Source of the DNA: Symbiobacterium thermophilum IAM 14863
GTDB taxonomy: Bacteria > Bacillota > Sulfobacillia > Symbiobacteriales > Symbiobacteriaceae
DNA: 64,000 bases
Assembly: GCF_000009905.1 (NCBI RefSeq)
Contig: NC_006177.1
Coordinates: forward strand, 1,240,001-1,304,000
Direction of reading: 5' to 3'
The notes beneath the pieces are model-generated. The model worked only from the letters and a program-made list of their open reading frames with translations. It was not told the origin of the DNA and did no database searches. Position 1 is the first letter of the stretch; each line of letters opens with the position of its first letter. The position numbers and the translations under genes are program-made. Of this stretch, positions 1-64,000 are shown one piece after another.

Positions 1-576
1 GCCATCCAGTCCGCCCGCAGCCGGCTCGCCCGGGCGCGGCAGGCCGTGGAGCCCACGGAGGAGGAGCAGCGGGCCCGCCGCCGGGGCGAGGTGCCCCGGG
101 GGCTGAAGCCCGGTGACAAGGTGCGCGTCGTCTCGCTGGACACCACCGGGTACGTCCTCTCCGAGCCCGACGCCGACGGCAACGTGCTGGTGCAGGCGGG
201 CATCCTGAAGATGACCGTCTCGCTGACCGACCTGGAGCGGGCGTCGGAGGAGCAGCCCGCGGCGGGGGCCGGGGGGCCCGCGCGGATGCGCACCCACGGG
301 AAGGGCCTGGCGGTCTCCAAGGCGCGGGAGATGTCGCCGGAGGTCGACCTGCGGGGCCTGATGGTGGAGGAGGCCCTGGAGCGGGTCGACAAGTTCCTGG
401 ACGACGCCGTGCTGGCCGGCCTGCCGCAGGTGCGCATCATCCACGGCAAGGGCACCGGCGCCCTGCGCAAGGCAGTCACCGAGGCCCTGCGGCACGACCG
501 CCGGGTGGAGTCGTACCGGCTGGGCGGCGTCGGCGAGGGCGGCGACGGCGTGACGGTGGCGAAGTTGAGGGAGTAA
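1..576 (+). CDS. mutS2: MutS2 C-terminal part (partial, 5' end outside window)
   Basis: The reading frame is open from base 1, so only about 191 C-terminal residues are visible. They carry a KOW-like stretch (GLKPGDKVRVVSLD) and then a Smr domain with the family motifs VDLRG (near base 345) and HGKGTGALR (bases about 440-468). MutS2 is an ATPase that acts on branched DNA and stalled ribosomes; the Smr domain is its nuclease or RNA-binding part. The ATPase core is upstream of the window. The gene ends with TAA at 574-576 and is followed by a GC-rich hairpin. The Smr tail linked to a KOW-like region makes MutS2 much likelier than a stand-alone Smr protein. Confidence 0.93.
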   Translation, partial: AIQSARSRLARARQAVEPTEEEQRARRRGEVPRGLKPGDKVRVVSLDTTGYVLSEPDADGNVLVQAGILKMTVSLTDLERASEEQPAAGAGGPARMRTHGKGLAVSKAREMSPEVDLRGLMVEEALERVDKFLDDAVLAGLPQVRIIHGKGTGALRKAVTEALRHDRRVESYRLGGVGEGGDGVTVAKLRE

Positions 577-596
577 CGCGAGAGCACCGCGCAAGC

Positions 597-640
597 GGCC
601 CCGGCCGGGAAGGGCAGCTGCCCGCCCGCCGGGGCCTTCT
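597..640 (+). terminator. Hairpin after mutS2
   Basis: GGCCCCGG (597-604) pairs with CCGGGGCC (629-636) and encloses a smaller GGGCAGCTGCCC hairpin; a short T-containing tail follows. It probably ends the mutS2 transcript. Confidence 0.6.
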
Positions 641-643
641 GGT

Positions 644-751
644 TCACCGGTTGCAGTGATACGGGGCCGCCGCCGCGAGCAGGCCGCGGAGCCCCGGGGA
701 ATTGGGCATCAGCCGCTGCGCCTCGTCCATGTCCTTGCGCAGTGTCTGCAC
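644..751 (-). CDS. Possible 35-aa small ORF
   Basis: A GTG-started frame downstream of the HD gene reads VQTLRKDMDEAQRLMP and ends with YHCNR and TGA. Third codon positions are mostly G or C, as in the neighbouring real genes, which is why it is listed. The ribosome site is weak. An internal ATG (MDEAQRLMP) preceded by AAGGA is an alternative start. No family is recognised. It could be a small protein co-transcribed with the HD hydrolase gene or chance open frame in GC-rich DNA. Confidence 0.25.
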   Translation of the reverse strand: MQTLRKDMDEAQRLMPNSPGLRGLLAAAAPYHCNR

Positions 752-758
752 GCCGCAA

Positions 759-2006
759 CTACCGGTACTCGCTCTCGTACCCGAAGACCTTCTCACACGC
801 CCGCTGCACGGCATCCACCTTGTCGGCCGGGCAGAAGACGTACGTCCGCCAAAGGCCTTCGTACTGCCTCGCCATGGCGGCCACCTCGCCCGAGCGGTCC
901 AGCTCCAGCAGCGGGCCGACCCCGTGGCGGGAGCGGACTGGTACCTGTACCTCCTTGAAGTAGCTCGCCTTGGGGCAGTAGACGATCACCTGGCCCGGCT
1001 TCAGCCGGGCTTTCTTCGCGATCTGCTCCTCCAGCTCCTCCCGGGCCGCCGACTGGCCCCCGTACCGGGCGATGAACGCATCCCGCTCCGGGCCCAGGGT
1101 GTCCCCGGAGAGCACGTACGCCCGCTTGTACAGCCGCCGCTCGATGACCCCCTCCACCAGCTGCTGGATGATCCCAGGCCCCGGCAGCCGGGCCAGCAGG
1201 TCCAGGAAGGTCTGGTCCCCCAGGCCGTAGAGCGCCTCTTCCCGAAGCCCGGTGTGCCGGGTGTGCAGCTCCACCGCCTTGGAGATCATCGCACCGGCGG
1301 CGATCTTCGCATGGTGCAGGTAGAGCCGCTCGGTCAGGACGTAGCGCATGCGCAGCAGGTGGATGATCTCCGTGCGGGCGTCGGGCCGGTCCAGCCCGTG
1401 CTTGACCATGTTGATCAGGAGCCGGCCGTCTTCCTTGATGAAGTAGGAGAGGACCCGGTCGTCGTAGTTCATCCGCAGGCCCGCGAAGAAGGAGTCCCGG
1501 CGCAGGTAGTCCAGCAGGTCGGCGTCGATGGTGGAGGAGACGATCTGGCCCATCCACGGCGCGGGCGGCCGCCCGGTCAGGATCGCCTTCACCCCGTCCA
1601 GGTAGCCCGACGCGGCCAGGACCCGGCCCAGCTCGCTCTGGATGCCCAGGAAGTGCTCCAGCCGGGGGCCGGCGTCGTGGCGCGGGAAGATCTGCCGCTC
1701 GTCCTCGAAGGTATGGCCGTAGGGGATGTGGGTTACGTCGTGCACCAGGGTCGCCAGCCGCACCAGCTGCGCGTCCTCGGGCGCGATCGTGAAGCCGTTC
1801 AGCCGGAGCGACTCCATGAGGCGGTGCGCCATGTGGAGCGCGCCCAGGCTGTGGTCGAACCGGGTGTGGACGCAGCCGGGGAAGACCAGGTGGGCCGTGC
1901 CCAGCTGCTTGATCGAGCGGAGCCGCTGCATCTCGCGGGTGTCGAGCACCCGGACTTCGACATCGGTCAGGTAGATGTCCCCGTGGACGGGGTCGCGCAC
2001 TTGCAT
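759..2006 (-). CDS. HD-superfamily phosphohydrolase
   Basis: A 415-residue protein starting MQVRDPVHGDIYLTD, the usual opening of the YdhJ/dGTPase-like HD family. The metal ligands are visible as TRFDHSLG (about residue 50) and the HD pair in LVHDVTHIPYGHT (about residue 88). These enzymes hydrolyse phosphate esters of nucleotides; the substrate here is unknown. It is the last gene in the minus-strand run that begins at the nucleotidyltransferase near 8212 and lies about 70 bp after the oxidoreductase gene, so it may be read from the same transcript. The family call is firm, the specificity is not. Confidence 0.85.
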   Translation of the reverse strand: MQVRDPVHGDIYLTDVEVRVLDTREMQRLRSIKQLGTAHLVFPGCVHTRFDHSLGALHMAHRLMESLRLNGFTIAPEDAQLVRLATLVHDVTHIPYGHTFEDERQIFPRHDAGPRLEHFLGIQSELGRVLAASGYLDGVKAILTGRPPAPWMGQIVSSTIDADLLDYLRRDSFFAGLRMNYDDRVLSYFIKEDGRLLINMVKHGLDRPDARTEIIHLLRMRYVLTERLYLHHAKIAAGAMISKAVELHTRHTGLREEALYGLGDQTFLDLLARLPGPGIIQQLVEGVIERRLYKRAYVLSGDTLGPERDAFIARYGGQSAAREELEEQIAKKARLKPGQVIVYCPKASYFKEVQVPVRSRHGVGPLLELDRSGEVAAMARQYEGLWRTYVFCPADKVDAVQRACEKVFGYESEYR

Positions 2007-2075
2007 GTGATCACCCGACCGGTAGTTTCGGCCTCCGGGGCGGCGAACCCTGCACGCGCCGGCGAGGGCGACCGT

Positions 2076-3449
2076 CTATGCATCCACGGCCCGCCAGCCG
2101 CCGGCGGATGCCGCCTCCGCGACCTGCAGGGCCGCCACGCCCGCCGTGAGCGGCGCCAGCGGCTCGCCCTCGCCCTCCGCCGCCCGGCGAAGACGGACGA
2201 ACCCCTCCCGGATCATCTCCCGGTACGTCGCCTCCCCGCCGGCCACCGCCGCCTCGACCCACGTGCGCCCGTCCGGCAGGGGACGGACCTCCACGCGAAC
2301 CAGGTCCGCCGCGGCCTCCTGGAGCGCCCGGGCCGCCTCCGGCTCCACCCGGAGGACGCCGGTCAGGCGGCGCGGGATCCAGTCCTCGATCCGCAGCCAA
2401 CCGGCGGTGAAGCCCAGTTCCCGCACCTGGTGCTCGTCCCGCCGACGGACGAACCCGTGGTAGAACGTCGCGGCCAGGTGCCAGGGCCGGCCGTCCAGCT
2501 CCCCGGCGTACTCTACCGCCGCCAGGGCCCGTGCCGCCGCGTCCGGATGGCGGGGATGGGGCCAGTCGGCGCCCCACGCCCGCACGGGCCGACCGCCCAG
2601 CACCCAGGCCGCCTCGTCGAAGAAGTGCACGCCGTGCTCTATCAGGACGCCGCCGCTGCGGGAGCGATCCCAGAACCAGTGGTCCGGGGGCAGTTCGCCG
2701 CCGGCCCAGTTCTCCACGTGCCACCGCTCCGGAAGCCCCAGCAGGCCGGCCCGGTACCAGCGGCGGACGCAGGCGATGAGCGGGCTGGCCCGCATGACGA
2801 AGTTCAGCGCTGCGACCACGCCCCGGCTCCGGGCCCTCAGCGCCAGCTCCCGCAACGGCTCCGCGGCCAGCGCCCCCGGCTTCTCCAGGAACAGGGCCTT
2901 TCCCGCGGCGATCGCGGCCCCGGCCACTTGCGGTTGCAGGTCGGGCGGCGTGGCCACCAGCACCGCGTCCAGGTCCGGTCGCTGCGCCAGCGCCACGGCG
3001 TCGTCCACGGCCTCGGGGGCGCCGGGCGGCAGCCCCGCCACTTCCCGGGCCGCGCGCCACGCCGCCAGCGCCGCGGCCCGGCTCGCCTCGCTGCGGGCGG
3101 CGACCGCCGCCAGCTCCACGTCCGGCAGCGGCGCCAGGGCCGTCAGGACGAACCGGCCAAACGCCCCGGCGCCCGCCAGCCCGATGCGCCAGGGGCGACG
3201 GGAGGAAATGGCCCCGTCTCCCGCCGCTCGGTTGCGCCAGGGGCTGAGGGAGGGACTGGCCCCGTCTCCCGCCGCTCGGGTGCGCCAGGGGCTGAGGGAG
3301 GGATTGGCCCCGTCTCCCGCCGCTCGGTTGCGCCAGGGGCTAAGGGAGGGGCTGGCCACGTCCCCCGCTGTTCCGGCAAGCCAGGGCCGGGCAGGGAGCG
3401 GGGCTCCCCCTTGCCCGGCCTGAACCTCGTGCCCATGGAATACCTGCAT
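2076..3449 (-). CDS. Gfo/Idh/MocA-family oxidoreductase with repeated N-terminus
   Basis: The core starts at about residue 87 with a Rossmann motif GLAGAGAFG, followed by LEKPGALA (EKP motif of the family) and a C-terminal substrate domain with HGVHFFDEA. Such enzymes use NAD(P) to oxidise or reduce sugars and cyclitols. The first roughly 85 residues are four copies of a 16-residue repeat of the type SLSPWRNRAAGDGA, encoded by a 48-bp tandem DNA repeat. The ATG at 3449 has no well-placed ribosome site, so translation may begin inside or after the repeat. It follows the phosphomannomutase gene by 12 bp, so it belongs to the glycosyl operon. Confidence 0.8.
   Translation of the reverse strand: MQVFHGHEVQAGQGGAPLPARPWLAGTAGDVASPSLSPWRNRAAGDGANPSLSPWRTRAAGDGASPSLSPWRNRAAGDGAISSRRPWRIGLAGAGAFGRFVLTALAPLPDVELAAVAARSEASRAAALAAWRAAREVAGLPPGAPEAVDDAVALAQRPDLDAVLVATPPDLQPQVAGAAIAAGKALFLEKPGALAAEPLRELALRARSRGVVAALNFVMRASPLIACVRRWYRAGLLGLPERWHVENWAGGELPPDHWFWDRSRSGGVLIEHGVHFFDEAAWVLGGRPVRAWGADWPHPRHPDAAARALAAVEYAGELDGRPWHLAATFYHGFVRRRDEHQVRELGFTAGWLRIEDWIPRRLTGVLRVEPEAARALQEAAADLVRVEVRPLPDGRTWVEAAVAGGEATYREMIREGFVRLRRAAEGEGEPLAPLTAGVAALQVAEAASAGGWRAVDA
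3187..3377. repeat. 48-bp tandem repeat, four units
   Basis: Units start at 3187, 3235, 3283 and 3331, each opening GCGCCAGGGGC and containing TGGCCCCGTCTCCCGCCG. The middle units differ at only a few bases; the last is more diverged. The period is a multiple of three, so the minus-strand frame stays open through it. Confidence 0.9.
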
Positions 3450-3461
3450 CGCGGACTCGCC

Positions 3462-4895
3462 CTACTCCCAACTTACGGGGCCCAGCTCCGGGAAGCGGGC
3501 CAGGGCTTCGGCCATCTCCGCCTTCACCCGCTCCAGGTCCTCGGTCGAGCGCCCCTCGCACCGGAGCACCAGCACCGGCTGGGTGTTGGACGCCCGGACC
3601 AGCCCCCAGCCGCCGGGGAAGAGGACCCGCGCGCCGTCCACCGTCAGCACCTCGTACCGGTCCCGGAAGTGCCGCACCACGCCCTCGACCACCGCGGCCT
3701 TGCGCTCCTCCGGGCAGTCCACCCGGATCTCGGGGGTGGACGGGTACCGGGGCACGTCCGCCCACAGCGCCGACAGCGGCCGGCCGCTCTCCGCCACCAG
3801 CCGGCAGAGCCGGGCCCCGGCGTAGAGGGCATCGTCGAAGCCGTAGTAGCCGTCGGCGAAGAAGAGGTGGCCCGACATCTCGCCGGCGAAGGGGCCGCCC
3901 AGCTCCCGCAGGCTCTTCTTCACGTAGGAATGGCCCGTCCGGTGGAACTGCGGCCGGCCGCCCAGCCGCTCGATCTCCTCCACCAGGGCCTGGGAGCACT
4001 TGACCTCCACCAGGGCGGTGGCGCCGGGGTAGCGGGGGAGGATCTCCCGCCAGAAGAGGATCATGAGCTGGTCGCCCCAGAGGATCTGGCCCTGGTCGTC
4101 CACGACGCCCAGCCGATCGCCGTCGCCGTCGAAGGCCAGCCCCAGGTCCGCCCCGGTCTCCCGGACCGTGCGGATCAGGTCCTGCAGGTTCTCGGGCCGC
4201 ACCGGATCCGGATGATGGTTCGGGAAGGTGGGGTCCGACTCGCAGTAGAGGGGGATGACCTCACAGCCCAGCGCTTGGAAGAGCCCGGGTGCGATGGGGC
4301 CGGCGGTGCCGTTGCCGGCGTCCACCACTACTTTCAGGGGGCGGTGGAGTGCCACCCGGCCGGCGATCATCTCGCAGTAGCTGGGGATCGGGTCTCGGGT
4401 GCGCACCCGGCCCGCTCCTGCCGCGGGGCCAGTCCCGCCTCGCGGATCCATCTCCGCCTCGGGGGAGGCGTCTGCCAGGGCCCCGGCCCTGCGGCGGAGA
4501 TCCTGGATCGCTTCCCCGTAAAGCGTGCCGGGGCCGAGGCAGAGCTTAAAACCGTTCTCGTCGCCGGGGTTGTGGCTGGCGGTGATCATGACCGCCGGGT
4601 CGATGCCGTAGAACTCCCGAGCCCAGTAGAGCACGGGGGTGACCACCTGCCCGATGTCCAGCACGTCCAGCCCCTCGCGGGTGATGCCCTCCGTAAGGGC
4701 CCGGGCGAGGGCGGGGGACGAGAGCCGGTTGTCCCGCCCCACCAGCACCTCGCGGAAGCCCCGCTCCCGGGCGAGCCGGGCGAAGGCCCGCCCGACCAGG
4801 CGGGCCGTCTCATCGGTGATCGTCCTGCCGTACACGCCGCGGATGTCGTACTCCCGGAAGATGACCTCCGGCAGCGGGGAAATTGTCTGGGTCAT
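3462..4895 (-). CDS. manB: Phosphomannomutase/phosphoglucomutase
   Basis: Interconverts hexose 6-phosphate and hexose 1-phosphate. All family motifs are present: the phosphoserine loop TASHNP (about residue 95), the metal loop DGDGDR, the sugar loop GEMSGH and the C-terminal phosphate loop RASNTQPVLVLR. Length (477 residues) is normal. Two ATGs are possible: 4901, which overlaps the preceding gene's stop as TGATG, and 4895, which lies at better distance from GAGGTG; 4895 is chosen. With the nucleotidyltransferase and glycosyltransferase genes upstream it would supply mannose- or glucose-1-phosphate. Confidence 0.92.
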   Translation of the reverse strand: MTQTISPLPEVIFREYDIRGVYGRTITDETARLVGRAFARLARERGFREVLVGRDNRLSSPALARALTEGITREGLDVLDIGQVVTPVLYWAREFYGIDPAVMITASHNPGDENGFKLCLGPGTLYGEAIQDLRRRAGALADASPEAEMDPRGGTGPAAGAGRVRTRDPIPSYCEMIAGRVALHRPLKVVVDAGNGTAGPIAPGLFQALGCEVIPLYCESDPTFPNHHPDPVRPENLQDLIRTVRETGADLGLAFDGDGDRLGVVDDQGQILWGDQLMILFWREILPRYPGATALVEVKCSQALVEEIERLGGRPQFHRTGHSYVKKSLRELGGPFAGEMSGHLFFADGYYGFDDALYAGARLCRLVAESGRPLSALWADVPRYPSTPEIRVDCPEERKAAVVEGVVRHFRDRYEVLTVDGARVLFPGGWGLVRASNTQPVLVLRCEGRSTEDLERVKAEMAEALARFPELGPVSWE

Positions 4896-4900
4896 GTCCA

Positions 4901-7174
4901 TCACCTCACAGCCGTGCTGAGCGCCGAGCGCTGCTCCAGACCGTAAGCCGCCATCAGCCATGCCAGGGTGGACTCCGCGCCCTGGTTGCGGTTCACGCCG
5001 TGGGGGTTCAGGCCGTCGTGGCAGCCGCCTGTCTCGGGGTCCAGCAGCGGCACGCCCAGCGCGTTCCTTCCCGTGAACCACCGGGCCGCGTCCAGCGCCA
5101 TGCCGTGCCAGACCTTGTCCCCGGTGACCGCCCCGGCCTCCTGGCAGGCCAGCACCATCGCCGTCGCCTCCAGCGGCTGCTGGTCAAACTCGGCCCGGCG
5201 TCCGCCCCGCACGTACCAGCCGTCGTTGCCGATGGGCCAGAAGACGCCGTCGCGGAAGGTCGCCCCGGCCAGGAACTCCAGGGCCGTCAGGCCGATGCGC
5301 CGATACTCCGGGACGTCCAGGATTCGTCCCGCCCGCAGCAGGGCGTAGGGGAGGAGGGCGTTGTCGTAGGTGAGCCGGTCCTCGAACCAGGCCCAGTCTC
5401 GGGTCGCGTGTTGCTTCCAGGCATCGGTCAGCCCGTCCGCGGCCCGGATCAGGTGGGCCCGCACCTCGTCGTCGGTGGGCGCCCCGTCAGGACGGCCGTC
5501 TGCGCGCCGGTGCTCCAGCCACTCGGCCATGGCAACCGCCACGCCCGCCCGGCCCCTCAGGGTGCGAACGGAGCCGCACGGCGCGAGTCCGCGCCGGAAC
5601 AGGTGGGCGGCCGTCCAGGCGACCGAGCTGCCGCCGAGCTGCGTCGCCGCGGCGGCCAGACCCCACAGGCAGCGGGCCTGGCAGTCCTCCGAGCGATCTT
5701 CGGCCAGCGGGTTGCGGTCGTAGCTGAAGGCGTTGTGGAACCAGCCGTCGGGCCGCTGGGCGTAGGCCAGGAAGGCCAGGTAGGTCTCGCTGAGCTGGGC
5801 CGTCGCCTCCCCTGCCCGGGCGGCCCAGACCGAGACCAGCAGGGCCCGGGCGTTGTCGTCGGAGGTGTACCCGGTGGTGAGATTGGGGATGGGGCCCACC
5901 GCGTGCTGGATCACCCCGGTGGGGTCGGTCAGCCGCTGCAGGTGGGAGAGCCGGGGCCTGGGCAGGGCCTTCTCCCGGGTCCCGCCGGGCCGCTGCCGGA
6001 CCCGCACGCTGAGCGCGCCGCCCTGCGCCCGTGCTGCGCGCCGCTGCAGCCGGCCGACCAGGTCCAGGTACGACTGGCCGACTTCGGGCCACGTGAACCC
6101 CTTCGCCCGGTTCCGCGCGGCCGCGGACAGGCTGGTTCGCCAGCCGGCGTCGGCGGCCAGTGCGCTGAGCGCCCGCCCCATCGCCGCGGCGTCGTGGAAG
6201 GGCACCAGCAGGCCGGCTCCTTCGCCCAGCAGCTCCTGCGCGTACACGAACGGGGTGGAGATGATCGGCTTGCCCATGGCCAGCGCGTAGGTGAGCGTAC
6301 CGCTGCTGATCTGCTGCGCCCCCGGGTAGGGGACCAGGTAGATGTCTGCCGCCTGCAGGAAGCCCAACAGTTCGTCTTCATCCAGATAGCGGTTGACGAA
6401 CCGCACGTGCCCCTGGATCCCCAGTTCCGCCACCTGCGCCTCGAGGCCCTGCCGGTACCGCTCGCCCTCCCGCCGGAGGACCTCGGGGTGGGTGGCGCCC
6501 ACCACCAGGTATAGGAGGTCCGGGCAGCCCCTGGATGCCAGGGCGACGGCCTGCAGAGCCGTCTCGATGCCCTTGCCCGGGCCGAGGAGGCCGAAGGTCA
6601 TGACCACGGTCCGGCCGGACAGCCCGAGCCGGTTCTTCCATTCCGCCGGTGTTCCGGGCGGCGGCGCGGGGACGCCGTGAGGGATGTAGGCGATGCGTTC
6701 GGGATCGGCGCCGTAGACCTGCTGGATGATCTCCCCGCCCCGCCGGGCCATGACCACCGTCGCGTCGATGCGCTGCAGCAGCGCCGTCATGGCGTGCCGG
6801 TACTCCGGCTCGGGATCGCTCAGGATGGTGTGCAGGGTGGCGATGACCGGGATCTCCAGCCGGTCCAACAGGTGGTTCACCATGACACCGGCCTGGCCGC
6901 CGAAGATGCCGAACTCGTGCTGCAGCAGCACCGCGTCGTACCCGCCGTGGTTCAACAGGTGGGCCGCCCGGCGGTAGTCGATTTCCAGGTCGTCCCGGAT
7001 CACGGTCACCGTCTCGGGGAGCTGCTCCGCCGGCGCGTCACGCTTGACCATCGCCGCCACGGCCACGTCCTCCGCCCCTGCGGCCAGAAGGCCCCCGCGC
7101 AGGTGCGCAGAGAACGTCGCCAGGCCGCACTGCCGGGGCGGGTACGTGCTGACGATCGCAAGCCTCGCACTCAC
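4901..7174 (-). CDS. Glycosyltransferase (GT4-like) fused to an all-alpha C-terminal domain
   Basis: A 757-residue protein. Residues 1 to about 390 form a GT-B glycosyltransferase (STYPPRQCGLATF near the N-terminus, LQHEFGIFGG, FGLLGPGKGIETAL, and the family-1 donor-site region ending GKPIISTPF). After a short basic linker, residues about 400-757 resemble an (alpha/alpha)6 barrel of glycoside-processing enzymes (TSDDNARAL, FGHNAF-like WFHNAFSYDR, NQGAESTLAWL). The acceptor is unknown. GTG at 7174 follows GGAGGTGA, which overlaps the upstream gene's stop, so the two are translationally coupled. Within the operon it most likely uses the nucleotide sugar made by its neighbours. Confidence 0.85.
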   Translation of the reverse strand: MSARLAIVSTYPPRQCGLATFSAHLRGGLLAAGAEDVAVAAMVKRDAPAEQLPETVTVIRDDLEIDYRRAAHLLNHGGYDAVLLQHEFGIFGGQAGVMVNHLLDRLEIPVIATLHTILSDPEPEYRHAMTALLQRIDATVVMARRGGEIIQQVYGADPERIAYIPHGVPAPPPGTPAEWKNRLGLSGRTVVMTFGLLGPGKGIETALQAVALASRGCPDLLYLVVGATHPEVLRREGERYRQGLEAQVAELGIQGHVRFVNRYLDEDELLGFLQAADIYLVPYPGAQQISSGTLTYALAMGKPIISTPFVYAQELLGEGAGLLVPFHDAAAMGRALSALAADAGWRTSLSAAARNRAKGFTWPEVGQSYLDLVGRLQRRAARAQGGALSVRVRQRPGGTREKALPRPRLSHLQRLTDPTGVIQHAVGPIPNLTTGYTSDDNARALLVSVWAARAGEATAQLSETYLAFLAYAQRPDGWFHNAFSYDRNPLAEDRSEDCQARCLWGLAAAATQLGGSSVAWTAAHLFRRGLAPCGSVRTLRGRAGVAVAMAEWLEHRRADGRPDGAPTDDEVRAHLIRAADGLTDAWKQHATRDWAWFEDRLTYDNALLPYALLRAGRILDVPEYRRIGLTALEFLAGATFRDGVFWPIGNDGWYVRGGRRAEFDQQPLEATAMVLACQEAGAVTGDKVWHGMALDAARWFTGRNALGVPLLDPETGGCHDGLNPHGVNRNQGAESTLAWLMAAYGLEQRSALSTAVR

Positions 7175-7180
7175 CGCCCC

Positions 7181-8212
7181 TCACCTCCAGCCGGCCAGCA
7201 GCACGTTCTCGACGGTGCCGCCGCCGATCCCCGTCGCGAAGCCGATGACAGAGTGGCGCACGGTGGCGCCGGCGCCAACCCGCGCCCCGTCCCACAGCAC
7301 CGAGTCGCTGATGCGGGCGCCCTTGGCCACCAGGCAGCCCGCGCCGATCACCGCCCGGGGGCCGACCTGCGCGCCGGCCTCGATCACCGCGCCGGACCCG
7401 ATGTAGACCGGCGGCATGATCCGGGCGTCCGGGGAGACGTCCGCGTCGTCCGCCTGCCAGTGGGCCGGGCCGCGCACGGGGCCGGAGACCGGGATGGGGC
7501 AACGCCCCTCCAGGATGTCCCGGTGCAGTTGGAGGTAGCGGTCGCCGGTGCCGATGTCCTTCCAGTACCCGGTGCAGAGGCAGCCGTAGACTCGCACGCC
7601 GTCCCGGAGCAGGGCCGGGAAGGTCTCCCGCTCCACCGAGACGGGTCGCTCCGGCGGGATCCAAGACAGAACGCCCGGGTCGAACACGTACACACCGGCG
7701 TTGACCATCCGGCTGTCCGTCTCACCCGGGCGTGGCTTTTCCACAAATCGCGTAACACGACTGTTCTTATCCAGTTCTACAGCGCCGTAGGCGGACGGAT
7801 CGGCCACCTCGACCAACCCGATGGTCACCTGGGCACGGTGCTGGCGATGGAACTCTAACAGGGCATTCAGATCAAATGTCTGTACAATATCCGCGTTCAG
7901 GATGAGTAGGGTGTCCGTGGGGTCCGGTCCGGCGGCGAACCGGATGGCACCACCGGTTCCAAGGGGCTGGGGCTCAACCGCGAACCGCAGCCGTACGCCC
8001 GGGGGCGATTCCCTGAAGTAGTCCGTGACGACCTGCCCGCCGTGGCGGAGGCTCAGGGTGATGTCGGTGACCCCGAAGGCGGCCAGCTGGTCGATGAGCC
8101 GACTCAGCCAGGGTTTGCCGAGTACAGGCACCATTGGCTTCGGCAGCTCAACCGTCAGGGGGTGCAGCCGCGTACCCAGCCCTCCGGCCAACAGGATTGC
8201 GCGAACAGCCAT
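7181..8212 (-). CDS. Mannose-1-phosphate guanylyltransferase-like nucleotidyltransferase
   Basis: Transfers NMP to a sugar 1-phosphate. The N-terminal domain opens AILLAGGLGTRLHPLT (GxGTRL nucleotide loop), with PKPMVPV, NADIV as metal site and FVEKP; residues from about 255 form left-handed beta-helix repeats typical of this enzyme class. ATG at 8212 is preceded by GAGGAGG at good spacing; an upstream extension of 14 residues is discarded. GDP-mannose is likely given the adjacent phosphomannomutase, but a glucose enzyme cannot be excluded. It is the first gene of the operon and lies directly behind the CIRCE operator. Confidence 0.88.
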   Translation of the reverse strand: MAVRAILLAGGLGTRLHPLTVELPKPMVPVLGKPWLSRLIDQLAAFGVTDITLSLRHGGQVVTDYFRESPPGVRLRFAVEPQPLGTGGAIRFAAGPDPTDTLLILNADIVQTFDLNALLEFHRQHRAQVTIGLVEVADPSAYGAVELDKNSRVTRFVEKPRPGETDSRMVNAGVYVFDPGVLSWIPPERPVSVERETFPALLRDGVRVYGCLCTGYWKDIGTGDRYLQLHRDILEGRCPIPVSGPVRGPAHWQADDADVSPDARIMPPVYIGSGAVIEAGAQVGPRAVIGAGCLVAKGARISDSVLWDGARVGAGATVRHSVIGFATGIGGGTVENVLLAGWR

Positions 8213-8240
8213 GAAGATCCCTCCTCGGCCCGAGATACTA

Positions 8241-8267
8241 CTAGCACTCGTCATAGGTGAGTGCTAA
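8241..8267 (-). promoter_or_regulatory. CIRCE operator (HrcA site)
   Basis: On the minus strand the sequence is TTAGCACTC, nine bases, GAGTGCTAG. This differs from the CIRCE consensus (TTAGCACTC-N9-GAGTGCTAA) only in the last base. It sits between the promoter and the start codon at 8212, the normal position for repression by HrcA. The expected output is derepression on heat shock. Confidence 0.9.
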
Positions 8268-8276
8268 CGGTTCCAT

Positions 8277-8305
8277 ATTGTACCGCATTTCGGTGCGGGC
8301 AGCAA
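8277..8305 (-). promoter_or_regulatory. Sigma-A-type promoter of the glycosyl operon
   Basis: On the minus strand, TTGCTG (8305-8300), a 17-base spacer and TACAAT (8282-8277). The start point would fall near 8270, so the CIRCE element covers roughly the first 28 transcribed bases. Confidence 0.8.
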
Positions 8306-8440
8306 CCTCCCGGGCCCACGCTGACAAGTATATGACGCTTCTGCAGGTTGCAGAACCCGCTCGTTCACGTCCGTGCGTTGTGTGACAACGGCGAGTGGGC
8401 CAAGCCGGGCTCGTATCGGGTGGGCGCCGTCCCGCGGTTC

Positions 8441-9750
8441 GAGGCGGAGTATACACCTGGGGTTCGGGTCGGACTGCACAATTCGCCTCGAAGGTGGCGG
8501 CGGTGGTCGGGTTCGGGGCGTCGAAAGCGGCGGTGGGGGTTGGGTTCGAGGCGAAATGTGCACGTGGGGTTCGGGTCGGACTGCACAGTTCGCTTCGAAG
8601 GTGGCGGCGGTGGTCGGGTTCGGGGCGTCGAAAGCGGCGGTGGGGGTTGGGTTCGAGGCGAACTATGCACGTGGGGTTCGGGTCGGACTGCACAGTTCGC
8701 CTGGAAGGTGACGACGAGGGCGGGTCAGAGGCGTCGAGTGCGGTTGTGGGAGCTCGGTTCGAGGCGGAATGTGCACGTGGGGTTCGGGTCGGACTGCACA
8801 GTTCGCCTGGAAGGTGACGACGAGGACGGGTCAGAGGCGTCGAGTGTGGTTGTGGGAGCTCGGTTCGAGGTGGAATGTGCACGTGGGGTTCGGGTCGGAC
8901 TGCATAATCCGCCTCGAAGGTGACGACGACGGGCGGGTCAGAGGCGTCGAGTGCGGCGGTGGGAGTTGGGTTCGAGGCGGAATGTGCACGTGGGGTTCGG
9001 GTCGGACTGTACAATCCGCCTCGAAGGTGGCGACGAGGGGCGGGTCACAGGCGTCGAGTGCGGTTGTGGGAGCTCGGTTCGAGGCGGAATGTGCACGTGG
9101 GGTTCGGGTCGGACTGCACAGTTCGCCTGGAAGGTGACGACGAGGACGGGTCAGAGGCGTCGAGTGTGGTTGTGGGAGCTCGGTTCGAGGCGGAATGTGC
9201 ACGTGGGGTTCGGGTCGGACTGCATAATCCGCCTCGAAGGTGACGACGAGGGGCGGGTCAGAGGCGTCGAGTGTGGTTGTGGGAGCTCGGTTCGAGGTGG
9301 AATGTGCACGTGGGGTTCGGGTCGGACTGTACAATCCGCCTCGAAGGTTGCGGCGGGGGGCGGTCTGGACGTGTCGAAGTCGGCGGCGGGGGTTGGGTTC
9401 AAGGCGTCGAACGCGGCGGTGGGAGTTGGGTTGGAGGCGGAATGTACACCTGGGTTTCGGGTTGGACTGCACAATCCACCTCGAAGTCGGCGACGGGGGT
9501 TGGGTCGGGGGCGTCAAATGCGGCGGTGGGAGTTGGGTTCGAGGCGGAATGTACACCTGGGTTTCGGGTTGGACTGCACAATCCACCTCGAAGTCGGCGG
9601 CGGGGGTTGGGTCGGGGGCGTCAAATGCGGCGGTGGGGGTTGGGTTGGAGGCGAAATGTACACCTGGGCCTCGGGTTGGGCTGCACAATCCGCCTCGAAG
9701 CTTGCGGCGGGGTTCGACTTGGGTGTGTGTCTCGTGTACAGGCCACAGGG
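8441..9750. repeat. 107-bp hairpin satellite array, about 12 units
   Basis: Units start with GAGGCGGAATGTGCA or a variant at 8441, 8548, 8655, 8761, 8867, 8974, 9081, 9187, 9294, 9434, 9541 and 9648. Lengths are 106 or 107 bp, except one of 140 bp, and the last unit decays near 9720. Inside each unit the first 15 bases are the approximate reverse complement of TGCACAATCCGCCTC about 19 bases further on, giving a long imperfect hairpin with loop CGTGGGGTTCGGGTCGGAC. The other half of each unit is also conserved, so it is not a repeat-spacer array. Several reading frames run open through it, but the period is not a multiple of three and unit length varies, so I judge it non-coding. It occupies the gap between the PBP terminator and the CIRCE promoter. 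Confidence 0.93.
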
Positions 9751-9794
9751 GATTAGGGCGGGGGGGAGGAGTGGGTGCAAGAGCAAACACGAAA

Positions 9795-9825
9795 ACGGGG
9801 AACTGGAGTGAATCCAGTTCCCCGT
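9795..9825 (-). terminator. Rho-independent terminator of the PBP gene
   Basis: ACGGGGAACTGGA (9795-9807) and TCCAGTTCCCCGT (9813-9825) form a perfect 13-bp stem with a 5-base loop. On the minus strand it is followed by TTTTCGTGTTT. Confidence 0.92.
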
Positions 9826-9919
9826 TGCCTAGATCGGGGTGTCCGTTGTCCACCGGAGCCCTAACCTGCGTTGCCGTTCCGGGGGTTGCACCGGATCCGT
9901 TACCAGCGTCCCCAGGGCC

Positions 9920-12781
9920 TCAGCGGTTGCTGCCGCCCGATCCTGCGCGCCCGTTGCCGGAGTTGGCTCCGCTACCGGGGAAGAGACTGGTGTCGGAGTT
10001 GCTCCCCCCGCCGGGGGAAATGCTCCCGCCCGAACTGGTCGGGTTGCCGGGGAAGATACTGCTGCCCGCGTTGGTTCCGGTGCCGGGGGAGATACCCCCA
10101 CCCGAGTTGGTCGGGTTGCCGGGGGAGATACTGCCACCCGGGTTGGTTCCGTTGCCGGGAGAGAAGTTCCCACCCGAGTTGGTCCCGTTACCGGGGGAGA
10201 TGCTCCCACCCGAGTTGGTCCCGTTACCGGGGGAGATGTTTCCGCCCGCGTTGATCCCACCGCCGGGGACGGTGCCGGAGCCGGTCCACCAGTTCATCCA
10301 GCCCCCGGCGTTGCCGGTGTCCGAATTCTGGCCGCCGCGGGGGCTGTCGGACTCCGCGGGGGTGCCCGTGTTGCCGCCGGGCGAGCCGGCCCCTCCGGAA
10401 CCGCCGCCGGCCACGGGCGTGCAGTACTCGGTGGGCACTTCCTTCCACCAGTCGGCCGGCCAGTAGCGCCAGATGTTGTTGGGGTTGGTCGGGTGCTTGA
10501 CCCAGGTGGTCGGCCGCTTGATGAGGGTGAGGGTCTCGGGGGTGCCCTCGCAGCCCTCCTGCCACAGCACGTACTTCTTGACCTCCCGGCCGTCGGACGT
10601 GGTCAGGAAGGGCACCTGCACGACCTGGACCTGCTGGAACCAGGTCTCGGGACGGGGCTCGTGCCCCACCAGGAACCAGTCGGTCTTGATCTGGTCCTGC
10701 GGGCACCAGTCGGAGGGCTGGTTGCCCGTCACCTCGCAGTACTGCGCCTGCACCACGCCCCGGGGCCGTTCCCAGTCGGCCGGGGACTCGTCGTAGAACT
10801 CGTCCATGATGGCCGTCCAGATCCGGGTGGGCGGCCCGGCGCCGGTCCAGTTCTTCCAGCCCTGCCCGCCGTGGGGCAGCCGACGGCGCACGCCGTCGTC
10901 GTTGTCGTACCCGGTCCAGACGCCCACCACCAGATCCGACGTGAAGCCGATGAACCAGGCGTCGTGCCAGTCCTCGGTGGTGCCGGTCTTGCCGGCGGCG
11001 GGCCAGCCGTGCCACCCCTTGGTCTCAGCGGCCGGCGTGCCCCGCTGGATCACGCCCTTCATCACGTCCACCATCAGCCAGGCGGACGCCCGGTCCACCA
11101 CCTGCTCCACCTTGGGCCTGGCTTCCCAGATCACCTCGCCGTACTTGTTCTCGATGCGGGTGATCACCACCGGGTCGGTCTTCTGCCCCAGGCTGCCCAG
11201 CACGCCGTAGGCGGCGGTCATCTCCAGGGGGGTCACGCCCCGGCTGAGGCCGCCGAGGGTCAGGGCGAGGTTCTCGTCGTTGTAGACCGGATCCTCCTCA
11301 CGGGAGACCAGCGGCAGGCCGAGCTTCTTGCCGTACTCGATGCCCTTGGACGGGGTCACCGCCTCCAGCGTGCGCACGGCCGCAGCGTTGCGGGACTGCT
11401 CGACCACCCACCGCATGGTTTTCAGGCCCTGGTAGTTGTACTCGTAGTTCTCGGGCCAGACGTTGGTGCCGTCCTCGTTCAGCCGGGGCGGCGAGTCATC
11501 GATGATGGTCGCCGGTCCCCAGCCCAGCAGGTCGATGGCCGGCAGGTAGGCGACGATGGGCTTGATGGTGGACCCGGGGTCCCGGCGGGCCTGGGTCGCC
11601 CGGTTGAACCCCAGCATGTGCTTGTGCTCCATGCCGCCCACCAGCGCCAGCACCTCGCCGGTGGTGTGGTCCATCACCACCACGGCCGCCTCCGGCACCT
11701 CGGTGTCCTCGCTGCCGCTGTACTCCACCGTGGCCGCCGGCATGATCTCCCACAGCTTCTCCTGGACGATCCGCTGCTTCTCGGGGTCCAGGGCGGTGTA
11801 GATGCGCAGCCCCTTCTGGTACAGGTCGTCGGGGCTGAAGGTGATCAGGTTGTACTTGGCCGCTTCCTCGGGATCGGTGAGGATCTGGATGACGTAGTCG
11901 ACGTACCAGTCGCCGGTGAAGGTGACCGTCGCCGGCGTGACCTCCGCCGGCTTCAGCTCGGGCGGCTCCTTCTTGAGCCGCTCGGCCTCGGCGGCGTCCA
12001 GGTACCCCTGCTCCACCATCAGGTCGAGCACGATCTCCCGCCGCTCCAGGGCGCCCTCCCAGTTGGTGAAGGGGCTGTACTCCGACGGGCCCTTCAGGAT
12101 GCCGGCCAGCAGCGCCCCCTCGGAGAGGGTGAGCTCGCTCGCGTGCTTGGAGAAGTACATCTGCGCGGCGGCCTCGATGCCGTAGGCCTGTCCGCCCCAC
12201 GCGACCGTGTTCAGGTACTGCTCCAGGATCTCGGGCTTGGTGTAGCGCCGCTCCAGCTGGACGGCGATCAGCATCTCCTGGACCTTTCGCTTGATGGTCT
12301 GGTCCAGCGTGAGGAAGGCGTTGCGGGCCAGCTGCATCGTGATGGTGGACCCGCCCTCCAGCTGCGACCCGGGGACGCCCAGGATGTACTTGACGTCCGA
12401 CCAGACCGCACCGGCCAGCCGGATCGGGTCGATGCCGAAGTGCTGGTAGAAGCGGCGGTCTTCCACGGCGATCACGGCGTTGCGCACGTCGACCGGGATG
12501 TCCTCCAGATCGACCAGCGTGCGGTGCTCGTCCATCGCCAGTTCGTAGACCTTGTTGCCGTAGCGGTCGTAGATCACCGACGTCAGGTCCGGGTCGAACT
12601 CGTGGAAGGTTGGCAGGTCCTGGTAGGCGTTGTACACGTATGCGCCAGCCAGCCCGGCGCCACCGATCATGACGCTCACGAAGAGCAGGAAGGCAAAGAG
12701 CAGCCAGCGGCGCCTGCGGCTGCGCTTCTTGCCGGGAGGCCGTTTCGGTGGCGAACCGTTTGGCCGTTGGGTATTCGGCAA
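9920..12781 (-). CDS. Class A penicillin-binding protein (transglycosylase/transpeptidase)
   Basis: Builds and cross-links peptidoglycan at the outer membrane face. After a basic cytoplasmic tail and one membrane segment (about residues 25-48) come the GT51 motifs (EDRRFYQHFG, GGSTITMQLARN, KRKVQE) and the transpeptidase motifs STIK, SRN and KTGTT. The extracellular tail of about 90 residues is a 12-residue repeat rich in Gly, Asn, Ser and Pro. TTG at 12781 is chosen because GGAGGTG lies six bases upstream; an in-frame TTG at 12799 lacks a site. The gene diverges from the T-box-tyrS unit and ends at a strong terminator. Confidence 0.93.
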   Translation of the reverse strand: MPNTQRPNGSPPKRPPGKKRSRRRRWLLFAFLLFVSVMIGGAGLAGAYVYNAYQDLPTFHEFDPDLTSVIYDRYGNKVYELAMDEHRTLVDLEDIPVDVRNAVIAVEDRRFYQHFGIDPIRLAGAVWSDVKYILGVPGSQLEGGSTITMQLARNAFLTLDQTIKRKVQEMLIAVQLERRYTKPEILEQYLNTVAWGGQAYGIEAAAQMYFSKHASELTLSEGALLAGILKGPSEYSPFTNWEGALERREIVLDLMVEQGYLDAAEAERLKKEPPELKPAEVTPATVTFTGDWYVDYVIQILTDPEEAAKYNLITFSPDDLYQKGLRIYTALDPEKQRIVQEKLWEIMPAATVEYSGSEDTEVPEAAVVVMDHTTGEVLALVGGMEHKHMLGFNRATQARRDPGSTIKPIVAYLPAIDLLGWGPATIIDDSPPRLNEDGTNVWPENYEYNYQGLKTMRWVVEQSRNAAAVRTLEAVTPSKGIEYGKKLGLPLVSREEDPVYNDENLALTLGGLSRGVTPLEMTAAYGVLGSLGQKTDPVVITRIENKYGEVIWEARPKVEQVVDRASAWLMVDVMKGVIQRGTPAAETKGWHGWPAAGKTGTTEDWHDAWFIGFTSDLVVGVWTGYDNDDGVRRRLPHGGQGWKNWTGAGPPTRIWTAIMDEFYDESPADWERPRGVVQAQYCEVTGNQPSDWCPQDQIKTDWFLVGHEPRPETWFQQVQVVQVPFLTTSDGREVKKYVLWQEGCEGTPETLTLIKRPTTWVKHPTNPNNIWRYWPADWWKEVPTEYCTPVAGGGSGGAGSPGGNTGTPAESDSPRGGQNSDTGNAGGWMNWWTGSGTVPGGGINAGGNISPGNGTNSGGSISPGNGTNSGGNFSPGNGTNPGGSISPGNPTNSGGGISPGTGTNAGSSIFPGNPTSSGGSISPGGGSNSDTSLFPGSGANSGNGRAGSGGSNR
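9990..10260. repeat. 36-bp coding repeat in PBP tail
   Basis: The minus strand encodes repeated variants of SPGNGTNSGGSI. Period is 36 bp with third-position and some amino-acid drift between copies. It probably forms a flexible wall-spanning or wall-binding tail. Confidence 0.85.
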
Positions 12782-12889
12782 GTGAAACACCTCCAACAAA
12801 GGGAAAGGAATTCGCCTCGTGCGGCGAGACTCCTGTTCGGCCCCGGAATTGCGCGGGGGGACAGGTTATGCTAGAATGTGGTGCAAATC

Positions 12890-13172
12890 GGCGAGGACGG
12901 AGAGAAGTAGGCGGCGGCGCACCCTCCAGAGAGGGGTTGGCCGGTGCGAAACCCCGGGGCCCGGCGTCGAAGTACACTCCTGAGCTGCCCGCCGAGTCCA
13001 GCGGCCGTCAGGCGCCCCGCGGCGCCTTACTGGTTAGATGGATAGACCGGGCCGGAAGTTCCCCGTTAACGGAACGCAGAGGGGGCCCTCCTCGGGGTCA
13101 ACCAGGGTGGTACCGCGGCGCGCCTCTGCGCCGTCCCTGGGCAGGACAGCCGGGTCAGGGCGCTTTTTTCGG
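12890..13172 (+). promoter_or_regulatory. T-box riboswitch leader, tyrosine specifier
   Basis: The 14-base T-box core AGGGTGGTACCGCG is at 13104-13117 and is followed by a terminator whose arms CCCTG and CAGGG end in TTTTTT (13163-13169). Upstream, stem I elements are visible: AGAAGTAGG, CCAGAGAG and GGTGCGAAACC. The specifier sits in the context GAAG-TAC-ACTCCTGAGC, so the codon read is TAC (12973-12975), tyrosine. This matches the downstream gene. Uncharged tRNA-Tyr would bind and favour antitermination. Confidence 0.93.
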
Positions 13173-13195
13173 CCCTGCACGCACGGGAAGGACGG

Positions 13196-14422
13196 ATGAC
13201 GATGGCTTTCATGAGCGTCGACGAACAGATGAAGATCCTCATGCGCGGCGTGGTGGACCTGGTCTCCGAGGAGGAGCTGCGCCAGAAGCTGGAACGCTCG
13301 GTGAAGACGGGCCGGCCCCTGCGGGTCAAGCTGGGCATCGACCCCACGGGCAAGGACCTCACCCTGGGCCACACGGTGCCGCTGCGCAAGCTGCGGGACT
13401 TCGTCGAGTGCGGCCACCAGGGCGTGCTGATCATCGGCGACTACACGGCGATGGTCGGCGACCCCACCGGCCGCAACGAGGCCCGGCCGCAGCTGACCCA
13501 CGCCGAGACCACCGCCAACGCCCAGCGCTATCTGGAGCAGGCCGCGCGGGTGCTGGACGTCAGCAAGCTGGAGATCCGCCGCAACAGCGAGTGGCTGGCG
13601 CCCATGAGCTTCAGCGACGTCATCCGGCTGGCCGCCAAGTCCACGGTCGCCCGTATGCTTGAACGGGAAGACTTCAAGAAACGTTACGAGGAAGGCCGGC
13701 CCATTTTCATCCATGAGTTCTTCTACCCGCTGATGCAGGGGACCGACTCGGTGGCGGTTCAGGCCGACGTGGAGCTGGGCGGCACCGACCAGAAGTTCAA
13801 CCTGCTTGCCGGGCGTGACCTGCAGCGCGATGCCGGGCAGGAGCCGCAGGTCTGCCTGATGACGCCCATCGTGGAGGGGCTGGACGGCGTCCAGAAGATG
13901 TCCAAGTCGCTGGGCAACTACATCGGCCTGGATCACACGCCGGACGAAATGTTCGGCCGGACAATGTCGATCCCGGACTCCTTGATCATCACCTATTTTA
14001 CATACTTCACCGACGTGCCGCAGGAGGAGATCGAGCGGATCGAGGCCGCCATGGCCGCCGGCGAGAACCCGATGACGTTCAAGAAGCAGCTGGGCCGGGC
14101 CATCATCACCACCTACGGCGGCACCGAGGAGGAGGCCCGCCTGGCCGAGGAGCGCTGGGTCGCTCAGTTCTCCCGGGGTGAGGTGCCCGAGGACATCCCC
14201 GACGTGGTCCTCCCCGCGGCGGAGCTGCCGATGCAGGCGGCCCGGGTGCTGTTCACCGCCGGGCTGGCGCCCTCGCTCAGCGAGGCCCGACGGCTGATCG
14301 AGCAGGGCGGGTTTACCGTGGACGGCGAGAAGGTCACGGACCCGCGGGCCGAGCTTGCGCTCCGGCCGGGCCAGGTGCTGAAGGCCGGCAAGCGCAAGTA
14401 CGGCCGGGTGGTGCTGAAATAA
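13196..14422 (+). CDS. tyrS: Tyrosyl-tRNA synthetase
   Basis: Charges tRNA-Tyr. The class I signatures are present: HTVPL in the HIGH position (LTLGHTVPLRKL, about residue 58) and KMSKSLGN (about residue 237), with a C-terminal S4-like RNA-binding domain (SLSEARRLIEQGGFTVDG). The 408-residue length and KMSKS form match the TyrZ type. ATG at 13196 or 13202 are both usable with AAGGA upstream. The tyrosine T-box in front confirms the specificity, and a strong hairpin ends the unit. Confidence 0.96.
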   Translation: MTMAFMSVDEQMKILMRGVVDLVSEEELRQKLERSVKTGRPLRVKLGIDPTGKDLTLGHTVPLRKLRDFVECGHQGVLIIGDYTAMVGDPTGRNEARPQLTHAETTANAQRYLEQAARVLDVSKLEIRRNSEWLAPMSFSDVIRLAAKSTVARMLEREDFKKRYEEGRPIFIHEFFYPLMQGTDSVAVQADVELGGTDQKFNLLAGRDLQRDAGQEPQVCLMTPIVEGLDGVQKMSKSLGNYIGLDHTPDEMFGRTMSIPDSLIITYFTYFTDVPQEEIERIEAAMAAGENPMTFKKQLGRAIITTYGGTEEEARLAEERWVAQFSRGEVPEDIPDVVLPAAELPMQAARVLFTAGLAPSLSEARRLIEQGGFTVDGEKVTDPRAELALRPGQVLKAGKRKYGRVVLK

Positions 14423-14424
14423 GG

Positions 14425-14458
14425 GAATGGGCCGGGGCAGGAAAGCCCCGGCCCATTC
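14425..14458 (+). terminator. Terminator after tyrS
   Basis: AATGGGCCGGGGC and GCCCCGGCCCATT form a 13-bp stem with loop AGGAAA, followed by CATCTCTG. Confidence 0.85.
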
Positions 14459-14634
14459 ATCTCTGCACACAATCATCCACCCTCCCACGTGTCTCAACGA
14501 AGGAAAGGGCCGGAGAGTTGCGCGGGCGGCCTGAATGGGACCGCCGTCAGCCGGCACAGGCATGTTCCGCCGCCGGCCGGGCATAGGCTGGCTATGTCCC
14601 GGGGGCGTTGGCCGGGACGGGGAGGGGGAAGGCG

Positions 14635-15411
14635 ATGCGCCGCTTCAGCCGTTCACGGCCGCTCAGGGGCATGGGCCGCGGCCCGGTGCGCCTCCGGTTC
14701 CGGCGCGGGCCGCGTCTGCGGCTCCGGGGTGGCCTCCGGGCCTGGCTCGGGCGCCTGAGCCTCCGGCTGCGCGTCCGCCGGATCTGGCTGCGCAACCTGA
14801 TCCTGGCGGCGGCGGTGCTCTACCTTCTTATCCGCATCGGCGACCTGCTGCTCATGCAGCCGCTGAAGGCCGTGGCCGAGGTGGAGGCCCGGCGCCTCGG
14901 CGCCGCCGCGGTCAACCGGGTGGTGGCGGCCCAGGTGAGCAAGTCGCTGGCCGGTGCGCAGGTGGTGGAGTACGTGCGGGACGAGAGCGGCCGCATTGCC
15001 GCCTATCACGTCAACACCCCCCTGGTCAACCGGGTGGCCAGCGAGGCCGCCGTAGCGGTCCAGGAGGAGCTGAAGCGGCTGGCCGAGACGCCCGTGCGGC
15101 TGCCGCTGGGCGCCCTGACCGGCTCCGCCCTGCTCTCCAACCTGGGTCCCCGGCTGTCGGTGCAACTGGTGCCGGTGGGCTCGGTCTCCATCACCGTGCA
15201 GCAGGAGTTCAAGGGGGAGGGCATCAACCAGACCCGGCACCGGGTCTGGCTGGAGGCGGCAGCGACCATGCGGATCATCCTGCCCCTGACCACCCAGGAG
15301 GTCCCCCTGGTGCAGGAGCTGCCGCTGGCCGATACCGTGATCGTCGGCCCCGTGCCCAACGCCCTCTACGGCGGCAGCCTCGGCGGCGTCACCCTGCCAG
15401 CCGGCAGGTAA
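14635..15411 (+). CDS. yunB: Sporulation protein YunB
   Basis: The protein has a very basic N-terminus (about 45 residues), one membrane segment (NLILAAAVLYLLIRIGDLLL) and an extracytoplasmic domain with the family pattern AYHVNTPLVNRVASEA and a C-terminal VPLVQELPL...GPVPN region. YunB is a sigma-E-type spore-formation protein of unknown biochemical role. ATG at 14635 is chosen because GGGAGGGGGAAGG precedes it; a GTG at 14608 would add nine residues. The Arg-rich N-terminal extension is longer than usual for the family. Confidence 0.85.
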   Translation: MRRFSRSRPLRGMGRGPVRLRFRRGPRLRLRGGLRAWLGRLSLRLRVRRIWLRNLILAAAVLYLLIRIGDLLLMQPLKAVAEVEARRLGAAAVNRVVAAQVSKSLAGAQVVEYVRDESGRIAAYHVNTPLVNRVASEAAVAVQEELKRLAETPVRLPLGALTGSALLSNLGPRLSVQLVPVGSVSITVQQEFKGEGINQTRHRVWLEAAATMRIILPLTTQEVPLVQELPLADTVIVGPVPNALYGGSLGGVTLPAGR

Positions 15412-15446
15412 AGAACTTGTCGTCTCGTTCTTTCCTGAATTGTGCG

Positions 15447-15476
15447 TTGACGCAAAGGCGTGTCTGCCGCTATACT
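15447..15476 (+). promoter_or_regulatory. Sigma-A-type promoter for small ORF/attenuator unit
   Basis: TTGACG (15447-15452), 18-base spacer, TATACT (15471-15476), about 50 bp before the ribosome site of a 31-codon ORF. Confidence 0.7.
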
Positions 15477-15527
15477 CACAGCCGGGAATCCGGAGTCCCG
15501 CCAGTTTCGTGAAAGGAGGTCGTCGAG

Positions 15528-15623
15528 ATGCTGCGCATCGTCACCCTGCCCCTGTCGGGCGTGGTCCTGCTTCTCTCTCGGCATGCTCACATCTCGCGGC
15601 CTGTCGCCGGCGGGTTCGGCTAG
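15528..15623 (+). CDS. 31-aa leader-like peptide
   Basis: AAAGGAGGT lies seven bases before ATG, among the best ribosome sites in the window. The peptide begins MLRIVTLPLSGVVLLLS and ends in PVAGGFG; it is hydrophobic in the middle. It has its own promoter 50 bp upstream and is followed 25 bp later by a strong hairpin with a T-rich tail, then by a second perfect hairpin. The layout suggests a leader peptide with attenuation or a free-standing small membrane peptide. No family is recognised. The next downstream sequence is a group II intron. Confidence 0.55.
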   Translation: MLRIVTLPLSGVVLLLSRHAHISRPVAGGFG

Positions 15624-15648
15624 CATCGTTGCGCTGAAGCTGTCTGGT

Positions 15649-15695
15649 GGCCACAGGCCCGCGAGCGGCTGCCTGTGGCCTTTCTTCATTCTTCA
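15649..15695 (+). terminator. Hairpin terminator after the 31-aa ORF
   Basis: GGCCACAGGC (15649-15658) pairs perfectly with GCCTGTGGCC (15671-15680), followed by TTTCTTCATTCTTC. It could act as an attenuator or as the plain end of the small-ORF transcript. Confidence 0.8.
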
Positions 15696-15712
15696 TTTTC
15701 TTCGAAGGTGGA

Positions 15713-15749
15713 GGACCACGGGCGGGCCGCGCCCGTGGTCCTTCTTTCG
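15713..15749 (+). terminator. Terminator hairpin used as group IIC intron target
   Basis: GGACCACGGGCG (15713-15724) and CGCCCGTGGTCC (15730-15741) form a perfect 12-bp stem, followed by TTCTTTCG. The intron starts right after this tail. Confidence 0.88.
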
Positions 15750-17630
15750 GTGTGCCCGGCATGGGCGCTGACTTGGCGGTGAGAGTCCGCTGCGGGCGAG
15801 GCAGCACGAGCCCGCTAGCCAAAGGCAAGGGTGTCCGTCGCGAGGCGGAATCTGGAGGAAGCCGGAGGCAAAGCCACGACCCGAGGAACACGAACCTCAT
15901 ACGAGGCTGTGCCGCCTGGGTGAGCTGGCGAACCACAGCAAAACCCGAGGCTGCCAAAGGGCGGTGCGGTAGATGGGGCGGGTGCGGGGCGAAGGTCAGC
16001 GTCCTTACCCGGGGAGGTCTACCGGAAAACGCCAGCAACGCTGGTAACCCGGGCCGAGAGGCCCGGCTGAACCGGCAGAAGTCAGCAAAGGCCATAGTAC
16101 CGGCAGGGGGACGCCCCGAGCGGGAAGGGTCGAACGTCAGGAGAGGGGTGAACCCGTTGCGTTCGAGCAGCCTGCGACAAACGCAGAAGACCCCGCACGG
16201 GGCCTGCTCGCCGGAAGTAGCGGTGAAGCCGCAAGGGACGGCGAGAGGGCGGAGTGGGCAGCCGGCACAAGACGGAACGTCACCCCGCGGGGAGCACAGC
16301 AACCTGATGGAGCAGGTGGTGGCCAGGGAGAACATGCTGGCCGCCCTGAAACGGGTGGAGCGGAACGGAGGCGCTCCCGGCGTGGACGGTGTCCCCACCG
16401 AACGGCTGCGGGACCAGATTCGCGTGGAGTGGAGCCGCATCCGTGAGGAACTGCTCCAGGGGACCTACAGACCGCAGCCAGTCCGCCGGGTCGAAATCCC
16501 GAAACCGGGCGGCGGCAAGCGGATGCTGGGGATTCCCACCGTGATGGACCGCCTGATCCAACAGGCACTCCTGCAAGTACTGACGCCGATCTTTGACCCG
16601 ACATTCTCCGAATCCAGCTACGGCTTTCGGCCGGGGCGGCGGGGTCATGATGCGGTCAGGAAGGCACGTCAGTACGTGGAGGAAGGGTACGACTGGGTCG
16701 TGGACATGGACCTGGAGAAGTTCTTCGACCGGGTCAACCACGACGTGCTGATGGCCCGCGTGGCGCGGCGGGTAACGGATAAGCGTGTGCTGCGGCTGAT
16801 CCGGCGGTACTTACAGGCCGGGGTCATGCTGAACGGGGTAGTCGTGGCGACGGAGGAAGGGACGCCGCAGGGCGGTCCGCTGAGTCCGCTGCTGGCGAAC
16901 ATCCTGCTGGATGACCTCGACAAGGAGCTGGAGCGCCGCGGGCACCACTTTGTCCGGTACGCCGATGACTGCAACATCTACGTCCGCAGCAAGCGGGCGG
17001 GAGAACGGGTCTACAGGAGCGTGCGCCACTTCCTGCAGGAGCGGTTACGGCTGAAGGTCAACGAGGAGAAGAGCGCAGTGGACCGGCCGTGGAAGCGGCA
17101 GTTCCTCGGGTTTAGCTTCTACAAGCACCGGGGAGTGCGCATCCGGCTGGCCCCGAAGAGCCTGAAACGCGTGAAGGACAAGCTCCGCACGCTGACGGAC
17201 CGCAACCGCAGCCAGAGCATGGAGGACCGAATCCGGTGCCTGAATGCCTACTTGCGGGGCTGGGTTGGGTACTATGCGCTCTCCGATGCCAGGTCAGCCT
17301 TTGAAAGACTCGAAGGATGGCTGAAGCGTCGGCTGCGAGCATGCGTATGGAGGCAGTGGAAGCGTGTACGCACGCGCTTTCGGGAGTTACGCGCCCTCGG
17401 TTTGCCCGAATGGGTAGTCTACCAACTCGCCAACAGCCGCAAAGGCCCGTGGCGGATGGCAGGTGGCCCACTAAACAGCGCCCTGGGCGACGCCTACTGG
17501 CGTGCCCAGGGGCTGATAAGCCTGACCGAATGCTATGAAGCGACTCGTCAATCTTGGCGAACCGCCGGATGCGGACCCGCATGTCCGGTGGTGTGAGAGG
17601 ACGGGGGCTAGCCGCCCCCTCCTACTCGAT
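15750..17630 (+). mobile_element. Group II intron (bacterial class C, IIC type)
   Basis: The 5' end GTGTGCCCGGCATGGGCG at 15750 has the GUGYG start of group II introns. Domain V and VI are visible as GAACCGCCGGATGCGG (from about 17561) through CCTCCTACTCGAT, ending near 17630. A reverse transcriptase/maturase without an endonuclease domain is encoded inside. The element sits immediately downstream of a perfect terminator hairpin, the documented target preference of IIC introns. About 560 bases of structured RNA precede the ORF. Length is about 1.88 kb, and both RNA ends are present, so it may still be active. The exact ends are read by eye and could be off by a base or two. Confidence 0.9.
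16307..17596 (+). CDS. ltrA: Group II intron reverse transcriptase/maturase
   Basis: Copies and helps splice its host intron. The 429-residue protein opens MEQVVARENMLAALKRV, with GAPGVDGV, RRVEIPKPGGGKR, the catalytic YADD (VRYADDCNIY) and a maturase X domain (YLRGWVGYYALSDARSAF). It stops without an HNH endonuclease, as in class C introns. The last 15 or so codons run into domain V, with the stop at 17594-17596. The frame is open far upstream, but those codons belong to structured intron RNA, so the ATG at 16307 preceded by GGGGAG is preferred. Confidence 0.93.
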   Translation: MEQVVARENMLAALKRVERNGGAPGVDGVPTERLRDQIRVEWSRIREELLQGTYRPQPVRRVEIPKPGGGKRMLGIPTVMDRLIQQALLQVLTPIFDPTFSESSYGFRPGRRGHDAVRKARQYVEEGYDWVVDMDLEKFFDRVNHDVLMARVARRVTDKRVLRLIRRYLQAGVMLNGVVVATEEGTPQGGPLSPLLANILLDDLDKELERRGHHFVRYADDCNIYVRSKRAGERVYRSVRHFLQERLRLKVNEEKSAVDRPWKRQFLGFSFYKHRGVRIRLAPKSLKRVKDKLRTLTDRNRSQSMEDRIRCLNAYLRGWVGYYALSDARSAFERLEGWLKRRLRACVWRQWKRVRTRFRELRALGLPEWVVYQLANSRKGPWRMAGGPLNSALGDAYWRAQGLISLTECYEATRQSWRTAGCGPACPVV

Positions 17631-17675
17631 TGTCCGCTGAACGAGATCATCACGCGCGTTGAGGTGAATCTGGCG

Positions 17676-17888
17676 ATGCACTGCCATCCGGATACGGCCT
17701 ACAGGATCGCCGAGATGCGGTCCCTCGAGTACAACCCACACCTGGCCGTCCACCGCCACGCCATCGAGGAGATGCTGCGGGCCCGGCGGGCCGAGGCGGC
17801 CCTGCGCCGCCGGTTCTTCCTGCGGTTCTGGCTGCGCAGCATCCTGTTCCGCCTGGCCCCGGGGCTGGCCCGCCGCCTCGCCCTCTAG
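17676..17888 (+). CDS. Small hypothetical protein, 70 aa
   Basis: The ORF starts MHCHPDTAYRIAEMRSLEYN, and GAGGTG lies nine bases before the ATG at 17676. It ends in an Arg-rich amphipathic or membrane-like stretch (RRRFFLRFWLRSILFRLAP). The open frame continues upstream into the intron, which is not part of the gene. With the intron removed, the promoter at 15447 and two hairpins would lie just upstream. No family is recognised; it does not end in GlyGly, so it is not an obvious ubiquitin-like partner for the E1-like genes that follow. Confidence 0.5.
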   Translation: MHCHPDTAYRIAEMRSLEYNPHLAVHRHAIEEMLRARRAEAALRRRFFLRFWLRSILFRLAPGLARRLAL

Positions 17889-17985
17889 TCCGGTCTGGAG
17901 GTTTGCCCCGGCGGGTGGTAGACTGGTCTGGGACGAGGCCGGCGGGACCCGCCGGCAGACGGTCGGACGCGAAGGGGTTTTGCAC

Positions 17986-18750
17986 ATGACTCACGCCTGC
18001 TTCACACCGGCGGAACGGGAGCGGCTGGATCGGGCCTCGGTGCTGCTCATCGGTTGTGGCGGCCTCGGATCGGCGGTGGCCTACGCCCTGGCCGCCGCGG
18101 GGGTCGGCCGCATCGGCCTCTGCGACATGGACAGGGTCGACCTGTCCAACCTGCAGCGGCAGGTGCTCCACCACACGGCTGACGTGGGCCGGCCCAAGGT
18201 CGAGAGCGCCCGGGAGAAGATCCTGGGGCTTCGGCCAGGGATCCAGGTCGACCTGCACCCGGTGGCCCTGACCAGCGAGAACGCCCTGGACCTGTTCCGG
18301 CAGTACGACCTGATCGTGGACGGCTCCGACAACTTCGCGACCCGCTACCTGGTCAACGACGCCTGCGTGCTCACCGGGCGGCCGCAGGTGCACGGCTCCA
18401 TCTTCCGGTTCGACGGCCAGGTGACCACCTTCGTGCCGGGGGAGGGCCCCTGTTACCGCTGCGTCTACCCGACGCCGCCGCCCCCCGGCGCGGTGCCTTC
18501 CTGCGCCGAGGCCGGGGTCATCGGCGTGCTGCCCGGCTTCATCGGCAGCCTGATGGCGATGGAAGCCCTGAAGCTGATCACGGGGCGGGGAAGCCCCCTG
18601 ATCGGCAGGCTGCTGATCTTCAGCGCGCTGGACATGGGCGTATCGGAGGTGCAGATCCGCCGCAACCCCGAATGCCCGGTATGCGGCGAGCACCCGACCA
18701 TCCACGAGCTCATGGACTACGAACAGTTCTGCGGGGGGGTGGGCCGATGA
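17986..18750 (+). CDS. E1-like adenylyltransferase (ThiF/MoeB/HesA), full active site, no N-terminal Arg motif
   Basis: Adenylates the C-terminus of a ubiquitin-like sulfur carrier. Visible: nucleotide loop GCGGLG (residues 23-28), DMDRVDLSNLQRQ (47-59) with the catalytic Asn, Arg and Gln, GRPKVES with the Lys (71), VDGSDNF, a zinc-binding CYRC with a second CPVC, and SCAEAGV at the usual cysteine. It begins only 22 residues before the nucleotide loop and lacks the RYxRQ element that MoeB inserts into the partner subunit's ATP site. ATG at 17986 has AAGGGG upstream. It overlaps the next gene as ATGA. Confidence 0.9.
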   Translation: MTHACFTPAERERLDRASVLLIGCGGLGSAVAYALAAAGVGRIGLCDMDRVDLSNLQRQVLHHTADVGRPKVESAREKILGLRPGIQVDLHPVALTSENALDLFRQYDLIVDGSDNFATRYLVNDACVLTGRPQVHGSIFRFDGQVTTFVPGEGPCYRCVYPTPPPPGAVPSCAEAGVIGVLPGFIGSLMAMEALKLITGRGSPLIGRLLIFSALDMGVSEVQIRRNPECPVCGEHPTIHELMDYEQFCGGVGR

Positions 18751-19481
18751 CCCTGACGGAGCAGGAGATCCTCCGGTACAGCCGGCACATCATCCTCCCG
18801 GAAGTGGGCGGGCGGGGCCAGCAGCGCATCAAGTCGGCCTCGGTTCTGGTGGCCGGACTGGGCGCGGCCGGGTCCGCCGCCGCCCTGTACCTGGCTGCGG
18901 CCGGCGTGGGCCGCCTGACGCTCTGGGACCCGGCCCCGCTCGCCGAGGCCGACCTCGCCCGGGCGATCGCCCATGACCGGGCACACCTGGGCCTCAGCCG
19001 GGCCGCCTCCGCCCGGGGGAAAGTCACGGCCATCAACCCCGACGCCGACGTTCTCGCCTCGGCCGAGCCGGACGCCCTGCCCGGCCTCGTGAACGGGCAC
19101 CAGGTCGTGCTGGCCACCGCCGGAGACTGGGAGGCGGTACAGGCGGCCGCCCTGCGGACGGGGGCCGCGGCGGTCTTCGCCGGGGTCCGCGGCGCCGCCG
19201 GGGCCGTCTTCGCCCACCGCCCGGGCGAGCCGTGCCTGGGGTGCGTTCCGCCGGAGGCCCGGGAGGCGGCGGGGCTGCAGCCCGAGGAGGGTGGCGGATG
19301 CGCCGTCGCGGCGGCCGCCGGGGTCGTCGGCATCGCCGCAGCCACGGAGGCGCTGAAGCTGATCCTGGGCATCGGCGCCCCGTTGACTGGCCGGCTTTGG
19401 GCTTACGATGGATGGGCAGCCGGGTCCCGGGAGGTTCCGGTCACGCGGCGGGCGGACTGCGCGCTCTGCGGGAGGGCCTAG
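18747..19481 (+). CDS. E1-like partner: N-terminal Arg motif kept, catalytic core degenerate
   Basis: A ThiF/MoeB-fold protein translationally coupled to the preceding E1 gene by an ATGA overlap. It opens with LRYSRHIILPEVG, the element whose second Arg (residue 13 here, Arg14 in E. coli MoeB) reaches into the other subunit. Its own site is altered: GLGAAGS replaces GxGGLG, the SNLxRQ segment reads ADLARA, and the Lys of GxxK is Arg. Both zinc Cys pairs remain (CLGC, CALC). This complements what the first protein lacks, suggesting a heterodimer. The stop TAG is part of the CTAG at the left edge of the transposon nest. Confidence 0.85.
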   Translation: MTLTEQEILRYSRHIILPEVGGRGQQRIKSASVLVAGLGAAGSAAALYLAAAGVGRLTLWDPAPLAEADLARAIAHDRAHLGLSRAASARGKVTAINPDADVLASAEPDALPGLVNGHQVVLATAGDWEAVQAAALRTGAAAVFAGVRGAAGAVFAHRPGEPCLGCVPPEAREAAGLQPEEGGGCAVAAAAGVVGIAAATEALKLILGIGAPLTGRLWAYDGWAAGSREVPVTRRADCALCGRA

Positions 19482-21220
19482 CTCAAGTTTCGCGTGAATA
19501 ACCCGGACTTCGTGCAATGGAAACCCATTGAAAAAGCATCAGTCAGAACCAATGATACATGGTGGGAGTGTGGCCGCTCCCAATCCACCATGTGGAGGTT
19601 CGACTGATGCAGTCTCATGGTACGACACCCAACATCGCTGCGCAAGCCATCAAGTCCACCACCCGACATGGTTTTCTCGTCGCTCTTGGCTGGGTAGCTC
19701 AAAGGCTCAACCTGGTTGAGATCCTGAATCGGCACCTGCGCATCAAGCAGAAGACCTACGCCCACACGCCGGTTGACAAGGTGGTCGAGGCGTTGGTTGC
19801 CATTCTCGGCAACTGTCGCTACATGAAGGATCTCAACTTCGACCCTGAGCCGCTGGTTGCCGATCCTGCCGTAGCTCAAGCCTGGGGGCAGGAACGCTTT
19901 GCTCACTTTTCCACCGTCTGTGCGACCTTCAGCAAGCTGACGGAGGAGAACGTTCAGCAGCTTTCCGACGCACTCGCTGAGATCCAGGCCCCGCTGCTTC
20001 AGCAGGAGGTGGCTGCCGTAGCAGGTCCAGACCGCTCCGGAATGGTCATCGTCGACATTGACCTCACCGGCCAGAAGGTTCGGGGCGAGACCAGGCAGTA
20101 CACCGGTACCGACTTCGGCTACATCCAGGGGAAGTTGGCCCGAGGCTATCAGATCGCAGCGGCCTTCCTCAGCGGGAAGCAGCAGCGCTTTGCCATCGAC
20201 GGCCTTCTCAAGTCCGGCAAGGCCAACAGCCGTTCCGGCGCCTGCCTGCTCGAACTGATTCCCAGGATCGAAGCCCGGATTGGTCGTCCCCTGCGGCGAG
20301 TCGAATGGGTCGAGGCATGCCTGGCTCAGCAGAAGGCTCGGGTCAGGCAGCTGTATCAGCAACTGCAGACGGTATCAGGCAAGGGCAGCGCCCGCCGGAA
20401 GCAGAAGCTGCAGCGTGAGTTCCAGGAGGAGGTTCAGCACCTCCGTGAAGTGAACCAGCGACTCCGGCAGTACCGGCAGGAGAATCGGACGAACCTGGCT
20501 CCCCTCCGTATTCTGCTGCGAGCTGACAGCGCCTTTGGCACGCCGGAAGTGATCCAGCGCCTGCTGGAACTGGGGTATGAGTTCACCATCAAGTCCTACT
20601 CCGGGAGCAACGTCGCCTACAAGCACCTCTTCGACGCTGTACCGGCAGAGAACTGGGTTGAAGTCGAGAAGAACCGGTTTGCCTCCGAAGCCGTTACCGT
20701 ACCTGGCCCCACTTTGCTCGCACCGTATCCGGTGCGACTGGTCGCCATGCGCCGCTGGGACGCCGATGGCCGGGAGGTCCGCAGCGTCATCCTGACTACG
20801 CTCCAGCCTGAGGAGCTCACCACGACAGAGGTCGTCAAGCTCTACCATGGACGGCAGACCATCGAAGCCGGGTTCCAGGAGTGGAAGGGCACGTTCCACT
20901 TTGGTACTCCTCGGCTGCGGAAGTATGAGGCCAACGCCGCCTTCACGCAGCTGGTCTTGTTCGCCTTCAACCTGGTGCGCTGGGCTTGGCGGTTTCTGAG
21001 CACGAACTCGCCCAAACTGGCCGAGGCGGGGAGTCGACTCTTGGTACGAGTAGCGGCCCGGTGCCGAGCAACCATTCGGTGCCTCGGCGACACGCTGCGG
21101 TTGGTGTTCAGCCGGGGTACACTCCCCTGGCTGGAGCTCAGATTACCCTGAACTTGGCCGCTTCTTACCCATGCACCTTTTCAACACCACCGATGTCGAG
21201 TTATTCGCGTGAAACTTGAA
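19482..21220 (+). mobile_element. IS4-superfamily insertion sequence, copy 1 (1739 bp)
   Basis: The left end CTCAAGTTTCGCGTGAATAAC and the reverse complement of the right end, TTCAAGTTTCACGCGAATAAC, match at 18 of 21 bases. CTAG flanks both ends. Compared with copy 2, it has two extra bases near 21119, which change the C-terminus of its transposase. Confidence 0.9.
19607..21151 (+). CDS. DDE transposase (IS4-like), copy 1, altered C-terminus
   Basis: Cuts and joins the IS ends. The IS4-type signature Y-(2)-R-(3)-E-(6)-K is seen exactly in YHGRQTIEAGFQEWK; catalytic Asp candidates are in VIVDIDLTGQ and LLRADSAFG. ATG at 19607 follows GGAGG at eight bases. The protein is about 514 residues, versus 536 for copy 2, because a 2-bp insertion after AGCCGGGGTAC shifts the last residues to LPWLELRLP. 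The shift lies beyond the catalytic region, so activity is uncertain. Confidence 0.9.
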   Translation: MQSHGTTPNIAAQAIKSTTRHGFLVALGWVAQRLNLVEILNRHLRIKQKTYAHTPVDKVVEALVAILGNCRYMKDLNFDPEPLVADPAVAQAWGQERFAHFSTVCATFSKLTEENVQQLSDALAEIQAPLLQQEVAAVAGPDRSGMVIVDIDLTGQKVRGETRQYTGTDFGYIQGKLARGYQIAAAFLSGKQQRFAIDGLLKSGKANSRSGACLLELIPRIEARIGRPLRRVEWVEACLAQQKARVRQLYQQLQTVSGKGSARRKQKLQREFQEEVQHLREVNQRLRQYRQENRTNLAPLRILLRADSAFGTPEVIQRLLELGYEFTIKSYSGSNVAYKHLFDAVPAENWVEVEKNRFASEAVTVPGPTLLAPYPVRLVAMRRWDADGREVRSVILTTLQPEELTTTEVVKLYHGRQTIEAGFQEWKGTFHFGTPRLRKYEANAAFTQLVLFAFNLVRWAWRFLSTNSPKLAEAGSRLLVRVAARCRATIRCLGDTLRLVFSRGTLPWLELRLP

Positions 21221-22444
21221 CTAGTCAGCACTCAGTGCCAGGAAGTCGGTACCGCTAACACTTTGGTTGCTGGTGTACAGCTTGGCCATGGACGCCTGAC
21301 TGAAATACCGCCGCGGGGCTGCCGTCCACTCATCCTGCTGTTCGATCAGGACGGCGCCGGCCAGGCGGATGAAGGCCTCCCGATTGGGGAAGATGCCGAC
21401 CACATCCGTCCGACGGCCGATCTCCCGGTTCAACCGTTCCAGCGGGTTGGTGGAGTGCAGCTGTCGCCAGTGCTCAGTCGGAAAGGCCATGTAGGCAAGG
21501 ATGTCGTCTTCGGCTTCTTCGAGCAGCTGAGCAGCACGGGGAAACTGCGGTCGCAGATTGTCCGCGACAACGGCCAGTTGACGCCGCGCCGCTTGCTGGT
21601 CAGGCTGTGCGAAGATCGTCCTGACTGCGGCTGCGACCATGGATTGCCAATGCTTGGGCACGTAACCGAGCAGGTTGCGCATGAAGTGCACCCGGGACCG
21701 CTGCCAACTGGCGCCGCTGAGTACGGTCCGGATGGCCTCCTGCAGACCCACGTGGCTGTCACTGATGGCCAGAAGGACGCCCTTGAGACCGCGTGTAACC
21801 AGTTGGCGCAGAAATGCCGTCCAGAAGGCCCCGTCTTCGCTGGGCCCGACGTCCAGTCCCAGGACCTCCCGGTCGCCGTCCTCCCGTACCCCCACAGCCA
21901 CGACCAGTGCCATCGTGCAGACCCTGCCGTTCTCCCGTACCTTGACGTACTTCGCATCCAGCCAGACGTAAGGGTAACGGCTCTCCAACGGTCGATTCCG
22001 GAAAGCCTGAACCACCTCATCCAACTCAGCGCATAGCCGCGAGACCTGGCTCTTGCTCACACCTGTCATGCCCAAGGCTTGTACCAGGTCATCTACCTTG
22101 CGCGTACTCACCCCGTTCACGTAGGCCTCCAGAACCACCGCCACGAGAGCCTTTTCGGCCCGCCGGCGAGGTTCCAGGAAACTGGGCATGTAAGATCCCT
22201 TTCGCAGCTTGGGGATCTGCAAGTCAATCGTCCCAACCCGCGTATCCCACTGCCGCTCACGATAGCCGTTACGGTAAGTGCTGCGCTCGGCCGATCGCTC
22301 GTATCGGTCCGCGCCGATCCGTTGGGACACCTCCAGCTCCATGAGGCCCTGGGCGAGGACTCGCAGCCCTTCCCGAAGGAAGTCGAAGTCATCCACACCG
22401 GTCTTGCGCAGAAGCTCCTCCAATGCGATCCTAAAGGTGGTCAC
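21221..22444 (-). CDS. IS256-family (Mutator-like) transposase
   Basis: A 407-residue transposase with the DDE set typical of IS256: VWLDAKYVKVRE, AISDSHVGLQEA and the Glu in RLNREIGRRTDVVGIFPN. GTG at 22444 is preceded by AGGGAGG at good distance; a longer frame from 22504 lacks a site. The stop TAG is the CTAG that flanks IS copy 1, so the 3' inverted repeat of the IS256 element is not present next to it. The element is therefore probably a one-ended remnant although the transposase looks complete. Confidence 0.9.
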   Translation of the reverse strand: MTTFRIALEELLRKTGVDDFDFLREGLRVLAQGLMELEVSQRIGADRYERSAERSTYRNGYRERQWDTRVGTIDLQIPKLRKGSYMPSFLEPRRRAEKALVAVVLEAYVNGVSTRKVDDLVQALGMTGVSKSQVSRLCAELDEVVQAFRNRPLESRYPYVWLDAKYVKVRENGRVCTMALVVAVGVREDGDREVLGLDVGPSEDGAFWTAFLRQLVTRGLKGVLLAISDSHVGLQEAIRTVLSGASWQRSRVHFMRNLLGYVPKHWQSMVAAAVRTIFAQPDQQAARRQLAVVADNLRPQFPRAAQLLEEAEDDILAYMAFPTEHWRQLHSTNPLERLNREIGRRTDVVGIFPNREAFIRLAGAVLIEQQDEWTAAPRRYFSQASMAKLYTSNQSVSGTDFLALSAD

Positions 22445-22459
22445 CTGCGGGTTCCTCCC

Positions 22460-22573
22460 TTGCGATGTCATACAGCAAAGTGTCCACCCGCGAGAGCGCC
22501 TCAACCAGCACTTCGCGGAAACACTCTACTACCTGCTGCCAAACACCACTTTCAAGTTCCTCAAAGGAAAATG
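22460..22573 (-). pseudogene. Probable ISLre2 (UPF0236) transposase N-terminal fragment
   Basis: On the minus strand, just upstream of the IS256 gene and in another frame, the reading SFEELESGVWQQVVECF continues with REVLVEALSRVDTLL. It resembles the N-terminus of UPF0236 transposases. It is cut at its 5' side by the IS21 element and runs into the IS256 start region. The call rests on family pattern memory only. Confidence 0.4.
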
Positions 22574-22671
22574 GAGAGTGTGAGCGGGGATCCCCAATAT
22601 CGGCAAGATAAAATTCCCCACCCCTAGAACATATAGGGCATCTCAACCTGGCCAGTTGGAGGTGCCTGTAC

Positions 22672-23898
22672 ATGTTAAGGAGTGGGGAAACTTTGGAAAT
22701 CAGGCAGATGTATGCGGGCGGTTTGTCCATCTCTGAGATCGCCCGCCGCACCGGAAGGGACCGCAAGACCATCCGTAAGTGGCTGCGCACAAACACCATG
22801 CCCAAGCCGGCGAAGCGTAAGCGCTCCAGCATGTTAGACCAGCACGAGGCGTTCACTCTGGAGCAGATGCAGAAGGGTGTCACAAGCGCATCAAAGATGC
22901 TCTATCTACTGCAGCAGCGGGGCTTCAAAGGCAAGATTCGAATTGTCCGGGCATTCATGGCGCCTTATCGGCCCATGGCCAAGGCTGCGGCTACCGTGCG
23001 GTTCGAAACACCGCCGGGAAAGCAGGCACAGGTGGACTGGGCCGACTTTGGGTACATCGAGGTAGACGGTCGCCGGCTCAAGCTCTACTGCTTCATCATG
23101 GTTCTCGCCTATTCCCGAGCCATGTACCTGGAATTCGTCACTGCGACTGACATGAAGACGTTCATGCGCTGCCACATCAACGCCTTCAAGTTCTTCGGCG
23201 GTGTACCCCACGAGATCCTGTATGACAACGTGAAAACGGTGGTCAAAGATCGTGACGACGACAACCGGCCGGTCTTCAACGAGCGCTTTCTGGACTTCAG
23301 CAGCTACTACGGGTTCCGCCCCCGGCTCTGCCTGCCTTACCATGCCTGGACCAAGGGAAAGGTCGAGAGGCCAGTCCGGTACATCCGGCAGAACTTCTGG
23401 CAGGGTATCCAGTTCTGCTCCCTGGAAGACCTGAACCGCCAGGCGGCTCTCTGGCGGGATACGGTGGCGAATGTCCGCATTCATGCCACCACCCGGGTTC
23501 AGCCTGTGGTTCGACTCGCCGAGGAAGACCTCATCCCGCTGACGAACCGTGTGGATTTCGACACGAGCGAGTACAGCAGCAGGCGTGTCTCCCGAGAGGT
23601 GGCGATCTCTTACAAGGGCAATCGCTACTCGGTACCCTGGCAGCTGGTTGGGAAGGACGTGGTGGTCCGCCTGTTGCCGAGCGGTCAAGAGATTCAGGTC
23701 TTGTGGCAGGGCCAGATCGTGGCGCAGCATGAGCTGGCCGAGGGTAAGGGCAAGTTCGTCGTAGATCCTGCTCACTTCCAGGGACTCAACCGCACCAAGA
23801 CCGCCCGACCCGTGCTGGTGCTGCGGAAGCCCCCTGGGCATGATGAGGTCGAACAACGCGACCTGGCTTACTACGATGCCTTTGCGGGGGTGGACTGA
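22672..23898 (+). CDS. istA: IS21 transposase IstA
   Basis: A 408-residue transposase with an N-terminal helix-turn-helix (MYAGGLSISEIARRTGRD, residues about 13-30) and an integrase core whose acidic residues appear in QVDWADFG, ILYDNVK and TKGKVERPV. The C-terminal beta-barrel is visible (YSVPWQLVGKDVVVRL). Its stop is one base before the istB start, the usual coupling. Confidence 0.93.
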   Translation: MLRSGETLEIRQMYAGGLSISEIARRTGRDRKTIRKWLRTNTMPKPAKRKRSSMLDQHEAFTLEQMQKGVTSASKMLYLLQQRGFKGKIRIVRAFMAPYRPMAKAAATVRFETPPGKQAQVDWADFGYIEVDGRRLKLYCFIMVLAYSRAMYLEFVTATDMKTFMRCHINAFKFFGGVPHEILYDNVKTVVKDRDDDNRPVFNERFLDFSSYYGFRPRLCLPYHAWTKGKVERPVRYIRQNFWQGIQFCSLEDLNRQAALWRDTVANVRIHATTRVQPVVRLAEEDLIPLTNRVDFDTSEYSSRRVSREVAISYKGNRYSVPWQLVGKDVVVRLLPSGQEIQVLWQGQIVAQHELAEGKGKFVVDPAHFQGLNRTKTARPVLVLRKPPGHDEVEQRDLAYYDAFAGVD

Positions 23899-23899
23899 G

Positions 23900-24675
23900 A
23901 TGCTGGAGCTTGAACAAGTGCGGCAGCAGCTCGAAAGCCTTGGCCTCTCACAGGCTGCCACCGTTTTGGACCGGTGCCTGGAAGTAGGCACTCGGGAGAA
24001 CCTGCCTGCGCTCACAGTGGTCCGCCACATCTTGGAGGAAGAGCTCGCCGCCCGACATGAGCGCTATCTGAAGGCCCGAACGCGACTGGCCCATCTGCCC
24101 TTCCACAAGACCCTTGCCGATTTCGACTTCACCGCACAGCCCAGTCTCGACGAGCGACAAGTTCGTGATCTCGCTACGCTCCGGTTCCTCAGTAACGGCG
24201 AAAACGTGATCTTCTTGGGCCCTCCAGGCGTCGGCAAGACCCACCTGGCGGTGGCGCTGGCCCTGAAGGCCATCTCACAGGCGCCTACTTCATCGCCGCA
24301 CACGACCTAGTAAACGACCTGCGGCGGGCGCATGCGGAGAACCGGCTGGAACGGCGCCTGCGGGTGTACCTCTCGCCTCGGCTCCTGCTGATCGACGAAA
24401 TGGGCTACATTCCCTTCGAACCGATGGAAGCGCAGGTCTTCTTTCAGCTGATATCCAAGCGGTACGACCGCGGTTCTCCTATCATCGTGACATCGAACAA
24501 GAGCTACGGCGACTGGGGGAGTATCTTCGGCGACCCCATCATCGCCGCCGTCATCCTCGATCGCCTGCTCCACCGCTCCGTTACGGTCAACATCCGTGGC
24601 GAGAGTTACCGGCTGCGTGAAAAACGCCGAGCCGGCATCCTGCCCCCGAAACGGGAGGTGACGCCGGCCAAGTGA
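23900..24675 (+). pseudogene. istB: IS21 helper ATPase IstB, frameshifted
   Basis: IstB is the AAA+ helper of IstA. The first frame gives GPPGVGKTHLAVALALKAI (Walker A) and then stops at 24308-24310. The continuation is intact in another frame: the bases after CAGGCG read AYFIAAHDLVNDLRRAH and then LLIDEMGYIPFE (Walker B) to the normal C-terminus REKRRAGILPPKR at 24675. A one-base loss near 24275-24285 explains this. Both halves are well conserved, so the lesion is recent, a sequencing error, or less likely a programmed shift. Confidence 0.85.
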
Positions 24676-24712
24676 CGGTCCCGGGGTGGGGATTTTTAGA
24701 CCGCCGTTGACA

Positions 24713-24918
24713 GAGAGGAGGGTTGATGGCCGCTATAGGGTGGGCGAGCCAGCCTTGTCGGATGGATTACACGGCCCGAGGGAGCAGGCGAGAACTTGGC
24801 CCGGTACCGAACCAAGTGGAGCGAGAGCGCGCTCAATGGATTGTTTCCTTTTTACAGAGCATAGGAACTATAATGTCGCTTCGGCCGTTATAATTCGGTG
24901 GAGGTGTGTTCTATACCC
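24713..24918. other. Spacer between IS21 and AT-rich cargo
   Basis: About 130 GC-rich bases probably belong to the element that IS21 interrupted, perhaps the ISLre2 5' region. At about 24840 composition changes abruptly to AT-rich. TATAAT-like boxes occur at about 24870 and 24889, likely -10 elements for the lipoprotein gene. No gene is recognised. Confidence 0.45.
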
Positions 24919-25782
24919 ATGAAAGGCATTGCCAAGATAACAATGTCGGCTGTCTTACTTCTTGGGCTTGCTCTCCTCACTGCCTGCAACAGCGTGCCTA
25001 GTGATTCTGTTCCGCATACCTTCAGCCTTGATGTGACCTTTGAGACCTTTCCACAGTCCACAGAAACCATCATAGATCAGGTTGATAATGTGAAGCTGCA
25101 TGTTAGGTCCCACCAAAGTTATACGGAATTTTGGTCCGAATCAGACTCTGTTCTTCTGGTGGAGGGGAGAGGGTGGTCTCCGGTACTGGCAGCAGACGGA
25201 TCGGTAATTTTCGTTGATAGCGAAGATCTATCTTTAAAGAAACTACTAATCAATGGAGACGAGCAGCAGTTGCTTCCTCCCGGGAGTGCAGCTGGATTTC
25301 TCCGCATCAGCTCTGACCGTAAGTACCTCGGATATGCGATACCGATTAACCTTTCGCCCGACTCCAATTGGGCAGGTCTCTACGGTGCAGGAATCATGGA
25401 TCTGGAGACTGGTAAGGTTCTTGTATCCAGGACGAAGGAAAACTTCTTCACATCACCGATTGGGTGGTATGGCGATCAACTGATAGTTCATGAGTGGGAC
25501 GCAACGCAAACGCAGGATAGCTTGGATCTATATGCGCTCAGCCTTGATGGCGAACTAACTAAATTCGCACTGGGTTTGCCGCAGGCTAATAGCTATCCTG
25601 AGATTTCACCCGATCATCAGTGGCTGGTGTATGAGGATCAGGACGGCAACACGATCCTCGTGAATCTCGAACAAGTATCGTTTGGCATTATCTCTAACGT
25701 GGTATTACCGCAGTGGACATCAGAAGGATTAACGGGATTGGTTGATGGCCAACGGTTCCTAATTCGGTTTACCATCGAGTGA
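24919..25782 (+). CDS. Secreted lipoprotein, beta-propeller-like, paralogue A
   Basis: A lipoprotein signal is clear: MKGIAKITMSAVLLLG followed by LALLTAC, with Cys as residue 23. The mature part has repeated blade-like strings (FLRISSDRKYLGYAI, PEISPDHQWLVYED) as in TolB/WD40-type propellers, but no named family is recognised. Residues about 85-238 are nearly identical to paralogue B, while both ends are diverged. GGAGGTG lies 12 bases before ATG, somewhat far. Base composition is much more AT-rich than the chromosome around the nest, which indicates transfer. A terminator hairpin follows. Confidence 0.75.
   Translation: MKGIAKITMSAVLLLGLALLTACNSVPSDSVPHTFSLDVTFETFPQSTETIIDQVDNVKLHVRSHQSYTEFWSESDSVLLVEGRGWSPVLAADGSVIFVDSEDLSLKKLLINGDEQQLLPPGSAAGFLRISSDRKYLGYAIPINLSPDSNWAGLYGAGIMDLETGKVLVSRTKENFFTSPIGWYGDQLIVHEWDATQTQDSLDLYALSLDGELTKFALGLPQANSYPEISPDHQWLVYEDQDGNTILVNLEQVSFGIISNVVLPQWTSEGLTGLVDGQRFLIRFTIE
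25171..25633 (+). repeat. 463-bp near-identical segment, copy A
   Basis: It matches 26170-26632 with an offset of exactly 999 bp. I count two differences (in the stretch CGCCCGACTCCAATTGGGCA versus CGCCCGGCTCCAATTGGGTA). Flanking sequence of the two genes is diverged. Confidence 0.92.
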
Positions 25783-25788
25783 CGGGCG

Positions 25789-25825
25789 GTCAACAGCGCG
25801 GTTTTAAGCGCTGTTGACATATTTT
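25789..25825 (+). terminator. Terminator after lipoprotein gene
   Basis: GTCAACAGCGC and GCGCTGTTGAC form an 11-bp stem, followed by ATATTTT. Confidence 0.85.
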
Positions 25826-25861
25826 AGGGGGGGACTTATCAGGAATATTGGTGAGATAATA

Positions 25862-25890
25862 TTGACTATGACGGCGTATGGATCTATTAT
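25862..25890 (+). promoter_or_regulatory. Promoter of paralogue B
   Basis: TTGACT (25862-25867), a 17-base spacer and TATTAT (25885-25890), about 25 bp before the start codon. Confidence 0.75.
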
Positions 25891-25917
25891 GATAGTTAAA
25901 AGACTGGAGGTGATATG

Positions 25918-26784
25918 ATGCCCCGGAGAGTGATTTGGAGTGCTCTGGGAGTGGCCATGGCTGTGTTCATGGTCAACTTTGCAAGTCTAGCAGGAGCTGA
26001 CAGTGGTCCAACGAGCTTTGAACTATCTGCGATATTTGAGAGGTTACCTGACTCAACTGAACCTGTAGTGTTGGATAGAACAGACAAAGTAACTTTGCTT
26101 GCCAAGCTAGATTCTAACTCCCCACAGTTTTGGATTGAGCTTCCTGATGGGGGCCGCAAAAGCCAGTATGGGTGGTCTCCGGTACTGGCAGCAGACGGAT
26201 CGGTAATTTTCGTTGATAGCGAAGATCTATCTTTAAAGAAACTACTAATCAATGGAGACGAGCAGCAGTTGCTTCCTCCCGGGAGTGCAGCTGGATTTCT
26301 CCGCATCAGCTCTGACCGTAAGTACCTCGGATATGCGATACCGATTAACCTTTCGCCCGGCTCCAATTGGGTAGGTCTCTACGGTGCAGGAATCATGGAT
26401 CTGGAGACTGGTAAGGTTCTTGTATCCAGGACGAAGGAAAACTTCTTCACATCACCGATTGGGTGGTATGGCGATCAACTGATAGTTCATGAGTGGGACG
26501 CAACGCAAACGCAGGATAGCTTGGATCTATATGCGCTCAGCCTTGATGGCGAACTAACTAAATTCGCACTGGGTTTGCCGCAGGCTAATAGCTATCCTGA
26601 GATTTCACCCGATCATCAGTGGCTGGTGTATGCGGACACACACGGAGATGCAATTCTTCTCCGTCTAGCCGATGGTTCTTTTGGCACCGTACCCAATGTG
26701 GAATTTCCGTCCTGGACACAGAACGGATTGACAGGGCTGGTTGATGGCCGGCGAGTTCTCATCAAGATCACAAGCCAGCCATAA
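25918..26784 (+). CDS. Secreted beta-propeller-like protein, paralogue B
   Basis: About 288 residues with a cleavable signal peptide (VIWSALGVAMAVFMVNF then ASLAGAD) and no lipobox Cys, unlike paralogue A. The centre is the shared 463-bp core with propeller-like strings; the N-terminal 80 and C-terminal 50 residues are clearly diverged homologues (NGLTGLVDGRRVLIK versus EGLTGLVDGQRFLIR). GGAGGTGAT precedes ATG codons at 25915 and 25918; the second has better spacing. It has its own promoter and is followed closely by the M23 peptidase gene, so both may be co-transcribed. Function unknown. Confidence 0.75.
   Translation: MPRRVIWSALGVAMAVFMVNFASLAGADSGPTSFELSAIFERLPDSTEPVVLDRTDKVTLLAKLDSNSPQFWIELPDGGRKSQYGWSPVLAADGSVIFVDSEDLSLKKLLINGDEQQLLPPGSAAGFLRISSDRKYLGYAIPINLSPGSNWVGLYGAGIMDLETGKVLVSRTKENFFTSPIGWYGDQLIVHEWDATQTQDSLDLYALSLDGELTKFALGLPQANSYPEISPDHQWLVYADTHGDAILLRLADGSFGTVPNVEFPSWTQNGLTGLVDGRRVLIKITSQP
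26170..26632 (+). repeat. 463-bp near-identical segment, copy B
   Basis: Second copy of the segment at 25171-25633; two base differences seen. The sharp edges inside two diverged genes point to gene conversion or a recent internal exchange. Confidence 0.92.
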
Positions 26785-26803
26785 TAGAGGGAGGTCTTGC
26801 CAA

Positions 26804-27466
26804 GTGGTCCGCATGGTTAAGTTAATTGCCGCCCTAGCCCTCATAGTGGGGATTGGATTCCATGCAAACAACTTCGTGGAGGCGGCGAGTTGGTACTTCT
26901 TTGTCCACCCAACAAGTGAAACAAGCCCAAATTACTATTATGATCTCGATCGCAGGGTAAACTATATGCGGGACTGGACCGGGTGGTCCTGCTCAAACTG
27001 CACCGATGTATGGGGACACACGTATGATCAACATATGGGAACTGACTATCCGCTGGCGAATGGAAGGCCCATTCGTTCGGCACAGCAAGGGACAGTAACC
27101 GAAGTTGTTAATTATCAGTATAATCAGTGCGGTGTTAACACAGGCCCTGTTTTTGGTACATACGTTAAGATACGGCATCCGGCACATGGTTCTTCAGGGA
27201 AGGTGTACTATACGACCTATGCTCATATGACATATCAGAGCCCTGCCGTAACTGTGGGTCAAAACGTTGGCATCTACCAGTATCTTGGAGCTGTCGGGCA
27301 AACCGGGAATGCGTGCGGCTATCACCTTCATTGGGCGGTTGAGGAAACTAACCTTGGCAACTACGTCGATCCCTTTGATAAAGGGTTGGTATGCGGTTTC
27401 TATGGTTCCGCCCCTTGTTCAGTAGAGCCATCGCAGTTGGATGAGGACGTTGAATTGGATAATTAG
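26804..27466 (+). CDS. Secreted M23-family (LytM-type) metallopeptidase
   Basis: Likely cleaves peptidoglycan cross-bridges. A signal peptide (LIAALALIVGIGFHANN) is followed by the zinc-site motifs HMGTDYPL (HxxxD), YAHM and HLHW, all intact. The protein ends in an acidic tail (SQLDEDVELDN). Four Cys in pairs (CSNC, then two near the C-terminus) suit a secreted disulfide-bonded protein. GTG at 26804 is eight bases from GGGAGGT; an ATG at 26813 is the alternative. It begins 20 bp after paralogue B, so an operon is likely. AT-rich like the two preceding genes. Confidence 0.85.
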   Translation: MVRMVKLIAALALIVGIGFHANNFVEAASWYFFVHPTSETSPNYYYDLDRRVNYMRDWTGWSCSNCTDVWGHTYDQHMGTDYPLANGRPIRSAQQGTVTEVVNYQYNQCGVNTGPVFGTYVKIRHPAHGSSGKVYYTTYAHMTYQSPAVTVGQNVGIYQYLGAVGQTGNACGYHLHWAVEETNLGNYVDPFDKGLVCGFYGSAPCSVEPSQLDEDVELDN

Positions 27467-27546
27467 AGCAGTCCGTTGATCATCATGAAGGGGGGCCACC
27501 TTTTACGCAGGCTGGCGTCACCGCCACCTGTCTAAGCACAGAAAAC

Positions 27547-27580
27547 GCCCGCTCCCGGCATTCCGGGGGGCGGGCTTTTT
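27547..27580 (+). terminator. Terminator at end of AT-rich cargo
   Basis: GCCCGCTCCCGG pairs with CCGGGGGGCGGGC, followed by TTTTT at 27576-27580. GC-rich DNA resumes here. Confidence 0.85.
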
Positions 27581-27646
27581 GCTGGCCGGCGACCGGGGCG
27601 CTGACCCTGGGCGAAGATAAACAGTAACGCACAAAGGTATTAATCA

Positions 27647-27758
27647 AAAGCCCCACTCCCTGAAAACCCAGACCAGGGGAGAGGCTTTTGCTAATGTTTG
27701 TCCAGAATGAACCTTTAGCAAATTGACCTGACGTTATGGCCGGTTGTAAAATCCCCCA
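27647..27758. other. Hairpin and possible IS21-end relic
   Basis: AAAAGCCCCACTCCC (27646-27660) can pair imperfectly with GGGGAGAGGCTTTT (27676-27689). Then GGCCGGTTGTAAAATCCCCC (27738-27757) resembles the IS21 end sequence found at 22579 and 24712 (ATAAAATTCCCCACCCC). It is cut by IS copy 2 at CTAG. No coding region is seen between 27467 and 27762. Confidence 0.4.
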
Positions 27759-27762
27759 CTAG

Positions 27763-29499
27763 CTCAAGTTTCGCGTGAATAACCCGGATTTCGTGCAATG
27801 GAAACCCATTGAAAAAGCATCAGTCAGAACCAATGATACATGGTGGGAGTGTGGCCGCTCCCAATCCACCATGTGGAGGTTCGACTGATGCAGTCTCATG
27901 GTACGACACCCAACATCGCTGCGCAAGCCATCAAGTCCACCACCCGACATGGTTTTCTCGTCGCTCTTGGCTGGGTAGCTCAAAGGCTCAACCTGGTTGA
28001 GATCCTGAATCGGCACCTGCGCATCAAGCAGAAGACCTACGCCCACACGCCGGTTGACAAGGTGGTCGAGGCGTTGGTTGCCATTCTCGGCAACTGTCGC
28101 TACATGAAGGATCTCAACTTCGACCCTGAGCCGCTGGTTGCCGATCCTGCCGTAGCTCAAGCCTGGGGGCAGGAACGCTTTGCTCACTTTTCCACCGTCT
28201 GTGCGACCTTCAGCAAGCTGACGGAGGAGAACGTTCAGCAGCTTTCCGACGCACTCGCTGAGATCCAGTCCCCGCTGCTTCAGCAGGAGGTGGCTGCCGT
28301 GGCCGGCCCAGACCGCACCGGAAGGGTTATCGTCGACATTGACCTCACAGGCCAGAAGGTTCGGGGAGAGACCAAGCAGTACACCGGTACCGACTTCGGC
28401 TACATCCAGGGGAAGTTGGCCCGAGGCTATCAGATTGCAGCCGCCTTCCTCAGCGGAAAGCAGCAACGCTTTGCCATCGACGGCCTTCTCAAGTCCGGCA
28501 AGGCCAACAGCCGTTCCGGCGACTGCCTGCTTGAACTGATCCCCAGGATCGAAGCCCGGATTGGTCGTCCCCTACGGCGTGTGGAATGGGTCGAAGCATG
28601 CCTGGCTCAGCAGAAGGCTCGGGTCAGGGAGTTGCATCACCAACTGCAGACGGTGTCGGGCAAGGGCAGCGCCAGGCGGAAGCAGAAGCTGCAGTCTGAG
28701 TTCCAGGAGGCCGTCCAGCACCTGCGTGAAGTGAACCAGCGACTCCGGCAGTACCGGCAGGAGAATCGGACGAACCCGGCTCCCCTCCGCATTCTGCTGC
28801 GGGCGGACAGCGCCTTTGGCACGCCGGAAGTGATCCAGCGGCTGCTGGAACTGGGGTATGAGTTCACCATCAAGTCCTACTCTGGGAGCAACATCGCCTA
28901 CAAGCGCCGCTTCGACGCTGTACCGGCAGAGGAGTGGGTTGAAGTGGAGAAGAAACGGTTTGCCTCCGAAGCCGTTACCGTGCCTGGCCCCACCTTGCTC
29001 GCACCGTATCCGGTGCGGTTGGTCGCCATGCGCCGCTGGGACGCCGACGGACGGGAAGTCCGCAGCGTGATCCTGACCACACTCCAGCCGGAGGAGTTCA
29101 CAACGACAGAGGTCGTCAAGCTCTACCATGGACGGCAGACCATCGAAGCCGGGTTCCAGGAGTGGAAGGGAACGTTCCACTTTGGCACTCCTCGGCTGCG
29201 GAAGTATGAGGCCAACGCCGCCTTCACGCAGCTGGTCTTGTTCGCCTTCAACCTGGTGCGCTGGGCTTGGCGGTTTCTGAGCACGAACTCGCCCAAACTG
29301 GCCGAGGCGGGGAGTCGACTCTTGGTACGAGTAGCGGCCCGGTGCCGAGCAACCATTCGGTGCCTCGGCGACACGCTGCGGTTGGTGTTCAGCCGGGGTA
29401 CTCCCCTGGCTGGAGCTGAGATTACCCTGAACCGGGCCACTCCCTACCCATACGCCCTTTTAACACCACGAATGTCGAGTTGTTCGCGTGAAACTTGAG
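27763..29499 (+). mobile_element. IS4-superfamily insertion sequence, copy 2 (1737 bp)
   Basis: Same element and orientation as copy 1, with the same inverted repeats and CTAG on both sides (27759-27762, 29500-29503). The two extra bases of copy 1 are absent. Sequence differences are concentrated in the central part of the transposase gene, while both ends are nearly identical. Confidence 0.92.
27888..29498 (+). CDS. DDE transposase (IS4-like), copy 2, full length
   Basis: 536 residues with the Y-(2)-R-(3)-E-(6)-K signature YHGRQTIEAGFQEWK. The frame continues past the point where copy 1 shifts and stops inside the right inverted repeat (TGA at 29496-29498). The start at 27888 has the same GGAGG site as copy 1. 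This is probably the intact form and could supply transposase for both copies. Confidence 0.93.
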   Translation: MQSHGTTPNIAAQAIKSTTRHGFLVALGWVAQRLNLVEILNRHLRIKQKTYAHTPVDKVVEALVAILGNCRYMKDLNFDPEPLVADPAVAQAWGQERFAHFSTVCATFSKLTEENVQQLSDALAEIQSPLLQQEVAAVAGPDRTGRVIVDIDLTGQKVRGETKQYTGTDFGYIQGKLARGYQIAAAFLSGKQQRFAIDGLLKSGKANSRSGDCLLELIPRIEARIGRPLRRVEWVEACLAQQKARVRELHHQLQTVSGKGSARRKQKLQSEFQEAVQHLREVNQRLRQYRQENRTNPAPLRILLRADSAFGTPEVIQRLLELGYEFTIKSYSGSNIAYKRRFDAVPAEEWVEVEKKRFASEAVTVPGPTLLAPYPVRLVAMRRWDADGREVRSVILTTLQPEEFTTTEVVKLYHGRQTIEAGFQEWKGTFHFGTPRLRKYEANAAFTQLVLFAFNLVRWAWRFLSTNSPKLAEAGSRLLVRVAARCRATIRCLGDTLRLVFSRGTPLAGAEITLNRATPYPYALLTPRMSSCSRET

Positions 29500-29525
29500 C
29501 TAGGCGGCGTGGCTTAGGCGAAGCG

Positions 29526-29560
29526 GGGGACGGTCTACGCCGTCCCCTGTTTTGCATTTT
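29526..29560 (+). terminator. Terminator, probably that of the E1-like genes
   Basis: GGGGACGG (29526-29533) and CCGTCCCC (29540-29547), followed by TGTTTTGCATTTTT. It lies about 25 bp beyond the right end of the transposon nest, with no gene before it. It fits as the displaced terminator of the gene ending at 19481. Confidence 0.8.
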
Positions 29561-29584
29561 TCGTGCGATCGGGTGACTTTGTGC

Positions 29585-29612
29585 TGGACACCTGCGCCAG
29601 CCGTGCTATAAT
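29585..29612 (+). promoter_or_regulatory. Promoter of cysK
   Basis: TGGACA (29585-29590), a 16-base spacer and TATAAT (29607-29612), 57 bp before the start codon. Confidence 0.75.
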
Positions 29613-29668
29613 GGGGACGTAATCCACATATCTCCGATAAGATAACAAGGAAATGGGGAGGATTCTCG

Positions 29669-30604
<936 letters not shown>

Positions 30605-30661
30605 CCGCACCGCTGCAGGGCGCTGGCCGGACACCGGCGCAGCTCTGCAGCCAGACCCGAC

Positions 30662-30699
30662 GGGGCTTCCCTCAACCGGGGGGGTTGACGGGAAGCCCC
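30662..30699 (+). terminator. Terminator after cysK
   Basis: GGGGCTTCCCTCAACC pairs with GGTTGACGGGAAGCCCC (one bulge), followed by GCTCTTGTTATTTTC. Confidence 0.85.
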
Positions 30700-30757
30700 G
30701 CTCTTGTTATTTTCTTGGCTGTGAGTATTTGCCATGGCGGAAGGGAGGGCGAAGCCG

Positions 30758-30826
30758 ATGCTGACGATCTGCAACGCCGGCGGCTTTGCCCGCGCCTTCG
30801 TCCGGAGCTTCAAGGGAAGCTGCTGA
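30758..30826 (+). CDS. 22-aa leader-like peptide before MFS gene
   Basis: A short ORF MLTICNAGGFARAFVRSFKG ending in SC, with AAGGGAGGG about ten bases before its ATG. It is followed 75 bp later by a 13-bp terminator-type hairpin and then by a transporter gene. This order (leader ORF, terminator, efflux-type gene) is seen in attenuation control of resistance genes. Translation is not proven, and no known leader sequence is recognised. Confidence 0.45.
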   Translation: MLTICNAGGFARAFVRSFKGSC

Positions 30827-30900
30827 GCCCGGGCCCGGGGGGTATTGTGCCCTTTTCGGGGTCGGGCTCGGCCGGATGCGCCTTTCCCGTCGTGCGCGGC

Positions 30901-30935
30901 GAGGCGTCACCGGCGAGTCCGGTGATGCCTCTTTT
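30901..30935 (+). terminator. Attenuator-like hairpin before MFS gene
   Basis: GAGGCGTCACCGG (30901-30913) and CCGGTGATGCCTC (30919-30931) form a 13-bp stem with one G-T pair, followed by TTTT. It lies 30 bp before the transporter start, between the leader ORF and the gene. Confidence 0.8.
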
Positions 30936-30965
30936 CGCGCGCAGTCTAAGGGAAGGAGAAGCATC

Positions 30966-32128
30966 ATGCGGAGGAACCTGCACCGTTACTACGTATACAC
31001 TGTGCTTTCTAGCCTTGCGTTCACCTGGACCACCTGGTTCGTGTTCGTGGACTCCCGGGGCGGCAACGCGGGGTGGGCGGAGTCCGCATTTCACCTGGCC
31101 ATCCTGCTGGGCGAGGTGCCAACCGGCGTCGTGGCTGATCTGCTGGGCCGGCGGCGCTCGATGTTGATCGGGCTCGTGCTCGGCGCCGCATCGTTCTTCG
31201 GTTACGGGCTCATCCGCGATACGCTCACGGCGTGCCTGATGCTGGGCATCACGGGCCTCAGCCTGACGTTCATCTCCGGTGCCGACGCGGCGCTGCTCTA
31301 CGAGACGGCGGCCGCACTGGGCGGCGAGGACTTCGCCCGCCGGGCGACGGCCCGGGCCTCGGCCCTGCAGATGATGGCCTCGCCGCGGCGCCGGTCGTGG
31401 CCGGCTGGCTGGCTGAGCGCCACCCCGCAGCCCCGTTCTTCGCCCACGGCGCCGTCAACCTCCTGGCCGCCGTCGTGGTCTGGCGGATGCAGGAGCCACC
31501 CGCTCCGGCCGCGCCGGCGGGGCGCCCTGAGGGGCCCTGGGCGCACACCCTCGCGGCCCTGGCTTTCCTGCGCCGGCACCCGGGCGTCCTGGGGATGATC
31601 GCCTTCGCTTGGGTGTACGAGGCCGCCGCGTCCATGGTCAGCCAGTTCGGCCAGGTCTACCTGCCGGCGCTGGGGCTGAGCATGCTCGGCGCCGGGGTGG
31701 TCTTCAGCGCGAGCCGGCTGCTCGGCGCGGCCGGCGGATGGGTTGCCGCGCGGCTCCAGGGGGGCGGGGCTGACCGGTGGCTGCGGTGGGGGCCCCTGGG
31801 CCAGGCCGCGCTCATCCTACTCGCCGGCCTTGCCCGGACCGCCGGCGGCGGCGTCGCCCTGGCGGTGAACGAGGGCGTCGACGGCCTGGTCTACCCGCTG
31901 CTCAGCGCCCGGATCAACCAGGCCGTTCCCTCCGCGCAGCGGGCGACCATCCTGTCCTTCCAGAGCCTGGGCTCCAGCCTCCTCATCGCGCTCGCCTTTC
32001 CCGCGGCTGCGGCGCTGCCATCCGTGTTCACTGTCTACGCCATCGTGGGCGGTGCTCTGGCGGCCGCGGCCCTGGGATGGGCCCTGCCGCGTCAGCGCGC
32101 GGCGGTCCCGGCGCCGGAGGGCCGGTAG
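30966..32128 (+). pseudogene. MFS transporter, frameshifted
   Basis: A major-facilitator efflux-type protein of about 387 residues if repaired. The first frame (ATG 30966, GGAAGGAG upstream) gives the N-terminal half with the loop motif GVVADLLGRRRSMLIG. At about 31375-31385 the coding pattern moves to another frame, where APVVAGWLAERHPAAPFF continues to the C-terminus PAPEGR at 32128. A one-base loss in the GC-rich run CTCGCCGCGGCG explains it. Either the gene is dead or the read is wrong here. The 3' end overlaps the convergent CPBP gene by 37 bp. Confidence 0.8.
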
Positions 32129-32997
32129 GCCCCCCGGGCCGCCGGCCACAGGACCAGCCAGGCTACCGGGATCGCCACGAGGCTGATCACGCCGGCCTCG
32201 GGGCCGAAGTCTCCGCCGGTCCACCACGCCGGGCCGTTCACCGCGGTGGCGACCAGGGCGAAGGGAGCGGGCGTCCCGGAGTTGGGCAGTCCCAGCACGC
32301 CCGCTTCCATCACGTTCCAGGCCCAGTGGAGGCCCACGGCCGGCCAGAGGCTGCCGGTCGCCTGCACGATCCAGGCGTACACCAGGCCGTGCGCCGCGAT
32401 CCCGACCGTCGACAGGATCCCGGCGCCGGGACTGAGCAGATGAGCCGCGCCGAACAGCAGACTGGTGGCCGCCGCCGCCGGCCAGCGCCCCAGCCACGCC
32501 GTCCACCGGCGGAGCAGGTATCCCCGGTGGAAGAGCTCCTCGCCCACGGCCACGAAGAACTGGGTGAGGGCGTAGTGCCAGAACGCGGGACCGGGCCCGG
32601 CGTTCCACCGTGCGGCGTAGACGGTGGTGAGCAGCCCGGCGGGGTAGAGGGCGCCCTGCGCGGCGACGCCGGCGGCGATGCCCGCCAGGCCGTGGGCGAG
32701 CGGGAGCGGCGCGAGGGGCAACCCGTAATCCGGGCGGGGCTCGCCGTCCAGGAACCGGGAGCAGAGCCAGGTGGACCCGAGCGCCGCCAGGGTCATGGCG
32801 ACGTAGATGGTCAGGACGTTCAGCCGGCCCAGCGCCTCATCGGGGGAGAGTCCGGCGAGCACCAGGCATCCGGTCCATAGGGCCAGGCCCGACGCCGTGA
32901 GCACAAGTGTGAGCGGCAAGGAGAAGAAGCCGCTGAGCCCCGGGTGGAGTCGTCGGCGCGGCCGCCGCCCCGACCGAGGCAGAGGGCCGTTGCGCAT
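32092..32997 (-). CDS. CPBP-family intramembrane metalloprotease
   Basis: A multi-span membrane protein with the CPBP/CAAX-protease motifs EELFHRG (EExxxR-like), FGAAHL and HWAWN in the last third. Several hydrophobic helices are visible from about residue 18 onward. Such proteins cleave or modify membrane-bound substrates, often bacteriocin-immunity or prenyl-protein related; the substrate here is unknown. ATG at 32997 follows AAAGGAGG; a longer frame to 33093 is rejected. It converges on and overlaps the MFS gene end. Confidence 0.85.
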   Translation of the reverse strand: MRNGPLPRSGRRPRRRLHPGLSGFFSLPLTLVLTASGLALWTGCLVLAGLSPDEALGRLNVLTIYVAMTLAALGSTWLCSRFLDGEPRPDYGLPLAPLPLAHGLAGIAAGVAAQGALYPAGLLTTVYAARWNAGPGPAFWHYALTQFFVAVGEELFHRGYLLRRWTAWLGRWPAAAATSLLFGAAHLLSPGAGILSTVGIAAHGLVYAWIVQATGSLWPAVGLHWAWNVMEAGVLGLPNSGTPAPFALVATAVNGPAWWTGGDFGPEAGVISLVAIPVAWLVLWPAARGAYRPSGAGTAAR

Positions 32998-33136
32998 CCG
33001 AATTCCTCCTTTAGCGCGAATATCTAACCCGATATGACGCCCCGCCGCCAGGCCCCTCCTTCGCGGCCCTGCACCCGTCAGCCCGGGCGGCATAGGGTGG
33101 GGGTGGAACCCCGCCCATAGGAGGCCGACCGAGCCT

Positions 33137-33838
33137 ATGGCTGAAAAGAGATGGAGCCCGGAGGAGATCGCCGCCGCGGCCCGGTCCCTGGAGGGGCAGG
33201 GGCCTGTCGCGGCGCTCCGCTGGGCCTACGAACAGTTTGCACCGGAGGAGATCGCCTTCGCGTGCTCCTTCGGGGCCGAGGACGTGGCCCTGGCCCACAT
33301 GATCAGCCGGGTGGCGCCCGGCGCCCAGGTCTTCTACCTGGACACCGACTTTCTGTTCCCCGAGACCTACCGGACCATCGAGGCGGTCCGGGCCGCCTAT
33401 CCCCTGCGGATCCGGCGGGTGTCCCCCGCGCTCACGCCCCGGGAGCAGGCGGAGCGGTACGGCGACGAACTGTGGAGCCGCGACCCCGATCTCTGCTGCA
33501 GCCTGCGGAAGGTGGAGCCTCTCCGGGAGGTGCTCCGGGGGCTGAAGGCGTGGATCACCGGCATCCGCCGGGCGCAGTCGCCCACCCGGGCCGGGGCGCA
33601 GGTGGTGGAGTGGGACAGGAAGTTCGGCCTGGTGAAGGTCAACCCCCTGGTGGACTGGAAGGACGCGGACGTCTGGAAGTACATCCTCGAGCACAACGTG
33701 CCGTACAACCCGCTGCACGACCGGGGCTACCCCTCCATCGGCTGCACGCATTGCACCCGTCCGGTCAGGCCGGGGGAGGATCCCCGGGCCGGCCGCTGGT
33801 CCGGCTTCGCCAAGACCGAGTGCGGGCTGCACCAGTGA
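33137..33838 (+). CDS. cysH: Adenylyl-sulfate/PAPS reductase
   Basis: Reduces activated sulfate to sulfite. The ATP-pyrophosphatase-like fold is shown by [14 protein letters not shown] (P-loop variant) and [13 protein letters not shown]. Iron-sulfur cysteines are present as CCSLRK and CTHC, and the C-terminal ECGLH motif is complete. The CC and CxxC pairs indicate a 4Fe-4S enzyme using adenylyl-sulfate (APS). AGGAGG lies 12 bases before the ATG. sat starts 13 bp later, so the two form an assimilatory operon. Confidence 0.93.
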
Positions 33839-33851
33839 GGGGGGAGCGGAC

Positions 33852-35033
33852 GTGGCGACGCAGATAGCCCCCCACGGCGGCCGGCTGGTGGACCGGTGGT
33901 TGCGGGGCCCGGCGCGGGAGGAGGCGCTGGAGCGGGCGCGGCGGCTGCCGCGCGTGCGGCTGGACGCCCGGGAGGCGGCGGACCTGGAGATGATCGGCGA
34001 CGGGGCCCTCTCGCCCCTGACCGGCTTCATGGGCCAGGCCGACTACCGTTCGGTGGTGGCGGAGATGCGGCTGGCGAGCGGCCTTCTCTGGGCCCTGCCG
34101 GTGACCCTCGCCGTGAGCCGCGCCGAGGCGGAGTCCATCCGGGAGGGGGAGGAGATCGCCCTGGAGGATCCCGGCGGGCGGCTGATGGCGGTGATGCGGG
34201 TGGCGGAGCGGTTCGCTTACGACCGGGGGGCCGAGGCGGCCCGCTGCTACGGCACTACGGATCCGGCCCACCCGGGGGTGCGGCGGCTGCTGCGCCAGGG
34301 CGAGGTCTACCTGGGCGGCGAAGTCTGGCTGCTGGACCGCCCGCCCGCCCCGTTTGCCGAGTACCGCCTCACCCCCGCCGAGACCCGGGCGGAGTTCGCC
34401 CGCCGGGGATGGCGTACCGTGGTGGGCTTCCAAACCCGTAACCCGGTTCACCGGGCGCATGAGTACATCCAGAAGTGCGCGCTGGAGATCTGCGACGGGC
34501 TGTTGCTGCACCCGCTGGTGGGCGAGACCAAGGACGACGACCTGCCGGCGGCGGTGCGGATGCGGGCCTACGAGGCCATCCTGGAGGGGTACTTCCCCCG
34601 GGAGCGGATCCTGCTGGCGGTCTTTCCGGCAGCCATGCGCTACGCAGGGCCCAGGGAGGCGGTGTGGCATGCCCTCTGCCGCAAGAACTATGGCTGCACC
34701 CACTTCATCGTCGGCCGGGACCACGCCGGGGTCGGGAGCTTCTACGGCCCGTATGACGCGCAGCGCATTTTCGATCACCTCGACCCGGCCGAGCTGGGCA
34801 TCACGCCGCTGTTCTTCGACCACACCTTCTGGTGCCGGACCTGCGGCGCGATGGCCTCGCCCAAGACCTGTCCGCACGGCCCCGAGGCGCGGGTGGCGCT
34901 CTCCGGCACGCGCGTGCGGGAGATGCTCTACCGGGGCGAGGCGCCGCCGCCCGAGTTCACGCGGCCCGAGGTCGCGCGGGTGCTGATGGAGGGACTTCAG
35001 GCCGCCGCCCGACCACAATCAGTGGAAACTTAG
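33852..35033 (+). CDS. sat: Sulfate adenylyltransferase (ATP sulfurylase)
   Basis: Makes adenylyl sulfate from ATP and sulfate. The active-site motifs are [12 protein letters not shown] (about residue 195) and [13 protein letters not shown] zinc-type cluster [15 protein letters not shown] near residue 335 is typical of the bacterial single-domain enzyme. 393 residues, complete, GTG start with GGGGAG upstream. It feeds APS to the reductase encoded just before it. Confidence 0.95.
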
Positions 35034-35109
35034 ATCTTTTTGACCATCGCACGATGCCTCTCCAGGTGTTAGGCTGAGGCTGAACACCGCGGGAGGAGGG
35101 GGTGTCCGA

Positions 35110-35232
35110 GTGGCCGTCTTCGTCTGTACCCAGTGCGGCGCGGAACGGGAGGGGCGCTGCAAGCCCCAGAAGTGCGCGTGCGGCGCCAAGGGCACGTTCG
35201 TGAAGAAGGAAGAGGCGAAGAAGGAACAGTAG
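35110..35232 (+). CDS. RCKP-type rubredoxin-like mini protein, 40 aa
   Basis: GTG start seven bases after GGAGGAGGGGG. The peptide begins VAVFVCTQCGAEREGRCKP and contains five Cys in CTQC, RCKP and CAC patterns, ending in a Lys/Glu-rich tail. It matches the small RCKP rubredoxin-like domain, a likely zinc or iron knuckle of unknown function. Its position after sulfate-activation genes could be coincidental, since an own promoter cannot be excluded. It is followed by a 7-bp stem terminator. Confidence 0.8.
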   Translation: MAVFVCTQCGAEREGRCKPQKCACGAKGTFVKKEEAKKEQ

Positions 35233-35250
35233 ATGTCGACCTGCGACGAG

Positions 35251-35280
35251 GGCCTGCTGCGATCCGGCAGGCCTTCGTTG
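35251..35280 (+). terminator. Terminator after RCKP gene
   Basis: GGCCTGC and GCAGGCC form a 7-bp stem with a 9-base loop, followed by TTCGTTGCT. Confidence 0.6.
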
Positions 35281-35400
35281 CTGGGACGCTTGTGAAAGAT
35301 ATAACTTGTCATTTCAGTGCGAGATGGCAGGAGTATCGGTGGAGGAAGCTAATCTTAACAAGCGGTCCTACGAACATTCGACTTGTATTGGGGGCACATC

Positions 35401-36453
35401 ATGGCACACATTCGCTTTAACAATGTCGTAAAACGTTTTGGCGATGTGACAGTCATCCCCGGCTTCTCCGCCACCGTCGCCGACGGTGAGTTCCTCACCC
35501 TGCTCGGGCCGTCCGGATGCGGCAAGACCACGATGCTGCGCATCCTCGCCGGGTTCGAGAAGGTCACCGACGGCGAGGTGTGGCTGGGCGACACTCTCGT
35601 CAGCAGCCCCTCGGTCCACGTTCCGCCCGAGAAGCGGAACATCGGCATGGTGTTTCAGTCCTACGCCGTCTGGCCGCACATGAACGTTTTCGACAACGTC
35701 GCCTACCCGCTGCGGATCCGCGGGGTCCCCCGCCAGGAGATGCGTGAGCGGGTGCTGCGCGCGCTCGAAATCGTGCACCTGCAGGGGCTGGAGAACCGCA
35801 TGCCCAGCCAGCTCTCCGGCGGCCAGCAGCAGCGGGTCGCCCTCGCCCGGGCGATCGTGGCGGAGCCCAAGATGCTGCTCCTGGATGAGCCCCTGTCCAA
35901 CCTTGATGCCAAGCTCCGGGAGGCCATGCGGTTCGAGCTGAAGGAGATTCAGCGCCGCCTGGGCATCACGGTGGTCTACGTCACCCACGACCAGGCGGAG
36001 GCCATGGCGATGTCCGACCGGATCATCGTCATGAACAAGGGCGTCATCGAGCAGGTGGCGCCGCCCGCCGAGATCTACGACCGGCCAAAGAGCCGCTTCG
36101 TGGCCGACTTCGTGGGCCTGGTCAACTTCCTGGAGGCCACGGTCGAGTCCGCCGACGGTACGATCCGGATCGGCGACGACCTGGTGCTGAAGGTGCAGCT
36201 GCCGGAAGGCAGCCACCAGCGGGTCCTGGCCGCCGTCCGGCCCGAGCACGTCCGCATCAGCCGCGAGGGCAGCGGCGTTGGCACGGTGAAGGGCACCGTG
36301 AAGCGCCGCTACTACCTGGGCGACCAGATCGACTACTTCGTCGAGACCAGCGGCGGCGAGGTCCGGGTGACCGGCAATCCGCTGGAGGACCAGTTCAACG
36401 AGGGTGACACGGTTGTGCTCCACATCGGGCATGCATTCGCATTCCCGCTTTAG
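35401..36453 (+). CDS. Iron(III)-type ABC importer ATPase, system 1
   Basis: ATP-binding subunit of a binding-protein-dependent importer. Walker [10 protein letters not shown], signature LSGGQQQR, Walker B MLLLDEP and the switch THD are all present in the first 200 residues; the rest is a TOBE-type regulatory domain. Closest in type to FbpC/PotA/AfuC. ATG at 35401 is preceded by GGGGG; six extra N-terminal residues are discarded. It is the first gene of an ATPase, binding protein, permease operon. The substrate is inferred from the partners. Confidence 0.93.
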
Positions 36454-36486
36454 ATCCATTGCTGAACAACATGAGGGGGTTCTGAC

Positions 36487-37575
36487 ATGAAACGGATCGC
36501 GGTTATGCTCTCGCTCATTCTGGCTCTGTCGGTCTTCCTCTCCGGTTGCGGCGGCAGCAGCTCCGGCTCCAACACCGGCGGCAGCGGTTCCCCTGCGGGT
36601 TCCACGTCGGGCTCCACGCCGGGCTCCGGGTCGTCCTCGGGCGGTTCCGGCCCGTCCGGCTCGCTGATGATCTACACCTCGATCTACCCCGACATCATCA
36701 ACCTGGTCTCGCCTGAGCTGGAGAAGGCCTTCCCGAACCTGAAGGTCGAGTGGTTCCAGGGCGGCACCGAGCAGGTGACGGCCAAGCTGGCCGCCGAGAT
36801 CGAGGCCGGCAAGATCGGCGCCGATCTGCTGATGGTCGCTGACCCGTCCTACTACGTCTACCTGAAGGACCAGGACCTGCTCCTCCCGTACAAGTCCGAG
36901 AACTTCGACGCGGTCGCGGTGGACAAGGACACCGAGGATTACGCCTACACCGGCGTGCGCATCTCCAACGTGGTCATCGGGTACAACACCAACCTGGTGA
37001 AGCCCGAGGACGCGCCCAAGACCTTCCGCGAGCTGACCGATCCCAAGTGGAAGGACCAGGTGGTCATCGTCGACCCGACGCTCTCGGGCACCGCGCTGGT
37101 CTCCACCTACGCCCTGTCGGAGAAGTACGGCTGGGAGTACTTCGAGCAGCTGCGTGACAACGGCGCCGTGATCGGCGGCGGCAACTCCTCCGTCGAGACG
37201 AAGCTCGTCACCGGCGAGTTCGCCGTGGCGGTCATCCTCGAGGAGAACCTGCTGAAGGTGAAGGACCGCGGCGAGCCCGTCGAGGTCGTCTACCCCGAGG
37301 ACGGCGTGATCATCGTCCCGTCGCCCATCGGCATCCTGAAGACCACCCAGAACGCCGAGGCCGCCAAGGCGGTCGTCGACTGGTGGCTCTCCACCGAGGG
37401 CCAGAAGGCCATCGTGACGGGCTGGATGCACTCGGTGCGCACCGACGTCCAGTCGCCCAAGGGCGCCAAGCCGCTGGCCGAGTTCGCACCGGGCGCCATC
37501 AAGGTCGACTGGAAGGACCTGGCGTCCCGCAGCGGTGAGGTCAAGGACAAGTTCGTCGAGATCATGGGGAAGTGA
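36487..37575 (+). CDS. Substrate-binding lipoprotein, system 1
   Basis: Lipoprotein signal with lipobox LSGC (Cys about residue 21), then a Gly/Ser linker to about residue 58 and a periplasmic-binding type 2 fold (LMIYTSIYPDIINLVSPELE, GYNTNLVKPEDAPKTF, DPKWKDQVVI). These phrases are typical of iron(III)- or 2-aminoethylphosphonate-type binding proteins. Complete at 362 residues, 33 bp after the ATPase gene. Ligand not determinable by eye. Confidence 0.9.
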   Translation: MKRIAVMLSLILALSVFLSGCGGSSSGSNTGGSGSPAGSTSGSTPGSGSSSGGSGPSGSLMIYTSIYPDIINLVSPELEKAFPNLKVEWFQGGTEQVTAKLAAEIEAGKIGADLLMVADPSYYVYLKDQDLLLPYKSENFDAVAVDKDTEDYAYTGVRISNVVIGYNTNLVKPEDAPKTFRELTDPKWKDQVVIVDPTLSGTALVSTYALSEKYGWEYFEQLRDNGAVIGGGNSSVETKLVTGEFAVAVILEENLLKVKDRGEPVEVVYPEDGVIIVPSPIGILKTTQNAEAAKAVVDWWLSTEGQKAIVTGWMHSVRTDVQSPKGAKPLAEFAPGAIKVDWKDLASRSGEVKDKFVEIMGK

Positions 37576-37577
37576 GC

Positions 37578-39251
37578 ATGCGATTCCGCGTTGAATCGAA
37601 GAGCGTGGCCATCGCCCTGGCGGTGGCCGTGCTCCTTCTCTTCGGCATTTTCCCCATCGTTCTGCTGGTCATCAACAGCTTCATCGTCGACGGCCACTTC
37701 AGCCTGGGCAACTTCCGCGAGGTCTACGCCAACAAGTCGAATCTGACGGCCGTGTGGAACACCATCAAGGCGTCGGGGCTCACCATGCTTTTCGGCACGG
37801 TGTTGTCGTTCCCGCTGGCCTGGCTGGTCGGCCGCACCGATCTGCCGTTCAAGACCGTGTTCCGCACGCTGATCATCACCCCGTACATGGTCCCGCCCTT
37901 CGTCGGGGCCATCGCCTGGGGGTACCTCGCGAACCCGCGCATCGGCTACCTGAACCAGTGGATCCGGGCGCTCATCCCGGGCATCGAGCAGGGGCCGCTC
38001 AACATCTACACGATGGGCGGCATGATCTGGGTCCTGGTGCTGTTCTACTTCCCGTTCTCCTTCCTGTCGATCAGCCGGGCCCTGGAGAAGATGGACCCGT
38101 CGCTGGAGGAGGCGGCCCGCATCTCCGGCGCCGGCCCGATGCGGGTGCTGAAGGACATCACCATCCCGCTTACGGCCCCGGCCATCGCCGCCGGCGCGCT
38201 GCTGGTGTTCGTCGCCGTGGCCTCCGCCTTCGGCATCCCGTCGCTGATCGGCGGCCAGGCCCGGATCCAGGTGGTGACCACCCGCATCATCAGCTACGTG
38301 TACGTGGGCACGCCTGAGGCCATGCACGAGGCGACGGCCCTCGCGGTGGTGCTGCTGATCCTCTCGGTGATCGCGCTCTGGTTCTCCAACTGGTACCTGG
38401 CCAAGCGGGAGTACTTCACCCTGGGCGGGAAGTCCACCCGGCCCACCATGGTGGAACTGGGCCGCTGGAAGTGGCCGATGGTCGTGCTCTTCGCCATCGC
38501 CTGCTTCGTGTTCGCCATCCTGCCCGTCATGGCGCTGGTGATGACCAGCCTGGTCAAGACCATGGGCCGGGGGTTCGCCTTCGACAACCTCACGCTGGAC
38601 GTGTGGCGGTCGGTGCTGAAGGACAAGGTCACCTGGCGGACGCTGCGGACCTCGCTCTTCTCCTCGGTGCTCGCGGCGACCGGCGGCACGGTGGTCGGCC
38701 TGCTCATCGCCTACCTGAAGGTGAAGACCCGGGTCCGGTTCCGGACCATCCCGGACTTCCTGGCCACCTTCTGCAACGCGACGCCGGGCATCGTGCTCGC
38801 CCTCGGCCTGATCATCGCCTTCTCGGGCAAGTACGGGCTGAACCTGTACGGCACGTTCTGGATGCTGGTGGTCGCCTACTTCGTGCGTCACCTGTCCTAC
38901 GCCGTGCGGCAGGCGGCCGCCGCGCTGGAGCAGGTGCACCCCTCCCTGGAGGAGGCGGCGCTCTCCAGCGGCGCCGGGTGGGGCCGGGTGTTCCGGGACG
39001 TGACGATCCCGCTGATCGGCCCGTCTCTGGTGGGCGGCTGGTTCCTGGTGTTCATGCCCTCCTTCTACGAGCTGACGATGTCCGTGCTGCTGTACAGCAG
39101 CAAGGCGACGCCGGTGGGCTACCACCTGTACCACCTCAGCTCGTTCGCCTCGCCCCAGTCCGCGGCCGTGCTGTCGGTGCTGATCCTCATCCTGGTGCTG
39201 ATCGGCAACCTGCTGATGCGCTGGGCCAGCCGGGGCAAGGTCAGCCTCTAA
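37578..39251 (+). CDS. ABC importer permease with two fused transport domains, system 1
   Basis: About 557 residues with some 12 hydrophobic segments and two copies of the cytoplasmic EAA loop (EEAARISGAGPMRVLKD and EEAALSSGAGWGRVFRD). This tandem arrangement is characteristic of FbpB-type iron(III) permeases. ATG at 37578 is preferred over a GTG at 37572 because of its spacing to GGGGA. It starts two bases after the binding-protein stop, so the operon is tightly coupled, and it ends at a strong terminator. Confidence 0.93.
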   Translation: MRFRVESKSVAIALAVAVLLLFGIFPIVLLVINSFIVDGHFSLGNFREVYANKSNLTAVWNTIKASGLTMLFGTVLSFPLAWLVGRTDLPFKTVFRTLIITPYMVPPFVGAIAWGYLANPRIGYLNQWIRALIPGIEQGPLNIYTMGGMIWVLVLFYFPFSFLSISRALEKMDPSLEEAARISGAGPMRVLKDITIPLTAPAIAAGALLVFVAVASAFGIPSLIGGQARIQVVTTRIISYVYVGTPEAMHEATALAVVLLILSVIALWFSNWYLAKREYFTLGGKSTRPTMVELGRWKWPMVVLFAIACFVFAILPVMALVMTSLVKTMGRGFAFDNLTLDVWRSVLKDKVTWRTLRTSLFSSVLAATGGTVVGLLIAYLKVKTRVRFRTIPDFLATFCNATPGIVLALGLIIAFSGKYGLNLYGTFWMLVVAYFVRHLSYAVRQAAAALEQVHPSLEEAALSSGAGWGRVFRDVTIPLIGPSLVGGWFLVFMPSFYELTMSVLLYSSKATPVGYHLYHLSSFASPQSAAVLSVLILILVLIGNLLMRWASRGKVSL

Positions 39252-39256
39252 CTCTA

Positions 39257-39285
39257 CGGGGCACCCGCGAGGGTGCCCCGTTTCG
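39257..39285 (+). terminator. Terminator of ABC operon 1
   Basis: CGGGGCACCC and GGGTGCCCCG form a perfect 10-bp stem with loop GCGA, followed by TTTCG. Confidence 0.9.
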
Positions 39286-39362
39286 TACACGGAAGCAGGG
39301 GATCGGAGGCCGGACGCGGTACTACCCATAGGGATGAGCAAAGGGGAGGGGGGCCGAAGGAG

Positions 39363-40559
39363 ATGCTGAGCAGGGAGCAGGTGTGGGCGCTGGCGCGATC
39401 GGTTGAGGAGTACGGGATCGCGGTCCGGCGGCGGCTGCACCGGAATCCGGAGCTTTCGTTCGCGGAGCATGACACACACCAGTACCTGGCGGAGGAACTG
39501 CAGGGCCTGGGCTGCTCGTTCCGGTCGCACCTCGCCGGGGGCACGGGGCTGCACGTGGTCCTCGGGGGAACGCGCCCGGGACCCGTGGTGGCCCTGCGGG
39601 CGGACATCGACGCGCTGCCCATTCAGGAGGAAACCGGGCTGCCTTTCGCCTCGGAGCGGCCGGGGGTCATGCACGCCTGCGGGCACGACGTGCACACGGC
39701 GATCCTGCTGGCCACCGCCCGGGCGCTGAAGTCGGTGGAGCAGGACCTGCCCGGTACGGTGGTGCTCCTCTTCCAGCCGGGGGAGGAGAAGAACCCCGGG
39801 GGCGCCTCGCTGATGATCCGCGACGGGGTGCTGGACCAGCCGAAGGTGGACGCCATCTTCGGTCTGCACGTCGATCCTTACCTGGAGGCCGGCCGCATGG
39901 CCTTCGCGTCCGGGCCGGTCATGGCGGCGCCGGACGAGCTGCGGGTGACCGTGACGGGCCGCGGCGGGCACGGCGCCTGGCCCCATCAGACGGTGGACCC
40001 CGTTGTCACGGCTGCGCAGATCATCACCCTGCTGCAGCAGGTCGTGGCCCGGAACGTGGACCCGTTCCAGCCGGCAGTGCTTACCGTCGGCATGATCCAC
40101 GGCGGCACCGCCCACAACATCATTCCGGATGAGGTCGAGTTCATCGGCACCGTGCGCACGATGGACGAGGGGCTGCGGCGCCGGATGCCCGAGCGGATCG
40201 AGGCCGTCATCCGGGGGGTGTGCGAGGCCGCCGGCGCGTCCTACCGCATGGAGTACGAGCGGGGCTATCCGGTGCTGGTCAACCACCCGGAGGCGACGGA
40301 GACCGGCCGCCGGGCCGCGGCCGCCGTGCTGGGGGAGGACCGGGTGGGGCGGATGGAGCCGTCGATGGGCGGCGAGGACTTTGCCTACTACCTGGAGCGG
40401 GTGCCGGGGACGTTCGCCCGGCTCGGGGCCCGGTCGCCCGGGGACGCCGCCCCCCACGGACTGCATACCTCCCGGCTGATGATCGACGAATCGTGCATTG
40501 CGGTGGGTGTCGCGTATTATATACAGGTAGTGCAGCAGTTCCTGATGGGAGAGCGATAG
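39363..40559 (+). CDS. M20-family amidohydrolase (N-acyl-amino-acid hydrolase type)
   Basis: Zinc-dependent aminoacylase/carboxypeptidase of about 398 residues. Visible: RRRLHRNPELSF at the N-terminus, the metal motif HACGHDVHTAILL, GEEKNPGG with the catalytic Glu, and GRGGHGAWPHQTVDP of the dimerisation domain. ATG at 39363 is chosen; an upstream extension of 30 residues has no ribosome site. The substrate may be an N-acyl amino acid or hippurate-like compound. nadE follows after 43 bp. Confidence 0.92.
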   Translation: MLSREQVWALARSVEEYGIAVRRRLHRNPELSFAEHDTHQYLAEELQGLGCSFRSHLAGGTGLHVVLGGTRPGPVVALRADIDALPIQEETGLPFASERPGVMHACGHDVHTAILLATARALKSVEQDLPGTVVLLFQPGEEKNPGGASLMIRDGVLDQPKVDAIFGLHVDPYLEAGRMAFASGPVMAAPDELRVTVTGRGGHGAWPHQTVDPVVTAAQIITLLQQVVARNVDPFQPAVLTVGMIHGGTAHNIIPDEVEFIGTVRTMDEGLRRRMPERIEAVIRGVCEAAGASYRMEYERGYPVLVNHPEATETGRRAAAAVLGEDRVGRMEPSMGGEDFAYYLERVPGTFARLGARSPGDAAPHGLHTSRLMIDESCIAVGVAYYIQVVQQFLMGER

Positions 40560-40602
40560 ACCGGTGGCGGAGGCCACCGCGGGCGCGCAAGGGGGATGGA
40601 GC

Positions 40603-41529
40603 ATGACCCAGCAGCACAGAACGCGTTCCCTGGCCGAGCGGGCCGCCGGCGAGCGGGAGTACATGGCTCGGTCCGGCATCCGAACCTTGATCAACAGCCT
40701 GTCCGGCGGCGTGGACTCGTCCACGGTGGCGGCGATCAGCAAGCAGGCGGCGCCGGACGGGGCGCTTGGCCTGATCCTGCCCTGCTCCACCCCGGAGGAG
40801 ATGAAAGGCGAGCGGCTGCAGGACGTGCGGGATGCGGAGCGGGTGGCCGCGCACCTGGGCATCCCGGCGGTGACGATCGACCTGAGCGACCTGTGGCAGC
40901 AGGCGGCTGCGCTCTTTTCAGCGGCGGCCCGGGAACTGGCGGAGAAGGCCGGCGTCCCGCTGGAGGAGGAGCGTCTGCAGTGGGCCATCCACAACATGAA
41001 GCCGACCCTGCGCATCATGACGGCCGGCTTCTTCGCCGACACCTTCCGGGGCCTGATGATGGGCACCGGCAACGGGGTCGAGTACTTCCTCGGCTACTTC
41101 TCCCTCCGCGGCGACGGCATCTCCGACCGGCAGCCGATCCGCGACTGCACCAAGGAGGAGGTGCGGGCGATGGCGGCCTCCGCCGGGCTGCCCGAGGACC
41201 TGGTCCACCGGGTGCCCACCGCCGGCCTGTGGCCGGGCCAGACGGACGAGGGGGAGCTGGGGTTCAGCTACGCCGACGCCGACCGCTTCCTGGTCTGGAT
41301 CCTGAACCGGCACGTCGCGGAGCCGTGCCTCACCACCACCCTGACGGTGCGGGAGGAGTCGGTGGAGGCGATTCTCGCTGACCCCGGCCTGCCGGTGGCG
41401 GCGGAGGTCGCCCGGCGGATCATCGACCAGAACCGGCGGACGGCGTTCAAGCGGCGGGCCGGCGACCTGGAGGCCATGCTGGCGGCCCGCGGCCTGGCGC
41501 CGGGCGCGACCGGCGGCCGGCAAGAGTGA
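40603..41529 (+). CDS. nadE: NH3-dependent NAD synthetase
   Basis: Converts nicotinate adenine dinucleotide to NAD using ammonia. The PP-loop SGGVDSS (about residue 36) and the later FFADTFRGLMMGTGN region fit the family, with no glutaminase domain, so ammonia must be supplied. ATG at 40603 has GGGGGATGG upstream; a GTG giving 13 more residues is rejected. The M20 hydrolase before and the JAMM genes after it are close enough for one transcript, but no functional link is evident. Confidence 0.9.
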   Translation: MTQQHRTRSLAERAAGEREYMARSGIRTLINSLSGGVDSSTVAAISKQAAPDGALGLILPCSTPEEMKGERLQDVRDAERVAAHLGIPAVTIDLSDLWQQAAALFSAAARELAEKAGVPLEEERLQWAIHNMKPTLRIMTAGFFADTFRGLMMGTGNGVEYFLGYFSLRGDGISDRQPIRDCTKEEVRAMAASAGLPEDLVHRVPTAGLWPGQTDEGELGFSYADADRFLVWILNRHVAEPCLTTTLTVREESVEAILADPGLPVAAEVARRIIDQNRRTAFKRRAGDLEAMLAARGLAPGATGGRQE

Positions 41530-41542
41530 AGGAGGCGGATTC

Positions 41543-42052
41543 GTGCTCTGGTGGAGGCGGAACCGGCGGGAGGGGAGGCCGCTGGCCGCGCCGCAGCGCC
41601 GGATTCTCATCCCGGAAAACATCTATCGCCGCATGATCAACCACTGCTACGAGGAACGGCCGCTGGAGGCGTGCGGGTTGCTGGTGGGCGCGGCCGGCCA
41701 GGTGATGGCCGGCTACGCCACCGACAACCAGGCGCGCAGCCCCGTGCTCTACCGCGTGGATGACTACCAGCTGCTGGCCGCGGCCGAGGAGGCGGAACGG
41801 AGGGGACGGGAGATCACGGCGATCTACCACTCCCACGTCAGCAGCGACCCCGTCCCATCGCAGACCGACATCAGGCAGGCCACGTGGCCCGAGGCCTATT
41901 ACATCATCATCTCGCTCAAAGGGCGTCGCCCCCGGGCGCGGGCCTGGCGCATCGTCGACGGGCAGGTGTCCGAGCACCGGATCGTCATCGCGCGGCATTA
42001 CGATGGCGAGTGGTACGACCTGCGGCGCGCCGTGCAGTCCGCGGGCGGCTGA
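41543..42052 (+). CDS. JAMM/MPN metallopeptidase (M67), first of a pair
   Basis: A single-domain JAMM protein. The catalytic set is complete: Glu in RPLEACGLLVG and HSHVSSDPVPSQTD, which is exactly H-x-H-x7-S-x2-D. Bacterial relatives cut isopeptide-like or thiocarboxylate adducts of ubiquitin-like carriers, such as Mec in mycobacterial cysteine synthesis. GTG start at 41543 with GAAGGAGG upstream, 13 bp after nadE. The basic N-terminus (WWRRNRREGR) is not part of the domain. Confidence 0.88.
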   Translation: MLWWRRNRREGRPLAAPQRRILIPENIYRRMINHCYEERPLEACGLLVGAAGQVMAGYATDNQARSPVLYRVDDYQLLAAAEEAERRGREITAIYHSHVSSDPVPSQTDIRQATWPEAYYIIISLKGRRPRARAWRIVDGQVSEHRIVIARHYDGEWYDLRRAVQSAGG

Positions 42053-42086
42053 GCCGGTCAGGCCGTACGGCAGGGGGGGACCGGAT

Positions 42087-42542
42087 GTGAGCGCACAGCG
42101 CAGGCTGGTCATCGGGCGGCGCCTGCTGCAGCAGGTGCTGGAGCACTGCCTGGAGGAGAAGCCCCTGGAGGCCTGCGGCATTCTGGCCGGGAAGCAGGGC
42201 GTGGTCACCTCTGCCTTCGCGACGGACAACGCCCGGCGGAGCACGGTCCTCTACGAGGTGGACCCGGAGCACCAGGGGGAGGCGCTGCGCCGGATTGCAG
42301 AGCGGGGCGAGGAGCTCCTGGGCATCTACCATTCCCACCCGAAGGCGCCGGCGGTGCCCTCGCAGAGCGACATCGCGCAGGCCGTTCATTACCCGGACGC
42401 GATCCGGCTCATCGTCTCGCTGGACGGGCCGACGGAGGTGGGGGCGTTTCGAATCGCGGACGGGCGGGTGGAGGAGGTGCCGCTGCAGGTCCTGGAGAGG
42501 CTCGGCGGCGATTTCTGCGATCTGCGCGGCTGGCGCGGCTGA
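42087..42542 (+). CDS. JAMM/MPN metallopeptidase (M67), second of a pair
   Basis: A diverged tandem copy of the preceding gene, 151 residues. The active-site pattern is intact: KPLEACGILAG and HSHPKAPAVPSQSD (H-x-H-x7-S-x2-D). GTG at 42087 follows GGGGGGA at seven bases. Both copies keep all ligands, so they may differ in substrate rather than one being inactive. The unit ends with a GGCCGGAG/CTCCGGCC hairpin at about 42557-42579 followed by TTTCGTC. Confidence 0.88.
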   Translation: MSAQRRLVIGRRLLQQVLEHCLEEKPLEACGILAGKQGVVTSAFATDNARRSTVLYEVDPEHQGEALRRIAERGEELLGIYHSHPKAPAVPSQSDIAQAVHYPDAIRLIVSLDGPTEVGAFRIADGRVEEVPLQVLERLGGDFCDLRGWRG

Positions 42543-42672
42543 TCTTCATACGGCGAGGGCCGGAGCGTCTCCGGCCCTTTCGTCGTGTCAGAGCCGCGGG
42601 GTCTCGCCAGCCGGGAAGGGATCGGGCCCGGGCTTCGTTATATACGTGAAACCGCTTCGGGGGGGTGATGTC

Positions 42673-43290
42673 GTGGAGTCTGCAGGCGCAGCCGGCGGGT
42701 TGGGCATGGTTGGGACCGGTGATCCGCTGCGCGCCGCGGAGACCGGCGGCGGGGAGACGGAGGCCCGCCCGGCGGAGGCCGCGGTGGAGGCGTGGATCCA
42801 GCAGCACGGCGAGGCGGTCCTTCGCCTGGCCTACGCCAGCCTGCTGAACCGGGCCCAGGCGGAGGACGTGTTCCAGGAGGTGTTCATCCGGGCCTACCGC
42901 CACGCCGACCGGCTGCGGGACCCCGACCGGGTGCGGCCCTGGCTCCTCCAGGTCACGATGAACGCCTGCCGGGACCTCAGGCGCTCGTGGTGGTGGCGGC
43001 GCACCCGGGAAGGGTCCGGGCTGGAAGGGCTGGCGGAGGCGGGGGAGGGTCCTGCCGCAGATCCCGCCGCGGCGGCGGTCCGGGCCGACGTGAGCCAGGC
43101 GGTCGCCAGGGCCGTCCGTGCGCTGCCCGACGGCTTCCGGGAGACGGTCGTGCTCCACTACTTCGAGGGGCTGGACGCGGCCGAGATCGCCCGCATCACC
43201 GGGGTGCGGGTGGGCACGGTGCACAGCCGGCTGCACCGGGCCCGACAGCTTCTTCGCCGGCAGTTGGAAGCATGGGGGGTTGAGCCGTGA
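42673..43290 (+). CDS. ECF-type RNA polymerase sigma factor
   Basis: About 205 residues. Region 2 is seen as AEDVFQEVFIRAYRHADRL and region 4 as LPDGFRETVVLHYFEGLDAAEIA with the helix GVRVGTVHSRLHRARQLL. GGGGGGTGAT lies just before GTG 42673, so that start is used; the first 40 residues are poorly conserved. It overlaps the next gene (GTGA), the usual sigma/anti-sigma coupling. Confidence 0.9.
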   Translation: MESAGAAGGLGMVGTGDPLRAAETGGGETEARPAEAAVEAWIQQHGEAVLRLAYASLLNRAQAEDVFQEVFIRAYRHADRLRDPDRVRPWLLQVTMNACRDLRRSWWWRRTREGSGLEGLAEAGEGPAADPAAAAVRADVSQAVARAVRALPDGFRETVVLHYFEGLDAAEIARITGVRVGTVHSRLHRARQLLRRQLEAWGVEP

Positions 43291-44120
43291 GCGAGACGAA
43301 GTGGTCGGACGCGCAGGTTGAGCAGTACCTCCGTTCTCTGACGTACGCCGACGCCTTGCCCGATGCCCCGGCGCTTTCGCCCGAACTGGCCGGACGCGCC
43401 CTGGCCGCCCCGCAGCGGCGGCGGGCAGGCGCCAGGTGGAAGGTCGGCGTGGCCGCCGCCGCGGTCGCGGGCCTGCTGCTGGTGGGCAGCAACTCGTCCA
43501 TGGTGGCCGACGCGGTGGAGAGGATCCTGGGCGTTGGCATCCGGAACATGACGCAGCAGGAGTACGCGCAGCGGGTATCCGGCGACTGGCCGGCGGACAT
43601 GCCCATGCCGGAGTACTACTCGCCGGAGGAGACGGCGCAGCTCGCGACCTTCCCGTTGCGCAGCCCGGCCTGGGTCCCGGAAGGGTTTACGCTTCTGAAC
43701 GGGCCGGCGGGCGCCTTTGAGTGGCTGCACACCGAGGACGGACAGTGGGAGCTGCTGGAGGATCCCGAGCACTTCTACGTGACCGAGGCGTACCAGTCGG
43801 CGGACGGGCGGCGCATCCACATCCGCCAGTCGCTGTTCGGTGAGGCGCAGTGGATCTCCTGGCCGCCGGGCACGGAGCAGCTGGAGGTGGCGGGACACCC
43901 GGCCTTCCTGCGGGAGGACGTCGAGCCCGTCCACGTGGAGCCGCCGGAAGGGGTGGAGCCCACGGATGACTGGACGCCGGACAGCCTGAACCTGCTGTAC
44001 CTCTGGGTGGAAGAGCCGGACGGCCGGATTACCGAAATCACGCTGGACGGCGACGTGGACCCGGAGGTGCTCATCCAGGTCGCCGAGTCGCTGTTCGCGG
44101 GCGACGGGTCGGCGAACTGA
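43287..44120 (+). CDS. Membrane anti-sigma factor candidate (DUF4367-like sensor part)
   Basis: The cytoplasmic N-terminus (about 50 residues) is followed by one membrane segment (VGVAAAAVAGLLLVG) and an extracytoplasmic domain with the DUF4367-type pattern WVPEGFTLLNG, VAGHPAFLRED and LYLWVEEPDGRITEITLDG. Start GTG at 43287 overlaps the sigma gene stop. By position it should bind and restrain that sigma factor. No zinc-binding anti-sigma HxxxCxxC motif is seen, so the binding mode differs from ZAS proteins. Confidence 0.75.
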   Translation: MSETKWSDAQVEQYLRSLTYADALPDAPALSPELAGRALAAPQRRRAGARWKVGVAAAAVAGLLLVGSNSSMVADAVERILGVGIRNMTQQEYAQRVSGDWPADMPMPEYYSPEETAQLATFPLRSPAWVPEGFTLLNGPAGAFEWLHTEDGQWELLEDPEHFYVTEAYQSADGRRIHIRQSLFGEAQWISWPPGTEQLEVAGHPAFLREDVEPVHVEPPEGVEPTDDWTPDSLNLLYLWVEEPDGRITEITLDGDVDPEVLIQVAESLFAGDGSAN

Positions 44121-44133
44121 CGGAGCGCACGCA

Positions 44134-44170
44134 GAAGACCCCCACCGGTTGCGGTGGGGGTCTTCCTTTG
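44134..44170. terminator. Bidirectional terminator
   Basis: GAAGACCCCCACC and GGTGGGGGTCTTC form a perfect 13-bp stem with loop GGTTGC. It lies between the convergent anti-sigma and HAD genes and can serve both. Confidence 0.9.
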
Positions 44171-44176
44171 CCGGGG

Positions 44177-44764
44177 CTACTCGCCCACCAGCGCCAGCAG
44201 CGCCGCGCGGGTCGCGGCCACGTCGCCGGTGTGGCGGATTCCGTGGATGCCCAGGCTGCGGGCCGCGGCGACGAACTCAGGCACGTCGTCCACGAAGGCG
44301 ACCTGCTCCGCCGGGAGCCCGAGCCGTTCCAGCGCCAGCCGGAAGATCGCCGGCTCCGGCTTGCGGCAGCCCACCTCACAGGACATCAGCACCGGGTCGA
44401 AGGGGGCCAGCACGCCCATGCGCCGCATGATGGCCACGTGGGAGGCCTGCGTGTTGGACAGGATCGCCGTCTTCAGGCCCCGGTCCCGCAGTTCGGCGGC
44501 CAGGGCCAGCATCTCCGGGTTCACCCGGAAGTGCGCCTCCCAGGCGTCATCAAAGGCGTCGAGGGGCACCCGCCTGCCGGAGAGCCGCTCCCACAGATCG
44601 TCCTCCGCAAGCTCGCCCCGCTGGAGGGCCGGCAGCGCCTCCTCATAGGCCGCCGGCAGCGCGTCGCCGAGCCCCAGCCGCCGGGCCACCTCCCGCCGGT
44701 ACCCCTGCTCGCCCAGCGTGAAGATGACGCCGCCCAGGTCAAAGATGACCGCCTTGATCGCCAC
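44177..44764 (-). CDS. HAD-superfamily hydrolase
   Basis: 195 residues with the HAD motifs FDLGGVI (motif I, the second Asp replaced by Gly as in related epoxide-hydrolase-like HADs), LSNTQ (motif II), KPEP (motif III) and FVDDVPE (motif IV), plus an alpha-helical cap in residues 20-85. Substrate unknown. It lies 60 bp after the ABC system 2 permease gene on the same strand and could be the last gene of that operon. Confidence 0.88.
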   Translation of the reverse strand: MAIKAVIFDLGGVIFTLGEQGYRREVARRLGLGDALPAAYEEALPALQRGELAEDDLWERLSGRRVPLDAFDDAWEAHFRVNPEMLALAAELRDRGLKTAILSNTQASHVAIMRRMGVLAPFDPVLMSCEVGCRKPEPAIFRLALERLGLPAEQVAFVDDVPEFVAAARSLGIHGIRHTGDVAATRAALLALVGE

Positions 44765-44827
44765 GTGAACGACCTCCTGTGTGGCGGCGCGGTTGCGCGC
44801 CGCAGAATCGGGCCCCCGCTGTCAGAG

Positions 44828-46483
44828 CTACATCAGCAGGCCGCTGTCCTTGCCCGCCAGCTTGTTGAACAGCCAGAGCGAGACCACCGTCGCCAGGGTC
44901 AGGATCGTGCTGAGTGCGGCGGCCAGGCCGAAGTTGTCGGAGATGACCTGCGAGTAGATGGCCACCGGCATGGTGATCGTGCCCGCATGGTAGAGGATGA
45001 TGGTGCTGGAGAGCTCGTTGATGGTGGTCACCCACGAGAGCACCGCGCCTGCGAGCACGCCCTTGAAGACCAGCGGCGCCGTCACCCGGAAGAACGAGGC
45101 CACCGGCCCCACGCCCAGGTTAATGGAAGCTTCCTCCAGCGAGGGGTCGAGGGAGGTCAGCACCGACGAGGCGGAGCGGACGGTGTAGCTGATCTTGCGG
45201 ATCACGTAGGAGAGGATGAGGATGGTCGCCGTGCCGGTGAGGACCAGCGGCGGCCGGTTGAAGGCGGTGACCAGCGCGATGCCGATGACCGTGCCCGGCA
45301 GCACGTAGGGGACCAGGAGCATGACGTCCAGCGCCGCCGTGGCCGCGCTGCGCCGCCGGGTGATCACGTAGGCCATCAGCAGGCCGGCAATCACCATGAT
45401 GACGATGGCCACGGTGGAGAGCCGGAACGTATTGGCCACCGCCCCGGGCACCCGGTCGAAGATGGTGATGTAGTTGTCCAGTCCGAACTCGCTCAGGAAG
45501 ATCGGCCCCTTGGTCTTGCGGAACGAGGAGACGACCACGACCACCTGGGGCAGGATCGCCACCAGCACCACCAGGTAGCAGAAGGCGGTGGCGAGGATCT
45601 TCCGGCCCAGCGGCAGGTCGACCACCTCAGGCGGCCGCAGGCTGCTCATGGAGAAGCTCCTGCGCGTGACCCACCGCTGCAGGAAGAGGGCCACGGCCGA
45701 GATGACCACCAGCCCCATCGACAGGGCGCCGGCCATGCCGGGGTTGCCGCCGATCTCGTTCATGTACTCGGAGTAGGCGGCGATGGGCAGGAGCTGGAAG
45801 CCCTCGCCGATGAGCTGCGGCGTGCCGAAGTCGGCCAGCGCGGACATGAACGCCATCAGGGCGCCGGCGGAGATCGCCGGCAGCACCAGGGGCAGGGTGA
45901 CGGTGCGGAAGCGGGTCCAGCCGTTCACGCCCAGGTTCGCGGCGGCCTCTTCCAGCGACCGGTCGATGGACTGCAGGGCCGCGGACGTGAACAGGTAGAC
46001 GTAGGGGAAGAAGTGGAGGGAGAACACCAGGATGATCCCCCGGGGGCCGTAGATGGTGGGGAGCGTGATCCCGATGGCCTCCATGGCCCGGGTGATGATG
46101 CCCGCCCGCCCCAGGAGCACGATCCAGGAATACGTGCCGATGAAGGGCGGCGAGAGCAGCGACAGGATGATCAGGGTGCGGATGAGGGGCTTCCCCGGCA
46201 GCCGGTACCGGGTCAGCAGGAAGGCCATGGGGACGCCGATGGCCGTGGCGATGATCGTGGAGACCGTGCAGACCCAGAGGCTGTTGGTCAGGGCCAGCCG
46301 GTAGTATCGCTTGCTCAGGAAGGTGACGTAGTTCTTCAGGGTGAAGCCGCCGTCCTTGGCGACGAAGGACTTGATCAGCAGCTGGCCCACCGGGTAGACC
46401 AGCACCACCGCCAGGACGAGCAGCGAGACTGCGGTCACCCAGTGCCAGAACGTCCACTTCCGCCAGAACCGCGCGCCCGCCAT
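44828..46483 (-). CDS. ABC importer permease with two fused transport domains, system 2
   Basis: About 551 residues, around 12 membrane segments and two EAA loops (EEAAANLGVNGWTRFRT and EEASINLGVGPVASFFR). FbpB-type. The ATG at 46483 overlaps the ATPase gene's stop as TGATG. Sequence differs substantially from the system 1 permease, so this is not a recent duplication. Confidence 0.92.
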   Translation of the reverse strand: MAGARFWRKWTFWHWVTAVSLLVLAVVLVYPVGQLLIKSFVAKDGGFTLKNYVTFLSKRYYRLALTNSLWVCTVSTIIATAIGVPMAFLLTRYRLPGKPLIRTLIILSLLSPPFIGTYSWIVLLGRAGIITRAMEAIGITLPTIYGPRGIILVFSLHFFPYVYLFTSAALQSIDRSLEEAAANLGVNGWTRFRTVTLPLVLPAISAGALMAFMSALADFGTPQLIGEGFQLLPIAAYSEYMNEIGGNPGMAGALSMGLVVISAVALFLQRWVTRRSFSMSSLRPPEVVDLPLGRKILATAFCYLVVLVAILPQVVVVVSSFRKTKGPIFLSEFGLDNYITIFDRVPGAVANTFRLSTVAIVIMVIAGLLMAYVITRRRSAATAALDVMLLVPYVLPGTVIGIALVTAFNRPPLVLTGTATILILSYVIRKISYTVRSASSVLTSLDPSLEEASINLGVGPVASFFRVTAPLVFKGVLAGAVLSWVTTINELSSTIILYHAGTITMPVAIYSQVISDNFGLAAALSTILTLATVVSLWLFNKLAGKDSGLLM

Positions 46484-47526
46484 CACGGCAACACCTCGCC
46501 CTGTGCGCCGAAGACCGCCGCCGCGGCGCGCCGGAAGCCGAAGGTGGCCTGCTCGCCGACCCGGGGCGGGTCGATCTCGTTGGGGAGTCGGACCTCGATG
46601 CGTTCGCCGGCGGGGGTCCGCACGAACACCGTGGTGGCGCTGCCCACGAACAGCGCTTCCTCCACGAAGCCGGTGAAGGTGACCTCGCCTCCGCCCAGGG
46701 CGATCTTCTCCGGCCGGACGGCCACCGTGCAGTCGCCGTCGGGGGCGGCCACCTCCCGCACCACGGCGCCCAGTGCCCTGACCTGGCCGCCTTCCACCCG
46801 ACCCCGCAGCAGGTTGGTCGTGCCGATGAAGCCGGCGACGAAGACCGTCTGCGGGTGGAAGTAGATCTCCCTCGGCGTGCCCACCTGCTCCACACGGCCC
46901 TGGTTCATCACGGCGATGCGGTCGGAGATGGCCAGGGCCTCCTCCTGATCGTGGGTGACGTAGATGGTGGTGATGCCGTACTGCCGCTGCAGCCGCCGGA
47001 TCTCGGTCCGCATCTCGATGCGCAGCTTGGCGTCCAGGTTGGATAGCGGCTCGTCCATCAGCAGCAGCTGCGGCTGGATCACCAGGGCCCGGGCCAGGGC
47101 CACCCGCTGCTGCTGACCGCCGGAGAGCTGGGCCGGCATGCGGTCCCGGAGATCGGCCATCCTCACCATCTCCAGGGCTTCCATCACCCGCCGCTTCAGC
47201 TCCTCGCCCCCGACGCGGCGGGCCCTGAGGCCGTAGGCCACGTTGTCGAAGACGGTCATGTGCGGGAACACCGCGTAGTTCTGGAACACCATGCCGGTGT
47301 TGCGCTTGTGGGGCTGAACGTCGTTCACGAGCTGGTCGCCGAACCGCACGTTGCCCTCGTCCTGACGGTAGAAGCCCGCCAGCACCCGCAGGAGCGTCGT
47401 CTTGCCGCAGCCGCTCGGCCCCAGCAGCGTGAACAGCTCCCCGGACTCCACCGTGAGGGAGACCCCGTTCACCGCCGTGTGGCCCTCAAAGCGCTTGACA
47501 ACTCCTTCGATGGTGACCTTCGACAT
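46483..47526 (-). CDS. Iron(III)-type ABC importer ATPase, system 2
   Basis: 347 residues with Walker [10 protein letters not shown], signature [15 protein letters not shown] and THD, then a TOBE domain. Same class as the system 1 ATPase but with gene order binding protein, ATPase, permease. It begins 87 bp after the binding-protein gene, with a hairpin between them that would reduce ATPase and permease expression relative to the binding protein. Confidence 0.92.
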   Translation of the reverse strand: MSKVTIEGVVKRFEGHTAVNGVSLTVESGELFTLLGPSGCGKTTLLRVLAGFYRQDEGNVRFGDQLVNDVQPHKRNTGMVFQNYAVFPHMTVFDNVAYGLRARRVGGEELKRRVMEALEMVRMADLRDRMPAQLSGGQQQRVALARALVIQPQLLLMDEPLSNLDAKLRIEMRTEIRRLQRQYGITTIYVTHDQEEALAISDRIAVMNQGRVEQVGTPREIYFHPQTVFVAGFIGTTNLLRGRVEGGQVRALGAVVREVAAPDGDCTVAVRPEKIALGGGEVTFTGFVEEALFVGSATTVFVRTPAGERIEVRLPNEIDPPRVGEQATFGFRRAAAAVFGAQGEVLP

Positions 47527-47571
47527 TCATCCGACCTCCACGTTGACAAGTTCGCATCCCAATGAGGACAG

Positions 47572-47600
47572 TGGGGTGCTCCCGTCAAGGGAGCACCCCA
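47572..47600 (-). terminator. Intra-operon hairpin after binding-protein gene
   Basis: TGGGGTGCTCCC and GGGAGCACCCCA form a perfect 12-bp stem with loop GTCAA. The minus-strand tail is not T-rich, so partial termination or 3' end protection is more likely than full stop. Confidence 0.7.
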
Positions 47601-47613
47601 TCAGGGCCGCCGG

Positions 47614-48684
47614 CTACTGGACCACGATGTCCTTCCACTGGTCGAGGACGGCCTCGCGCTGGTTCGCCGCCCAGTCCATGTCGTAGTCCAGGAACTTGAT
47701 CTTCGACACGTCCTCCAGGCCCTCCGGCGGGGCGACGTCCGTGCGCACCGGACGCCGGTTCAGCTCCTTGGCCACGTACTCCTGCATCTGCTGCGAGACC
47801 ATGAAGTCGATGAACGCCTTGGCGTTCTCCGGGTGCTTCGCAGCCTTGATGATCGCGACGGCATCAGGCACGTTGGAGGTGCCCTCTGCGGGGTAGACGA
47901 TCCCCACGGGGCCGCCCGCCGCGACGTACTTGAACGCCGCCTCCTCGTGGGTCAGGGACACGGCGTACTCGCCGTCATTCGTGCCCTTCGGGCCCTGGGA
48001 GGACGAGGCCAGGATCTTGGCGTTGGCCGCGATCTGCTTCATGACCTCCCAGCCCTTGCCGTCGTCCCGGCCCATCGCGTGCAGGATCGTCACCACGGTG
48101 GTGTAGGCGGAGCCGGACTTGGCCGCGTCAGGCATGGCGATCTTGCCCGCCCACTTGGGGTCGGTCAGGTCGGCGAAGCTCTTGGGCGCCTCGTCGGCCG
48201 TCAGCAGGTTGGTGTTGTACATGATCACGATGGGCAGGGCGGTGAAGCCCGTCCAGCTGTTGTCCTTGGCCACGGTGCCCGGCGCCAGCTTGTCGATCTC
48301 CTTGGGCACGTAGGGCTGCAGGAGGTCCTTGTTGGCCTCGTGGGTCTCCGCGCCGCCGCCGAAGATCACGTCGCCCAGCGGGTTGTTGGCCTCCGCCCGC
48401 ATCCGCTGGAAGAGCTCGCCCGTGGCCGCGTAGACCGGGGTCACCTTGATGCCGGTGGCCTCTTCGAAAGCCTTGAACAGCGGTTCGTGGATGTCGGCCT
48501 GGTGCGAGGTGTAGACCACGATCTCCTTGGGCTCCGCCGACCCCTGCGGCTCCTGCTGCTGTTGCTGCTGCCCGCCGCCCGACGGGGGCTGGTTGCTGGG
48601 AGGCTGCTGGGAGCCGCCACAGGCGCTGAGGACCAGGGCGCACAGGGAGAGGAGCGCTACGGCCGCCCGCTGACGTAGGTTCAT
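47614..48684 (-). CDS. Substrate-binding lipoprotein, system 2
   Basis: Lipobox LSAC (Cys about 22) in a typical signal, a Gln/Pro/Gly-rich linker, then a type 2 binding fold (VVYTSHQADIHEPLFKAFEE, FGGGAETHEANKDLLQPY, MYNTNLLTADEAPKSFADL). These match iron(III)-binding-protein-like solute receptors. ATG at 48684 has AGGAGGT at six bases; a longer frame is rejected. First gene of operon 2, with a TATAAT promoter about 80 bp upstream. Confidence 0.9.
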   Translation of the reverse strand: MNLRQRAAVALLSLCALVLSACGGSQQPPSNQPPSGGGQQQQQQEPQGSAEPKEIVVYTSHQADIHEPLFKAFEEATGIKVTPVYAATGELFQRMRAEANNPLGDVIFGGGAETHEANKDLLQPYVPKEIDKLAPGTVAKDNSWTGFTALPIVIMYNTNLLTADEAPKSFADLTDPKWAGKIAMPDAAKSGSAYTTVVTILHAMGRDDGKGWEVMKQIAANAKILASSSQGPKGTNDGEYAVSLTHEEAAFKYVAAGGPVGIVYPAEGTSNVPDAVAIIKAAKHPENAKAFIDFMVSQQMQEYVAKELNRRPVRTDVAPPEGLEDVSKIKFLDYDMDWAANQREAVLDQWKDIVVQ

Positions 48685-48761
48685 GGGACTACCTCCTGTC
48701 TTGCGCACGGATTCAGGATCAACTGAAATGCAAACTAGCCGCGCCAATACGCACCGCAATT

Positions 48762-48767
48762 ATTATA
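48762..48767 (-). promoter_or_regulatory. -10 box of ABC operon 2
   Basis: TATAAT on the minus strand in a locally AT-rich patch about 80 bp before the binding-protein start. No clear -35 hexamer could be assigned. Confidence 0.5.
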
Positions 48768-48817
48768 CCTATCCCCGCGAGGCTTGGGGAGGCGGGACAT
48801 GATTTCCAGACAGCAAG

Positions 48818-49717
48818 TTAGTCTTCGCTTCCGACCTCCGGCTCATCAGCCGGCGGCTCCGGGTGGAGGATCAGCCGGTCGACCACCTCGGCCACCGCCT
48901 CCTCGTCCGGCACCCAGACCCAGCCCCGGCGGTGTCCGGGGTCGTCCCAGCCCGGCAGCGTCTCCATCCGGGTCCTGTCCAGGTCCACCCGCAGCGCGGC
49001 GATGGCCAGGGAGAAGGCGGTACGGACGTCGATGTCGGTGTCGACGTACGCCAGGCCCGTGCGGATGGCCGAGGGCAGCCGGGTCAGCGACTGGGTCTCC
49101 CGGGCCTTCCGGGCCAGCGCCACCAGGAACTGCTTGGTGCGCTCGGTCCGGCCGATGTCGCCGGTGACGCCGCGGTAACGGACGAACTCCAGCGCCCGCT
49201 GCCCGTCCAGGTGCTGCGGCTCTTCCGACGCCTCGAAGTGGATGTGGAGCGGCGGGTCCGCGTACGGGTCCTCGTAATGCATGTCCTGGTCGATGACGAG
49301 GTCCACGCCGCCCAAGAGGTCCACGACCTTCTGGAAGCCCTCGAAGTCCACCCGCACCCAGTGGTCGATGTCCACCCCCAGGAGCCGCTCCACCGTCTCG
49401 ACCGTGACCTCCGGCCCGCGCTCGCCGCCGTAGGCGTGGGCGTGGGCCAGCTTGTCCGGCGTCACGCACCACTCGCTGAGGGGCGCGCAGTCGATCTCCA
49501 CCAGGGTGTCCCTGGGCAGCGACAGCAGGGTGAGCATCCCCTTGCGGGGCTCCAGGTGCGCCAGGACCACCACGTCGGTGCGGGTCCTGCCCTCGTCCAG
49601 CCCCATCAGCAGCACGTTCACCGGGCCCGTGCCGAACCAGGCCGTGGCCGCGAAGCCCCCGAGGAGCAACAGCAGGACGGCCAGGACGATGGACAGCGTG
49701 CGGCGTCTGGTTGCCAT
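48818..49717 (-). CDS. LytR-CpsA-Psr (LCP) family protein
   Basis: LCP enzymes transfer undecaprenyl-linked polymers such as teichoic acids or capsule to peptidoglycan. One N-terminal membrane segment (LSIVLAVLLLLLGGFAATAW) precedes the LCP core with RTDVVVLAHLEPRKG, SLPRDTLVEI and FVRYRGVTGDIGRTERTKQFL, including the conserved Asp and Arg residues that bind the lipid pyrophosphate. ATG at 49717 is preceded by GAGGGG; an upstream extension is rejected. About 300 residues. Confidence 0.92.
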   Translation of the reverse strand: MATRRRTLSIVLAVLLLLLGGFAATAWFGTGPVNVLLMGLDEGRTRTDVVVLAHLEPRKGMLTLLSLPRDTLVEIDCAPLSEWCVTPDKLAHAHAYGGERGPEVTVETVERLLGVDIDHWVRVDFEGFQKVVDLLGGVDLVIDQDMHYEDPYADPPLHIHFEASEEPQHLDGQRALEFVRYRGVTGDIGRTERTKQFLVALARKARETQSLTRLPSAIRTGLAYVDTDIDVRTAFSLAIAALRVDLDRTRMETLPGWDDPGHRRGWVWVPDEEAVAEVVDRLILHPEPPADEPEVGSED

Positions 49718-49832
49718 ATTCGGGTCCCCTCTCCGCCAGCGCGTTAGTTGAGGTATGGTTCTACGACTCCCTGAGAATAGCATGCCTCCTGGCTCGCTTC
49801 AACCGGAAATCCGGGCCCGGGCAGGACAAGCC

Positions 49833-49849
49833 TGTTCGGACCCCGAACA
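49833..49849 (+). promoter_or_regulatory. Candidate operator upstream of ruvC
   Basis: TGTTCG, five bases, CGAACA forms a perfect dyad about 40 bp before the ruvC start. LexA boxes of Firmicutes use the same half-site but in the other order (CGAAC-N4-GTTCG), so this is only a candidate SOS operator. Confidence 0.3.
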
Positions 49850-49889
49850 AGACAACGGTAAGCGAACGTGCAACTGAGGTGGTGGGCCC

Positions 49890-50390
49890 TTGCGGATTCT
49901 CGGCATCGACCCCGGCACGGCAAGGATGGGCTACGGCATCGTGGAGGACGCGGGCGCAGGGCGGGAGCGGGCGGTGGAGTACGGCTGCCTGGAGACCCCG
50001 CCCGACATGCGGCCGGAGCTCAGGCTGCAGGCGCTCTACCGCGGCCTCGCCGACCTCATGGCCCGGCACCGGCCCGACGCCCTGGCGGTGGAGGAGCTCT
50101 TCTTCGGGCGGAACGTGACCACGGCCATCCACGTGGGCCAGGCGCGGGGCGTGGTGCTGCTGGCCGCGGCGGACAGCGGCGTGCCGGTCCGGGAGTTCAC
50201 GCCGATGCAGGTGAAGATGGCCGTCACCGGCTACGGCCGCGCCAACAAGGCGCAGGTGCAGCGCATGGTCCAGGCCCTGCTGGGGCTGCCGGAGATCCCG
50301 AAGCCGGACGACGCGGCCGACGCCCTGGCCGTCGCCCTGGCGGGCCTGCACAGCGAGCGGCTCACCGCCCGGTTGGGAGGTCTGTCGTAG
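49890..50390 (+). CDS. ruvC: Holliday junction endonuclease RuvC
   Basis: Resolves Holliday junctions with RuvAB. Catalytic acidic residues are in GIDPGT (Asp7), AVEELFF (Glu) and [11 protein letters not shown] (two Asp). 166 residues, complete. TTG start at 49890 follows GAGGTGGTGGG. First gene of ruvCAB; ruvA begins one base after its stop. Confidence 0.95.
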
Positions 50391-50391
50391 C

Positions 50392-51009
50392 ATGATTGCA
50401 CATCTGCGCGGCGAGCTGGTAACCGCCGGCGCCGACTGGGTCGTCATTGATGTGGCGGGGGTGGGCTACCGCTGCCTCGTCCCCGCCTCCACGCGGTCGC
50501 GCCTGCCGGCCCAGGGCGCCGCGGTGCAGCTGTACACCTACCTGCAGGTGCGGGAGGACGCCCTGACCCTGTACGGCTTTCTGACCCAGGCCGAGTACGA
50601 CCTTTTCGAGTTGCTGCTGCGGGTGGACGGCGTCGGGCCCAAGGTGGCCCTCGCGGTGCTCTCCACCACGGATCCCGCAGCGTTCCGGCGGGCGGTGGCG
50701 TTCGAGGACCTCGACGCCATCTGCCGGGTGCCCGGCATCGGCCGGAAGACGGCCCAACGGCTGGTGCTGGAGCTGAAGGACAAGATCGGCGCCGTGCCCG
50801 CCGGGGGCGGGGGGGTTCCTGACGGCCTGCCCGTCGCGGTGGCTCCGGCCGGCGACGCCTGGGCCGAGGCGTCCGAGGCGCTCATCGCGCTGGGGTACAG
50901 CCGCGGCGAGGCGGCTGCGGCCCTGGCCCGGGTGCGGGCCGAGGCCGGCGAGGCGCCGTCGGTGGAGACCCTGGTCCGCCTGGCTCTGAAGCAACTCTAC
51001 CGGGGGTAA
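50392..51009 (+). CDS. ruvA: Holliday junction branch-migration protein RuvA
   Basis: 205 residues. OB-fold N-terminus (MIAHLRGELV, GVGYRCLVP), two helix-hairpin-helix motifs (DGVGPKVALAVLS and PGIGRKTAQRLVLELKDK) and the C-terminal RuvB-binding domain (EASEALIALGYSRGEAAAAL). Lies between ruvC and ruvB with almost no spacing. Confidence 0.96.
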   Translation: MIAHLRGELVTAGADWVVIDVAGVGYRCLVPASTRSRLPAQGAAVQLYTYLQVREDALTLYGFLTQAEYDLFELLLRVDGVGPKVALAVLSTTDPAAFRRAVAFEDLDAICRVPGIGRKTAQRLVLELKDKIGAVPAGGGGVPDGLPVAVAPAGDAWAEASEALIALGYSRGEAAAALARVRAEAGEAPSVETLVRLALKQLYRG

Positions 51010-51015
51010 TGCGGC

Positions 51016-52059
51016 ATGAGTGAGGAACGGTTCGTCTCCGGCCACCGCAGGCCGGAGGACGCGCGCATCGAGGAAACCCTCCGTCCGCAGCGGCTGGCGG
51101 ACTACCCCGGCCAGGAGCGGGTGAAGGAGCAGCTCTCCATCTATATCGCGGCGGCGAAGAAACGGGGCGAGCCGTTGGATCACGTGCTGCTGTACGGGCC
51201 GCCCGGGCTGGGCAAGACGACCCTGGCCCACATCATCGCGCACGAGATGGGCGTGAACCTGCGCATCACGTCCGGCCCGGCGATCTCGCATCAGGGCGAC
51301 CTGGCCGCGATCCTGACCCAGCTCTCCGAAGGGGATGTGCTCTTCGTCGACGAGATCCACCGGCTCAACCGGCTGGTGGAGGAGACGCTTTACCCGGCCA
51401 TGGAGGACTTCGCCCTCGACATCATCCTGGGCAAGGGGCCGGCGGCGCGCACCCTGCGGCTCGACCTGCCCCGGTTCACCCTGATCGGCGCCACCACCCG
51501 TTACGGCGCCCTCACCTCGCCGCTGCGGGACCGGTTCGGCGTGGTGCTGCAGCTGCAGTTTTACAGCGAGGAGGAGCTGACCCGGATTCTGATGCGGGCG
51601 GCCCGCATCCTGAACGTGCCGCTCGATCCGGGCGGGGCCCGGGAGATCGCCCGCCGCTCCAGGGGGACGCCCCGGGTGGCGAACCGGCTCCTGAGACGGC
51701 TCCGGGACTACGCCCAGGTCCGGGCGGACGGCGTCATCACCCGCGACGTGGCTGACGCCGGCCTGCGGATGATGGGAGTCGACGCCATGGGGCTGGACAC
51801 GGTGGATCACAAGGTGCTGCTGACGATCATCCACCACTACGGCGGAGGCCCCGTGGGCCTGGACACCATCGCCGCGGCCACCAGCGAGGAGCCGGAGACG
51901 ATCGAGGACGTGTACGAGCCCTACCTCATGCAGATCGGCTTCCTGCAGCGCACCCCGCGGGGGAGGGTGGCGACCCGGGCCGCCTACGAGTATCTGAACA
52001 TCCCCTACACCGATCACCCCGACGAGCCCGAGGGCCCGGTCCAGCCCCGGCTGTTCTGA
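51016..52059 (+). CDS. ruvB: Holliday junction helicase RuvB
   Basis: 347-residue AAA+ motor. Walker [10 protein letters not shown], Walker B FVDEIHRL, sensor [15 protein letters not shown] and the C-terminal winged helix ([16 protein letters not shown]) are all normal. Begins six bases after ruvA stop. Confidence 0.97.
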
Positions 52060-52158
52060 CCTACCGGCGCACGTGGGTTCCACTGGGTTCCCGTTGCGGT
52101 TGCCCCCTGAAACGGCGCAGCGCCGGCGAATCACTCTGACAGACGAGAGGTGACGGAT

Positions 52159-52914
52159 TTGCTGCTGACCTTCCTGCTGAGCCTCTCGGACGGCACGGGT
52201 GAGCGGGGCCCCTCTCCCGCGGAACGGCTGCTAGGGCCGGCCAGGGCCGGCGACAAGGCCGCACGCGAAGAGCTGATCCGCGCCTACACACCGCTCGTCC
52301 TGCGGGTGGGCAGCCAGGTCACAGGCCGCTATCTCAGGGTCGGGCGGGACGAGGAGGTCTCGGTGGGTCTGATCGCCCTCAACGAAGCGATCGACAAGTT
52401 CGACCCGGAGCGGGGCAACGCGTTCATCCCCTTTGCGGAGATGGTGATCCGGCGGCGGCTGGTGGACTTTTACCGCCGGAACGCGGGCCGGGTGGAGGTT
52501 CCGCTCAGCGAGTTCACAACCGAAGATGACGCCGGCAACCCCCTGCAGGGGCTGGAGATGCAGGAGGCCATCGCCGCCCATCAGCGCCAGGTGGAGGCCG
52601 AGGAACGGAGGCAGGAGATCGCCCGTTACGCCCGCCGGCTGGCGGAGTTCGGCATCCGGTTCAGCGACCTCGTCGAGGCGTCGCCCAAGCACGTCGACGC
52701 CCGGGAACGGGCGATCGCCATTGCCCGCATGGTGGCCGAGGACCCGGCGCTCGCCGGGCACCTGCTCAGCCGCCGGGAGCTCCCCCTGAAGCAGCTGGAG
52801 CGGCGGGTGGAGGTCAGCCGCAAGACGCTGGAGCGACAGCGCAAGTACATCATCGCCGTCGCGCTGCTGCTCCTGGAGGACTTCGTCTACCTGCGAGGCT
52901 ACATCGCGGTATAG
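52159..52914 (+). CDS. sigI: RNA polymerase sigma factor SigI
   Basis: SigI-type sigma factor: GDKAAREELIRAYTPLVLRV at region 2, DEEVSVGLIALNEAIDKFDPERG, FIPFAEMVIRRRLVDFYRR, and the SigI-specific C-terminal domain (LPLKQLERRVEVSRKTLERQRKYIIAVALLL). TTG at 52159 is preferred because GAGAGGTGA lies five bases upstream; a GTG at 52150 overlaps that site. It is followed at once by its rsgI partner. The pair sits between ruvB and the SpoIID-like gene. Confidence 0.92.
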   Translation: MLLTFLLSLSDGTGERGPSPAERLLGPARAGDKAAREELIRAYTPLVLRVGSQVTGRYLRVGRDEEVSVGLIALNEAIDKFDPERGNAFIPFAEMVIRRRLVDFYRRNAGRVEVPLSEFTTEDDAGNPLQGLEMQEAIAAHQRQVEAEERRQEIARYARRLAEFGIRFSDLVEASPKHVDARERAIAIARMVAEDPALAGHLLSRRELPLKQLERRVEVSRKTLERQRKYIIAVALLLLEDFVYLRGYIAV

Positions 52915-52935
52915 ATGCACGAGGAGGCATCGCAT

Positions 52936-54699
52936 ATGCAGAAGGGCATTCTGCTGGAGGTGGAGGGGAAGACCGGGATCGTGCTCACCCCCACGGGCGA
53001 GTTCCGGCGCGTTCCCCTGCCTGCCGGAGACCCGGCGGTGGGCGATGAGATCCTCGTGCCCGCGCTGGATGCCGGGACCGGGCTGCGGCGATGGGCCCGG
53101 ATATGGGCGGCGGCAGCCGCCGCGGTGCTGCTGGCGGTTCTGGCGCCGGTCGGGTACTGGCACTGGAGCCTGGCCCAGCCGGCCGCGCTGGTCATGATCG
53201 ACATCAACCCGAGCATCCAGCTGACCGTGAACGGCCGCCGGCACGTGGTGGAGGCCGAGGGCCTGAACGCGGACGGCCAGGAGGTGCTGGATCAGATTGA
53301 GTGGCGCCGGCGGCCGGTCGAGGCGGTAACCCGGGCCATCGCGGCGCAGGCCATCCGGCTCGGGAAGCTGAACCCCGCCGCCGACGACAGCGCCGTCGTG
53401 GTGGCGGTGGCGCCGCTTGCCGGGACGGGCCGGTCCGCCGGGCTGACCCAGTCCATCGTGGAGCAGTCGCGCAGCGCCCTGCAGTTCGTGGTGGTTCAGG
53501 AGGCTGAGAGTCAGGGCGCCGCCCCGCTGGCCGGCGTCGCCGTCGTGCAGGCCACCCCCGACGAGGTGGAGGAGGCCCGCCGACAGGACCTGACGGTGCC
53601 CAGGCTGATCATCCTGGAGGAGGTGCAGGCCGACCATCCGGAGGTGACGGCGGACGCGATCCGCGACGTGCCGCCCGGCCAGTTCCTGAAGTCGCTGGGC
53701 ATCGACCCCGGCGAGGTGTTCAGCCGGGCCGAGCAGCGGCGGGCGCCGGCGCAGCCGGCCGCCACGCCGGCCGCGGCCGGGGACAGGGGCGTCCACGGGC
53801 GGGCTGACGACGGTCGGGAGGAGCGGCACAGCAACAGCTGGTGGAACCTCTGGACCGGCAACTCCGGCAAGGACAGCTCAGGCAAGGGTGACCGGGGGAA
53901 GGATAAGCCGGGCAAGGACAGCCCAGGCAAGGGGAATCCGGGCGCGGCCAACCCCGGCAAGAGCAACCCGGTCAAGGACGGCCCGGGCGCGGCCAACCCC
54001 GGCAAGAGCAACCCGGTCAAGGACGGCCCGGGCAAGGACAACCCGGGCAAGAGCAACCCAGGGAAGGATGGCCCGGGCAAGGACAACCCTGGCAAGAGCA
54101 ACCCAGGCAAGGACGGCCCGGGCGCGGCCAACCCCGGCAAGAGCAACCCAGGGAAGGATGGCCCAGGCAAGGACAACCCGGGCAAGAGCAACCCAGGGAA
54201 GGATGGCCCGGGCAAGGCCAACCCCGGCAAGAGCAACCCAGGGAAGGATGGCCCAGGCAAGGACAACCCGGGCAAGAGCAACCCAGGGAAGGATGGCCCG
54301 GGCAAGGACAACTCCGGCAAGAGCAACCCAGGGAAGGATGGCCCGGGCGCGGCCAACCCCGGCAAGAGCAACCCAGGGAAGGATGGCCCGGGCAAGGACA
54401 GCCCGGGCAATGGCGGCGCGCCCCAGGGTGACTCCAAGGGCAGCCGCCTCGATGACGGCCGGCCCGGTAACGCCGGCAAGGCGAACGCTGGCAAGGATGG
54501 CTCCGACAAGGGCGGCCCCGGCAAGAACGGCTCCGCCAACGGCCGTTCGGCGCGGGATGACGACGGAGGCGACCGGCCGGTCCAACCGGGGCAACCCCGA
54601 CCGGGGCAACCCGGCCCGGCAGCGGAACCGGCCGGGGCAGGGAAGCCAGGGCCGGCAATGCCCATCCGGGCAGAAGCGCACCGGTCCGGGGGACGATGA
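52936..54699 (+). CDS. rsgI: Anti-sigma-I factor RsgI with long Gly/Lys/Pro/Asn repeat tail
   Basis: The N-terminal about 50 residues form the cytoplasmic RsgI domain that binds SigI; then one membrane segment (about 55-75) and the conserved outer motif MIDINPSIQLTVN at about residue 88. The outer region runs to about 295, then from about 330 to 490 is a tandem repeat of units such as NPGKSNPGKDGPGKD, followed by another Gly/Pro-rich stretch. In clostridia the RsgI C-terminus senses polysaccharide; here the sensor is replaced by a collagen-like basic repeat. ATG 52936 has GAGGAGG upstream. Confidence 0.9.
   Translation: MQKGILLEVEGKTGIVLTPTGEFRRVPLPAGDPAVGDEILVPALDAGTGLRRWARIWAAAAAAVLLAVLAPVGYWHWSLAQPAALVMIDINPSIQLTVNGRRHVVEAEGLNADGQEVLDQIEWRRRPVEAVTRAIAAQAIRLGKLNPAADDSAVVVAVAPLAGTGRSAGLTQSIVEQSRSALQFVVVQEAESQGAAPLAGVAVVQATPDEVEEARRQDLTVPRLIILEEVQADHPEVTADAIRDVPPGQFLKSLGIDPGEVFSRAEQRRAPAQPAATPAAAGDRGVHGRADDGREERHSNSWWNLWTGNSGKDSSGKGDRGKDKPGKDSPGKGNPGAANPGKSNPVKDGPGAANPGKSNPVKDGPGKDNPGKSNPGKDGPGKDNPGKSNPGKDGPGAANPGKSNPGKDGPGKDNPGKSNPGKDGPGKANPGKSNPGKDGPGKDNPGKSNPGKDGPGKDNSGKSNPGKDGPGAANPGKSNPGKDGPGKDSPGNGGAPQGDSKGSRLDDGRPGNAGKANAGKDGSDKGGPGKNGSANGRSARDDDGGDRPVQPGQPRPGQPGPAAEPAGAGKPGPAMPIRAEAHRSGGR
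53925..54410 (+). repeat. 15-bp-based coding repeat in rsgI
   Basis: Repeats built of 15-base blocks such as AACCCGGGCAAGAGC, joined into 30- to 60-base units. The blocks differ mainly at wobble bases, and whole blocks (GCGGCC variants) are swapped between units. The frame is preserved throughout. Confidence 0.9.
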
Positions 54700-54752
54700 C
54701 CGGCCCGACCGGGGGGCCGGAACGGGCGCTCTGGCGCGGGACGAATGCGTGA

Positions 54753-54777
54753 GGGGGTCGGGCAGCCGACCCCCTTT
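54753..54777 (+). terminator. Terminator after rsgI
   Basis: GGGGGTCGG and CCGACCCCC form a 9-bp stem with loop GCAG, followed by TTTCTG. Confidence 0.85.
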
Positions 54778-54855
54778 CTGCGCCCGCAGGGAGGAGAACA
54801 TCTTTGATGGAGCGAACGATTGAGTCATAGATTTTCCCAACCTGAGGTAAAGGCG

Positions 54856-56529
54856 GTGGCCCCGTTGCGAGCCCGTTTCACCCTTGCCACGGCGTTGCTC
54901 ACGGCGCTCCTGCTGGTTCTGGTGACTCCCGTGCCGGGCGCGTGGTCGCGCATCGCCCTGGCTGAGACGGGGGACGAGGCCGTCCCGGCGCCGCCGGCGG
55001 ACTTCCCGGTGCGGGTCGGCCTGGCGTGGGGCCAGACGGCGGCGGAGATCGGCAGCACAGGCGGCCTCTGGATCGTCGCCGACGGCGGGGTCCTGGGGGA
55101 GGTGCCGGCCGGCGCCTCCGTGCGCGCCGTCCTCACCGGCGGCGGCCTGTTCGTGGAGCCCCTGCAGTCGTGGTTCGCCGGCCCTGTCCGGCTGGTGCCC
55201 TTCCCCGGCGGGTATATTAGCTTCCAGGGAAGGGCCTACCGCGGCGAGATCCAGCTGGTGGTCACGGCCAAGGGGCAGCTGTCCGTGGTGAACGTCGTCA
55301 ACCTGGAGGACTACCTCCTCTCCGTCGTCCCGGCGGAGATGGATCACCGCTGGCCGGAGGAGGCGCTCAAGGCCCAGGCGGTGGCCTCCCGCTCTTACGC
55401 CGTCGCCAACCTGGGGCGGTGGGCCGAGGACGGCTTCGACCTGCGCGCCACCGTCGACGACCAGGCTTACCTGGGCATCGCCCAGGAGAAGCCCGGCGCC
55501 ACCGCGGCGGTCCTGGCCACGGCCGGCGAGGTGATCACCTACCAGGGGCGCGTCGTTGCGGCCTACTACCACTCCTCTTCGGGCGGCCACACCGAGAACA
55601 ACGAGGATATCTGGACCGGGGGGTCGCCGCAGGGGTACCTGCGCGGGGTACCCGACTACGATGCCCTGCCGGAGAACCGGTACACTGCCTGGTCCAGCAC
55701 CTTCACGGTGGACGAGTTCAGCCAGCGGCTGGAGGCCGCCGGCTTCGGCGTGGGCCGGGTGACGGCGGTCACGCCGGGCCGTCCCGCGGCCAGTGGGAGG
55801 CCGGCTACCTGGGAGGTGGTCGGCACGGAGGGCTCCCGGACCCTGACCATGCAACAGATGCGCAGCGCCCTCGGACTGCCCGCGCCGCCCCGGCAGATCG
55901 CGCTGGCGGGGGCCGAGGGCCCCGTGTCCGTGGCGGACCCGGACGCCGATCCGGCGGTCGAGCCCGAGCCGGCGCCAGCGCCCGCACCGGCAACGGAATC
56001 TGAACCTCAGCCCGCACCGGATCCGGCGCCGGAGCAGGGGCCGAAGGCCGCTCCGGTGGCCGTGCTGGGGGCGGACGGCCTCGTCCGGGCCCGGCCGGTC
56101 GTCGGCAGCTACGCCCTGGGCGCGGGCGGCGTGGCGCAGCCGCTGGAGGGCCTCGCGGCGGTGGCCTCGGCCCACGGATATGTCGTCGTGGGCGCGGTGC
56201 CCCGGCCCGGCGCGACGGTGCCGTCGCGGGGCGACGCCCGCCCGCGGGAGCCCGAGCAGGGTGGCGCACCGACGCCGGCTCCGGCGCCCCAGCCCGAGCC
56301 CCAGCCCGAGCCCCAGCCCGAGCCACAGCCCGAGCCCCAGCCCGAGCCGCTGCCTGAGCCCCGACCGGCGCCGAAGGCCGAACCCGAGGCGATCGTGGTC
56401 AGCGGCAGCGGTCACGGCCATGGGGTCGGCATGTCCCAGTGGGGCGCGCACGGCATGGCCCTGCTGGGGAAGAGCTACATCGAGATCCTGACCCACTACT
56501 ATACCGGCACGAAGGTGGAGACCCGCTGA
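54856..56529 (+). CDS. SpoIID/LytB-domain protein with internal Pro/Glu-rich insert
   Basis: A secreted protein of about 557 residues with an N-terminal signal ([17 protein letters not shown]). The SpoIID domain is clear: [32 protein letters not shown] and [17 protein letters not shown]. The last motif [17 protein letters not shown] is at the very C-terminus, about 180 residues further on, separated by a long insert with two Pro/Glu-rich stretches ([11 protein letters not shown]). SpoIID is a lytic transglycosylase for spore engulfment; this may be a wall-acting relative. GTG at 54856 has GAGG eight bases upstream. Confidence 0.88.
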
Positions 56530-56530
56530 A

Positions 56531-58826
<2,296 letters not shown>

Positions 58827-58845
58827 CTGCAAGGGGGAGTCGAGA

Positions 58846-59328
58846 GTGGCCATTCAGTACCGCGCCGCGACCCGTGCCGACCTGAACGCGCTTCTGCCCC
58901 TGGTGGAGGCCTTCGCCCGGGAGCAGCAGAACCAGCTGGGCCTGTACTCGCTGGCCGAGGGGTTCATGCAGTTCGCCAAGACGGGCCTGGCCCAGGCCCT
59001 GGAGCATCCCGCAGCCGTGGTGATGATCGCGGAGGACGAAGGCCGGGGGGAGGGCCCGGTCGGCTACTGCGTCGGCAGCCTGCAGGAGCCGCCCGCCCTG
59101 TTCCGGCCCGAGCTGTACACCTACATCTCCGACCTGTACGTCCTGCCGGAGTACCGGCGCCGGGGCATCGGCACCGGCCTCGTCGAGCGGGTTCGGGGCT
59201 GGGGCTACCTGAAGGGCGCGTTCTCCGTCTCGATGATCGTGCCCACCGGCAGCGCCGCCGTGGGGTTGGGCGAGCGGGTCGGGATGCGGCCCATCCAGGT
59301 GCTGATGTACGCCTCCGGCCAGCGCTGA
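58846..59328 (+). CDS. GNAT-family N-acetyltransferase
   Basis: 160 residues with the GNAT acetyl-CoA loop in YVLPEYRRRGIGTGLVERV (R-R-x-G-I-G) preceded by the beta-strand YTYISDLYV. GTG at 58846 with AGGGGGAG upstream, 20 bp after tgt. Substrate unknown; position between tgt and yajC is probably just operon linkage. Confidence 0.85.
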   Translation: MAIQYRAATRADLNALLPLVEAFAREQQNQLGLYSLAEGFMQFAKTGLAQALEHPAAVVMIAEDEGRGEGPVGYCVGSLQEPPALFRPELYTYISDLYVLPEYRRRGIGTGLVERVRGWGYLKGAFSVSMIVPTGSAAVGLGERVGMRPIQVLMYASGQR

Positions 59329-59428
59329 GCCGGCGGGGTCTTCGACAGAATACCGGATGTGGCCGTTGGAAAATGTACAGGCACTCTGCGCACGTGGTAT
59401 AGTGAACCCATGACACAGCGAGGAGGAA

Positions 59429-59704
59429 ATGGCCTTGGACTTTCTTATGCAGTGGGGTCCCCTGATTCTGCTGTTCGTCCTGATGTACTTCATGATGATC
59501 CGCCCCCAGCAGCAGCAGCAGAAGAAGCGGCAGGAGATGCTGAACTCGCTCAAGGTCGGCGATGAGATCGTGACTATCGGCGGGTTGCACGGCGTGATCC
59601 AGGCGGTCGACGAAACCAACAACACCATCCGGGTCAAGGTCGCCTCCAACGTGGAGCTGACCTTCAACCGCAGCGCCGTCGGCACGGTCCGGCGCGAGAA
59701 GTGA
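59429..59704 (+). CDS. yajC: Preprotein translocase accessory protein YajC
   Basis: 91 residues with one N-terminal membrane helix (GPLILLFVLMYFMMI), the Gln-rich RPQQQQQKK and the conserved cytoplasmic KVGDEIVTIGGLHGVI. YajC associates with SecDF; secDF are not in the window. AGGAGGA precedes the ATG; a TATAGT -10 box is about 40 bp upstream. A strong terminator follows, so it is transcribed alone or with upstream genes. Confidence 0.95.
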   Translation: MALDFLMQWGPLILLFVLMYFMMIRPQQQQQKKRQEMLNSLKVGDEIVTIGGLHGVIQAVDETNNTIRVKVASNVELTFNRSAVGTVRREK

Positions 59705-59724
59705 CGGAACCCGAGGCGGACGAG

Positions 59725-59760
59725 ACCACCCGGCCTTCGACAGGGCCGGGTGGTTTCGTG
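59725..59760 (+). terminator. Terminator after yajC
   Basis: ACCACCCGGCC and GGCCGGGTGGT form a perfect 11-bp stem, followed by TTCGTGTT. Confidence 0.9.
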
Positions 59761-59931
59761 TTATCGCCAGTCAGTTCTAGATAGCGGAAAATTTCTGTTG
59801 ACTCGGCTCAGGGCCATACGGTAGAATGGGTGATGAAATCGACCGAAATAAGCGCTGGATGAGAAATGGGGATGTCGGATTTCTGTCGCAGAAAACGGTC
59901 GGGCGTCCAGGCGCGAACGGGAGGAGCGCCC

Positions 59932-60639
59932 ATGAGCTTGATGGTGCGGGAGCAGGCGTTCGCAGCCGTCCCCCAGGAGGTTGTGGTCGACCGCCTGCGG
60001 CCGCTTCTGAGCCCAAGGGAACTGGAAGTCGCGCAGCTCGCGCTGTCGGGGCTGCCCACGGCGGAGGTCGCGCGGCGGCTGTTCGTGACGGTGAACACGG
60101 TGAAGACCCACATCCGCCACATCTTGCGCAAGACCGGCACGGAGTCGCGGGCGGAGCTTGTCCGCAGGCTGCTCATGGAGGAAGAACTGGCCGCGGGCAA
60201 GCGGGATCCGGTGACCGGGTTCCTGCCCCGCACGGCTTTCCGCCGCCGGGCACTGGATCTCATGCGCAAGCACCGGGGGCAGGGGGTTTCGCTGATCTGG
60301 CTCGAGGCGCAGGGCAGGCAGCGGCTGTCGGTCGTGGAGCGGGTGGCGGCCGACCTGGCCGTAGCCGAGGCGCTGTCGGAAGCGGTCCGCGCGCCGGATC
60401 TGGCCTTCCGCTGGTCTGAGGACCAGTTCCTGGGGCTGCTGCCGGCCACGGACCGGGAGGTGGCCCGAACCGTCACGATGCGCCTCGGCCTGTGGTTGGG
60501 GGAGTGGGCCAGCGTCAGCGGCTGCGACCTGCTCTTCTCGCTGGCGTGTTCCAGTTCGCTGGAGGGGCTGACCTCGCCCGAAGCCCTGATGGAGGCGGCG
60601 GTACGCCGCTCCGGAGAAGTCCTGGAAGACATTGCGTAG
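59932..60639 (+). CDS. LuxR-type regulator with degenerate GGDEF-like C-terminus
   Basis: Residues about 25-75 are a GerE/LuxR helix-turn-helix (LSPRELEVAQLALSG, then NTVKTHIRHILRKTG). The rest starts DPVTGFLPRTAFRRRAL, which matches the D-x-L-T-G-L-x-N-R opening of GGDEF domains, but no GGDEF or similar active loop is seen later. It may be a nucleotide- or protein-sensing relic. ATG at 59932 follows GGGAGGAG; a start at 59866 would add 22 residues. No receiver domain. Target unknown. Confidence 0.75.
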   Translation: MSLMVREQAFAAVPQEVVVDRLRPLLSPRELEVAQLALSGLPTAEVARRLFVTVNTVKTHIRHILRKTGTESRAELVRRLLMEEELAAGKRDPVTGFLPRTAFRRRALDLMRKHRGQGVSLIWLEAQGRQRLSVVERVAADLAVAEALSEAVRAPDLAFRWSEDQFLGLLPATDREVARTVTMRLGLWLGEWASVSGCDLLFSLACSSSLEGLTSPEALMEAAVRRSGEVLEDIA

Positions 60640-60651
60640 CCGGGTGCTGGT

Positions 60652-61878
60652 TCACAGCACCCGGCTCGTCACTTCTTCGCCATGGCAGGTGTAGACGGTG
60701 TTTCGGCCGCCCTGCACCGTCTCCAGGTGGACGGGCCGGCGCCAGATGTGATGCACGTGACGCAGCGCGTGCGTCAGGTGGGTCACGTCCAGTTCCACTC
60801 CGTCGTAGCCGTGGCGCAGGTAGAGTTCGCCCCTCCCCTGGTAGTTGTCGTCCTCGGCGTAAATGTAGGGAAGCCCGCAGTTCTCCAGCTGGCGCAGGAG
60901 CAGGTCCCGCACGGCGGTCCAGTCGGTGGCCGCCACCTGCCACTGGCCGTTCTGCTGGGCGTAGACGTGGAGGTTCAACGCCTGGCACAGCTCAGGGGTG
61001 AGGTAGTTGCGGACCAGGGAGACGTCGGTCTCCAGGGTGCGCACCTCGAAGAGCCGTTCGCGGCCGTAACGGGCCTCGATGGACTCCAGCAGGTGGTAAC
61101 CCAGCCGGTAGGGGTTCAACTGGTGCGGATGGGGGGCGATCACGGCCGCGTGCATCCGGGCGAACTCCACGGCCTGGGCGGGGGGCAGGTCCAGCTCCCG
61201 CAGAAGGCGCACGTGCCAGAAGGTTGCCCAGCCTTCGTTGAGGATCTTGGTCTCCATCTGGGGGCGGAAGTAGAGCGCCTCCTCCCGCAGGCTGGCGAGG
61301 ATGTCCCGCTCCCAGTCCGCCAGCTCCGGGGCCCGTTCCAGCAGGAACAGGGGAAGGTCGCGCTGCGGCGCCGGGCGCGGCCCGGGGAACGGATCGATCT
61401 GCTCTGCGACCGCGAGGGCGGCGTCCAGGAAGCGTTCGACGGGCCCGCGGCCCAGCCTCTCCTCGTACCGGCGCACCCGCTCGGCGAAGGCGCTCATGGA
61501 GTGGAGCATCCGGCGGTTGGTGGACTGGAACCGCCAGTTGTGCTTGAAGAAGTCGGCGTGGGCCAGCACGTGGGCCGCCACCAGCGTGTTCTCCAGCAGG
61601 CTGTTGGACTCCAGCAGGAAGGCGTGGCACGGATCGGAGTTGATGACCAGCTCGTAGATCTTGGTCAGCCCCAGCTTCGCCTGGCTCTTCAACAGGTGGT
61701 AGGCCTTGCCGAAGGACCAGTGGGAGAACCGGGTGGGCATGCCGTAGGCGCCGAAGGTGTAGAGCACATCCGGCGGGCAGAGCTCGAACCGCAGGGGGAA
61801 GAAGTCCAGGCCCGCCGCCCGGGCCCGGCGGACCACCGCCTCAACCGCCTCCCCCAGCCTGTCCAGGTCGCAGGCCAC
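60652..61878 (-). CDS. spoVR: SpoVR-family protein
   Basis: 408 residues with the family strings GAYGMPTRFSHWSFGKAYHLLK, YELVINSDPCHAFLLE, NEGWATFWH and NPYRLGYHLLESIE. SpoVR affects spore cortex formation in Bacillus, and its relatives form an operon with prkA and yhbH across bacteria. Same arrangement here: it starts two bases after the yhbH stop. Third gene of the operon. Confidence 0.93.
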   Translation of the reverse strand: MACDLDRLGEAVEAVVRRARAAGLDFFPLRFELCPPDVLYTFGAYGMPTRFSHWSFGKAYHLLKSQAKLGLTKIYELVINSDPCHAFLLESNSLLENTLVAAHVLAHADFFKHNWRFQSTNRRMLHSMSAFAERVRRYEERLGRGPVERFLDAALAVAEQIDPFPGPRPAPQRDLPLFLLERAPELADWERDILASLREEALYFRPQMETKILNEGWATFWHVRLLRELDLPPAQAVEFARMHAAVIAPHPHQLNPYRLGYHLLESIEARYGRERLFEVRTLETDVSLVRNYLTPELCQALNLHVYAQQNGQWQVAATDWTAVRDLLLRQLENCGLPYIYAEDDNYQGRGELYLRHGYDGVELDVTHLTHALRHVHHIWRRPVHLETVQGGRNTVYTCHGEEVTSRVL

Positions 61879-61879
61879 G

Positions 61880-63067
61880 TCATCCGGCCCCCCTTTCGCC
61901 GGCGCCCGGCCGCGGGAAGAAGGCCCGCAAGGCCGCGTAGATCTCCGAGCGGTCCCGGATCAGGGCGGTGACGAAGCGCGGGTGGTCGATCTCCTCGCGG
62001 AACAGGGTGAGGAGCGTGTTGGGCTGGTAGTAGGGCATGGAGAGGTACTGGGGCTGCGTCTCGATCTGCCCGTAGCCCACCAGCGCGCAGCGTTCCAGCA
62101 GCTTCCGCAGCAGGGCCACCGCCCGGGGGTTGTCCGAGATGAGGTTGTCGCCGTCGGAGAAGTGGAAGGCGTAGAGGTTGTGCCGGTCGGGCGGGTACCG
62201 CCGGTCGATGAGCTGCAGGGCATACTCGTAGGCCGAGGAGCAGCGGGTGCCGCCGGATTCGCCCCGGGTGAAGAAAGACTCCTCGTCCATCTCCTTCGCC
62301 TCGGTGGTGTGGGCGACGAAGTGGAGCTTCACCCGCTCATACCGGGTGCGGAGGAAGCGGACCATCCAGTGGCAGAGGCTGCGGGCGATGTACTTCTCCC
62401 CCGTGCCCATGGAACCCGAGGTATCCATCATGATGATCAGCACGGCGCTGGCTCCGGGGATCTCGGCCTCATCCCAGGTCCGGAAGCGCAGGTCCTCCCG
62501 GCGGATCCCCGCCAGGGGCGGCCTTCCGGCCAGCCGGTTGCGCTTCATCGCTTCCAGCAAGGTGCGCTTCTTGTCGATATTGGCGTAGAGCCCCTGGCGC
62601 CGCACGTCCCGCCACTCGTGGTGCAGCACGGTCAGGTGGGGCTCCTGTTTGGGTTCGAGGTGGGGGAGGGAGAGCTCAGCGAAGAGCAGCTCCTCCAGCT
62701 CCTCCAGCGGCACGTCGGTCTCGAACCAGTCTTCGCCGGCCTCGTCGCCGGCGCCGCTGCCGCCGGCCGCCTCGGCTGCCCGGCCGGGCCGGCCGACGGG
62801 CTCACCGGGGCGGACGGGGCCGTCCGCCTCGCCCACCCGGGGCTGCTTCTGCCAGTCCAGCCGGAACCGGTACTCCCTCAGGACCCGGATCGGCAGCCGC
62901 ACCACCTTGCGGCCGTCGCTGGCGATAATGGCCTCGTCGCTCACGATGTCGGCCAGGTTGGCCCGGATGGCCTCCCGGATCCGCGCCTGGTGCCGCTCCT
63001 GGTCCATCTGCCCCTGGCGGTGCAGGGACCAGTCCTCCCGGGAGATGACAAACGGCAGGTCTGCCAT
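61880..63067 (-). CDS. yhbH: YhbH/YeaH family (DUF444) protein with VWA-like domain
   Basis: 395 residues. A VWA/MIDAS motif MMDTSGSMG (D-x-S-x-S) near residue 210 is followed by FVAHTTEAKEMDEE, FHFSDGDNL and GYGQIETQPQYLS. A central acidic/Gly-rich linker (about 90-110) is less conserved. It works with PrkA and SpoVR in stress or sporulation signalling, mechanism unclear. Middle gene of the operon, about 50 bp after prkA. Confidence 0.92.
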   Translation of the reverse strand: MADLPFVISREDWSLHRQGQMDQERHQARIREAIRANLADIVSDEAIIASDGRKVVRLPIRVLREYRFRLDWQKQPRVGEADGPVRPGEPVGRPGRAAEAAGGSGAGDEAGEDWFETDVPLEELEELLFAELSLPHLEPKQEPHLTVLHHEWRDVRRQGLYANIDKKRTLLEAMKRNRLAGRPPLAGIRREDLRFRTWDEAEIPGASAVLIIMMDTSGSMGTGEKYIARSLCHWMVRFLRTRYERVKLHFVAHTTEAKEMDEESFFTRGESGGTRCSSAYEYALQLIDRRYPPDRHNLYAFHFSDGDNLISDNPRAVALLRKLLERCALVGYGQIETQPQYLSMPYYQPNTLLTLFREEIDHPRFVTALIRDRSEIYAALRAFFPRPGAGERGAG

Positions 63068-63117
63068 CGCTCGCGCCTCCTCTGCGGCATGTTGCGTGCG
63101 CGGGGTCGCCCCTGTGG

Positions 63118-64000
63118 CTATCGGCTCAGCAGGGAGCCGACGTAGCGCAGCAGCTCGTGGGCGCAGGACGGGCAGTAGCCGTGCTCCTGCACCAGCCGCT
63201 CTGCCACCTCGTCCATGCGCCGCTGCTGTTCGGCGTCGGGCGCGTGCAGGGACGTGGTGATCTTGACGACGTCCTTCAGGTCCGCGAAGAGCTTCTTCTC
63301 GATGGCCTCCCGGAGCCGCTCGTGGGAGGTGTAGTCAAAGGTCATCCCCCGGCGGGCGTAGGTGGACAGCCGGATCATGATCTCCTCCCGAAAGGCCTTC
63401 TTCGCGTTCTCCGAGACGCCGATCTGCTCCTCGATCGACCGCATCAGCCGCTCGTCGGGCTCCCGCAGCTCGTCGGTCAGCGGGTCCCGGATCTTCCGGC
63501 CGCCGCAGAACGCCTCCACGTTGTCCAGGTAGTTGGCGAGGAGGGTGCGGGCGGAGTCCTCGTAGGCGTGGATGAAGGCCTTCTGGACCTCCCGCCGGGC
63601 GATGTCGTCGTACTCCTGCCGGGCCAGGGCGATGAGGGAGAGCAGCCGTTCCCGCTCCTCCGGGGTGATGGAGGGGTGCTGGTCCAGACCGTCCTTCAGG
63701 GAGCGCAGAATGTCCAGCGCGTTGATGCACGCCTTGTCGCTGTTCTCGCCCTTGCGGATGATCGCGGAGGAGATGCGGTTGATCACGTAGCGGGGGTCCA
63801 CCCCGCTCATCCCCTCGACGCCTTCGAATTCGCGCTGCAGTTCGGCCACGTCCTCCGGCGTGTACCCCTCCACGTGGGCGCCGTCGTAGAGCTTCAGCTT
63901 CTTCATCAGGTCCATGCCCGCCCGCTGCGACTCCTTCAGGCGGCTCAGCACGGAGAAGACGGCGGCCGTGTACAGCGCGTGGGGGGCGATGTGGACGTGG
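63118..64000 (-). CDS. prkA: PrkA serine protein kinase/AAA protein, C-terminal part (partial)
   Basis: The frame is open to the window end. The visible C-terminal 293 residues begin HVHIAPHALYTAAVFSVLSR and contain LMKKLKLYDG, VEGMSGVDPRYVINRISSA and AEAFCGG-like VEAFCGGRKIRDPLTDE, then end in a CPSCAHELLRYVG zinc-knuckle-like tail. PrkA/YeaG is an AAA+ protein with kinase activity active in sporulation and stress; the AAA part is outside the window. First gene of the prkA-yhbH-spoVR operon. Confidence 0.94.
   Translation of the reverse strand, partial: HVHIAPHALYTAAVFSVLSRLKESQRAGMDLMKKLKLYDGAHVEGYTPEDVAELQREFEGVEGMSGVDPRYVINRISSAIIRKGENSDKACINALDILRSLKDGLDQHPSITPEERERLLSLIALARQEYDDIARREVQKAFIHAYEDSARTLLANYLDNVEAFCGGRKIRDPLTDELREPDERLMRSIEEQIGVSENAKKAFREEIMIRLSTYARRGMTFDYTSHERLREAIEKKLFADLKDVVKITTSLHAPDAEQQRRMDEVAERLVQEHGYCPSCAHELLRYVGSLLSR

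Follow-up and report, generated by a model that had tools for sequence, protein, structure and literature searches.

The HrcA/CIRCE regulon comprises the class I heat-shock genes, groESL and hrcA-grpE-dnaK-dnaJ, and HrcA regulons are usually seen as sets of chaperone genes. Stored mannose is known from mannogen, the intracellular beta-1,2-mannan of Leishmania, whose metabolism involves GDP-mannose and phosphorolysis. In bacteria, a GDP-mannose and beta-1,2-mannoside phosphorylase cluster was described in Thermoanaerobacter by Chiku et al., and the accessible part of that paper reads it as serving GDP-mannose salvage (PMC4264767). Mannogen is mentioned in what is accessible of both this paper and PMC3290622, and no mention of HrcA was found in the accessible part of the former. 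Here, we focus on an operon of Symbiobacterium thermophilum IAM 14863 which is predicted to make a mannose-type sugar nucleotide and transfer its sugar, and which begins with a putative HrcA operator. It lies in a stretch of 64,000 nucleotides (hereafter the window; positions 1,240,001 to 1,304,000 of contig NC_006177.1) with 68% G+C, taken from a genome of 3,566,135 bases in one contig. Table 1 gives its features.

Table 1. Features of the operon and its control region in the window.
Feature	Position	Strand	Basis or remark
SigA-type promoter TTGCTG-17-TACAAT	8277..8305	(-)	-35 at 8305-8300, -10 at 8282-8277
CIRCE operator TTAGCACTC-ACCTATGAC-GAGTGCTAG	8241..8267	(-)	N9 spacer; match to consensus
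Ribosome-binding site GAGGAGGG	8219..8226	(-)	sequence, before the ATG at 8212
Sugar-1-phosphate nucleotidyltransferase with hexapeptide tail	7181..8212	(-)	profile and structure-relative matches
GT4 (retaining) glycosyltransferase fused to a C-terminal alpha-helical domain	4901..7174	(-)	domain, fold search
Phosphomannomutase/phosphoglucomutase (PMM/PGM)	3462..4901	(-)	start codon overlaps the glycosyltransferase stop codon
Gfo/Idh/MocA-family oxidoreductase	2076..3449	(-)	likely fourth gene; fourth in G043 too

The operator matches 17 of the 18 arm bases of the reference TTAGCACTC-N9-GAGTGCTAA, with a spacer of 9 and the last base as its sole deviation. It begins 9 nt past the end of TACAAT, which places it at or just after the predicted start of a SigA-type promoter. 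The original prediction had spoken of a CIRCE element at the predicted +1 to +28 region of a good promoter, and the first half of that statement stands. The second half applies to the -10 box (5/6 of the consensus) but not to the weak -35 box, which matches only 3/6, the reason why the promoter scan does not list TTGCTG-17-TACAAT. At the equivalent place in relatives the promoter is mostly near consensus. A large tandem array with a 107-base unit (window 8435-9712; about 9 copies at 90% match, together with a related array) begins some 130 bp upstream of the promoter, and further along the window a group II intron is marked by three Rfam matches (15834-17630).

A scan of the whole genome, proposed as a check in the original prediction, yielded five CIRCE sites at up to three mismatches and none with the reversed pattern as control. 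The four sites other than that of the operon precede hrcA, grpE-dnaK, groESL and a gene for an FmdB-type zinc-ribbon protein (Zn_ribbon_8); hrcA itself is found at about 543.0-544.0 kb of the genome, with its own CIRCE before it and another before grpE. The small FmdB-type Zn_ribbon_8 gene is preceded by CIRCE with 0-2 mismatches in six sampled Symbiobacteriales genomes (L065:2660, that is G000:C1:1399159, as well as L104, L107, L109, L113 and L116), and it is apparently a second HrcA target, undescribed so far.

In two sampled genomes of the same genus the operon is absent, so the comparison within the genus is uninformative. Across the Bacillota, 29 genomes from 10 family-level bins have CIRCE with 0-3 mismatches at the orthologous operon, where it takes up the same position relative to the promoter; 18 of these 29 belong to two closely related genera, which makes the family count the better measure. 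Conservation in relatives, on which the original prediction had staked itself beforehand, is thereby borne out. In most relatives the operator starts 4-9 nt past the -10 box of a promoter that is usually TTGACA-17-TATAAT or close to it, and no clear promoter of this form was found in the stretch inspected in G043, G074 and G498. G043 has the same four-gene order and a site with two mismatches, while a site with three mismatches precedes an NTP transferase-glycosyltransferase operon in G074 (a SAM riboswitch lies near the latter on the opposite strand, L082:6943-7061). A search of the phylum with the nucleotidyltransferase gave sites in families f111, f66, f140, f137 and f107, and later in f78 and f179. 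Of the 37 genomes in the class of G345, the nucleotidyltransferase gene is present in 24 (E <= 1e-90), 20 of which also have the operator; one of the four that do not is G501, where a contig end truncates the sequence. G461 has its genes at two separate loci, NTP-PMM (L293) and GH130-glycosyltransferase (L394), with CIRCE at each.

The site is not found everywhere. At least ten relatives with the nucleotidyltransferase-glycosyltransferase pair show no site at up to four mismatches near it (site-less genomes with the pair: G081, G413, G369, G124, G144, G505, G203, G392, G101, G269 and G491), and for this reason the coupling of the operon to HrcA is frequent but not universal. Eighty glycosyltransferase-fusion loci of other genomes, obtained by a contig search with the glycosyltransferase protein, also contained zero CIRCE sites at up to four mismatches; since these loci are without a recognisable adjacent nucleotidyltransferase, they were discarded as the wrong comparison set, and the nucleotidyltransferase was used as the query instead. 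The absence of the site from some relatives with the operon could speak for a functionless chance match. However, dinucleotide shuffles of the window give 0.01 CIRCE matches at up to three mismatches and the expectation per 450 bp is about 1.5e-4 (up to three mismatches, uniform bases), and yet 10 family bins share the site at this place. With the shuffles, the reversed-pattern control and the conservation all against it, a chance match is so improbable that we consider it ruled out.

When 16 sites are aligned, the arms are nearly invariant save for positions 7 and 8 of the upstream arm, and the 9-nt centre varies. The upstream arm is degenerate in many of the relatives' sites, and the commonest form among them is the asymmetric TTAGCAGCC-N9-GAGTGCTAA. 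The pattern TTRGCANCC-N9-GAGTGCTAA has nine exact matches in 398 genomes, eight of which precede the mannose operon, always in the operon's orientation, and the ninth precedes hsp20. Because a chaperone gene shares it, the asymmetric form would be an HrcA site rather than an unrelated operator, as far as this pattern of occurrence argues. The same asymmetry bears on a rival reading of the palindrome. The predicted transcript starts with it, its arms might base-pair in the mRNA, and it could thus serve chiefly as a hairpin for mRNA stability or translation and not as an HrcA site. The combination of TTAGCAGCC with GAGTGCTAA loses pairs and is nevertheless strongly conserved, the sequence itself, beyond its pairing, matches the groESL and hrcA sites, and searches of this region of the window and of the leaders of the operon at six relative loci found no Rfam family, all of which makes a hairpin role very unlikely.

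The remaining genes with CIRCE in the genomes examined are mostly chaperone genes, namely groESL, hrcA-grpE-dnaK, clpB, htpG and hsp20; in G461 and G243 those identified were groESL, hrcA, clpB and htpG. The sites at clpB in G461 (L388:2996), at htpG in G243 (L389:4676) and at hsp20 in G020 and G077 (L281:3353 and L269:774) putatively represent extended HrcA regulons in Bacillota. Two further locations were noted outside the chaperones. In genus g4 (G022 and G055; L102:5026 and L120:978), a divergent GT4 glycosyltransferase gene and one for an FAD-dependent oxidoreductase have a perfect CIRCE between them, and in three genomes of the Thermaerobacter type, degenerate CIRCE sites with 2-3 mismatches precede a gene for an extracellular solute-binding protein of the ABC sugar transporter type (L119:4832 in G043, L251:4713 in G075 and L250:4908 in G056), with TTGACA-17-TATATT directly before the site in L250 and L119.

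What the operon makes has to be judged from its proteins, and domain and profile matches uphold the original calls of a nucleotidyltransferase, a glycosyltransferase and a phosphomannomutase. The best NCBIfam match of the nucleotidyltransferase is mannose-1-phosphate guanylyltransferase, at 285 bits against a cut-off of 440, and it reaches none of the NCBIfam equivalog cut-offs. Three of its five strongest relatives of solved structure are GDP-mannose pyrophosphorylases, the top one being an unspecified nucleotidyl transferase family protein. The glycosyltransferase has a GT-B fold with a Glycos_transf_1 domain according to both domain search and predicted structure (mean pLDDT 89), in which the N-terminal half is GT4 and the tail helical. 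The fold search clearly identified the GT4 half, with MshA and Pim mannosyltransferases nearest, while a single solved structure, that of an exported Yersinia protein which is itself uncharacterised (7TEM), clearly matched the tail; similarity to domains of the C5-epimerase/GH88/GH127 type was seen for a relative of this tail. The reading frame of the oxidoreductase contains 4.3 copies of a 48-base repeat in its N-terminal part (window 3163-3368), and the true start of this gene may lie downstream.

The neighbours of the operon's orthologues point to mannose as well. GH130 genes adjoin 67 of 80 glycosyltransferase relatives; the window contains none, and S. thermophilum has two in tandem at 1,456,956-1,458,750 of the genome, about 0.21 Mb from the operon. 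The GH130 protein encoded just upstream of the site in G345 is almost the same as 9FJ8, a 1,2-beta-oligomannan phosphorylase of solved structure, and the genus of G345 is therefore regarded as Thermoanaerobacter-like; its gene order is that of Teth514_1788-1785. Where the original prediction had left the product as mannose- or glucose-containing, the GDP-mannose pyrophosphorylase-like nucleotidyltransferase, the PMM/PGM and the GH130 genes beside the orthologues favour the first alternative over the second, and the product likely contains mannose. That the glycosyltransferase makes beta-1,2-mannan was considered and dropped, because GT4 enzymes retain configuration and an alpha linkage is expected.

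GH130 phosphorylases release mannose-1-phosphate, and the Thermoanaerobacter cluster was published as one for GDP-mannose salvage, to judge by the accessible part of PMC4264767. Together with the degenerate CIRCE at sugar-uptake genes of Thermaerobacter-type genomes, this lends some support to an operon that is under HrcA control but has a metabolic role, in which GDP-mannose salvage from beta-mannosides, or else the storage or recovery of carbon, takes the place of protein or membrane protection. Salvage alone would leave the chaperone-type control unexplained, and the site is kept in operons without GH130 (S. thermophilum and G043), so that we see this as possible but not as the probable reading.

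Expression data come from Thermoanaerobacter X514, in which Teth514_1784-1789 and hrcA-grpE-dnaK-dnaJ (Teth514_2078-2081) were both among 72 upregulated genes in a comparison at 6% ethanol (PMC3751872). This co-induction stems from an ethanol-adapted mutant, and under a mild ethanol shock that study reports no induction of heat-shock proteins (PMC3751872). Going by the ten same-genus genomes which have the site, X514 presumably carries CIRCE at its Teth514 cluster too. The authors of that study proposed that Teth514_1785-1787, induced at 6% ethanol, glycosylate alcohol (PMC3751872), and one could extend this to a glycosyltransferase which detoxifies small alcohols or other stress metabolites by attaching mannose or another sugar to them, with HrcA as a sensor of solvent damage. 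The proposal was based on annotation, the site occurs across many families not known to be connected with alcohols, and the GH130 neighbours would go unexplained; detoxification is thus an unlikely function. In a related organism, Thermoanaerobacter kivui, deletion of hrcA caused no growth phenotype at 72 C (PMC12044746).

The reading we prefer, and hold to be likely, is that HrcA represses the operon and that heat or protein stress releases it, so that more mannose is transferred from GDP-mannose. Sitting at the transcription start, HrcA would block RNA polymerase until heat or another protein-folding stress occupies GroEL; HrcA would then lose activity and the operon would be transcribed alongside groESL and hrcA-grpE-dnaK. 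PMM/PGM would supply mannose-1-phosphate, the nucleotidyltransferase would turn this into GDP-mannose, from which the GT4 enzyme, extended by its C-terminal helical domain, would pass the mannose to an acceptor, probably in alpha linkage since such enzymes retain configuration. In many relatives, GH130 phosphorylases of the operon or its neighbourhood may interconvert beta-mannosides and mannose-1-phosphate.

With the operator conserved at one promoter position over this many families, the original claim that CIRCE/HrcA controls a sugar-nucleotide operon is strongly supported as a prediction from sequence, and we strongly infer such control. Mannose as the sugar, binding by HrcA and induction by heat would follow as inferred parts of the same scheme, and it is very probable that the heat-shock response, here and in relatives of about ten families, includes the making or remodelling of a mannose-containing sugar. 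Whether thermoprotectant or envelope glycan, the role that was suggested for the product is hypothetical. Speculative and less likely than not is the thought that many Bacillota share, as a conserved non-chaperone arm of their HrcA heat-shock response, a mannosyl glycan produced on demand, which would be the bacterial equivalent of protective mannose polymers, with the asymmetric CIRCE tuning its response differently from groESL. The searchable literature yielded no earlier report that ties HrcA to this operon, although a RegPrecise entry or a subscription paper may exist; going by that literature, there are strong grounds for adding the operon to the HrcA regulon as a new and widely conserved member that encodes no chaperone. 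An HrcA switch on it in about ten families would mean that carbohydrate chemistry has been overlooked in the heat-shock response of many Bacillota, some of them thermophiles, and it offers a testable role for a widespread GT4-plus-tail-domain protein that is usually encoded beside GH130 mannoside phosphorylases.

Among described systems, Leishmania mannogen offers the idea of a mannose polymer tied to GDP-mannose and phosphorolysis; the enzymes differ, and such a polymer would be hypothetical in S. thermophilum. The GT4 mannosyltransferases PimA, PimB', the mycobacterial methylmannose mannosyltransferase and MshA are nearest to the window's glycosyltransferase by both sequence and fold and are like it in the GT4-fold N-terminal half, at about 20% identity, whereas they do not have its extra C-terminal helical domain. 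The Thermoanaerobacter Teth514_1784-1796 cluster, as given in the accessible part of PMC4264767, has the nucleotidyltransferase, the GT4 enzyme and the tail-domain gene in the window's order, and a CIRCE-like site precedes the nucleotidyltransferase gene in G345 and nine genomes of its genus. In these Thermoanaerobacter-type genomes, the glycosyltransferase and the tail are two separate genes with GH130 phosphorylases upstream in the cluster, while in the window they are fused and followed by PMM/PGM and the oxidoreductase, with GH130 elsewhere in the genome. With the HrcA/CIRCE regulon, finally, the site of the window has in common the operator's sequence, its length and its position at the transcription start, in a genome that encodes HrcA and has canonical sites at both hrcA and groESL. 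It differs from the known regulon in that its target is a sugar-nucleotide/glycosyltransferase operon and not a chaperone gene, and in that many relatives use the asymmetric upstream arm TTAGCAGCC.
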